In this document: piece after piece, positions 1-39,476 of the stretch
Numbering within the stretch: position 1 is the stretch's first letter
How the letters are laid out: each line of letters opens with the position of its first letter
NCBI GenBank assembly: GCA_012519085.1
Contig: JAAYQX010000020.1
Location: 1 to 39,476, forward strand
Length of the DNA: 39,476 nucleotides
From: Clostridiaceae bacterium
Lineage (GTDB): Bacteria > Bacillota > Clostridia > Saccharofermentanales > DTU023
Direction: 5' to 3'
The notes under the pieces: generated by a model
Told to the model about the DNA's origin: nothing
The model's input: the letters and a program-made list of their open reading frames with translations, nothing else
Database searches by the model: none
Program-made: the position numbers and the translations under genes

Positions 1-120
1 CGGAGGCGGAGCCCACTGCTGTGGTTGTTCCGGCGGGGCTGCCGATTGATCAGGTGGCGGCCATTGCTGGAAATTCTGTGGTTGATTAGAATCCGTGTTG
101 TGATTTGTATTCTGATCCAT
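1..120 (-). CDS. N-terminus of a Q/P-rich protein, cut by the window edge
   Basis: The reading frame starts at an ATG at 118-120 (minus strand) and runs open to base 1, giving 40 residues. A good AGGAG ribosome site lies 6 bases upstream of the ATG, so the start is well supported. The visible part is hydrophilic and low-complexity, rich in Gln, Pro and Asn, with Trp in repeated QQW-P contexts. Such leaders often precede membrane domains in Gram-positive proteins, but none is visible here. Function cannot be assigned. It lies downstream of the metallophosphoesterase on the same strand, 60 bases away, and may share its transcript. Confidence 0.6.
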   Translation of the reverse strand, partial: MDQNTNHNTDSNQPQNFQQWPPPDQSAAPPEQPQQWAPPP

Positions 121-180
121 GGTCATCTCCTCTATGATTTTTGATTATCAATCATATATTTCAATATTTAATTACATCAA

Positions 181-1065
181 TTATAAACTATTATCGACCA
201 TTTTGACTTCAATTAATGTAATTTCCGGCGGTGCAAAGAAGCGGGCATAGATGTGAACTGTTCCCAGCCCGGAGGTAGTAATTTGCTGAGCACCGCTGGA
301 CAGAATATAGTGGCCGTACAGACGTTTGCGACCGCCTTTGACGGTATAGAGCGGGAGACCAAATAGAGTGATCTGTCCCCGATGACTGTGTCCGCTGAGA
401 ATGAGATCTGTATTGCTAGTGGCTTCAGGTGTAGGCAAGTCATCAGGCTGATGCATCAATATGATCCTGGCATTCGTGTTCATAGTCTTTTGCGTGTGGC
501 AGTCAGCGGTTGCGGCAGCCAGATCCGGCCGTTGATGATAGGACTCTTGCAAGCCTATCAGACAAAGACCATCCAACATTACCGCCTCGTTGCTAAGTAA
601 AGTGATCTTGGAGTCAGCCAGGAGAGTCCGGACATAACGAAGGTTTTCCTTGGTTTCGGCGTCATGATTGCCCAGTACCGCATAGGTGCCTTTAGCGGCT
701 CTCAGTCGTGACAATTGCTCGACCAGCCGGCGGCGAAATTTGGTGTCCTTCAAGCGGGTTCGCTCTTCAATGAAATCGCCGCCAATACAGATCAGGTCAG
801 GCTCTAAGTCTAATAATTTATCGAAGACGCCTACTAAATGGGACGGAGGATAGAAAATACCTGCATGCAGATCAGAGAAAAAGGCTATTTTCCGTCCCTG
901 CCAAGCCGTTGGCAGTCCCTGTAATCTGATTGAATAGCGCTTAATTTTGACTTGACGCGGCTCGATCAGAAAACCGTAGATCAGAGCACTGCCAGTAACA
1001 ATAATTAATACGATATAAAACGCTATTCGGAACAGGCTCATGGGCATTGATCCTTTTCGTAACAC
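181..1065 (-). CDS. membrane-anchored calcineurin-like metallophosphoesterase
   Basis: 294 residues. A single N-terminal membrane segment (about 11-32) is followed by a complete metallophosphoesterase domain, so the catalytic part probably faces the outside or is membrane-tethered. Metal-binding motifs are in the usual order: D65-L-H67, GGD97, GN133-H134-D135, H205 in LMHQPD, and GH226-S-H228-RGQ. This pattern matches the YkuE/YaeI-like family, whose members are thought to act on lipid phosphoesters such as UDP-diacylglucosamine-type substrates; the substrate here is unknown. The start used is GTG at 1063-1065 with GAGGA five bases upstream. An ATG at 1045-1047 preceded by AAAAGGA is an alternative. 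It is divergent from ileS. Confidence 0.85.
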   Translation of the reverse strand: MLRKGSMPMSLFRIAFYIVLIIVTGSALIYGFLIEPRQVKIKRYSIRLQGLPTAWQGRKIAFFSDLHAGIFYPPSHLVGVFDKLLDLEPDLICIGGDFIEERTRLKDTKFRRRLVEQLSRLRAAKGTYAVLGNHDAETKENLRYVRTLLADSKITLLSNEAVMLDGLCLIGLQESYHQRPDLAAATADCHTQKTMNTNARIILMHQPDDLPTPEATSNTDLILSGHSHRGQITLFGLPLYTVKGGRKRLYGHYILSSGAQQITTSGLGTVHIYARFFAPPEITLIEVKMVDNSL

Positions 1066-1174
1066 AGCAATCCTCAGTAAAGTGAAGGCTGTGAATGCAT
1101 ATTCTGGTTTCTGCTCATGTTACACTAAAAGACACGATCTTGCTCAGCAACTTTACATGTGAACTTTGCTATAA

Positions 1175-1203
1175 TTGACAGTTGTGGGCTTCGACTCTAT
1201 AAT
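1175..1203 (+). promoter_or_regulatory. consensus sigma-A promoter for ileS
   Basis: TTGACA at 1175-1180, a 17-base spacer and TATAAT at 1198-1203 form a perfect housekeeping promoter. Transcription would start near 1210, leaving a leader of only about 45 bases before the ileS ATG. That is too short for a T-box. Confidence 0.85.
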
Positions 1204-1254
1204 TTTTGAATGCCTGTTTCTGTTTAGAGACTAAATACATACGGGGGGATTTAT

Positions 1255-4200
1255 ATGTACGATCAAGTTGACAGCAAGCTGGAATTTATGGATAGAGAAC
1301 TGAAAATTCTAGACTTCTGGAAAGAAAATCAGATCTTTGAAAAATCAGTAACAGAAAGGGAAGGCTGTCCGGAGTTTTCTTTTTATGAAGGTCCTCCCAC
1401 AGCTAATGGCAAACCACATATTGGTCATGTCTTGACCCGTGCTATCAAAGATTTGATACCCCGTTACCGCACGATGAAAGGTTATCATGTTCAGCGCAAA
1501 GCCGGCTGGGATACGCATGGTTTGCCGGTTGAGCTGGAAGTAGAAAGAAAACTGGGCATTAATGGCAAAGAAGAGATTGAAGCTTATGGCATTGAGGCCT
1601 TTATCCGGGAATGTAAGGAAAGCGTCTGGACCTATAGAACTGAATGGGAAGAACTCTCCGAGCGCGTTGCTTTCTGGGCCGATATGGAGCATCCATATGT
1701 TACTTATGAAAATGATTATATCGAGTCAAGCTGGTGGGCGTTAAAGGAGATCTGGAATAAAGGCCTGCTGTACAAGGGTCATAAGATTGTACCCTATTGT
1801 CCGCGCTGTGGCACGGCTCTCTCCAGCCATGAGGTGGCCCAGGGCTATAAAGAGATAGAAGAAACTTCAATCTATGTGCGCTTCAAGGTCGTGGGACAAG
1901 AAAATACATACTTGTCCGCTTGGACAACAACGCCCTGGACATTGCCGTCCAATCTCGCTCTAGCAGTTAATGGTGAAGAAGAGTATGTACTGCTCAAGCT
2001 TTCTCATGACCTGGATGGCAGTGAGGCGGATGCTTTTTATTACTGTGCCAAAGCATTAGCAGAAACAGCTTTTGGTACTGAAGCTGAAATTGTGGAAACC
2101 ATGCTTGGTAGCGATCTAGTCGGTCTGAAATATGAACCTATTCTGCCCTATGCCAACCGCCTCGTTGCCGAGAGCGGCAAAGAGGCCTGGTATGTGGTAG
2201 CAGACCCCTTTGTCACTCTGACTGAGGGTACGGGAATTGTCCATATTGCTCCTGCTTTTGGTGAAGATGACTCCAGACTGGGTCGCGATAATGATCTGCC
2301 TTTTGTGCAACTGGTAAATTCTGACGGGACTTTGCCGGAGGATGTGACGGATTTTGCCGGTGTCTTCGTCAAGGATGCAGATCCTCAAATTGTGGAAAAG
2401 CTGAAGAGAGACGGCTCATTGCTCTCTAGCGTTGATTTTGTCCATACTTATCCCTTCTGCTGGCGTTGTCATACAGCCTTGATTTACTATGCCCGGACCA
2501 ATTGGTTTATTCGCATGACAGATTTACGCGATCAACTGATTACAACCAATAATCGGATCAACTGGATTCCTGATACTATCGGCAAGGGCCGTTTCGGCAA
2601 TTTCCTGGAGACAGTAGTAGACTGGGTCTTAAGTCGTGAACGCTACTGGGGAACACCCCTGCCGATTTGGACCTGCACCTCCTGTAAACATCAGCATGCT
2701 GTAGGCAGTATTGCCGAACTCAAGGAAATGTCAGATAATTGCCCGGATGACATTGAGTTACATAAACCGTATATTGATGAAGTTTATCTCAATTGTCCCC
2801 AATGCGGTAGCCTGATGAAACGTGAACCGGAGGTTATTGACTGCTGGTTTGATTCAGGAGTCATGCCCTTTGCACAATATCATTATCCCTTTGAGAACGA
2901 AGATTTGTTCCGGGAAACCTATCCGGCTGACTTTATCTCTGAAGCTGTCGATCAGACTCGCGGTTGGTTCTATTCTCTGCATGCTGTCAGCAATCTAATC
3001 TTCGGACAGGAAACTTTTAAAAATTGTATTGTCATGGGACATGTTCTGGACAAATACGGAATCAAGATGTCCAAGCATAAAGGCAATGTAGTTAATCCCT
3101 GGGACATCCTGCAGACTGAAGGCGCTGATGCCGTGCGCTGGTATTTCTATGTCAACAGCCAGCCCTGGCTGCCATCGCGCTTTTCTGCCGAGGCAGTCAA
3201 TGAAAGCAAGCGGCGCTTCATGGGTACGATCTGGAATACCTATGCCTTCTATGTGCTCTATGCCAATATCGATAAATTCGACCCGCAGCAGTACGAGCTA
3301 AAATATGATCAACTTGGCGCTATGGATCGCTGGATTCTCTCCCGTCTTAATACATTGATTAAGGAAGTAGACAGCAGACTGGGAAATTACGATATCCTTT
3401 ATGCCGCCAGGGCACTGCAAGATTTTGCCGATGAACTGTCCAACTGGTATGTCAGGCGCAGTCGCGAACGCTTCTGGGGTCCGGATATGCCCCAGGATAA
3501 GATCAATGCCTATCTGACGCTTTATACTGTACTGAAGCAAGTAACGCTTTTATCTGCTCCCTTTACTCCCTTTATGGCTGAAGATATTTACCAGAATTTA
3601 GTCGGGAAAAGAGTAACCGGTGCACCTGAGAGTGTACACCTGGCTGATTTCCCGGTATATGCTGAGGAGTTGATAGATAAAGAGCTGGAACAGCAGATGA
3701 AACTGGTGCTGGAAATTGTCGGTCTAGGTCGTGCGGCCAGGAATGCCTCGGCCATAAAGAATCGGCAGCCGCTGAGTGAAATCCTGGTTGTTTCTGCCGA
3801 CAGACTAGCTGCTGAATATGTTGAGTATGTTTTGGACGAACTCAATATCAAAAAGTTAATCTGGCTCGACCAGGCTTCGGAGCTGTTGGACTATAGTTTT
3901 AAACCTCAATTAAAGGTTCTGGGCAAGCGTCTGGGGAAAGACATTCCTCAGGCTCAGAAACTGTTGTCCGAGCTGCCCGGACAAGCCACAATGGCTGCTC
4001 TTAACGAACAGGGATATATTACACTGGATATTAATGGCAATAAATATGATTTGAGCAAGGATGATCTCCTGATAGAGGAGCACTCTGCAGCAGGCTATGC
4101 CACTGAATCGACAGCCAATCTCACAGTCGCCTTGAGCACAACACTGACACCGGCTTTGATAGAAGAGGGTCTAATGCGCGAGATAGTCAGCAAAGTACAA

Positions 4201-4425
4201 AATATGCGTAAAGATGCCGGCTTCGAAGTGATGGATAAAATCAGACTCTATTATGAAGCGGGCCCGGAAGTAACCGCAGTACTATCTACACACGGGGAAA
4301 AAATTTCTACCGATGTTTTGGCTCTGGAGATTTTGCCCCTGGAGGGACGCAGTGGTACAGTTTGGGATATCAATGGTCATCCGGTAACTTTCTTAGTGGA
4401 GAGAGCTGGATGCTGTAATGGTTAA
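1255..4425 (+). CDS. ileS: isoleucyl-tRNA synthetase, type 2
   Basis: 1056 residues, full length. Charges tRNA-Ile with isoleucine in the cytoplasm. The class I signatures are H55-I-G-H58 in GKPHIGHVLTRAIKD and K604-M-S-K607 in KMSKHKGN. The KMSKHKGN form and the clear Cys-pair zinc motifs (CPRCG, CWRCH, CTSCK, CPQCG) fit the type-2 (archaeal/eukaryote-like) IleRS common in Clostridia. A central CP1 editing domain (WTTTPWTLPSN) is present. Type-2 enzymes are generally less sensitive to mupirocin; that is known of the family and inferred here. The ATG at 1255 follows a GGGGGG ribosome site. The gene has its own strong promoter and overlaps queT by 8 bases. Confidence 0.97.
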   Translation: MYDQVDSKLEFMDRELKILDFWKENQIFEKSVTEREGCPEFSFYEGPPTANGKPHIGHVLTRAIKDLIPRYRTMKGYHVQRKAGWDTHGLPVELEVERKLGINGKEEIEAYGIEAFIRECKESVWTYRTEWEELSERVAFWADMEHPYVTYENDYIESSWWALKEIWNKGLLYKGHKIVPYCPRCGTALSSHEVAQGYKEIEETSIYVRFKVVGQENTYLSAWTTTPWTLPSNLALAVNGEEEYVLLKLSHDLDGSEADAFYYCAKALAETAFGTEAEIVETMLGSDLVGLKYEPILPYANRLVAESGKEAWYVVADPFVTLTEGTGIVHIAPAFGEDDSRLGRDNDLPFVQLVNSDGTLPEDVTDFAGVFVKDADPQIVEKLKRDGSLLSSVDFVHTYPFCWRCHTALIYYARTNWFIRMTDLRDQLITTNNRINWIPDTIGKGRFGNFLETVVDWVLSRERYWGTPLPIWTCTSCKHQHAVGSIAELKEMSDNCPDDIELHKPYIDEVYLNCPQCGSLMKREPEVIDCWFDSGVMPFAQYHYPFENEDLFRETYPADFISEAVDQTRGWFYSLHAVSNLIFGQETFKNCIVMGHVLDKYGIKMSKHKGNVVNPWDILQTEGADAVRWYFYVNSQPWLPSRFSAEAVNESKRRFMGTIWNTYAFYVLYANIDKFDPQQYELKYDQLGAMDRWILSRLNTLIKEVDSRLGNYDILYAARALQDFADELSNWYVRRSRERFWGPDMPQDKINAYLTLYTVLKQVTLLSAPFTPFMAEDIYQNLVGKRVTGAPESVHLADFPVYAEELIDKELEQQMKLVLEIVGLGRAARNASAIKNRQPLSEILVVSADRLAAEYVEYVLDELNIKKLIWLDQASELLDYSFKPQLKVLGKRLGKDIPQAQKLLSELPGQATMAALNEQGYITLDINGNKYDLSKDDLLIEEHSAAGYATESTANLTVALSTTLTPALIEEGLMREIVSKVQNMRKDAGFEVMDKIRLYYEAGPEVTAVLSTHGEKISTDVLALEILPLEGRSGTVWDINGHPVTFLVERAGCCNG

Positions 4426-4963
4426 GCCCGCAGGTTTTGGCAGCAAAGATTTAACTAAAGCAGGTATCATAGCAGCACTTTATGTGATACTGACCCTGCC
4501 TTTTGCCCAGTTCTCCTACGGTATTGTCCAGTTCCGGCTAGCAGAAATTCTGACAGTCCTACCGGTACTGTCATCAGCAGCTATTCCGGGTGTATTTATC
4601 GGCTGTTTCCTGGCCAATCTGCTCAATCCTCAGAGTCTGGGGCTCATAGATGTCCTGGCTGGCAGCCTGGCTACACTGCTGGCGGCCTGGCAGAGTTATA
4701 AACTCGGTTGGATCTGGCGCAGTTCACGTCAGAGGAAAGCCGTCTGCATCACTAGGCGGCACATTATTGCACTGTTGCCGCCCATAGTAATAAATGCTTT
4801 GGTGGTGGGGATATATTTGCCCTTTTTGTTATTAGAGAAGGTCACAGTATCTATTGTGGTGAGCTCCATCGGATCCATCGCGCTAACACAGACAATAGTA
4901 ATTGTTATTCTAGGTCTACCTTTGCTTATTGCTGTGCTTCGCACCGGACAGCTAAGAGAATAA
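4418..4963 (+). CDS. queT: QueT family ECF substrate-binding (S) component, queuosine precursor uptake
   Basis: 181 residues, very hydrophobic, with about five or six membrane segments. The stretch with IVQFRLAEILTVLP, IPGVFIGCFLANLL and GLIDVLAGSLATLLAAW is typical of QueT, the substrate-specific subunit that imports queuosine precursors with the shared EcfA/EcfT energising module. That module is encoded at 27522-30160 in this window. The ATG lies inside the end of ileS (8-base overlap), so translation is probably coupled and no preQ1 riboswitch can precede it. The link with ileS may be thematic: both act on tRNA function. Confidence 0.85.
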   Translation: MVKPAGFGSKDLTKAGIIAALYVILTLPFAQFSYGIVQFRLAEILTVLPVLSSAAIPGVFIGCFLANLLNPQSLGLIDVLAGSLATLLAAWQSYKLGWIWRSSRQRKAVCITRRHIIALLPPIVINALVVGIYLPFLLLEKVTVSIVVSSIGSIALTQTIVIVILGLPLLIAVLRTGQLRE

Positions 4964-5054
4964 TTGCCAATGCTTGCCTTCGATTATATGTCAGGACATC
5001 TTTATTAAAATTGTTTTGGAATTTGTATTTTATTATAGAACAGGAGTTAAGTTT

Positions 5055-6476
5055 ATGAGAATTTTAGCCAATAGCAGCGGTGGAGTAACCACAGAAATTG
5101 TTTTCCAAGACCAGGTACCGGAAAACTCACATCTGGATTATGCCCGAAATCAAGTGGATTTTCAGGGCAAGTTGGGTGAAGTATTCTTTTTCCCTTCACT
5201 GGAGGGGGCAGGGCATATGTTGATAGGTTTGGGACCGGCGGAAGAGCTGGGCTATAATGAATTGCGCGAAGCATTTTTTAATGCGGGTCAATTGTTAGAC
5301 AAATATCGCCTGCCCGAAGTAGAAGTGATTTTACCTGCCTTGGCAGATCTGGAAGGCAAGAAAGTAGCGGAAGCCGTTGCCGAGGGCTTCTTGCAGTCCA
5401 CCTATTGTTTTGACAAATATCTGACTGAACAGACAAAAGGACCTGAGCTTACTGTCAATTTAACTTTGCAGCAGGTTGATACTGATACCGTCGCAGCTGG
5501 CATCAAGCGAGCCGAAGATCTGATGGCAGGTGTATTTTTAACCAGGGATTTGTGTAACGAACCGGCTAATGTGATATATCCTGAGACTTTAGCCGCAAAA
5601 GCCAAGGAAAGTTTAGAGCCTTTGGGTATCAAAGTTACAATCCATGAGGAAGAAGAGATCCGTGATATCGGCATGCATGCCTTTCTCAGTGTCAGTTTAG
5701 GCTCTCAGAAGCGCCCTCGCTTAATTGTGATGGAATACAAAGGTGATCCTGACTCTAACTTTTGTACCGGTGTAGTCGGTAAAGGTCTGACCTATGATTC
5801 AGGCGGTTATTCTCTGAAACCATCTGACAGCATGAAGACTATGTATTTCGACATGGCAGGTGCAGGTACTGTAATTGGCATGATGCTTGTCTTGGCCCGA
5901 ACCAAAGCCAAGGCCAATGTGACGGGTGTAATTGCAGCCTGTGAAAATCTGATTTCGGGCGGCGCCTATAAACCGGGCGATATCATCCAGTCGCTGGCAG
6001 GCAAAACTATTGAAATTGCTAACAGTGACGCTGAGGGCAGGCTCACGCTGGCTGATGCAGTTCACTACGCTACTAATCAGCTGGCCTGCGACCGTGTGAT
6101 TGATCTGGCTACCCTGACCGGCGCTTGTATGATCGCTCTGGGTCAGGAGTATTCTGCTGCCATTACCAATTGTCCTGAATTTCTGGCAGAGGTCTCAGCT
6201 GCAGCTGCCGCCGCCGGTGAGAGAATCTGGGAGCTACCTAATGATAAAGACTTTGCTAAGAACAATGAATCCAAGTTAGCTGATATTAAGAATTCCGGCG
6301 GTCGTATGGGCGGTACGATTTCAGCCGCACTGTTTATTGAGGCATTTCTGCATCAGGAAAAACCCTGGGTGCATCTGGATATTGCCGGCACGGCCTTTCT
6401 TGATAAAGCTCAGCACTACCTGCCGGCAGGGGCGACCGGTGTTCACGTCAAGACTTTAGTTAATCTGTTTTCCTGA
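5055..6476 (+). CDS. pepA: leucyl (cytosol) aminopeptidase, M17 family
   Basis: 473 residues. Removes N-terminal amino acids from peptides in the cytoplasm using two metal ions. The C-terminal catalytic domain has every expected residue: K243, D248, K255, D266 and the signature N323-S-D325-A-E327-G-R329-L; these align with E. coli PepA K270, D275, K282, D293, D352, E354 and R356. The N-terminal domain of the family is also present. I place the start at ATG 5055, which follows CAGGAG at 5041-5046 with good spacing. An in-frame extension back to 4974 lacks a ribosome site and adds an unconserved hydrophobic stretch. It follows queT by 91 bases, with no clear promoter between. Confidence 0.93.
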   Translation: MRILANSSGGVTTEIVFQDQVPENSHLDYARNQVDFQGKLGEVFFFPSLEGAGHMLIGLGPAEELGYNELREAFFNAGQLLDKYRLPEVEVILPALADLEGKKVAEAVAEGFLQSTYCFDKYLTEQTKGPELTVNLTLQQVDTDTVAAGIKRAEDLMAGVFLTRDLCNEPANVIYPETLAAKAKESLEPLGIKVTIHEEEEIRDIGMHAFLSVSLGSQKRPRLIVMEYKGDPDSNFCTGVVGKGLTYDSGGYSLKPSDSMKTMYFDMAGAGTVIGMMLVLARTKAKANVTGVIAACENLISGGAYKPGDIIQSLAGKTIEIANSDAEGRLTLADAVHYATNQLACDRVIDLATLTGACMIALGQEYSAAITNCPEFLAEVSAAAAAAGERIWELPNDKDFAKNNESKLADIKNSGGRMGGTISAALFIEAFLHQEKPWVHLDIAGTAFLDKAQHYLPAGATGVHVKTLVNLFS

Positions 6477-6517
6477 GAAGATAGATATCAACCCGGTTTT
6501 GCTATTATACTGAATAT

Positions 6518-7123
6518 ATGGCACATTATTTTGATCCAGAACCTGAATCGGAACATCGCTATCGGCGCTTCAAGGCGGAATTCGGAGGGGAGATCTTTGC
6601 CTTTTGCACCGATAGCGGTGTTTTTTCTGCTGCCGGCATCGACCGCGGCACAGCGCTGCTGATTGAAACCGTGTTAGCTTTTGAGCCGGCAGCTTTAGGT
6701 GAGGTGCGCCGTTTCTTGGATCTGGGCTGTGGTTTTGGAGCAGTGGCGGTTATCTTCAGCAAGCTGAGACCCGGATGGGAGATTGTTGCTTCTGATGTGA
6801 ACCGAAGGGCGTTGGATCTGACTCAGTGCAATCTGCGCTCGAACAATGTGACCGCTCTGATTGTCGAATCGGACGGCTTCGAGTGTCTAGTAGGTAATTT
6901 CGACCTAATATTACACAATCCACCTATTCGCTGTGGTAAGAAAACTGTGTACAGACTGTTTAAAGAAAGTTATTCTGCTCTTAGTCCCGGAGGTAAGATG
7001 TATCTTGTCAACCGGAAACAGCAAGGTGCGGCCTCGTCTGTTGCCGAACTTAGCCAATACTTCTCAGAGGTAGAAGTAATAAAGAAAAAGAGCGGCTATT
7101 GGATTATTTGTTGCACTAAATGA
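6518..7123 (+). CDS. RsmC-like class I SAM-dependent methyltransferase
   Basis: 201 residues. The N-terminal part holds a C-T-D-S-G-V-F-S segment typical of the MTS family. The SAM-binding loop is D68-L-G-C-G-F-G74, an acidic residue follows in ASDVN (D93), and N134-P-P-I137 is the catalytic motif of N-methyltransferases that modify bases, as in RsmC (16S rRNA guanine-N2). The length matches single-domain Gram-positive members such as YbxB. The exact target is not known. No Shine-Dalgarno site is visible before the ATG. Instead TGCTATTAT, an extended -10-like sequence, ends ten bases upstream, so a very short or leaderless transcript is possible. The downstream IspF-like gene starts 18 bases after its stop. 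Confidence 0.85.
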   Translation: MAHYFDPEPESEHRYRRFKAEFGGEIFAFCTDSGVFSAAGIDRGTALLIETVLAFEPAALGEVRRFLDLGCGFGAVAVIFSKLRPGWEIVASDVNRRALDLTQCNLRSNNVTALIVESDGFECLVGNFDLILHNPPIRCGKKTVYRLFKESYSALSPGGKMYLVNRKQQGAASSVAELSQYFSEVEVIKKKSGYWIICCTK

Positions 7124-7141
7124 TGACAGGGTTAGGTATCA

Positions 7142-7630
7142 ATGCAAGAATATATTTATCTTCAATCCATAGGACAGGACAGCCATCGTTTCTCAGACGA
7201 TATGAAACGTCCTTTGCTCTTAGGCGGCATTGTTATCCCCGATGAGATCGGTCTGGCCGGCAATAGTGATGCCGATGTAATATTGCATGCTTTAACTAAT
7301 GCACTCAGTGGCCTTTCAACAGTGGTGATCTTAGGACCTGTGACTGATGAAATGTGCCGGAACGGTATTACCGATAGCAGGGAATATGTTCGCAAGGCTC
7401 TGTCTACGCTGGGTGATATTGAGCTTTTGCACTTGTCCTTTACCGTAGAGGGCAAAAAGCCAAAACTGTACCCCTATCTGTCAGAGATTCGTTCATCTAT
7501 TGCAGAGCTGACCGGACTAAGTTTAGAGTCTGTTGCGATTACAGCAACCAGCGGTGAAGATCTTACAGCCTTTGGCCGTGGTGAAGGCATCCAGGTCTTT
7601 TGCCTGGCTTCCGCCCGTTATCCACTCTAA
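7142..7630 (+). CDS. IspF-like protein with altered active site
   Basis: 162 residues, the usual length for 2-C-methyl-D-erythritol 2,4-cyclodiphosphate synthase (MEP isoprenoid pathway). Conserved features are D13-S-H15, GGI-IP, S42-D-A-D45, H49-ALT and a C-terminal A-T-x-x-E block followed by GRGEGI. D13, H15 and H49 match the E. coli zinc ligands D8, H10 and H42. Two important positions differ. Asn41 replaces the His (E. coli H34) of the HSD motif, and Ile63 replaces the Asp (E. coli D56) of the GDIG motif. The FPDTD loop after it is also missing. Fold and metal site look intact, but normal activity is doubtful. It may be a diverged paralogue or an altered enzyme. No other MEP gene is in view. 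Confidence 0.75.
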   Translation: MQEYIYLQSIGQDSHRFSDDMKRPLLLGGIVIPDEIGLAGNSDADVILHALTNALSGLSTVVILGPVTDEMCRNGITDSREYVRKALSTLGDIELLHLSFTVEGKKPKLYPYLSEIRSSIAELTGLSLESVAITATSGEDLTAFGRGEGIQVFCLASARYPL

Positions 7631-7666
7631 TTTTCTTCTGATCAATTTATCCTCTCAGATAAAAAC

Positions 7667-7696
7667 TTGACAAGAACAAGTGTTCTGTAATATCCT
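7667..7696 (+). promoter_or_regulatory. dinB promoter
   Basis: TTGACA at 7667-7672 is a perfect -35. The best -10 is TATCCT at 7691-7696 (18-base spacer); TAATAT at 7688-7693 (15-base spacer) is weaker. The first LexA box lies within the spacer, as expected for a repressed SOS promoter. Confidence 0.6.
7674..7685. promoter_or_regulatory. LexA (DinR) operator box 1
   Basis: GAACAAGTGTTC matches the Gram-positive LexA consensus GAAC-RNRY-GTTY exactly, with perfect GAAC/GTTC arms. It sits between the -35 and -10 of the dinB promoter, where a bound repressor would block RNA polymerase. Confidence 0.85.
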
Positions 7697-7705
7697 CAAT
7701 TAAGA

Positions 7706-7717
7706 GAACATATGTTT
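7706..7717. promoter_or_regulatory. LexA (DinR) operator box 2
   Basis: GAACATATGTTT also fits GAAC-RNRY-GTTY. Its centre is 32 bases from that of box 1, about three helical turns, so two LexA dimers could bind the same face of the DNA. It lies 27 bases before the dinB start codon. Confidence 0.75.
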
Positions 7718-7744
7718 ATGCAAGAGCGTCAGGAGAACTAAGCT

Positions 7745-8914
7745 ATGCGCGTGATTTTACATTCTGATCTCAATGCTTTTTACGCCAGCGTAGAATGTCT
7801 GTACAAGCCTGAGCTTCGCAATATACCTATGGCAGTGTGCGGTGATCCTGCTACCAGGCACGGTATCGTTCTGGCCAAGAATGAACTGGCCAAGAAAAGC
7901 GGGGTGAAAACCGGGGAGGCAATTTGGCAGGCTCTGGCCAAATGCCCACTGCTGGAAATTGTAGCACCACAGGGACATCTATATTTGCAATATTCCCAGT
8001 TGGTTCGAAGTATTTATGAGGAATATACACCTTATATAGAACCATTTGGTATTGATGAATGCTGGCTTGACCTGACCGGAGCCGAACGCTCCGGTGTAGA
8101 GATTGCTGAAGAAATTCGCCGGCGGATCAAATATGAGATCGGACTGACAGTATCAATCGGTGTTAGTTTTAATAAAGTCTTTGCCAAATTGGGCAGCGAT
8201 CTCAAGAAGCCCGATGCGGTCAGTGAAATCAGAGAAGAAAATTTTCGCACAATAGTCTGGCCACTGCCGATACGAGCGCTACTGTTTGTGGGTCGACAAA
8301 CTGAAAAAAAGCTAGGCGCGATTAATGTGCGCACAATAGGTGATCTTGTGCGCTGCGGCCCAGATTTTCTGCGACTGAGACTAGGCAAAGCGGGTCTGAT
8401 GCTTTGGCATTATGCAATGGGCCTCGATCGAGGTGAGGTCGCTAGCTCCGGCGCTTATCCGCAGGTTAAATCCATTGGCAATAGTATGACCGCGGCCAGA
8501 GATCTTTACACGGAATCTGAGGTTAAACAGGTCTTGATGCGCCTGACCGATGAAGTGGCATCCCGTCTGCGTGAGCAGGAGCTTTGCTGCACAACCGTTC
8601 AGATCTCATTGCGAGATAGTGAGCTATTTTCCTGGGAGCGACAGTGCAAACTAGAGCGTCCGACTCAGTGTTCAGCTATTATTTTAGCGGAAGCGATGAC
8701 CTTGTATAAAAATGATAAACGCAGCAATCGTCCTTTGCGTTCATTGGGAGTGCGCACTACTGATCTCTGTCGAGTTGGCAACAGTCAGCAGATATCTTAT
8801 CTTCCTGAACTACAAGAGGAGGAACGCTGGTTGCGGTTAGAGCGTACTCTCGATAGTTTGCGCTGCCGTTTTGGTAATAAGGCGGTTTTAAGGGCATGTC
8901 TGATGTCAGACTAG
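7745..8914 (+). CDS. dinB: DNA polymerase IV (Y-family translesion polymerase)
   Basis: 389 residues. Copies damaged DNA during the SOS response. The palm motif HSD8-LNAFYASVE17 and the catalytic pair D104-E105 in FGIDECWLDLT are present; GIDECWLD is a common clostridial variant of SIDEAYLD. A helix-hairpin-helix part (about 180-235) and a C-terminal little-finger domain follow. The ATG at 7745 has AGGAG nine bases upstream. Two LexA boxes in the promoter region make SOS control very likely. It ends 18 bases before the convergent 8933-10738 gene. Confidence 0.95.
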   Translation: MRVILHSDLNAFYASVECLYKPELRNIPMAVCGDPATRHGIVLAKNELAKKSGVKTGEAIWQALAKCPLLEIVAPQGHLYLQYSQLVRSIYEEYTPYIEPFGIDECWLDLTGAERSGVEIAEEIRRRIKYEIGLTVSIGVSFNKVFAKLGSDLKKPDAVSEIREENFRTIVWPLPIRALLFVGRQTEKKLGAINVRTIGDLVRCGPDFLRLRLGKAGLMLWHYAMGLDRGEVASSGAYPQVKSIGNSMTAARDLYTESEVKQVLMRLTDEVASRLREQELCCTTVQISLRDSELFSWERQCKLERPTQCSAIILAEAMTLYKNDKRSNRPLRSLGVRTTDLCRVGNSQQISYLPELQEEERWLRLERTLDSLRCRFGNKAVLRACLMSD

Positions 8915-8932
8915 CTTGAGATAGGGCGCTGA

Positions 8933-10738
8933 TTATTGAAAGCCGGCGTTGATGATAGTCTCAGAGCTTATGAGAATATCTCTTAGATCATCCAATTGTT
9001 GCCAAAGCTCAGCTCTTTCCCGTTCAGTAATCCTGATGCTTCTAGGTAAAGGAGTGCGTAAATAAACATGAAGTATGGCATGCGCACACGAGGCAAATTC
9101 TTCATCTGAGAGCTCATATAGTCCATCAAAAAATAGATTAATCCGATCAAGGGCGACGGCACGAGGCAAGGCCAAAATTGCAGTTTCAGTTAAGCTATAA
9201 TGTGAGCCGGTAGCCGCAGTCAATTGCGGCAAATTATCTAAATTCTTGCTATATTCGCGGCACTCTCTCAATCTGGTACGTCCCTCGCGGGTCAGATGTC
9301 TAACACCCAGGCGAATAAGCAGAAAGCTGGCCGCCGGCAATAGGAGAAGCAGTCCGAGAAAACTATTGCTCAAATAGGACAACAGAAGAGCTAAAGCAAA
9401 AGAAATTGCAAAAAACGATGTAGTAATAAGACGACCAAATTTTGTTTTAGTTTGATCATAAAGCCCCAGAGCCAGGTATTCACTGTAAATTAACTCTTCG
9501 AATTCGCGAAAATTCTGCTTGAAACCCTTGGCAGAAGCGGGAGCGAGGGCTGCGCTCTTTAACTGTGCTGCAGAGAGAGCAGGTCCTCCGGTAGCCAGAT
9601 CCTGGAACAACCAGTGTAGAAGATAAGTTTCAGAGGGCCGCAAAGCTGAAAAATCCACTCGACCGGAATGCGGCCAGGTAAAAACATAGTCATCAAGCCA
9701 GAGCTCTTTTTGATTGACAAGGGCAAGCAGTGAACTGAGCAGAACGCGGCCCGGAGAATTACGTTTAAGCAACATAGAAGAATTATATGGTTTAACTGAG
9801 GAGACCCATAGGGCGTAGTTAGTCCTGTGAGCAGTTTTAAATCCCTCGCGTTCATAGTAGATATAGAAAGATAAGGCCAGAATTAATCCACCCAAAGTTA
9901 GATAAGGAATAATCTTGTACACAAATTCTCTTCTTTGCCTAATATTGGTCAGATTTTGTGCAGCGAGCGCTGCTTCTTTGAACTGTTGGTCAACGGGCAG
10001 ATCAACAGTATCTGGTTCCAGTGTTGTAAAAACGTCTGCGGCAGTACTGATCAGAAACCGTAGATTATCGTCATGGCCAAAATCATCAGTTCGGATTTTG
10101 AGGATATTGCTTTCCTGTTGACTGAGTACAAGATTAGCAGCCGTCTGGGTTACCACATTGGCACCTGCGGTTGTAATTCTCTGTGGAAGGATCAAAGTTG
10201 CAGAGAAAAGCTGGGGACTTGTTTTTGGGCTTAAGGATAGTAGGGGAAGATCCAGCAAGGCGTCTTCGCCATTTTGTACAACTGCATCCAGCAATGACCA
10301 TTGAACCTTGATCAGCCAATCCCCCCGACCAAAGCGCGTGTGCAGCTGCACCGAAACCTGATCATTCTCAATTTTCTTAGCGTAGGCTGCGGGTGCAGTC
10401 TTAAGTTTGCTCTTAGTTTCTTCCGTAAACTGAGTGTAAATAGGGGTCGGATTGAGGCCGCTGGCAGCAATACCGATGCTTACAAGTTCCGTGCTCCCAT
10501 GGCGCGGATGAGGCCGAGCCAGAGTAAGACCCCAAGATTCGCGCGGGGCATTTACCTGATAGATCTCAGTTATCTGGACAGTGCCATCAGCTAAAACAAG
10601 AATTTCGCTTTCAATCTCAGAGATGCTGGCGGCAGAAAGCAAAGGATTTATGCTGTCACATCCCGTCAGAGTGAGCGGTGCTAAGGTCAAGCTTAGCACC
10701 AGAAAAATTATGCCAACTCCCTTTGCTGCCCGATTCAC
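8933..10738 (-). CDS. DUF2207-like membrane lipoprotein
   Basis: 601 residues. The N-terminus has a hydrophobic signal and a lipobox-like LTLTGC with Cys at residue 27, so it may be a lipoprotein. Residues 38-265 form an extracytoplasmic beta-rich domain (EIESEILVLADGTVQITEIYQV). A membrane segment at about 276-295 is followed by a cytoplasmic part (SPGRVLLSSLLALVNQKELWL) and two more segments at about 438-456 and 459-477, then a charged C-terminus. This architecture resembles the DUF2207 (YciQ-like) family of unknown function. The start is GTG at 10736-10738 with AAAGG upstream. A weak minus-strand promoter may lie at 10807-10834. It is a single gene between dinB (convergent) and the S10 cluster (divergent). 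Confidence 0.65.
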   Translation of the reverse strand: MNRAAKGVGIIFLVLSLTLAPLTLTGCDSINPLLSAASISEIESEILVLADGTVQITEIYQVNAPRESWGLTLARPHPRHGSTELVSIGIAASGLNPTPIYTQFTEETKSKLKTAPAAYAKKIENDQVSVQLHTRFGRGDWLIKVQWSLLDAVVQNGEDALLDLPLLSLSPKTSPQLFSATLILPQRITTAGANVVTQTAANLVLSQQESNILKIRTDDFGHDDNLRFLISTAADVFTTLEPDTVDLPVDQQFKEAALAAQNLTNIRQRREFVYKIIPYLTLGGLILALSFYIYYEREGFKTAHRTNYALWVSSVKPYNSSMLLKRNSPGRVLLSSLLALVNQKELWLDDYVFTWPHSGRVDFSALRPSETYLLHWLFQDLATGGPALSAAQLKSAALAPASAKGFKQNFREFEELIYSEYLALGLYDQTKTKFGRLITTSFFAISFALALLLSYLSNSFLGLLLLLPAASFLLIRLGVRHLTREGRTRLRECREYSKNLDNLPQLTAATGSHYSLTETAILALPRAVALDRINLFFDGLYELSDEEFASCAHAILHVYLRTPLPRSIRITERERAELWQQLDDLRDILISSETIINAGFQ

Positions 10739-10977
10739 TGCTTATAACCTTTACCTGTCCTTTCGGTACACTGTTGCTTTGCAGCGAAATGCATTGCCGC
10801 AAAATCCTGATAACTTTTAAAATGAGTATATCAAAGCTCGATCATCCCGCCAATAATCATCTGATTTCGCCCAGTATATCTTAACTAGTAGTGTATATAT
10901 AATAGAAATAAGGTTAGAAGCGCTTCATTAGTACTTATTTAATATTATATCTTGCAGAAAATGGCGAAAATGTTTTT
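10739..10977. other. intergenic region between divergent genes, no gene seen
   Basis: AT-rich spacer with no convincing coding frame on either strand. On the minus strand, TTGATA (10829-10834) and TATCAG (10807-10812) with a 16-base spacer could be a weak promoter for the DUF2207-like gene. A ten-base palindrome GAAGCGCTTC is at 10917-10926. A TATAAT at 10898-10903 has no matching -35. Confidence 0.4.
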
Positions 10978-11004
10978 AAGGCTTGCAATTTGTTTGCAGG
11001 CCTT
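10978..11004. repeat. inverted repeat overlapping the S10 promoter -35 box
   Basis: Arms AAGGCTTGCAA (10978-10988) and TTGCAGGCCTT (10994-11004) pair along all 11 positions with one G-T wobble and a 5-base centre. The left arm contains the -35 TTGCAA and the right arm lies in the spacer. There is no T-run after it and no gene ending before it on either strand, so an operator is more likely than a terminator. Confidence 0.6.
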
Positions 11005-11011
11005 ATATACT
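10983..11011 (+). promoter_or_regulatory. promoter of the S10-spc ribosomal operon
   Basis: TTGCAA at 10983-10988, a 17-base spacer and TATACT at 11006-11011. Predicted transcription start is near 11018, giving a leader of about 250 bases before rpsJ. Confidence 0.7.
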
Positions 11012-11017
11012 TATCGG

Positions 11018-11256
11018 TGCGTCTGTAAAAAAGACATTGGGTTTTTATAGGCGACAATCTGAGAAGCTGGAGATTGCTGTGAGCTCAGCTGCGTTGAGCA
11101 ACAGGTAACTTCAGTGGAGAAGTCCGACTGGAATCGGACGCTGGTACGCAGTCTGAGGGTTAGCCCAGCAACTGTTTACTGAGATACAGAAGCTGGGCAT
11201 TATGCCGGAAGAAAAAGAAACGCCAGACTAAGTAGTGCCATAAATGCAGCAAACAT
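11018..11256 (+). promoter_or_regulatory. structured 5' leader of the S10 operon
   Basis: This non-coding leader can form at least three hairpins. The first has stem GCTCAGC/GTTGAGC (11083-11099), extended by CTGT/ACAG to 11077-11104. The second is GTCCGA/TCGGAC (11122-11139). The third is GCCCAGC/GCTGGGC (11163-11198), with an inner CTGT/ACAG pair. In several bacteria the S10 leader is bound by L4 to control the operon. The same role here is inference; I did not recognise a named Rfam leader. Confidence 0.5.
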
Positions 11257-11266
11257 GGAGGTAAAC

Positions 11267-11578
11267 ATGGCAATTGACCAAAAAATTCGTATCCGTTTGA
11301 AGGCTTTCGACCATCATATTTTAGATGAAAGTGCTGAAAGAATTGTTGACACCGCCAAGAGAACGGGAGCAAGTGTATCGGGTCCAATCCCGTTGCCGAC
11401 GGAGAAAGAGATTATTACGATTTTACGCTCACCGCATAAGCATAAAGATGCTCGCGAACAATTTGAAATTAGAACCCATAAGCGTCTGATCGATATTCTA
11501 GCTCCTAATACCAAGACTGTTGAGTCATTGATGAAACTGGAAATGCCAGCTGGAGTCAATATTGAAATTAAGCTTTAG
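11267..11578 (+). CDS. rpsJ: 30S ribosomal protein S10
   Basis: 103 residues, the standard length. Part of the 30S head; also the NusE subunit of antitermination complexes. The sequence ([21 protein letters not shown] near the start, then RTHKRLIDI) is typical. I start at ATG 11267, which follows GGAGGT at 11257-11262. An in-frame ATG at 11255 would place the ribosome site inside the gene. It is the first gene of the S10-spc-alpha cluster and lies behind a long structured leader. Confidence 0.97.
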
Positions 11579-11639
11579 GCAGAGTGCTGCCGGGTCAAGT
11601 TCACTTGAGTGAACCAATAACCAGGAGGAGTAAGTTGTT

Positions 11640-12263
11640 ATGAAAAAATTCATGCTAGGACGCAAGGCCGGTATGACACAGATTTTTAACGAGGATGGCA
11701 TTGTGATCCCGGTGACGGTGATTAGCTGTGGTCCGGTTTCTGTAGTGCAGAATAAAACGGAAGAAGTCGATGGCTATAGAGCGGTAAAAGTAGGTTATGA
11801 AGATAAAAAGCGTGTTACTAAACCTCTACAGGGCCAATTTGATAAGGCAGGCTTGAAACCTAAAAGAATTATGCGGGAGTTTAAGACCGACCAAGAGTTT
11901 GAATTAGGACAGGAGATTACTGTGGCAGATATGTTTGCTGCCGGTGATTATGTAGATATCGTTGGGACTTCTAAGGGAAAAGGTTTTCAAGGCGTCATTA
12001 AGCGTCATGGATTTTCTCGTGGTCCGGAATCACATGGCTCTAAACATCACAGATACCCTGGCTCAATGGGTTCTTCCGCCACTCCGGGTAAAGTTTTCAA
12101 AGGAAGAAAGATGCCGGGCCAGATGGGTAATAAACGTGTAACAGTACAAAATCTCGAAGTTGTTTCAGTCGATGGCGAACGTAGCATCTTGGTAGTTAAG
12201 GGAGCTGTACCGGGCGCCAAAGGTGGTCTACTAGAGATCACCTCTACTGTAAAGAGAAGATAG
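11640..12263 (+). CDS. rplC: 50S ribosomal protein L3
   Basis: 207 residues, normal length. An early-assembly 23S rRNA-binding protein whose central loop reaches the peptidyl-transferase centre. It begins [15 protein letters not shown] and contains the glycine- and histidine-rich loop [14 protein letters not shown], where the family Gln methylation site lies. An AGGAGGAG ribosome site precedes the ATG. In the 61-base gap after rpsJ, GTTCACT/AGTGAAC (11599-11614) forms a small hairpin just before the ribosome site. Confidence 0.97.
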
Positions 12264-12282
12264 GACAAGAGGAGATTTTCTA

Positions 12283-12906
12283 ATGGCTAAGATAGATATT
12301 TACAATATGGACGGCAAAGTAGTTGGCGATCTGGAGCTTGCCGATGAAATTTTTGCCATCGAGCCGCATCAGGATGTCATGCATCGAGTGCTGGTCAATC
12401 AGCATGCTAATCGTCGTCAGGGCACTGTCAAAGTTAAGGGCAGAAGCGAGGTGCGCGGTGGTGGCCGAAAACCATACCGTCAGAAAGGAACCGGTAGAGC
12501 CAGACATGGTTCAATCCGTTCTGCACAATATGTTGGCGGCGGCAGAATTTTTGGCCCTACACCCAGAAATTTCAGATATTCTCTGCCACGGAAGATGAGA
12601 CGCTTGGCCCTGAAATCGGCTTTGGCTTCAAAGTTTCAAGCTGATAAAATGCTAGTTCTTGATAAACTCAAACTTGATGAAATTAAGACCAAGAAGATGG
12701 TAAAAATTCTTAATAATCTTGGTGTTGATGGATCGGCACTAATTGTGTTGCCGCAGCGTGATCTGATAGTTGAGCGCTCAGCCAATAATCTGCGTGGAAT
12801 TAAGATCAGCGAAGTTCAGACTCTTAATGTCACGGAACTTTTGAAATTCGACCGCTTGATCCTGACGAAAGAGGCTGTGTCTAGGGTTGAGGAGGTATAT
12901 AACTAA
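12283..12906 (+). CDS. rplD: 50S ribosomal protein L4
   Basis: 207 residues, normal length. Binds 23S rRNA and lines the peptide exit tunnel through its long loop, visible as GGGRKPYRQKGTGRARHGS and the following GGGRIFGPTPR. In other bacteria L4 is the repressor of its own S10 operon, which makes it the natural candidate to act on the leader at 11018-11256. An AAGAGGAG site precedes the ATG, and the stop overlaps the rplW start by one base. Confidence 0.97.
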   Translation: MAKIDIYNMDGKVVGDLELADEIFAIEPHQDVMHRVLVNQHANRRQGTVKVKGRSEVRGGGRKPYRQKGTGRARHGSIRSAQYVGGGRIFGPTPRNFRYSLPRKMRRLALKSALASKFQADKMLVLDKLKLDEIKTKKMVKILNNLGVDGSALIVLPQRDLIVERSANNLRGIKISEVQTLNVTELLKFDRLILTKEAVSRVEEVYN

Positions 12907-13259
12907 TGAAGAGTATTTATGATGTGATTATTAGTCCGGTTATTACCGAACAGAGTATGATGGCTACTGCCGAGGGCAAGTATACTTTCCGTGTGGCTAA
13001 GAATGCGACTAAGTCGGAGATTCGTCAAGCCTGCGAGCAGCTTTTTGACGTTAAGGTTGTTAAGGTTAATACGAGCTATCAGGGCGGTAAGACTAAGCGC
13101 ATGGGAGTTCATGAAGGGAAACAGCCTGTCTGGAAAAAAGCTGTTGTGACAATTGACCTTGATCCGACTGAAGACCGCTATGAGACTAAAGGCGGTAAAG
13201 TTGGTACAACAACCAGGAAATATAAGACTGAAATCGAAGAATTCGGGTTCGGCCAGTAA
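12906..13259 (+). CDS. rplW: 50S ribosomal protein L23
   Basis: 117 residues, somewhat longer than the 95-100 typical of the family; the C-terminal VGTTTRKYKTEIEEFGFGQ is an extension. L23 sits at the tunnel exit and is the docking site for trigger factor and signal recognition particle. Family features are YDVIISPVITEQSM at the start and FRVAKNATKSEIRQACEQLFDVKVVKVNT. The ATG shares one base with the rplD stop, so the two are translationally coupled. GGAGG lies at the end of rplD. Confidence 0.96.
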   Translation: MKSIYDVIISPVITEQSMMATAEGKYTFRVAKNATKSEIRQACEQLFDVKVVKVNTSYQGGKTKRMGVHEGKQPVWKKAVVTIDLDPTEDRYETKGGKVGTTTRKYKTEIEEFGFGQ

Positions 13260-13290
13260 GCCGTACGCGTAACAGAGAGGGAGTAATAAA

Positions 13291-14118
13291 ATGGCACTCA
13301 AGACATATCGTCCTACTTCTCCGGCAATAAGGCAGAAAACCGTTACCGACTATTCCGGTTTGAGTAAAAAGAAACCAGAAAAGTCTTTGCTGGAGAAGAA
13401 AAAGAAGAATGTCGGCCGTAACAATTACGGTCGGATTACTAGCCGTCATAGAGGCGGTGGCAATAAACAAAAGTACAGAGTTATCGATTGGAAACGCAAA
13501 AAAGAAGGTGTACCGGCTAAAGTATTGGCTATTGAGTATGATCCCAACCGTACTGCCTTCATCGCTCTGATTCAATATCAGGATGGTTCTAAAGCGTATA
13601 TCTTAGCGCCGGAGGGCTTAAAGGCTGGTGACATGGTAGAAAGCGGACCGGAAGTAGATATTGTGATCGGCAATTGCTTGCCTCTGGCCAATATTCCGAT
13701 CGGTACAGAAATTCACAATGTTGAGCTGCGTCCGGGTCGAGGTGGGCAATTAGTGAGGGGAGCCGGAACGGCTGCTCAATTATTGGCACGTGAAGGTAGA
13801 TTTGCTACTTTGCGCATGCCCTCCGGTGAGATGAGGCTGATCCCGATTAACTGCAAAGCAACAATTGGCTCAGTCAGTAATCCGGAAAATGATATCCAAA
13901 ATCGCGGCAAAGCCGGCTATACGAGGCATCAGGGCAGGAGACCTCATGTAAGAGGTTCTGTTATGAACCCAGTTGATCACCCCCATGGCGGTGGTGAAGG
14001 GAAAGCTCCGATTGGAATGCCCAGCCCGATGACTCCGTGGGGCAAGCCTACCCTGGGTTACAAAACCAGAAGACCCAAAGAATCGGATAAATACATCGTC
14101 CGCAGAAGAAAGAAATAA
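13291..14118 (+). CDS. rplB: 50S ribosomal protein L2
   Basis: 275 residues, standard. A 23S rRNA-binding protein needed for subunit joining and peptidyl transfer. The family stretch [19 protein letters not shown] holds the conserved His (HPHGGGEG) near the catalytic centre. The basic N-terminus ([16 protein letters not shown]) and C-terminal tail [16 protein letters not shown] are normal. AGAGAGGGAG precedes the ATG. Confidence 0.98.
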
Positions 14119-14134
14119 GGAGACTTGCTGAGAT

Positions 14135-14416
14135 ATGAGCCGTTCAACAAAAAAAGGATACTTTGTAGAAGAAGCTCTGATGCGACGCATCAACGCTATG
14201 AATGAGCGGAATGAGCATCGAGTAATTAAGACCTGGTCCAGGGCTTCCACGATTTTCCCGGAAATGGTGGGGCATACCATAGCAGTACATGATGGACGCA
14301 AGCATGTACCGGTCTATATAACTGAAGAGATGGTAGGTCATAAGCTGGGTGAATTTGCTCCTACCAGGACATTCCGCGGCCACGCAGGCTCCGAGAAGAG
14401 AACAACCTCCCGCTAA
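14135..14416 (+). CDS. rpsS: 30S ribosomal protein S19
   Basis: 93 residues, standard length. Binds 16S rRNA in the head and contacts tRNA at the A site. Family sequence [18 protein letters not shown] and [43 protein letters not shown] are both present in normal form. AAGGAG overlaps the rplB stop. A short hairpin CTCCCG/CGGGAG (14407-14423) spans its stop codon, just before rplV. Confidence 0.97.
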
Positions 14417-14441
14417 CCGGGAGTGAAGGGAGGATTAGTCT

Positions 14442-14918
14442 GTGGCAAAGAAAGTAATGAGCAAAGAAGAATTGCTAGCCAATAGAGAACAGTTGGTTGC
14501 AGATTATAAGGCTGAGCATCAGCGCAATAGAAAAAAGCCCATCTTGACTAAAAAGGAACGTAAGGTTCTTGATATTGGCAGAGATCGCGGCTATGCGCAG
14601 GCCAAATATATCCGTATTAATGCCTTTAAGGTCAATGCTGTAATTGACACTATTAGGGGTAAGTCATTAGATGAAGCATTAGCAATTTTGATGTATACAC
14701 CCAATGCGGCATCTCCGGTCTTGACCAAATTACTCAAGTCAGCGGAAGCAAATGCTGTGAATAATAATAATCTGTCGCGCGATGATCTATATGTGGCGGA
14801 ATGCTATGCCAACCAGGGCCCTACGCTTAAGCGCATCCGTGCGAGGGCCCGTGGCAGTGCAACCCGTATTTTTAAGCGCACTTGTCACATCACAGTTGTT
14901 CTGAGAGAGAAAGCATAG
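14442..14918 (+). CDS. rplV: 50S ribosomal protein L22 with N-terminal extension
   Basis: 158 residues, compared with about 110 in E. coli. The core starts near residue 51 (YAQAKYIRINAFKVNAVIDTIRGK) and keeps the beta-hairpin that lines the exit tunnel (GPTLKRIRARARGSA), where macrolide-resistance changes are known. The first 50 residues are a lysine- and arginine-rich extension (KKPILTKKERKV). The start is GTG at 14442 with GGGAGG about ten bases upstream. An ATG at 14457 (residue 6) is a less favoured alternative and would keep most of the extension. Shorter extensions occur in other Clostridia. Confidence 0.95.
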   Translation: MAKKVMSKEELLANREQLVADYKAEHQRNRKKPILTKKERKVLDIGRDRGYAQAKYIRINAFKVNAVIDTIRGKSLDEALAILMYTPNAASPVLTKLLKSAEANAVNNNNLSRDDLYVAECYANQGPTLKRIRARARGSATRIFKRTCHITVVLREKA

Positions 14919-14930
14919 GAGGAGAATTAG

Positions 14931-15605
14931 ATGGGTCAGAAAGTAAATCCCCATGGCTTGCGTGTTGGAGTAATCAAAGATTGGGACTCTCGTTGGTATG
15001 CTGATAAAAAAGATTTTGCCCGCTATCTGATTGAAGACAAGCAAATTCGCGATTTTGTCAAGCGGGAGACAGAGAAAGCCGGAGTATCTCGTATTGAGAT
15101 CGAACGTGAGGGCGATGATAAGACAGTTGTTACGATTACTACCGGCAAACCCGGAATCATAATTGGTCGCCAGGGTTCCGAAATTGAGAATTTGAAGAAG
15201 AAGATGGCTAAAAGATTTAAGCGCAACTTCTTTATAAATGTTAAAGAAGTAAAGAATGTTGACTGCGAAGCACAATTAGTTGCCGAAAATATTGCTCGCC
15301 AACTGGAAGAACGTGTTTCTTTCCGCCGCGCTATGAAGCAAGCTATCAGCAGGGCAATGAAGCAAGGAGCCAAGGGCATTAAAACTATGACTTCGGGCCG
15401 GCTGGGCGGAGCTGAAATTGCCAGAACTGAACAATATCATGAGGGTACAATTCCTTTGCATACACTACGCGCAGATATTGATTATGGCTTCGCTGAAGCA
15501 GCTACTACCTATGGACGTCTGGGGGTCAAAGTCTGGATTTACAAAGGTGAGGTTCTGCCGGCGCGTAAAGCAGTACAAGCACCACAGGAAGGAGTTGAGG
15601 CCTAA
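14931..15605 (+). CDS. rpsC: 30S ribosomal protein S3
   Basis: 224 residues, normal length. Sits at the mRNA entry channel of the 30S subunit. The N-terminal [20 protein letters not shown] is standard, the KH domain has [20 protein letters not shown], and the C-terminal domain has [14 protein letters not shown] and the IDYG motif. AGGAGGAG precedes the ATG. The final TAA shares its last base with the rplP ATG. Confidence 0.98.
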
Positions 15606-16174
15606 TGTTAATGCCGAAGCGCGTTAAGTATAGAAGACAACACCGGGGCAGAATGAAGGGCAAGGCCACACGTGGTAATTTTGTTGCTTATGGCCAATAT
15701 GGCATTCAGGCGACAGAGCCATGCTGGATCACCAGTAATCAGATCGAAGCTGCCCGTATTGCGATCAATCGTCGTCTGAGGCGTGGCGGCAAAGTCTGGA
15801 TCAAAATCTTCCCGGACAAGCCAGTTACTAAAAAACCTGCTGAGACCCGTATGGGTAAAGGAAAAGGTTCACCTGAATATTGGGTTGCCGTTATCAAGCC
15901 GGGGCGAGTTTTGTTTGAAATTGCAGGTGTTTCAGAAGCAATGGCCAGAGAAGCTATGCGCTTAGCTTCACATAAACTACCTTGTAAAACCAGATTTATT
16001 AAAAGTGAACGCACTTTTACCGAAGCAGAACTTGCCAGCTTTGCCGAAGTTCATGTCACTGAAGAAGACCTCATTTCTTCTGCTGAACTTGAGGAGGAGC
16101 TTCTGACCGATGAAGAAGAGGCTGCAGGTGAAGGTGATGATGCGAAGGAGGCTGAGAGTGATGAAAGCAACTGA
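15605..16174 (+). CDS. rplP: 50S ribosomal protein L16 with acidic C-terminal tail
   Basis: 189 residues, compared with 136-145 for most bacteria. Residues 1-135 are a normal L16, which helps position A- and P-site tRNA near the peptidyl-transferase centre ([54 protein letters not shown]). Beyond residue 135 there is a tail of about 54 residues. Its last 38 residues contain 18 Asp/Glu and only one Lys, which is very unusual for a ribosomal protein. The reading frame is open throughout and the downstream rpmC ribosome site sits inside the tail, so the tail is unlikely to be a sequencing error. Confidence 0.95.
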
Positions 16175-16382
16175 ACTTCGTAATAAGACATCTGTAGAAC
16201 TTGATACTGAACTGAATGAGTTGAAAGCCGAGCTGTTCAAGCTCCGCTTCCAGCATGCAACAAATCAGCTTTCTAATCCTATGCAGCTGAAACGGGTGAG
16301 ACGGGATATCGCACGCGTTAAAACCGTAATCCGCGAACAAGAACTTGCTAAAGCTGGTCAAGACGGAGGGAGTAAAGCATGA
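16161..16382 (+). CDS. rpmC: 50S ribosomal protein L29
   Basis: 73 residues, standard for L29, a small two-helix protein near the tunnel exit. The sequence [21 protein letters not shown] followed by [16 protein letters not shown] and the [13 protein letters not shown] helix is typical. The ATG at 16161 lies 9 bases after AAGGAGG and overlaps the end of rplP by 14 bases. A longer in-frame start at 16110 would add an unconserved Met/Arg-rich stretch. Its stop overlaps the rpsQ start as ATGA. Confidence 0.95.
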
Positions 16383-16642
16383 ACAATAGTGATAGAGCGA
16401 TCCGTAAACAGCGGACCGGAACCGTTACGAGCGACAAAATGGATAAGACGATAGTTGTTGAGGTTGTTGAGCATGTTCGTCATCCGCTTTATAAGAAATA
16501 TATCCAAAAGACACTCAAATTGAAGGCTCATGACGAGCAGAATGAGTGTAAGGTTGGCGATAAGGTACGTGTGATGGAAACACGTCCTCTGAGCCGTGAT
16601 AAGCACTGGCGCTTGGTCGAGATCATCGAAAAAGCAAAATAG
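16379..16642 (+). CDS. rpsQ: 30S ribosomal protein S17
   Basis: 87 residues, normal. A primary 16S rRNA-binding protein with an OB fold. Conserved features are [27 protein letters not shown] and [25 protein letters not shown]. The ATG overlaps the rpmC stop by four bases, indicating coupled translation; GGAGGG lies just upstream inside rpmC. Confidence 0.96.
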
Positions 16643-16667
16643 CTTAGCGCAGTGGAGGAAAATTATT

Positions 16668-17036
16668 ATGATTCAAGTAGAAACAACTCTGAAATCTGCA
16701 GACAATACTGGCGCTAAGCGCCTGTACTGTATAAAAGTTCTCGGTGGCACAGGTCGTAAATATGCCAATGTTGGGGACGTGATTGTCTGCTCAGTAAAAG
16801 AAGCCATCCCCGGCGGAGTTGTAAAAAAAGGGGATGTGGTAAGGGCAGTTGTAGTTAGGACTAAGAAAGGCTTAAGGCGTAATGACGGCTCGCATATTAG
16901 ATTTGATGAAAATGCAGCCGTAATACTCAAGGATGATGGTAATCCACAAGGTACTCGTATCTTCGGTCCAATTGCCCGTGAGCTGAGAGAGAAAAACTAT
17001 ATGAAAATTCTCTCCCTGGCGCCAGAAGTGCTGTAA
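16668..17036 (+). CDS. rplN: 50S ribosomal protein L14
   Basis: 122 residues, exactly the family length. Lies at the subunit interface and forms bridge B8. The sequence [26 protein letters not shown] and the C-terminal [26 protein letters not shown] are classic. The ATG at 16668 follows GGAGG at 16654-16658. An in-frame start further upstream at 16596 would overlap rpsQ and add unrelated residues. Confidence 0.97.
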
Positions 17037-17046
17037 GGAGGTAATA

Positions 17047-17388
17047 ATGTCAAAAGTACATGTGAAAGTTGATGATACGGTCTATGTCCTTACAGGGAAG
17101 GATGCTGGTAAAACAGGTAAAGTCTTGGCCGTTCATCCTAAAACCGGGAGGGTAATCGTTGAGGGTGTCGCAGTATCCACTGTGCACAAGCGTCCGCGTA
17201 GAGCGGGTGAGCCTGGCGGGATCATTCATGTTGAAGCTGCTATTGACGCTTCTAATGTAATGGTTGTTTGTGATAAGTGTAAACGGCCGTCCAAACTGGG
17301 AAAAAGATTTGATAATAACGGTCAAAAAGTCAGATATTGCAAAGCCTGCGGTGAAACTGTGTCTACAGTTGGACTGGCTAAGAAATAG
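17047..17388 (+). CDS. rplX: 50S ribosomal protein L24, zinc-ribbon form
   Basis: 113 residues. An assembly initiator for the 50S subunit with an N-terminal KOW motif ([20 protein letters not shown]). The C-terminal part has two Cys pairs, C75-x2-C78 and C98-x2-C101, which would bind zinc; many bacterial L24 proteins have lost these. AAGGAGG precedes the ATG. Confidence 0.97.
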
Positions 17389-17399
17389 GGAGGCGCAAA

Positions 17400-17939
17400 G
17401 TGAATAGATTAAAAGAAAAATACCGTAAAGAAATTGCGCCTAAATTGATGGAGCAGTTTAATTATTCATCCCCGATGGAAATTCCCAAATTAGAAAAAAT
17501 TGTGTTGAATATGGGAGTTGGCGATGCTAAAGATAATGCGAAAGTGATTGAGAGCGTCGTGGATAATCTACGAGTTATTTCCGGGCAGCAGCCTGTAGTT
17601 ACTAAGGCGCGCAAATCCATAGCTAATTTTAAATTGCGCGCAGGCATGAATATTGGCGTCATGGTCACTTTAAGGGGTGATCGCATGTATGACTTTTTTG
17701 ATAAGCTGGTCAGCATCGCTCTGCCGCGCGTCCGCGACTTCAGGGGTACCAATCCGAATTCATTCGACGGCCACGGCAATTATGCCCTGGGTGCCAGAGA
17801 GCAGTTGATCTTTCCTGAAGTTGATTATGATTCCATCGACAAAATCAGAGGTCTGGATATTGCAATTGTAACAACTGCCAAGACCGATGAGGAAGCGAAA
17901 GCATTATTGGACGGCTTAGGAATGCCGTTCAGAAAATAG
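17400..17939 (+). CDS. rplE: 50S ribosomal protein L5
   Basis: 179 residues, standard. Binds 5S rRNA and contacts P-site tRNA in the central protuberance. Family blocks are [32 protein letters not shown] and [18 protein letters not shown]. The start is GTG at 17400 with AGGGAGG just upstream; the next in-frame ATG would remove conserved residues. Confidence 0.97.
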
Positions 17940-17954
17940 AGCCGGAGGGTATAA

Positions 17955-18140
17955 ATGGCAAAGAAATCTAAGATAGTTATGGCACAGCGTCCGGCAAAGT
18001 TTGCTACGCGTCAACATAATCGCTGTCAACTTTGCGGCAGGCCGCGTTCTTATATGCGCAAATATGGCATCTGCCGTCTCTGTTTCCGTGAGCTGGCTTA
18101 TAAGGGGCAAATACCGGGAGTGCGCAAGGCAAGCTGGTAG
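17955..18140 (+). CDS. rpsN: 30S ribosomal protein S14, type Z (zinc-binding)
   Basis: 61 residues, the short zinc-containing form of S14. The zinc ligands are C24-x2-C27 and C40-x2-C43 (CQLCG and CRLCF). It ends in the family [17 protein letters not shown] precedes the ATG. Zinc-free S14 paralogues are used by some bacteria under zinc shortage; none is in this window. Confidence 0.97.
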
Positions 18141-18153
18141 GGAGGAATAATCT

Positions 18154-18549
18154 ATGCAAATAACTGATGCTATTGCTGATATGCTGACAAGAATCCGCAA
18201 TGCCGGCCGGGCAGGACATCCTAAGTGTGATATACCTGCATCCAAAATTAAAAGAGCAATTGCGGAAATATTGGTTGAAGAAGGCTATATTCAAAGTGTT
18301 ACCTTTCAGGAGGATAATAAACAGGGGATACTGACGGTAACCTTAAAATATATTGATAAAAAACCGGTTATAAACGGGATTCAACGTGTATCTAAACCGG
18401 GTTTACGTGTTTATGCAGATCTTGAGAATTTGCCCAAGGTACTTGGAGGACTTGGTATTGCGATCATATCCACTTCAAAGGGCATCAAGACAGATCGGCA
18501 GGCTAGGAAGGATGGCGTAGGCGGAGAAGTTCTGGCCTATGTCTGGTAA
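18154..18549 (+). CDS. rpsH: 30S ribosomal protein S8
   Basis: 131 residues, standard. A central-domain 16S rRNA-binding protein, and in E. coli the repressor of the spc operon. Conserved features are the N-terminal [13 protein letters not shown] and the C-terminal [42 protein letters not shown] precedes the ATG. A 54-base gap separates it from rplF, the largest within this part of the cluster. Confidence 0.97.
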
Positions 18550-18603
18550 TAACTCTGAAAAGGGTCGTTTTTAGACCTTCAATATTAAGAGCGGGAGGAA
18601 TAA

Positions 18604-19143
18604 ATGTCCAGAATTGGAAGAATGCCGGTGGTAATTCCACCTGGAGTAGAGGTGAAACTCGAGGGCGACTTAATCCGGGTTAAAAAGGATCGGACTGAGT
18701 TAGTCCAGAAGATTCATCCTTTAGTAAATATCAATATTAAAGATAATCAGATTGAAGTAACAAGACAAAATGATCAAAAGGAGAGCAGGAGTATGCATGG
18801 TCTGATGCGCTCTCTGATCAGTAATATGGTAAAAGGTGTGCATGAGCCATTTACTAAAACGCTTGAGGTGCAGGGTACCGGCTACAGAGCACAATTAAAC
18901 GGGAATGTGCTCAATCTGACTTTAGGTCTATCACACCCGGTGGAAATTACAGCACCGGAGGGCATAACTTTCGAAGTGCCGTCTGCTAATAAAATTATTG
19001 TTAAGGGTGCCGATAAACAACTGGTTGGAGAGATTGCTGCTCGCATCCGTGCTAAGAGGGTGCCTAATCCCTATAAAGGTAAAGGCATTAAATATGATTA
19101 TGAAGTCTTGCGCCTGAAAGAGGGCAAGACCGGCGCTAAATAA
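18604..19143 (+). CDS. rplF: 50S ribosomal protein L6
   Basis: 179 residues, standard. Binds 23S rRNA near the sarcin-ricin loop and factor-binding site. It begins SRIGRMPVVIPPGVEV and ends with KRVPNPYKGKGIKYDYEVLRLKEGKTGAK, both normal for the family. A GGGAGG site lies before the ATG at 18604. Confidence 0.97.
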   Translation: MSRIGRMPVVIPPGVEVKLEGDLIRVKKDRTELVQKIHPLVNINIKDNQIEVTRQNDQKESRSMHGLMRSLISNMVKGVHEPFTKTLEVQGTGYRAQLNGNVLNLTLGLSHPVEITAPEGITFEVPSANKIIVKGADKQLVGEIAARIRAKRVPNPYKGKGIKYDYEVLRLKEGKTGAK

Positions 19144-19155
19144 GGGGTGAAGTAA

Positions 19156-19524
19156 ATGATTAAAAAGGAACCTAGAAATAAAGTGCGCCGTCGCAAACAG
19201 GCCAGAGTGCGCAAACATGTGAGAGGAAGTCAAGAGAGACCTCGTCTTGCAGTATTCAGAAGCAATGCTCAAATTTATGCTCAAATTATTGATGATAGCA
19301 AGGGTATAACCTTGGCCTGCGCTTCTTCATTGGACAGCCCCTTGAAAGAACAGCTGAAGAATGGTAGCAATCTGGAGGCGGCACAGGCTGTCGGCAGAAG
19401 CGTGGCTGAAAAAGCCTTGGCTAAGGGCATTGATAAAGTAGTTTTTGATCGCGCCGGTTATATATATGCCGGACGGGTAGCGGCATTGGCTGAAGCTGCT
19501 CGTGAAGCAGGCCTTAAATTTTAG
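19156..19524 (+). CDS. rplR: 50S ribosomal protein L18
   Basis: 122 residues, standard. Binds 5S rRNA with L5 in the central protuberance. The basic N-terminus ([18 protein letters not shown]) and the core [20 protein letters not shown] and [27 protein letters not shown] are typical. The ribosome site is AAGGGGTGA, part of which overlaps the rplF stop codon. Confidence 0.96.
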
Positions 19525-19535
19525 GGAGGAAGATT

Positions 19536-20057
19536 ATGAGAGAAAATCGTAGTAGACGCGGTCGCCGTGACGAGGCCCGTGAGGATGAATTTCAGGAGAG
19601 AGTTATCCATATCGGCCGTGTTGCCAAAACCGTTAAAGGCGGACGAAACTTTCGCTTCACTGCCCTAGTAATTGTAGGCGACGGCAATGGCCGTGTTGGC
19701 AAAGGCCGTGGTAAAGCCGCTGAGATTCCTGATGCGATTCGCAAAGGTATAGATGATGCGAAGAAGAATTTGATTAATGTGCCGATTAAGAATGGTACCA
19801 TACCTCATGAGGTGCTGGGAAGTTTCGGAGCAGGCAAGGTGCTGTTGAAGCCGGCAGTAGCCGGTACCGGTGTTATTGCCGGCGGTGCAGTGCGTGCTGT
19901 CTGTGAAATGGCAGGAATTCATGATATTCGCACCAAATCTTTAGGCACAAATAATCCTAATAATGTTGTCAACGCCACGATAGAAGGCCTCAGGTCTCTC
20001 AGATCAATAGAAGAAGTGGCCAGGATCCGGGGCAAAAAACCCTCTGAAATTATTTAG
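19536..20057 (+). CDS. rpsE: 30S ribosomal protein S5
   Basis: 173 residues, normal. Works with S4 in decoding accuracy and forms part of the mRNA entry. The N-terminal double-stranded RNA-binding fold has [28 protein letters not shown], and the C-terminal domain has [21 protein letters not shown] and GTNNPNNVV. The Arg-rich first 20 residues ([15 protein letters not shown]) are a variable extension. AGGGAGGA precedes the ATG. Confidence 0.97.
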
Positions 20058-20069
20058 GAGGTTTATTAT

Positions 20070-20249
20070 ATGGCTAATCTAAAGATAACATTAGTTAAGA
20101 GTATCAGTGGCTCAAATAAGAAGCAGGTTGCCACTGTGGATGCGCTGGGGCTAAGAAAAATTGGCCAGACTGTTGAACACCCTGACAATGCTGCTGTGCG
20201 TGGTATGATTTCCCGTGTCAGACATCTTGTCAGTGTTATTGAGGAGTAA
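20070..20249 (+). CDS. rpmD: 50S ribosomal protein L30
   Basis: 59 residues, the expected length for this small 50S protein. It begins ANLKITLVKSISGSNKKQV and contains LGLRKIGQTVEHPDNAAVRGM, the L30 signature. TTAGGAGGT lies just before the ATG. It sits in its usual place between rpsE and rplO. Confidence 0.96.
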   Translation: MANLKITLVKSISGSNKKQVATVDALGLRKIGQTVEHPDNAAVRGMISRVRHLVSVIEE

Positions 20250-20256
20250 TGCCAGT

Positions 20257-20703
20257 ATGAAAATAAATGAAGTAAAAGCAACTCCGGGAGCCAGAAAAAA
20301 AGCTGTCCGCAAAGGCAGAGGCTATGGTTCCGGGTTCGGGAAAACCTCCGGCCGCGGTCATAAGGGGCAAGGAGCACGTTCCGGGGGCGGTAAAGGACCG
20401 ATGTTTGAAGGTGGGCAGATGCCTCTTTTCCGTCGCCTGCCTAAAAGAGGGTTTAATAGCAGGAATAAGAAGCATTATATTGTGGTAAATGTTGGCGATC
20501 TGGAAGTCTTTGCCAATGACGCTGTAGTTGATGCGCAGGCTTTAGATGCTGCCGGTATTATTACTTTGCCTAAAGTAAATGACGGATTAAAAATCTTGGG
20601 TGATGGTGACCTGAGCAAAAGGCTCCATGTAAAGGCTGCCGCTTTTACTGTTAACGCCAGGGAGAAAATTCTGGGGGCGGGGGGCCAGGTAGAGGTAATC
20701 TGA
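20257..20703 (+). CDS. rplO: 50S ribosomal protein L15
   Basis: 148 residues, normal. A late-assembly 50S protein. The glycine-rich N-terminus GRGYGSGFGKTSGRGHKGQGARSG and the GFEGGQMPLFRRLPKRGF-like block (here MFEGGQMPLFRRLPKRGF) are diagnostic. The ATG at 20257 follows GAGGAG at the end of rpmD by 10 bases. A longer in-frame start at 20215 would overlap rpmD and has no conserved sequence. The stop is one base before the secY ATG. Confidence 0.96.
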   Translation: MKINEVKATPGARKKAVRKGRGYGSGFGKTSGRGHKGQGARSGGGKGPMFEGGQMPLFRRLPKRGFNSRNKKHYIVVNVGDLEVFANDAVVDAQALDAAGIITLPKVNDGLKILGDGDLSKRLHVKAAAFTVNAREKILGAGGQVEVI

Positions 20704-20704
20704 G

Positions 20705-21997
20705 ATGGGAGATATGTTTCAAACTATCAAGAACGCCTTCAAGGTTGAGGACCTGCGCAAAAAGATTATTTTTACAGTATTCGTGCTGTTGATCTATCGC
20801 CTGGGAGCAGCAGTTCCTGTGCCGGGCATTTCGGCTGCAAGATTCACTGCCATGATTGATAGATTTGGCCAATTGGGTCAATTTATGAATTTGATTTCCG
20901 GTGGTGCGTTCGCATCGGTCTCAATCTTTTCATTGGGTATTCAGCCTTATATTAATGCCTCAATTATTATGCAGCTTTTGACTGTTGCTATTCCAGCTCT
21001 GGAACGTATGTCAAAAGAAGGTGAAGAGGGCAGGAAAAAGATTCAAAAGATCACTCGGTTTGTCACCGTCGGCTTGGGCTTGGTGATGGCAACTGCCTAC
21101 TGGGCAGCTACGAGAGATGCCAAGGTAACGGAAATGCCGGGCTGGTTAAATGCGCTTGTCGTGATCGGAACTTTCACGGCAGGAACCGCTTTTGTAATGT
21201 GGCTGGGTGAACTGATCAATGAAAAAGGCTTGGGAAATGGTATTTCGATGATTATTTTCACAGGCATTATTGCCAATCTGCCGCAAATGATTTTCAATCT
21301 CTTTGCTTGGTTCCAGAATTGGAAATTAACCAATAATCTGGCTTTGGCGCTGGTTGGTGTTGCTTTTGTCATTTTCATCTTTCTAGTAGTAATCACCTTA
21401 GTCGTCTTTGTACAGATTGCTGAACGCCGAATTCCCATTCAATATGCCAAGAAAGTAGTCGGACGCAAGATTTATGGCGGGCAAAGCACCTATCTCCCGA
21501 TTAAAGTCAATCAGGGGGGTGTGTTACCGGTAATTTTTGCAGTGTCAATCCTAATGCTGCCATCAACCATAGTGTCGTTATTTGGCTGGTCCGGACCGGT
21601 AGCTCAGTGGTTTTTGCGTTTTGACTCCAATCCGCTTTACTATGTTCTATATGCAGTTCTAATTTTTGCCTTTACATTCTTTTATGCGATGATTTCTTTC
21701 AATCCGATTGACATCGCTAATAATTTGCAGAAGAACGGCGGTTATATTCCCGGCATTCGCCCGGGCAGACCGACATCTGAATTTATCCAGAAAACAGCCA
21801 GACGTCTGAATTGGTTTGATGCTTTGTTCCTGGTAATAATTGTCTTGCTGCCTAGTTTGCTGGGTGCTGTGTCAGGCGCCCAGGGCATCTGGTTCGGCGG
21901 TACCTCCGTACTGATTTTAGTTGGTGTGGCTATGGATCTGGTCAATCAACTGGAAGCTCAGTTAATGATGCGTCATTATAAAGGTTTCTTGGATTAA
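20705..21997 (+). CDS. secY: protein translocase subunit SecY
   Basis: 430 residues, standard, with ten predicted membrane segments. It forms the protein-conducting channel of the Sec system with SecE and SecG. Conserved features are YRLGAAVPVPGI in the first helix region, FSLGIQPYINASIIMQLL for the plug and lateral-gate segments, ERRIPIQYAKKVVG in the cytoplasmic loop that meets SecA or the ribosome, and NPIDIANNLQKNGGYIPGIRPG. ATG 20705 has AGAGGT upstream. A second in-frame ATG at 20714 is possible but has its ribosome site too close. Confidence 0.97.
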   Translation: MGDMFQTIKNAFKVEDLRKKIIFTVFVLLIYRLGAAVPVPGISAARFTAMIDRFGQLGQFMNLISGGAFASVSIFSLGIQPYINASIIMQLLTVAIPALERMSKEGEEGRKKIQKITRFVTVGLGLVMATAYWAATRDAKVTEMPGWLNALVVIGTFTAGTAFVMWLGELINEKGLGNGISMIIFTGIIANLPQMIFNLFAWFQNWKLTNNLALALVGVAFVIFIFLVVITLVVFVQIAERRIPIQYAKKVVGRKIYGGQSTYLPIKVNQGGVLPVIFAVSILMLPSTIVSLFGWSGPVAQWFLRFDSNPLYYVLYAVLIFAFTFFYAMISFNPIDIANNLQKNGGYIPGIRPGRPTSEFIQKTARRLNWFDALFLVIIVLLPSLLGAVSGAQGIWFGGTSVLILVGVAMDLVNQLEAQLMMRHYKGFLD

Positions 21998-22010
21998 GAG
22001 GGTGATGGAG

Positions 22011-22706
22011 ATGAAAATAGTGCTATTGGGAGCTCCGGGAACTGGCAAAGGCACGATGGCATTTAGTATGTCTCGTGCCCTGTCCTTGCCACATATTTCG
22101 ACCGGAGATTTGTTTCGGTTTAATATTGCAGAAGGTACTGAACTGGGCCATAGGGCAAAACAATATTTGGACTCCGGGAAACTGGTCCCGGATGAAATCA
22201 CAATTGGCATGGTCAAAGAACGTCTTGCAGAGGGGGATTGTCGTGAGGGTTTCCTGCTCGATGGTTTCCCGCGGACTGTACCTCAGGCAGTTGCCCTAGA
22301 TGAAGTATTGAAGCTTGAAAGCGAAGAGCTGGATTTGGTCCTTAACCTGCAGGTGCCTGAGGAGCTTATCTTCAGGAGAATTACTAATCGCTTGGTTTGC
22401 AGTGCGTGCGGCAAGCCCTATAATAAGTTGGATTTTCCTCCGGTACAGGAGGGAGTTTGTGATACTTGCGGCGGGCCGGTCATTCAGCGCCGGGATGATA
22501 CGGCAGAAACTTTGCGAACCAGATTGGATACCTATTATGAATTAACAGATCCTCTAGTCACATATTATCAGGAGCAAGGTATCTTGTTGAATCATGATAA
22601 TAGCGGTACACACACACCTGATCAGGTTGACAGCTTAATCACTAAGATTAAGGAGCAGATTAAGCTGAACAGACAATCGTCTGCCACCGCAATTAGCCAG
22701 GAGTAG
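22011..22706 (+). CDS. adk: adenylate kinase, zinc-LID type
   Basis: 231 residues. Converts ATP and AMP to two ADP. The P-loop GAPGTGKGT is at residues 7-15, the AMP-binding HISTGDLFR and DGFPRT segments follow, and the LID holds two Cys pairs (CSACG and CDTCGG) that bind zinc, as in Gram-positive enzymes. The start at ATG 22011 has GAGGG 8 bases upstream; GTG 22002 and ATG 22005 are possible but have poorer sites. The C-terminus has a short Gln/Ser-rich extension. It follows secY by 13 bases, the usual Firmicute order. Confidence 0.96.
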   Translation: MKIVLLGAPGTGKGTMAFSMSRALSLPHISTGDLFRFNIAEGTELGHRAKQYLDSGKLVPDEITIGMVKERLAEGDCREGFLLDGFPRTVPQAVALDEVLKLESEELDLVLNLQVPEELIFRRITNRLVCSACGKPYNKLDFPPVQEGVCDTCGGPVIQRRDDTAETLRTRLDTYYELTDPLVTYYQEQGILLNHDNSGTHTPDQVDSLITKIKEQIKLNRQSSATAISQE

Positions 22707-22719
22707 GTTTCGGTTCTGT

Positions 22720-23496
22720 ATGATTACTATCAAATCGGCAGAAGAAATCCAGATAATGCGAGAGGCGGGCAAAATAGTGGCAGCAGTCTTTGCTGCTATA
22801 GAGCCTCTCTTGCAACCCGGTATTTCTACAGCCAGGATTGATATGCTAGCAGAAGAAGTGATCAGGGATCATGGAGCTATCCCATCCTTCAAAGGCGTGC
22901 CGGGAGTAGTACCCTATCCGGCAGCAACCTGTATTTCTATAAATGAGGAAGTCGTTCATGGCATCCCCAGAACAGATCGCATCCTCAGGGATGGGGAGAT
23001 AGTTTCGGTAGACGTTGGGGCTAAGATTCACGGCATGCATGGTGATGCGGCGCGGACTTGGCCAATAGGTGATGTTTCTCCTGAATTGTTAATGTTAATT
23101 CAAGCTGCAGAGGATTGTTTCTGGGCCGGACTGGAACAGGCTAAGACGGGCAATAGGATAGGAGATATTTCGGCAGCTGTCCAAACTTGTGCTGAAAGCA
23201 GAGGATATGGGGTCATCCGAGATTTGTGCGGGCATGGTATTGGCCATAATCTGCATGAAGAGCCAAATTTGCCTAATTATGGCAAAGCAGGCTATGGGGC
23301 GAGGTTGCTCTCAGGAATGACATTGGCTTTGGAACCGATGATAACCCTGGGTGGATACCGGATCAGACAGAAGAACGACGGCTGGACGATTGTAACGGCT
23401 GATGGCAAAGCGGCCGCTCATTATGAGAATAGTTTTGCAATTACTGACAATGGCCCGCTGCTGCTGACGGTATCGGATGATGAGTTATCTGTATGA
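22720..23496 (+). CDS. map: methionine aminopeptidase, type I
   Basis: 258 residues. Removes the initiator Met from new proteins. The five metal ligands are visible: D98, D109, H172, E205 and E236, together with H80 in VVHGIP, and match the E. coli set D97, D108, H171, E204 and E235. No N-terminal zinc or SH3-like extension is present, so it is the short type Ia form. AGGAG lies about 17 bases upstream, somewhat far. Its last 20 bases overlap the KOW protein frame. Confidence 0.96.
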   Translation: MITIKSAEEIQIMREAGKIVAAVFAAIEPLLQPGISTARIDMLAEEVIRDHGAIPSFKGVPGVVPYPAATCISINEEVVHGIPRTDRILRDGEIVSVDVGAKIHGMHGDAARTWPIGDVSPELLMLIQAAEDCFWAGLEQAKTGNRIGDISAAVQTCAESRGYGVIRDLCGHGIGHNLHEEPNLPNYGKAGYGARLLSGMTLALEPMITLGGYRIRQKNDGWTIVTADGKAAAHYENSFAITDNGPLLLTVSDDELSV

Positions 23497-23833
23497 GCAG
23501 ATTTTATCAGCCGGTATCTCAGAAGGTATGGGCGTTCTGTCAACAAAAGGCCGCGATGCCGGCAGAGTATTCATGGTTCTGCGTGTTGCCGGCAGGAGAC
23601 TCGAACTGGTGAACGGCAGAAACCGGTCTCTGTCTAGACCAAAAATTAAGCATCAGAGGCATGTCAAACCATTAGGTCATATTTTGACAGCAACTGAAGT
23701 GGCAAATTTGCTGAATTCTGATCTGGTCGAGCGGGAGAAAGATATTATACTCAGAAAACAGATTGAAGCTTTTCTGGATGAAATAAAATTTGATGGACAG
23801 GAGATGACGGATGCCAAAGGAAGAAGCGATTGA
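23477..23833 (+). CDS. KOW-domain RNA-binding protein
   Basis: 118 residues. The central motif [21 protein letters not shown] (about 17-37) is a KOW fold as found in L14e/L24-type ribosomal proteins. A basic stretch [14 protein letters not shown] follows. Clostridia often carry such a small KOW protein between map and infA, and a ribosome-related role is assumed but not shown. The N-terminal 16 residues are not conserved in my memory of the family. No clear ribosome site precedes ATG 23477 or 23480, and an in-frame ATG at 23528 is another possible start. It overlaps map by 20 and infA by 23 bases. Confidence 0.8.
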
Positions 23834-24029
23834 GGTAAAAGGGGTAGTCGTTGACACTATGCCCAATGCTGTTTTCCGTGTCAGACTGGAAAACGGCCAT
23901 GAGGTTATTGCTCATATTAGCGGCAAATTGCGTCAGCATTATATCAAGATTCTGACGGGTGATACCGTTACAGTTGAGCTATCACCCTATGATCTAAGCA
24001 GGGGACGCATTACCTGGCGCACCAAATAG
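23811..24029 (+). CDS. infA: translation initiation factor IF-1
   Basis: 72 residues, exactly standard. An OB-fold protein that occupies the 30S A site at initiation. Conserved features are [37 protein letters not shown] and the C-terminal [20 protein letters not shown] lies 12 bases before the ATG. The start overlaps the KOW gene. A strong hairpin follows directly after the stop. Confidence 0.97.
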
Positions 24030-24032
24030 CCA

Positions 24033-24061
24033 AGCACTCGATTCCGCCGAATCCAAGTGCT
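24033..24061 (+). other. hairpin after infA
   Basis: AGCACT (24033-24038) and GATTC (24040-24044) pair with GAATC (24049-24053) and AGTGCT (24056-24061) around a CGCC loop. No T-run follows, so it is not a standard terminator. It might stabilise the upstream mRNA end or mark processing between the spc and alpha parts. Confidence 0.5.
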
Positions 24062-24066
24062 AAACC

Positions 24067-24095
24067 TTGCAAGAGGCGCTCTTTCCGGTTATAAT
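24067..24095 (+). promoter_or_regulatory. internal promoter before rpmJ (alpha segment)
   Basis: TTGCAA at 24067-24072, exactly 17 bases, then TATAAT at 24090-24095. The -35 is the same variant as in the S10 promoter. Transcription would start near 24102, giving rpmJ-rpsM-rpsK-rpsD-rpoA-rplQ their own supply of message. Confidence 0.7.
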
Positions 24096-24120
24096 TATTA
24101 ATTGCGTCTGCAACTGACTA

Positions 24121-24142
24121 TAGTGTAGAAATAGTGTAGAAA
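24121..24142 (+). repeat. 11-base tandem direct repeat before rpmJ
   Basis: TAGTGTAGAAA occurs twice head to tail at 24121-24131 and 24132-24142, between the internal promoter and the rpmJ ribosome site. Two copies only; probably a slippage duplication. Confidence 0.7.
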
Positions 24143-24159
24143 AGGATGGATAGTAGTTT

Positions 24160-24273
24160 ATGAAAGTAAGACCGTCGGTTAAACCAATATGTGAAAAATG
24201 CCGCGTTATTAAGCGCCGCGGCCGGGTGATGGTAATTTGCCAGGACCCCAAGCATAAACAAAGACAGGGTTAA
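24160..24273 (+). CDS. rpmJ: 50S ribosomal protein L36, zinc-binding
   Basis: 37 residues, the standard size of the smallest ribosomal protein. [20 protein letters not shown] is typical, and the zinc ligands are C11, C14, C27 and H32. The ribosome site is a weak AAAGGA about 14 bases upstream, poorer than in neighbouring genes. It is the first gene after the internal promoter. Confidence 0.95.
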
Positions 24274-24303
24274 GCTCAGCCTAGTCTTGATTTGCTGCTC
24301 ATA

Positions 24304-24368
24304 ACACGACAACGGGATGCGGCTGCATCAATCAGAATTGTAATGATTGTTGTTTCCTTCATTCGTGT
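24304..24368 (+). ncRNA. candidate structured RNA element before rpsM
   Basis: In the 132-base gap before rpsM the sequence can form a compact junction. The base stem is ACACGA (24304-24309) with TCGTGT (24363-24368), extended by CAAC (24310-24313) with GTTG (24349-24352). Inside are two hairpins, GATGC/GCATC (24316-24329) and AATCA/TGATT (24330-24348). The position fits a ribosomal-protein autoregulatory leader for the alpha genes, for example bound by S4 (rpsD is in the operon). No named family was recognised and the pairing is by eye. Confidence 0.4.
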
Positions 24369-24405
24369 TTATATATAGTTTGAAAGGCATTTTGGAGGTA
24401 AGTTA

Positions 24406-24774
24406 ATGGCACGTATTGCCGGGGTAGATCTCCCCAAGGAAAAGCGAGTTGAAATAGGGCTCACTTATATTTTCGGCATTGGCCGCACCAGATCAAATAT
24501 TATTTTGGAAAAGTGTGATATCAATCCCGATACCCGAGTGAAGGATTTGACTGACGAAGAGGTTTCGAAAATTCGTGAAGCGATCGATAGCACTTTTGTG
24601 GTCGAAGGCGATCTGCGCCGAGAGACAGCCATGAATATCAAGCGATTGGCTGAAATCGGAAGCTATCGCGGGCGTCGTCATCGCAGCGGCCTGCCTGTTA
24701 GAGGGCAGAGGACAAAGACCAATGCCAGAACCAGAAAAGGTCCGCGCCGCACTATGGCAAATAAGAAAAAATAG
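24406..24774 (+). CDS. rpsM: 30S ribosomal protein S13
   Basis: 122 residues, standard. Lies in the 30S head and contacts P-site tRNA and L5 across bridge B1. It begins [21 protein letters not shown] and has the C-terminal basic tail [23 protein letters not shown] precedes the ATG. It follows a 132-base gap with a possible regulatory RNA fold. Confidence 0.97.
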
Positions 24775-24788
24775 GAGGAAGAGAGTAA

Positions 24789-25193
24789 ATGGCAAAACCA
24801 AGAGGTAAAAGGCCGGTTGCTAGGACAAGACGTCGTGACCGCAAGAATATCGACCGCGGCGCAGCCCATATTCATTCTTCCTTTAACAACACCATTGTGA
24901 CAATTACTGATTTGGCCGGAAATGCAATATCTTGGTCGAGCTCTGGTTCACAGGGTATGCGCGGTTCGCGGAAGGGGACTCCCTTTGCCGCACAGCTGGC
25001 TGCGGAGCAGGCTGCCAGGGCAGCTGCAGAACATGGAATGCGCACAGTAGAAGTCTATGTCAAGGGCCCGGGATCAGGGCGTGAGTCAGCAATTCGCGCA
25101 CTGGAAACTGCCGGACTGGAAGTGGTATCGATTAAGGATGTCACACCGATCCCGCATAATGGCTGCCGCCCACCCAAGCGAAGAAGAGTGTAG
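24789..25193 (+). CDS. rpsK: 30S ribosomal protein S11
   Basis: 134 residues, normal. Lies on the 30S platform near the mRNA exit. Conserved features are [39 protein letters not shown] and the end [18 protein letters not shown]. The Arg/Lys-rich N-terminus is typical. AGGAGGAAGAG lies before the ATG. Confidence 0.97.
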
Positions 25194-25209
25194 TTAAGGA
25201 AGGTAAAAA

Positions 25210-25839
25210 ATGGCAAGATATACTGATGCTACCTGCAGACTCTGCCGCCGTGAAGGTGCAAAATTATTTTTGAAGGGTCAAAGGTGTTATTCTCAAGAAA
25301 AATGTGCTTTAGGAAATCATCCCGGTGCGCGCAAAGGCGTTCCCGGCATGCATCCGCAGAGCAGAAGAAAACAATCGGAATATGGTATGCAGCTGCGTGC
25401 CAAGCAAAGAACCAAGCGCTTCTATGGTGTTCTGGAATCTCAGTTCCGTCGCTTCTACGCCCGTGCTGAGAGAATGCCTGGCAAAACAGGTGAAAATCTG
25501 CTGGCGCTACTCGAACTACGTTTAGACAATATTGTCTATCGATTGGGATTTGCTGAATCCAGAGCCCACGCCAGGCAGTTGGTAACGCACGGACATATTG
25601 AAGTTAATGGCAAGAAGCTTGATATTCCCTCAGCTACTTTAAGTGTAAATGATGAAGTCACAGTCTCTGAGAAAGCACGTAAATTTAAGTTTTTTGAGGA
25701 GATGAGTGAGAGACCGGTACCAGGATGGCTGAGTGTAGATTCCTCAGCACTGAAAGGTACGGTTTTGAGCATACCGACGCGTGAAGAAGTCGACGTTGAT
25801 GTGGAAGAGACCTTGATCGTTGAGCTTTACTCGAAGTAA
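25210..25839 (+). CDS. rpsD: 30S ribosomal protein S4, zinc-binding form
   Basis: 209 residues, standard. Starts 30S assembly and affects decoding accuracy with S5. The N-terminal zinc site C9-x2-C12 and C26-x5-C32 marks the C+ form. The S4 domain has [21 protein letters not shown]. In B. subtilis rpsD is alone elsewhere, but in Clostridia and E. coli it is in the alpha operon as here, where S4 can act as the regulator. AAGGAAGG precedes the ATG. Confidence 0.97.
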
Positions 25840-25886
25840 AAATTGAGGATCAAACTGCATGACTTTAAGTAGTTGAGGAGGCAGGA

Positions 25887-26843
25887 ATGTTTGAAAATAA
25901 GAACCCGGTAGTTGAATACAGTGATTTTAATGAAGACGGCTCCTACGGTAAATTTGTTGTTGAACCGCTTGTCCGTGGTTATGGCATAACTTTAGGTAAT
26001 GCTCTACGCCGTGTTCTGTTGTCCTCATTGCCAGGCGCAGCTGTCACGGCTATTCGCATTGATGGTATTTATCAGGAGTTTTCTACAATTCCGGGAGTGG
26101 TGGAAGATATTACCGAGATCATTCTCAATGTGAAGGCAATTTGTATTAAGTTGCATACGGAGGGTCCTAAAACTGTTTATATTAATGTTGAAGAAGGCAA
26201 GACGGGTGAAGTGACTGCGGGAGATATTATTCGTGATGACGAAGTAGAGATAGTTAATCCCGACTTGGTGCTCTGTACTCTTAACGGCAAAGGCCGCCTG
26301 TTTATGGAGTTGCAGATCGAAAAGGGCGTTGGTTACTCAAGTGCCGAAAAGAATAAAATTTCCAATCGGCCGATAGGTGTTATCCCTGTTGATTCTATCT
26401 TCAATCCAGTCAGAAAAGTTGATTACAAAGTTGAGGACACCCGTGTTGGACAGATTACGGATTACGATAAATTGACGATGCTGATCTGGACGGACGGCAC
26501 TATTGCTGCTAATGATGCACTGAGTGCTGCTTCGAAGATCCTGACAGATCATCTGCATATGTTTGAAGACTTGACCCGTTCTGAAGTCCAGGAAGTTGCA
26601 GCAGATGAAATTGTGGATGAGGCTAGCGACAATTATATTTATGAAACGCTGATTGAGGACTTGGATTTTTCCGTAAGAACCTATAATTGTCTGAAACGTG
26701 CCGGAATCAATACTGTTGGTGATCTGATCACCCGTACTGAGGCCGATATGATGAAAGTTCGCAATCTTGGCAAAAAATCACTGGAAGAAGTGGTTCTGAA
26801 ACTTGCAGAGATGGAACTGGCACTGGCAGATAATGATGACTAG
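25887..26843 (+). CDS. rpoA: DNA-directed RNA polymerase subunit alpha
   Basis: 318 residues, standard. Its N-terminal domain dimerises and starts polymerase assembly (KFVVEPLVRGYGITLGNALRRVLLSSLPGAAVTAIRI). The C-terminal domain, after a flexible acidic linker near 225-245, has the promoter-element-binding part SVRTYNCLKRAGINTVGDLITRTEADMMKVRNLGKKSLEEV. GAGGAGG precedes the ATG. Its place between rpsD and rplQ is the usual one. Confidence 0.98.
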   Translation: MFENKNPVVEYSDFNEDGSYGKFVVEPLVRGYGITLGNALRRVLLSSLPGAAVTAIRIDGIYQEFSTIPGVVEDITEIILNVKAICIKLHTEGPKTVYINVEEGKTGEVTAGDIIRDDEVEIVNPDLVLCTLNGKGRLFMELQIEKGVGYSSAEKNKISNRPIGVIPVDSIFNPVRKVDYKVEDTRVGQITDYDKLTMLIWTDGTIAANDALSAASKILTDHLHMFEDLTRSEVQEVAADEIVDEASDNYIYETLIEDLDFSVRTYNCLKRAGINTVGDLITRTEADMMKVRNLGKKSLEEVVLKLAEMELALADNDD

Positions 26844-26871
26844 CAAGTGCTGAAGAGGAGGATATAGATAA

Positions 26872-27396
26872 ATGTCCGGATATAGAAAACTTGGCCGTCC
26901 TACCGGAGCGCGCATGTCAATGCTTAGAGGACAGGTCACGAGCCTGATAGTTAATGGCTCGATTAAAACTACTAAAACCAGAGCCAAAGAGGTACAGCGA
27001 ATTGCTGAGAAGTTAATTACTCTGGCTGTGAAAGAAAAAGATAATTACACGTCCAGGGAAGTAAAGGTCTCTGCCGCCAAGCTTGATAGCAAAGGCAGAA
27101 AAATTTTGCGGACAGCTACTTCCAAGCATGGCAATGTATATGATGTAGTTGAACGTGAAACTAAGACACAAACGGTCTCTGTTGATAAACCTTCCAGGCT
27201 TGCTGCCAGACGTAAAATGATTGCCATGATGAATGAACAGCATACAGCGGAGGGCAATCGTATCAATACTGTCAATTATTTGTTCAGTGACGTTGCGGAA
27301 CGCTATGTTGGCAGACAGGGCGGCTACACGCGTATCATCCCTCTAGGTCCAAGACGCGGCGATGCCGCTGAAATGGTTATCTTGGAGCTTGTTTAA
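26872..27396 (+). CDS. rplQ: 50S ribosomal protein L17 with internal insert
   Basis: 174 residues compared with about 120-127 in most bacteria. The N-terminal part (GYRKLGRPTGARMSMLRGQVTSL) and C-terminal part (YVGRQGGYTRIIPLGPRRGDAAEMVILELV) are normal. The extra length is an insert at about residues 58-108, rich in Lys and Val. Comparable inserts occur in L17 of many Lachnospiraceae- and Ruminococcaceae-type Clostridia, which supports the taxonomic placement. It is the last gene of the ribosomal cluster and a terminator-like hairpin follows. Confidence 0.95.
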   Translation: MSGYRKLGRPTGARMSMLRGQVTSLIVNGSIKTTKTRAKEVQRIAEKLITLAVKEKDNYTSREVKVSAAKLDSKGRKILRTATSKHGNVYDVVERETKTQTVSVDKPSRLAARRKMIAMMNEQHTAEGNRINTVNYLFSDVAERYVGRQGGYTRIIPLGPRRGDAAEMVILELV

Positions 27397-27462
27397 CCAA
27401 TAGAGCCACTGTCCTATCGCTGTGGGCATCTTAATTTGAAACGGCCAACTTGTGTTATTTTG

Positions 27463-27495
27463 AAGGACTGACGGCTATAGCTATCAGTCCTTTAT
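27463..27495 (+). terminator. probable terminator after the ribosomal cluster
   Basis: AAGGACTGA (27463-27471) pairs perfectly with TCAGTCCTT (27484-27492), and some inner bases can also pair. The run after it is short (TTTAT), so termination may be partial, letting some transcripts continue into the ECF genes. Confidence 0.65.
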
Positions 27496-27521
27496 CCAAT
27501 ATTTGGGAGTTATCTGCGCAA

Positions 27522-29348
27522 GTGGAAGCAAGATTTGAGTGTGAAATTGATAAAATTGAGACAGGTGTGCTGCTTCAGGACATCAGTTTCACCTATGATC
27601 TGGGTTTGCCGCAGGAAACTAAAGCTCTAAGTAATATCAATCTGGAAGTTAGGGCAGGTCAGCATGTGGCTGTGCTGGGACATAATGGATCCGGCAAGTC
27701 TACTCTGGCGCATTTAATCAATGCCTTATTATTGCCTCAAGAAGGCAATATTGTTATTTTTGGTCGTGAACCCTCTGACGATGAAGCAATCTGGGAAATT
27801 AGATGCCGATCCGGTATGGTTTTTCAGAATCCAGATAACCAGATTATAGGTACGACATTGGAGGAGGATGTAGCTTTCGGTCCGGAGAACTTAGGTCTGC
27901 CTCAAAGCGAGTTAAGGCAGAGAGTTGATTTTGCCTTGGAACAAGTTGGATTGACAGAGCTGGCACAAAGACCCCCTCACACACTTTCCGGCGGTCAGAA
28001 GCAAAAATTGGCGATTGCCGGTATTTTAGCTATGGAACCAAGCTGCCTGATCCTGGACGAGGCTACAGCAATGCTTGATCCGGCCTCCAGAAATGATTTT
28101 ATGGATTTGGTTTTGAGACTGCGTGCAGAGCGCGAACTGACCGTAATCAATATCACCCATAATATGGAAGAGGTGCTGCTGGCTGATTATATCTATGTTG
28201 TTCATAATGGCAAGATAGCCTTGCACGGTACGGCATCTGATATCTTCGATCAGGCGGAATTGATTCGCAGTATGGGACTTGATGTGCCGGTTCATATTGA
28301 GATTGCCGGGGAAATTGCCCGCTTGACGGGTCAGCCGCTGCAAGCGGCGGAAGCTTTTTCTCTGGTTGATGCAATTCAAGCGGTGAACTGTAGATTGTCT
28401 GATCCGCCGCAAGCACGTTCCGGGTTAACTAAGAATAGAGAAGCCGGACAGACCTTTTCGCCTTCGACACATGACGAGTTTCCTGAGCGCAAGACTTTGG
28501 TACGGGTAAGGGGATTATCGTACACCTATAATCCTGATTTGGAGCAGAGTGTCAAGGCATTAAGTGATCTTTCGCTTGATATTTACGAGGGAGAATTCCT
28601 AGGCATTGCCGGTCACAGCGGTTCAGGCAAGTCAACTTTTATTCAGCATTTAAATGGTTTGATCCGTCCCGAGCCGGGAGTTGTCGAGGTGATGGGGCTG
28701 GATGTGTCCGTGAAGAAAAATATCCGCAAGGTGCGTGAGCATCTCGGTTTGTTGTTTCAGTATCCGGAGCAGCAGTTATTTGAGGAGACAGTAGCTGCGG
28801 ATATTGCTTTCGGGCCCAAACAGATGGGTCTATCACCGGCGGAAATTGAGTTGCGGGTTAGAGAGGCAGCTGAATTGACAGGCTTAGAGCCGGCTCTACT
28901 CGATCGTTCACCTTTTGATCTGTCCGGCGGACAAATGCGCAGAGTAGCTATTGCCGGTATCTTGGCTATGAAGCCGGATATTCTGGTGCTGGATGAGCCG
29001 ACTGCGGGTCTGGATCCTGCCGGTAGAGATGAATTGCTGAACTATATTCAGCGCTTGCAGGAAAAGGGACAGACGATCGTGATGATTTCTCACGACATGG
29101 ATCAGCTGGCAGGTCTGTGTGACAGAATTCTGGTTTTGAAAGATGGCGTCAAGTATTTGCTCGGCACTCCGGCTGAGGTATTTGAGACTGAAGAGGCTAT
29201 TGTGAGTGCCGGACTGGCTATGCCGCGTACCAAGATATTCCTGGAGCAACTGTCTAAGATTGATCCCTCCATTCGAACAGATATTTTTACCCCTAAAGAG
29301 GCTGCTCGAGAATTATACTGCCATTATCAGGCGGGAGGAGAGGCCTAA
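27522..29348 (+). CDS. fused ECF transporter ATPase (EcfA1-EcfA2 in one chain)
   Basis: 608 residues from GTG 27522. It holds two complete ABC domains. The first has GHNGSGKST (53-61), FQNPDNQ, LSGGQKQKLAIAG and LILDEATAMLDP, as in EcfA1. The second has GHSGSGKST (364-372), FQYPEQQLFEET, LSGGQMRRVAIAG and LVLDEPTAGLDP, as in EcfA2. A Ser/Pro/Arg-rich linker joins them near residues 295-328. Firmicutes normally encode these as two genes in this place. Together with EcfT it powers vitamin S-components such as QueT. The frame is open back to a TTG at 27450, but that would read through the terminator hairpin. GGGAG at 27505-27509 favours 27522; GTG 27567 is also possible. Confidence 0.9.
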   Translation: MEARFECEIDKIETGVLLQDISFTYDLGLPQETKALSNINLEVRAGQHVAVLGHNGSGKSTLAHLINALLLPQEGNIVIFGREPSDDEAIWEIRCRSGMVFQNPDNQIIGTTLEEDVAFGPENLGLPQSELRQRVDFALEQVGLTELAQRPPHTLSGGQKQKLAIAGILAMEPSCLILDEATAMLDPASRNDFMDLVLRLRAERELTVINITHNMEEVLLADYIYVVHNGKIALHGTASDIFDQAELIRSMGLDVPVHIEIAGEIARLTGQPLQAAEAFSLVDAIQAVNCRLSDPPQARSGLTKNREAGQTFSPSTHDEFPERKTLVRVRGLSYTYNPDLEQSVKALSDLSLDIYEGEFLGIAGHSGSGKSTFIQHLNGLIRPEPGVVEVMGLDVSVKKNIRKVREHLGLLFQYPEQQLFEETVAADIAFGPKQMGLSPAEIELRVREAAELTGLEPALLDRSPFDLSGGQMRRVAIAGILAMKPDILVLDEPTAGLDPAGRDELLNYIQRLQEKGQTIVMISHDMDQLAGLCDRILVLKDGVKYLLGTPAEVFETEEAIVSAGLAMPRTKIFLEQLSKIDPSIRTDIFTPKEAARELYCHYQAGGEA

Positions 29349-30160
29349 TGGGACAGCAAATCGTATTAGGTCAATATGTTCCCGGATCTTCCTTCCTGCA
29401 TAGCTTGGATCCCCGTACCAAGCTGATATCAGCTATTTTGCTGATGATTTTATCCTTGTCCAGTATGTCGGCTGTCTCATTGTCAGTCCTTGCTTTGGTA
29501 GTTTTGGGTTTGATGCTCTTATCCCGGCTTAAGATCGGATTGATTTTAAGAACAATTCGTCCGATTATGCTTTTGCTCCTATTTGCTTTCCTGTTTAATC
29601 TGTTTACCGGTAAAGGTGAGATTATCTTTTCTTATGGCTTTATTGTGATCAGAGAGGATGGCCTGGTAAGGGCAATTAAGATACTGGTGCGGCTGGTCTT
29701 ATTAGTATTATCGACTTCAATTCTGATTACATTGACAACGACACCGATTCTGATTGCCGATGCGATCGAGAGTCTGCTCAGTCCGCTCAAGCGGCTGCGC
29801 TTTCCCGTTCATGAGATTTCCATGATGATGTCGATTGCGCTGCGCTTTATTCCGACTCTGCTGGATGAAATGCAGAAGATTATGAAGGCGCAGTCTTCGC
29901 GTGGGGCTGATTATGACACAGGCAATGCTTTGAAGCGCGCACGGGGTTTTGTTAGTATTCTTGTACCTCTCTTCATTTCCTCGTTCCGACGGGCTGATGA
30001 CCTGGCTACAGCTATGGAGGCCAGATGTTACAGAGGCGGTAAAAACCGGACCAGACTGAAGGTGATTAAATATTCACGTCTGGATCTGCTGTTTGCCGCC
30101 ATGATGATTCTGACGGCTGTGGCCGTTTATGCTTTACCTATTGTTTTCCCCGGGCTTTAG
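29348..30160 (+). CDS. ecfT: ECF transporter transmembrane component EcfT
   Basis: 270 residues with several hydrophobic segments. The long cytoplasmic coupling helices carry the two signature motifs, SSRGADYDTG and AMEARCYRGG (A-R-x type), that contact the two ATPase domains. The opening GQYVPGSSFLHSLDPRTKLI is typical. Its ATG shares a base with the ATPase stop codon, so both are coupled. It completes the energising module for group II ECF transporters. Confidence 0.93.
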   Translation: MGQQIVLGQYVPGSSFLHSLDPRTKLISAILLMILSLSSMSAVSLSVLALVVLGLMLLSRLKIGLILRTIRPIMLLLLFAFLFNLFTGKGEIIFSYGFIVIREDGLVRAIKILVRLVLLVLSTSILITLTTTPILIADAIESLLSPLKRLRFPVHEISMMMSIALRFIPTLLDEMQKIMKAQSSRGADYDTGNALKRARGFVSILVPLFISSFRRADDLATAMEARCYRGGKNRTRLKVIKYSRLDLLFAAMMILTAVAVYALPIVFPGL

Positions 30161-30205
30161 CTTGATGGGTTAGGTATAGATTGCAGTAGCATAGGGAGCT
30201 GATAT

Positions 30206-31180
30206 ATGTTCTATTATCTCGGGCTTGATATTGGTGGCAGTTATCTTAAACTCGGGCTGTTAAACGAGGAAGGCCAATTATTGACCGCTGAGGAGCGCGC
30301 TCACGCAAATGTTTTGTCAGCAGATCATATTGTAGCTGAAATCGACAACATGATTGTTGCCATGCTGAGAAACGCGCAACTCTCAGTTCAAGATGTTCGG
30401 GCTTTAGGTGTCGGCGTTCCCGGCTATGTCGATAATGAAACAGGCTGGATCCTTAATACCAATAATCTGCCCTTTCATCTATTTCCGTTGCGAGACAGTC
30501 TCAACAGTTTGCCGGGGATTCCGATCTATCTGGCCAATGATGCCAATTTGGCGGCGTTAGCTGAAAGTAGGTCAGGCGCAGGCAGATCGTGTAATTTTAT
30601 GCTGATGATAACCCTAGGAACCGGTATCGGGGGAGGTATTATCATCAATGGGGATTTATATGAGGGGTATAATGGGGCAGCTTCTGAATTAGGGCATCAT
30701 GTAATTCGTTTGGGGGGTGAAAAATGCACCTGTGGCAGGCGGGGATGCTATGAGGTTTATGCTTCAGCTACTGCTCTGAAAAGGATTACGGCTAAAGCTG
30801 CCAGAGAAAATCCTAAGTCCGGTCTTGCCGGTCTGATAGCGGAACACGGAGGAGTGGTTACAGGTAAAACAGCCTTTATGGCGAGAGACTTCGGCGATGA
30901 AATAGCTGCTGCTGTAATAGCTGAATATACCACTAATGTCGCAGAGGGCTGTGCTAATCTGGTTAATATATTGATGCCGGAGCTAATTGTTCTGGGTGGC
31001 GGCATCAGTCAGGCTGGCGAGGATTTTCTGGCTGAGGTTGCTGCGAAAGTTTATGAACTGATATATTTGCCGCCGTTGTGTACCCGTCCGACTTTTGCTC
31101 TGGCAGAGCTGGGAAATGAGGCGGGAGTTATAGGAGCGGCTTTCTATGCTATGGACTGTCTCAACAAAGGTGCAAAATGA
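30206..31180 (+). CDS. ROK family sugar kinase (glucokinase-like)
   Basis: 324 residues. The ATP-binding motif LDIGGSYLKLGL (7-18) opens the protein. Sugar binding and catalysis are shown by N111-D112 in LANDAN and E161-LGH164. The ROK zinc motif C174-T-C176-GRRG-C181-Y-E is complete, so this is a kinase and not a ROK repressor; there is no N-terminal DNA-binding domain. Glucose or another hexose is the probable substrate. It lies between ecfT and truA, where most Firmicutes have no gene, and its stop overlaps truA by four bases. GGGAG precedes the ATG. Confidence 0.88.
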   Translation: MFYYLGLDIGGSYLKLGLLNEEGQLLTAEERAHANVLSADHIVAEIDNMIVAMLRNAQLSVQDVRALGVGVPGYVDNETGWILNTNNLPFHLFPLRDSLNSLPGIPIYLANDANLAALAESRSGAGRSCNFMLMITLGTGIGGGIIINGDLYEGYNGAASELGHHVIRLGGEKCTCGRRGCYEVYASATALKRITAKAARENPKSGLAGLIAEHGGVVTGKTAFMARDFGDEIAAAVIAEYTTNVAEGCANLVNILMPELIVLGGGISQAGEDFLAEVAAKVYELIYLPPLCTRPTFALAELGNEAGVIGAAFYAMDCLNKGAK

Positions 31181-32007
31181 TTTCAGGTCGGAAACGTAAA
31201 ATTGCTTTAGCGGTTGAATACGACGGCAGTTGCTTTCATGGTTGGCAACGCCAGCAAAATGCGTTGTCTGTGCAAGAAATTCTAGAAAGCGCCTGGCTGG
31301 AACTTACAGGTGAAAAAATAGTAATCACCGGCTGTAGCCGAACTGATGCCGGTGTATCGGCACGGCGTCATATTTCCCATTTCAGCACCGCAACTTCTAT
31401 CCCTGACGAAAAAATTTTCCTCGCTCTGAACAGTAAATTGCGTCCCGGTCTTTCAGTCCTGGCCAGTAGAGGAGTGCCTGCTAATTTTAATGCCAGATAC
31501 GGAGCCTTAGGCAAGACCTATAGCTACAGATTATTGTGCTCACCTGCCAGACCGGCGATTGAGCGCAGAACTTGCGCTTGGTTACCTCTGGAGCCTGATT
31601 ACAGTTTAATGACTTCAAGTCTGGATTATTTTATCGGGGAGCATGATTTTTCGTCTTTGATGGATCAGGGCAGTCCCAGTAAAAGGCATCGCCGCACAAT
31701 TTTTGACCTGGTGTTGACACGGGAAGAAATTGACAGGCTTGTGGGAACAGAATATCGATTAACTGTAACAGGTGATGGCTTTTTATATCATATGGTGCGT
31801 ATACTAATGGGTACAATAGTGGCAGTTGGACAGAAAAAGATTGCTCTTTGTGATATTGCGGCCCTGATTGAGCAGAAAGATCGAACCAAGATGGGAATAA
31901 CTATGCCGGCGGCAGGGCTAGTCTTAGAAAAGGTATTTTATCGTCACAATCTATTTGACAATGATTCGTGGCCCTATGCCAGAGGAGATGAAAATGGAAA
32001 ATATTAA
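31177..32007 (+). CDS. truA: tRNA pseudouridine(38-40) synthase
   Basis: 276 residues. Makes pseudouridine at positions 38-40 of the tRNA anticodon stem. The catalytic Asp is D57 in GCSRTDAGV. Other features are VEYDGSCFHGWQRQ at the start and GDGFLYHMVRILMGTIV near the end. The ATGA overlap with the ROK kinase points to coupled translation. In Firmicutes truA normally follows ecfT and precedes rplM-rpsI; here pncB follows instead. Confidence 0.95.
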   Translation: MISGRKRKIALAVEYDGSCFHGWQRQQNALSVQEILESAWLELTGEKIVITGCSRTDAGVSARRHISHFSTATSIPDEKIFLALNSKLRPGLSVLASRGVPANFNARYGALGKTYSYRLLCSPARPAIERRTCAWLPLEPDYSLMTSSLDYFIGEHDFSSLMDQGSPSKRHRRTIFDLVLTREEIDRLVGTEYRLTVTGDGFLYHMVRILMGTIVAVGQKKIALCDIAALIEQKDRTKMGITMPAAGLVLEKVFYRHNLFDNDSWPYARGDENGKY

Positions 32008-33454
32008 CTGGAATCTTCGTACCAATATGACTATGTTGACTGATTTTTACGAACTCACCATGGCTAACGGGTATTTGCTGCACGGGATGAAGGACAAGAT
32101 TGCCTGTTTTGATCTATATTTCCGCAACATTCCCGATTCCGGTGGTTTTGCTATTATGGCGGGCGTAGAGCAGATGATAGACTATTTGTCCGATCTGCAT
32201 TTTACTGATTCCGATATTAAGTATTTGTCTGATCAGGGCGTTTTTTGCCAGGAATTTTTGCATTATCTGCGTGATTTTAAGTTTTCCTGTGATGTCTGGT
32301 GCATACCGGAGGGAATGCCGATTTTCCCTAATGAACCGATTGTCAAAGTCCGAGGCCCAATTATGCAAGCACAGATGATTGAGACTATGTTGTTAGTCAC
32401 AATAAACCATCAAAGCCTGATTGCAACGAAGGCTTCCAGAATAGTTCGGGCAGCGGCAGGGAGGCCGGTATTGGAATTTGGTGCCCGAAGAGCACAGGGA
32501 TACGATGCTTCTGTGTTGGGAGCCAGAGCGGCTTATATTGCCGGTGTCGCCGGCACTTCGTGTACTATTGCCGGACAACAGTTTGGTATTCCCAGTCTGG
32601 GCACTATGGCTCACAGCTGGGTACAGGCCTTTGAAAATGAATTTGAGGCTTTTAAGGCTTATGCGCTGGCTTTCCCTGACGACTGCCTCTTGTTGGTGGA
32701 TACCTATAATACTCTGAAAAGCGGTGTCCCCAATGCAATCCGCACCGCCAAGGAAGTTTTGGAACCTATGGGCAAACGTCTCTTAGGCATCAGGATTGAC
32801 TCCGGAGATCTGACCTATATGACGGTTGAAACACGCAAAATGCTGGATGCAGCCGGCCTGGAAGATTGTAAGATAACCGTCTCGAATTCGATGGATGAAT
32901 ATTTAATTCGTGAATTGATCCACCAGGGTGCCTGCATTGACTCTTTTGGTGTGGGAGAGCGACTGATTACGTCCAGGTCAGAGCCGGTTTTCGGTGGCGT
33001 CTATAAATTGAGTGCGATTGGTGAGGCTGGACAGAAACTGGAACCCCGCATGAAGATTTCTGATAACACTGAGAAGGTGACAAATCCCGGCTGCAAAGAG
33101 TTATGGCGCTTTTACGATCGGGAAAGCGGCAAAGCACTTGCCGACCTGATTACTTTGGAAGGCGAAATGATTGCCGAGGATGAGCCATATGAGATATTTG
33201 ATCCGCTGCATACCTGGAAACGAAAGACCCTGGATAATTTCGTCGCTAAAAAGCTTTTGGAACCGGTTTTCAAACAGGGTGTGCTGGTATATAGGCGTCG
33301 GGATATTGAAGAAATTCGCACCTATTGCGCCAGTCAGCTGGAGACTCTGTATGAGACATCCAAGCGCTTTGAGTACCCGCAGATATACTATGTCGATCTC
33401 TCGCAGAAACTGTGGGATCTGAGAGAAAATTATCTGCGCCGGCATTCCTGGTGA
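31994..33454 (+). CDS. pncB: nicotinate phosphoribosyltransferase
   Basis: 486 residues from ATG 31994. Joins nicotinate to PRPP in NAD salvage. Family features are TDFYELTMANGYL near the start, the catalytic-type H207 in GTMAHSWVQAF, and the RIDSGDLTYM segment that binds the phosphoribosyl group. The length fits the long Gram-positive type. AGAGGAG lies 6 bases before the ATG; longer starts from 31955 onward would lie deeper inside truA and have no ribosome site. It overlaps truA by 14 bases, so it belongs to the same transcript. Confidence 0.93.
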   Translation: MENINWNLRTNMTMLTDFYELTMANGYLLHGMKDKIACFDLYFRNIPDSGGFAIMAGVEQMIDYLSDLHFTDSDIKYLSDQGVFCQEFLHYLRDFKFSCDVWCIPEGMPIFPNEPIVKVRGPIMQAQMIETMLLVTINHQSLIATKASRIVRAAAGRPVLEFGARRAQGYDASVLGARAAYIAGVAGTSCTIAGQQFGIPSLGTMAHSWVQAFENEFEAFKAYALAFPDDCLLLVDTYNTLKSGVPNAIRTAKEVLEPMGKRLLGIRIDSGDLTYMTVETRKMLDAAGLEDCKITVSNSMDEYLIRELIHQGACIDSFGVGERLITSRSEPVFGGVYKLSAIGEAGQKLEPRMKISDNTEKVTNPGCKELWRFYDRESGKALADLITLEGEMIAEDEPYEIFDPLHTWKRKTLDNFVAKKLLEPVFKQGVLVYRRRDIEEIRTYCASQLETLYETSKRFEYPQIYYVDLSQKLWDLRENYLRRHSW

Positions 33455-33484
33455 AAATGTGCTTATGATCCAGGGAGCAGCTAG

Positions 33485-33513
33485 TTGGCTTTATTCAAAG
33501 TGTGAATTATAAT
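33485..33513 (+). promoter_or_regulatory. promoter of the nucleoside transporter operon
   Basis: TTGGCT at 33485-33490, a 17-base spacer and a perfect TATAAT at 33508-33513. Expected start near 33520, so the leader is about 97 bases. Confidence 0.7.
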
Positions 33514-33549
33514 ACATTATGAGAGAGCCCTGTTTATCCGGTACTGATT

Positions 33550-33592
33550 ATCCTGAGATAGGATGATGTGTATAAATGCCGTCTTGTACGGC
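33550..33592 (+). other. two small hairpins in the leader of the BMP gene
   Basis: ATCCT/AGGAT (33550-33564) and GCCGT/ACGGC (33578-33592) lie between the promoter and the ribosome site. They are short, and no purine-riboswitch core was recognised. Confidence 0.35.
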
Positions 33593-33616
33593 TAAAGTAT
33601 AAAAAAGGAGGAAAAT

Positions 33617-34882
33617 ATGAAAAAAATTTTGGCGATTCTCTTGGCGTTGGTAATGATCCTAGGTCTTGTGGCATCTTGCGCTAAGAAAGAAGAAGCTGAG
33701 CCGACGACAGCAGAAGCTGAAGCTACAGAGCCGGCAGAAGAGACTGAACCGGCCGAAGAGACCGAGCCGGCAGAAGAAACAGAACCAGCTGAAGAAACTG
33801 AGCCGGCGGAAGAGACTGAACCTGCACCGGAGGCCTTTGAAGTTGGTGAGAAAGATTTGTATCTGATTACTGACCTTGGCACCCTGGATGATAAGAGCTT
33901 CAATCAGGGCTCATTTGAGGGTATGAAGGACTTTGCAGATGAGAATAATGTGCCTGCCAACTATATCAAGCCGGCCGATGAAGGTGACCAAATTTATAAG
34001 GATGCGGTGGACCAGGCCGTAGCCGATGGAGCTAAGGTAGTCGTTACACCAGGCTTCCTGTTCGAGGCGGCTATTTATGAAGCACAGGAGCAATATCCTG
34101 ACGTAAAATTTGTTGCAGTTGACTTTGAACCGCGTGCCGATTATGAAAATCCGCCGCTAGTTGCGGACAACACAGTTGCTATCTTGTATAAAGAACAGGA
34201 GACCGGTTTCCTGGCAGGCTATGCCGCAGTCAAGGATGGCTACACCAAATTGGGCTTCATGGGCGGCATCGCTGTTCCTGCGGTTGTTAACTTCGGTCTG
34301 GGCTATCTGAGCGGCGCAGAATATGCTGCCAAGGAGTTAGGCGTTGATGTTGAAGTCAAGTATAATTACACGGGCAGCTTTGTAGCTAAACCTGAGATCA
34401 ATACTCTTGCTAATACCTGGTACAGCACCGGCACAGAGATCATTTTCTCCTGCGGCGGCGGTATCCTGGCTTCTGTAACCAAGGCAGCGGAGGATAATGG
34501 CGGCAAAGTAATTGGTGTTGACGTTGATCAGGTTGCTGAATCTGAGACTATCGTGACATCAGCCATGAAATCGCTCCGGAGCTCAGTCTATGAAGCCGTT
34601 AAATCTGTCTACGCCGGTAATTTCCCGGGCGGCACGACTCTGCGCCTGGGTGTTAAGGAAGGCGGCGTACAGCTTCCGGATGGTCCGGAAAGCTTTGATC
34701 GTTTCAAGACCTTTACGCGTGAAGATTATGAAGCAATCTTCAATAAGGTCAAAGATAATACGGACGGCATTGCAGATAGTATCTACAATTTAGACGATCT
34801 TGTCGCTGGTGAAGGACTTTCCGTAGCCGAGCAGATGGCAGGTCTCGAATTTGAAAAACTAAAACTGGAAGTTATCGAATAA
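33617..34882 (+). CDS. BMP family nucleoside-binding lipoprotein
   Basis: 421 residues. The signal peptide ends in lipobox LVASC with Cys21 as lipidated residue. A repeated acidic linker (residues 38-67, five EPAEET units) acts as a spacer from the membrane. The mature domain has LITDLGTLDDKSFNQGSFEGM, GGIAVPAVVNFGLGYLSGAEYA and FSCGGGILASVTKAAEDNGGKVIGVDVDQ, typical of the BMP/PnrA family that binds purine nucleosides for the NupOPQ ABC importer. It is longer than usual because of the linker. AAGGAGG precedes the ATG. A strong terminator follows it. Confidence 0.93.
   Translation: MKKILAILLALVMILGLVASCAKKEEAEPTTAEAEATEPAEETEPAEETEPAEETEPAEETEPAEETEPAPEAFEVGEKDLYLITDLGTLDDKSFNQGSFEGMKDFADENNVPANYIKPADEGDQIYKDAVDQAVADGAKVVVTPGFLFEAAIYEAQEQYPDVKFVAVDFEPRADYENPPLVADNTVAILYKEQETGFLAGYAAVKDGYTKLGFMGGIAVPAVVNFGLGYLSGAEYAAKELGVDVEVKYNYTGSFVAKPEINTLANTWYSTGTEIIFSCGGGILASVTKAAEDNGGKVIGVDVDQVAESETIVTSAMKSLRSSVYEAVKSVYAGNFPGGTTLRLGVKEGGVQLPDGPESFDRFKTFTREDYEAIFNKVKDNTDGIADSIYNLDDLVAGEGLSVAEQMAGLEFEKLKLEVIE
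33728..33817 (+). repeat. coding tandem repeat, 5 x 18 bp
   Basis: Five perfect EPAEET hexapeptides are encoded by 18-base units that differ mainly at third codon positions. Identity is kept at the protein level, so this is a selected linker, although unit number could vary between strains. Confidence 0.9.
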
Positions 34883-34900
34883 TTGACAGTTTTTGCACCG

Positions 34901-34934
34901 AAAGGAGTCTGCCCTCAGGGCAGACTCCTTTTTT
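34901..34934 (+). terminator. rho-independent terminator between lipoprotein and ATPase
   Basis: AGGAGTCTGCCC pairs perfectly with GGGCAGACTCCT around a TCA loop and runs into six or more T. It is the strongest terminator in the window. No promoter was found after it, so partial read-through would give more binding lipoprotein than transporter. Confidence 0.9.
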
Positions 34935-34972
34935 GTGTTAAAATAGTCATAATATCTGTCAGGAGACGTAGT

Positions 34973-36508
34973 ATGGAAAACGTAATCGAGATGCTCCATA
35001 TCACGAAAAGATTCCCCGGTGTTATAGCCAATGATGATGTTACATTAGAACTCAGAAAGGGTGAGATTCACGCCTTGCTGGGCGAGAACGGTGCTGGCAA
35101 ATCAACACTCATGTCAGTCTTATTTGGCCTATATGAGCCTGAAGAGGGGCAAATCTTAGTAAATGGTGCCGAGGTTAAGATCAAAAATCCCAATGATGCT
35201 AACAAATATGGCATCGGTATGGTCCATCAGCATTTCAAATTGGTCAATAATTTCACAGTCCTGCAAAATGTTGTACTGGGAGTTGAAACGACAAAGCGCG
35301 GTCTATTATCCCTTGAGGAAGCGAGAAATAAAGTAATAGAATTATCCGAACGCTACAAATTTAATATTGACCCCGACGCTCTGATTGCGAATATCAGTGT
35401 CGGTATGCAGCAGAGGGTAGAGATCATCAAGATGCTGTATCGCGATAATGAAATCCTGATCTTTGATGAGCCGACTGCCGTGCTTACACCGCAAGAGATC
35501 GAAGAACTGATGGCGATCATGAGACAGCTGATAGCTGAGGGTAAATCGATCATTTTTATCACTCATAAACTGAAAGAAATCAAAATGGTGGCTGACCGCT
35601 GTACAATCCTGCGCAAGGGCAAGCATGTTGCTACTGTGGATGTAGCGGATACTTCAGTCGAAGAAATGTCCGAGCTGATGGTGGGCAGGAAAGTGGATCT
35701 GACTTTTGATCTGGGTAAACCTAAACTTGGCAAAACCGTCTTGAAAGTCCGTAACCTGACCATTCGCAAGGAGGGACACGGACATCAGACTCTTGATGAT
35801 ATCAACTTTGATCTGCGGGAAGGAGAGGTGCTCTGTATCGGTGGCATTGAGGGCAATGGCCAATCGGAACTGGTCTATGCCATTACAGGCCTACTCCGAG
35901 ATTATCAAGGACAAATCATTCTGAACGATAAAGACATTACGAATTCCAATATCCGTTTCCGTAATATTAATGGCATTGCCCATATACCTGAAGATAGGCA
36001 CAAATACGGCCTAGTGCTCGATTATACTTTGGAGCAGAATTTAATTATGCAAAGTTATTTCGAGCCTGAATTCCAGCGGCGAGGCCTGATTAAATTCGCA
36101 CAGATTGCCGATTATGCGGACAGACTGATTGAACAATACGATATTCGCAGCGGCCAGGGTAGAAATACTTTGGCGCGCAGTATGTCCGGCGGGAATCAGC
36201 AAAAAGCGATTGTTGCCCGCGAGATGGAGCGCAGACATAATGTCCTGATTGCGGTCCAGCCTACCCGCGGTCTTGATGTCGGGGCCATCGAATATATTCA
36301 TCAACAAATCCTTAAACACCGGGCGGAAGGTTTCGCAGTACTATTGGTCTCGCTGGAGCTGTCTGAAGTCCTCGGCATTTCAGATCGCATTCTGGTCATG
36401 TACAATGGCAGATTGGTTGGAGATCTTGACCCTCAAAACACAACAGAGCAGGAGCTGGGCCTCTACATGTCGGGTGCTAAAACGGAGAAGGTGACAGTCC
36501 ATGAATAA
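34973..36508 (+). CDS. nucleoside ABC transporter, double ATP-binding protein (NupO-like)
   Basis: 511 residues from ATG 34973, with AGGAG 7 bases upstream. It holds two ABC domains. The first is canonical: Walker A GENGAGKST (37-45), signature ISVGMQQRVEI and Walker B LIFDEPTAVLTP. The second is typical of the RbsA/YufO class: its Walker A is degenerate (GGIEGNGQSE), followed by MSGGNQQKAIVARE and LIAVQPTRGLDVGA, where the usual catalytic Glu is Gln. It powers the import of nucleosides bound by the BMP lipoprotein. It overlaps the first permease gene by 8 bases. Confidence 0.93.
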   Translation: MENVIEMLHITKRFPGVIANDDVTLELRKGEIHALLGENGAGKSTLMSVLFGLYEPEEGQILVNGAEVKIKNPNDANKYGIGMVHQHFKLVNNFTVLQNVVLGVETTKRGLLSLEEARNKVIELSERYKFNIDPDALIANISVGMQQRVEIIKMLYRDNEILIFDEPTAVLTPQEIEELMAIMRQLIAEGKSIIFITHKLKEIKMVADRCTILRKGKHVATVDVADTSVEEMSELMVGRKVDLTFDLGKPKLGKTVLKVRNLTIRKEGHGHQTLDDINFDLREGEVLCIGGIEGNGQSELVYAITGLLRDYQGQIILNDKDITNSNIRFRNINGIAHIPEDRHKYGLVLDYTLEQNLIMQSYFEPEFQRRGLIKFAQIADYADRLIEQYDIRSGQGRNTLARSMSGGNQQKAIVAREMERRHNVLIAVQPTRGLDVGAIEYIHQQILKHRAEGFAVLLVSLELSEVLGISDRILVMYNGRLVGDLDPQNTTEQELGLYMSGAKTEKVTVHE

Positions 36509-37757
36509 TCTAAAGCGCAAAAGATTTTCCTTAACTCCGGCACTGCCATCGCTGATTTCAATCCTGATCGGTTTATTGGCCGGTATTATCGTCATTGTAA
36601 TTGCAGACAGCAGCAAAGCCCTATTGGCCGTCAGAAATCTATTGCTGGGACCACTCTACGGAATTTATAATCCGAACCAGTCCAGCCTGACCGGGATTGG
36701 CAATATGTTGTTCTTTATGATTCCTCTCCTGATGACCGGATTGTCTGTTGGCTTTGCTTTCAAAACAGGGCTATTCAATATTGGAGCATCGGGACAATTT
36801 ATGGCCGGCTCTTATGTGGCTATTCTTTTAGCCCGCAAACTGACAGGGATTCCGAACAGCTGGCGCTGGCTGGTTGCCCTGGCCGGCGCAGCTCTGGCCG
36901 GTATGCTCTTGGCCAGCATTGCCGGTATTCTCAAGGCTTTCCGCAATGTAAATGAGGTTATTACCTCTATCATGCTCAACTACACATCTATGTATCTGGT
37001 AAATCATCTGATACGCGCGACAGGCCTGTACGATCCGCTGAAGAATCGCACCCTGCCGGTTCAGACAGAAATTCCCAAGTTCGGTTTGGACAAGCTCTTC
37101 CCTAAATCATTTGTCAGCGGTGGGATTCTAATAGCCATAGTTATTGCAATTATTTGCTATGTGCTGCTATACAAGACCACATTCGGTTTTGAACTACGTG
37201 CAGTCGGACTCAATAGGCACGCTTCACGTTATGCCGGGATCAACGAGAAGAGAAGCATCATCATGTCCATGGCACTGGCCGGGTTATTCGCAGGCATGGC
37301 TGGCGGCATGATTCATTTGGCCGGAGTCGGACGAGCGATCCAGGTGAGAGATGTACTGCCGCCTGAGGGCTTTGACGGCATTGCAGTCGCATTGCTTGGT
37401 CTCAATCATCCGCTGGGTATAATTTTCGCCTCTCTGTTCATGGCCTATCTCAAAGTCGGCGGTCAGACCATCCAGACGCTAGGCTTTGCACCTGAGATCA
37501 TCAATATGATGATCGGTATAATTCTTTATGTTTCGGCAATGGCGGTCCTGATCCGTAAACTGTTGTCGATCAGAGCAAAAAAACAGTCAGAAACGAAGGC
37601 GCTCGGCAATAGTGATGGCGAGCTGTACGCGGTACACGATCCGCCTGATCCCGGAGCAACTGCAGCGGCGGAGAAACTGCCACCGGAATCGGAAGACTCA
37701 ACAAATATGGCAATAAGTGCCGTTCAAGAAGAGATAGAGGAGGATAAACATGGTTAG
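36501..37757 (+). CDS. nucleoside ABC transporter permease (NupP-like)
   Basis: 418 residues with eight to ten hydrophobic segments. The core FKTGLFNIGASGQFMAGSYVA and LRAVGLNRHASRYAGINEKRSI are signatures of the BPD_transp_2 family that forms the membrane channel with NupQ. The C-terminal 65 residues or so (from about 355) are hydrophilic and acidic and go beyond the ~350-residue family length. The ATG lies in the end of the ATPase gene, so they are coupled, and its stop overlaps the next permease by 8 bases. Confidence 0.92.
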   Translation: MNNLKRKRFSLTPALPSLISILIGLLAGIIVIVIADSSKALLAVRNLLLGPLYGIYNPNQSSLTGIGNMLFFMIPLLMTGLSVGFAFKTGLFNIGASGQFMAGSYVAILLARKLTGIPNSWRWLVALAGAALAGMLLASIAGILKAFRNVNEVITSIMLNYTSMYLVNHLIRATGLYDPLKNRTLPVQTEIPKFGLDKLFPKSFVSGGILIAIVIAIICYVLLYKTTFGFELRAVGLNRHASRYAGINEKRSIIMSMALAGLFAGMAGGMIHLAGVGRAIQVRDVLPPEGFDGIAVALLGLNHPLGIIFASLFMAYLKVGGQTIQTLGFAPEIINMMIGIILYVSAMAVLIRKLLSIRAKKQSETKALGNSDGELYAVHDPPDPGATAAAEKLPPESEDSTNMAISAVQEEIEEDKHG

Positions 37758-38708
37758 AATAGCAGATGTCTTTCAAAGTGTACTGACCTATGCCATCCCT
37801 TTGATGGTAGTGGCACTGGCAGGAATGTTCTCCGAGCGATCCGGGGTGATTAATATCTCTCTGGAGGGCACCATGATCATGGGTGCCTTTACGGGCATAC
37901 TATTTATCCACACCATGCAGCGCACGGATCTTATGAGCGGGCATTTGCTGCTTTTGACGGGCCTTCTGATCTCAATGGTTACAGGTATTCTATACTCGTC
38001 ACTGCATGCGATAGCAGCGATCAATATGTTCGCTGATCAAACTATCTCCGGTACCGCGCTCAATATTTTTGCCCCGGCTTTTGCGGTTTTCGTGGCCAGA
38101 TCCATCATCGGCGTGCAACAGATTCCTTTAGGCAATGTCTTCCGTATTGCCAAAGTACCTGTTTTAGCTGAGATTCCTATACTGGGGCCACTATTTTTTG
38201 AAAACGCTTATCTAACGACTTATATCGGGATTGCCATTTTAATCATTTCCCAGATTGTGTTGAGCAAGACTCGCTTCGGTCTCAGATTAAAGAGTGCGGG
38301 CGAGTATCCCCAAGCGACAGACGCTGCAGGTGTGAGCGTGGTTAAGATGCGTTATGCCGGGGTACTAATTTCCGGTGCCTTGGCCGGACTGGGCGGCCTG
38401 ATTTTGTCGTGCCGATCTCCACCGAATTCAGTCCTGATGTAGCCGGCTATGGCTTCCTTGCTATTGCGGTCATGATTTTCGGTCAATGGAAACCTTTATA
38501 TATTGCGGCAGCAGCTTTCTTCTTTGGCGCCTTGAAAACGATATCCTTTTCTTATTCCAGCTTGCCGGTGATTAAGGATTGGAATATTCCCGGGATTGTT
38601 TACAAGGTTCTGCCGTATGTGATTACCATTATTGTCCTCTTCCTGACCTCAAAGAAATCAGCGGCACCGGCAGCCCTGGGTGAACCGTTTGACAAGGGGA
38701 AGCGATAA
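37750..38708 (+). pseudogene. nucleoside ABC transporter permease (NupQ-like), split by an apparent 1-base frameshift
   Basis: The first frame runs from ATG 37750 with family features (MVRIADVFQSVLTYAIPLMVV, FSERSGVINISLEGTMIMG) and leaves the family sequence after ILS near 38409, stopping at 38442. The rest of the protein (PISTEFSPDVAGYGFLAIAVMIFG to the end at 38708) continues in the -1 frame. Restoring one G, so that TCG-TG reads TCG-GTG near 38409-38411, gives an uninterrupted 319-residue protein, the same length as B. subtilis YufQ. This could be a real recent deletion or a sequencing or assembly error. No slippery heptamer suggests programmed shifting. Confidence 0.88.
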
Positions 38709-38831
38709 TCAGCCGATATAATCTTCTCCAAAAGGAGAGTGAAAGGCTAGAGTATCTCAAGTGAGCGCGATAAAGACCTGTGTAATGTCGCACAACAATG
38801 GACTGATACTAATATAACTATTGATACAGGA

Positions 38832-39476
38832 CTATAAGATAGGCTTTCCCGGATTAGAAGTTGCCTGAGTATAAACATCCAGTACACTGGTGGCAAATAC
38901 TGACACATCAAATCTGGCAGCAGAGGCCAGAGATAGCTGCACTATCTCTTCTCTGCTTTGCTGCAAACGGCTCAGCAGCAGCTTCAGATTGGCAGCGAAC
39001 GACTCTTCATCGGTAAAATAATGCCCGTTTTCTCCTTCTGTGACAACCTTATCTAAGGCCGGATCTTTACGAACCAATATAGGCAGGCCGCTAGCTTGGG
39101 CCTCAATATAGGTCAGTCCCTGAGTTTCGCTTTGCGAAGCAGAAGTGAAAATATCGGCCATTGCATAGTAATACGGCACTTCAGAGTGTGGAACCGGTCC
39201 GGTAAATATGACATTGTTGCACTGGTTTGCTAACTCAACTCGCTTGACTAGACGATTATAGGCTGCGCCCTCACCGGTGATTACCAGCTTAAGTCCGGCG
39301 ATCTGCGGGAAGAGTCGGAACAGGTAATCCAGTAGTTCATCGATATGTTTTTCATTAGAAACTCGGCCCAGATAGAGCAGTACCTTGTCCTCCGGCTTGA
39401 GACCAAGGCGAGATCTAAGCTCCAACCTCTTTTGCTCATCATGAGCGGCCATCTTGAAACGTTCCAGATCTAAACC
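38832..39476 (-). CDS. GT4 family glycosyltransferase, C-terminal part
   Basis: 215 residues are visible; the frame stays open to the right edge of the window, so the N-terminus is missing. It begins with G-L-D-L-E-R-F, the segment just before the GT-B C-terminal domain. The nucleotide-sugar site GRVSNEKHIDELL and the E-x7-E motif in SETQGLTYIEAQASGLP are clear. The sequence resembles lipid glycosyltransferases such as diacylglycerol glucosyltransferases, but the acceptor cannot be known. It converges with the nucleoside transporter operon; the 123 bases between them contain only a weak TCTCC/GGAGA hairpin. Confidence 0.85.
   Translation of the reverse strand, partial: GLDLERFKMAAHDEQKRLELRSRLGLKPEDKVLLYLGRVSNEKHIDELLDYLFRLFPQIAGLKLVITGEGAAYNRLVKRVELANQCNNVIFTGPVPHSEVPYYYAMADIFTSASQSETQGLTYIEAQASGLPILVRKDPALDKVVTEGENGHYFTDEESFAANLKLLLSRLQQSREEIVQLSLASAARFDVSVFATSVLDVYTQATSNPGKPIL

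Follow-up and report, generated by a model that had tools for sequence, protein, structure and literature searches.

Does an IspF-like protein that has lost several residues typical of its family still work as an IspF? IspF is essential; it catalyses a step in the synthesis of isoprenoid (terpenoid) precursors and yields 2-C-methyl-D-erythritol 2,4-cyclodiphosphate (MEcPP). The question is raised by one gene in the window, that is, in the whole stretch of 39,476 nucleotides analysed here (contig JAAYQX010000020.1 of a Clostridiaceae bacterium). An earlier note on this DNA described an IspF-like frame with D13, H15, H49 and the GRGEGI block kept, with Asn41 and Ile63 at the places of E. coli (Ec) H34 and D56, and with the FPDTD loop lost. 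Our alignment confirmed this description. The note offered two readings, namely that the gene is the organism's only IspF or that it is a paralogue with a new function.

The family assignment was examined by profile searches. The protein matched PF02542 with an E-value of 2e-32 and 113 bits (cut-off 26.7), and it scored 127 bits against the NCBIfam equivalog TIGR00151 (ispF; cut-off 116.45). The features of the locus are listed in the table. In the place of E. coli FPDTD (61-65) the window protein has TDEMC in the alignment, and the loop is shorter by one residue. The earlier note had missed the change of D46, a ribose contact, to N53 as well as about a dozen further switches specific to the clade described below.

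Table. Features of the ispF locus, in window coordinates; the clade consists of the 98 variant members and the canonical set of 60 proteins.
Feature	Position	Strand	Remarks
RsmC-like class I methyltransferase gene	6518..7123	+	immediately precedes ispF in the majority of own-family genomes
ispF, divergent type, 162 aa	7142..7630	+	ATG start, intact frame; sole ispF match of the genome; TIGR00151 above equivalog cut-off
Codon Q12 (Ec F7, cavity lining)	7175..7177	+	Gln in 96/98 clade members
Codons D13-S14-H15	7178..7186	+	Zn ligands D8 and H10 kept; S14 in place of axial-cavity V9
Codons N41-S42 (Ec H34-S35)	7262..7267	+	His to Asn; 2-phosphate-binding Ser kept
Codon H49 (Ec H42)	7286..7288	+	Zn ligand kept
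Codon N53 (Ec D46, water-mediated ribose contact)	7298..7300	+	Asn 98/98 clade; Asp 60/60 canonical
Codon I63 (Ec D56, ribose O2' contact)	7328..7330	+	Ile/Val/Phe 98/98 clade; Asp 60/60 canonical
Codons 66-78, replacing flexible alpha2-alpha3 loop (FPDTD)	7337..7375	+	clade motif [AST]-D-x-[LMI]-C; 66-73 predicted ordered helix
Codon E103 (Ec I99, axial cavity lining)	7448..7450	+	Glu or Gln in 98/98 clade members
Codons E139 to I150	7556..7591	+	Mg/Mn ligand E135 (= E139) and GRGEGI aperture (G145-I150) kept

Homologues were collected and 158 IspF proteins were aligned. They were split by the residue at Ec position 56 into 60 with Asp (canonical) and 98 with Ile, Val or Phe (variant), and position 46 tracked this split perfectly, with Asp in every canonical and Asn in every variant protein. 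The 158 proteins thus form two classes with no intermediates at these two positions. The other variant switches are Y/F7 to Q, V9 to S, H34 to N (in all but one member), L49 to S, I57 to L, P62 to D, D65 to C, L76 to Y, N93 to H, D95 to S, I99 to E or Q, K130 to T, T134 to G and G138 to T. The Zn ligands Asp, His and His were present wherever aligned in the clade, the second-metal position Ec 135 is Glu in 98/98 variant members, and the cytosine-side cis-Pro is invariant in the clade and kept in the window protein. The substitutions are therefore shared by a clade, and the case that the changes occur in this sequence only, which the earlier note had named as refuting, is excluded by its 98 members.

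A tree was built from 72 variant and 53 canonical rows with the 16 signature columns removed. The two sets fell on opposite sides of one branch with an SH-aLRT of 100; the tree search was a quick one and had no bootstrap, and 1.25 changes per column were drawn on either side of the root. Several canonical rows were long-branched and none of them fell inside the variant clade. Judged from alignment and tree, the window IspF belongs to an old, separate clade of the family. One gammaproteobacterial variant member (L188, genome G628) keeps H34 while the rest of its signature is switched, which makes H34 independent of the other signature changes. Its close relative L189 has Asn, and position 34 has accordingly flipped inside the clade.

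The roles of the changed residues are known from solved IspF structures (PMC2151065, PMC3927217). In these, Zn polarises the beta-phosphate, which the 2-phosphate then attacks; the 2-phosphate is bound by the backbone amides of H34 and S35 and by the S35 hydroxyl. D56 makes a contact to the ribose O2', the contact of D46 to the ribose runs via a water molecule, and the H34 side chain holds a flexible loop (Ec 61-71) via the carbonyls of residues 63 and 65 (PMC2151065, PMC3927217). Given these roles, the changed residues are those that position the substrate, and the residues of the chemistry are kept. The description of the protein as lacking "two key catalytic residues" was hence right about their absence and overstated in calling them catalytic, as D56 binds ribose and H34 holds the loop. 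The His34-Ser35 pair is found in 96% of IspF sequences (PMC3927217); the variant clade has Asn-Ser in its place, except in L188. The pair is commonly conserved, non-catalytic and not defining for IspF. Likewise, the loss of Asp56 marks a subclass and does not exclude a protein from the family.

The fold was examined with AlphaFold2. The monomer model of the window protein, made from a 29-row alignment, had a pLDDT of 93.9 and a pTM of 0.91, and it matched IspF crystal structures with Z of about 23 over 150+ residues. A helix was predicted at residues 66-73, where it covers most of the stretch that the flexible loop would take up, a contrast that rests on published crystal descriptions of canonical IspF. 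In this model the ordered helix, with the near-invariant D69 and C72, would take over the task of the loop. For the ribose contact of D56, no replacement residue was identified in the variant clade. Structure searches found no solved structure of any clade member. Compared with canonical IspF/YgbB (E. coli 1GX1, B. subtilis 5IWX, Burkholderia 4C8E), the variant is alike in fold, Zn ligands, the Mg-binding Glu, the Ser of the His-Ser pair, the GRGEG aperture and its MEP context. It differs in that H34, D46, D56, F61-P62, L76, D95, K130, T134 and G138 are switched in concert, and, as read from the alignment, in a shortened flexible loop and a seemingly polar lining of the axial cavity.

Since the ribose-hydroxyl contacts D46 and D56 (PMC2151065, PMC3927217) are replaced in 98/98 variant members, we explored the possibility that the protein is an enzyme of the MEP pathway preferring another form of the substrate, with another nucleotide, a deoxyribose or a modified erythritol. 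However, the IspD residues contacting the cytosine and ribose of CTP, as taken from B. subtilis IspD (PMC5099578), are kept in the variant-IspF genomes, so the upstream substrate CDP-ME should be normal; the making of an altered nucleotide upstream was rejected on this ground. The IspE of the window genome also passes the equivalog cut-off once its two pieces in frame are joined, and the invariant cis-Pro on the cytosine side is likewise at odds with a different nucleotide. We consider this explanation improbable. This IspE (L166:567-1673) carries an insert by which the match to the ispE profile is interrupted between model positions 45 and 54, and the same break occurs in two other genomes of the genus.

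More than a dozen switched signature positions might also be expected of a paralogue outside the MEP pathway, the true IspF then being encoded at another place or absent. Copy number speaks against this. In the window genome, an assembly of 1.58 Mb in 62 contigs at 92.4% completeness, the window gene is the single PF02542 match, and profile searches found ispD, ispE, ispG and ispH. In its own family 34/38 genomes have an IspF match, as do 26/26 in a further set of homologue genomes that overlaps the first slightly, and every matching genome has exactly one. This single-copy pattern of the relatives argues against a second ispF in the missing ~8% of the window genome. HMG-CoA reductase was absent from the window genome and from 25/25 genomes searched, with the same search positive in five control genomes, and rescue by the mevalonate route was rejected accordingly. 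Of the two readings offered before, that of the organism's only IspF was thus borne out.

The location of the gene in other genomes tells the same against a paralogue of new function. A similarity search of public genomes gave 34 homologous loci. At 26 of them ispD lies within the flanking sequence retrieved (up to 5 kb), convergent or collinear, and several loci have ispF, ispE and ispD clustered. A 421-aa frame in one Thiomargarita MAG joins IspD (PF01128, 215 bits) to a variant IspF (PF02542, 122 bits). This is the IspD-IspF order of the bifunctional IspDF proteins (Campylobacter 1W55, Helicobacter 8XHU); unlike them, its IspF domain is of the divergent type, and the window gene is monofunctional. 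In addition, one near-complete genome of the order, the relative G043, has no match to IspF and none to IspD, E, G, H or HMG-CoA reductase. Single in every matching genome searched, and linked or fused to MEP genes in relatives, the variant is very unlikely to be the paralogue of the earlier note; we rejected that explanation on copy number and linkage and rate its chance lower still than that of another substrate.

Several further observations concern these pathway genes. In the window genome itself ispF is unlinked to ispD, the two being on contigs C58 and C47. A Lachnospiraceae MAG has an IspE (GHMP-kinase)-IspD fusion frame directly downstream of its variant ispF (L039:5459-7009). One genome, G006, at 91% completeness, has ispD, E, G and H with no IspF match, which is probably an assembly gap. 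The open frames that hold IspH (G000:C49:26943-27779 and relatives) are 675-1002 aa long in most relatives and 931 aa in the window genome, and IspH appears, by stop-to-stop frame length only, to be fused to a further long protein.

That the gene is decaying or inactive, as the absence of residues that about 96% of IspF sequences share (PMC3927217) could suggest, is highly improbable and already contradicted by the conservation data: the window ispF is under strong purifying selection (dN 0.057, dS 0.63 and dN/dS about 0.09 against an 88%-identical homologue), the new invariant residues are common to two phyla, and variant frames are intact in nearly all genomes tested, with one match, in G069, carrying a TAG. 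The earlier statement that the frame is intact and the gene maintained agrees with these values. Because of the dN and dS values and the recurrence of the substitutions across 98 clade members, one of which keeps H34, they cannot be put down to chance or sequencing error. A viral origin of the variant was rejected, as none of the viral contigs searched encodes a relative of the window IspF.

We infer that the window gene is very probably a working MEcPP synthase, the only one of its organism, from the old and separate clade. This reading is favoured because the gene is the sole IspF and under purifying selection, because ispD, ispE, ispG and ispH co-occur with it, because relatives show linkage and fusion, and because the metal ligands are kept. 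The protein would act as a trimer, in which Zn (D13, H15, H49) and Mg (E139) would align the beta-phosphate of CDP-ME 2-phosphate; the 2-phosphate would attack it, and CMP and MEcPP would be released as in E. coli. The ribose and erythritol contacts of D46, D56, H34 and the FPDTD loop may be taken by N41, N53, L64, D69, C72 and Y82 as candidates, and an extended, ordered alpha2 helix would stand for most of the flexible loop.

The axial cavity is a second region of change. In canonical IspF a hydrophobic cavity on the trimer axis can bind geranyl and farnesyl diphosphate, and a feedback role of this binding has been suggested and is unproven (PMC2151065, PMC3927217). Its lining in Burkholderia consists of Y9, V11, I101 and Y141 (Ec 7, 9, 99 and 139), with V3 and L155 (Ec 1 and 153) as the floor (PMC2151065, PMC3927217). 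In the variant clade Ec 7 is Gln in 96/98, Ec 9 Ser in 97/98, Ec 99 Glu or Gln in 98/98 and Ec 153 Thr or Ser in 96/98. Ec 139 is mostly Ala, Gly or Asp, an uncertain assignment as a Phe at 140 could substitute, and the R142-E144 aperture is mostly kept. With Q12, S14, E103 and S157 the cavity of the window IspF would be polar and ill-suited to a prenyl chain, and the binding of isoprenoid diphosphates in it is probably lost or altered. We tentatively propose, at a confidence just short of even, that the clade represents a second natural solution of the IspF active site, one that makes MEcPP without the ribose-binding Asp and the flexible loop, with new substrate-holding residues and with a polar, Glu-containing axial pocket for another regulator or none.

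The distribution of the variant was surveyed. In the window's own order, an uncultured one of Bacillota, every IspF sequence that was read proved to be variant. In a phylum-wide draw of 299 genomes the variant was confirmed in two only (G110 and G152), both of one further family; the other low-scoring matches fetched were canonical, and the remainder was canonical by score, not all being read singly. In the Beggiatoa/Thiomargarita order 37/43 genomes had a match; each of the 30 that were read is variant, and the remaining seven have similar scores. Among Gammaproteobacteria drawn for the survey, 5/217 matching genomes score as variant, the two types being separated by a wide gap (205-267 bits versus at most 114). 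The variant is the sole IspF in the uncultured Bacillota order and in Beggiatoa/Thiomargarita relatives. Its spread over the two phyla surveyed suggests horizontal transfer at some point, in a direction that the tree leaves unsettled.

IspF has been called evolutionarily rigid (PMC10663253), and its active site so conserved that any model might serve structure-based drug discovery (PMC3927217). The variant clade is a natural counter-example to this rigidity in an essential enzyme. Provided that it is active as we infer, it indicates which residues are dispensable for IspF chemistry; it would also predict a different inhibitor sensitivity, and it offers a natural experiment on a regulatory role of isoprenoids bound in the trimer cavity. 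What is new is that an enzyme regarded as rigid has been rebuilt in a coordinated way; the pathway itself is not new. We found no description of a divergent IspF class, or of IspF in Beggiatoa/Thiomargarita, in the open-licence literature searched; as few subscription papers are included there, this absence is weak evidence.

Of the two neighbours pointed out earlier, the methyltransferase gene is common beside ispF in the family. It is a conserved neighbour by position, and a functional link is putative. The Y-family polymerase gene (7745-8914) that follows ispF is local, occurring there in the window's own genus and in one other only.
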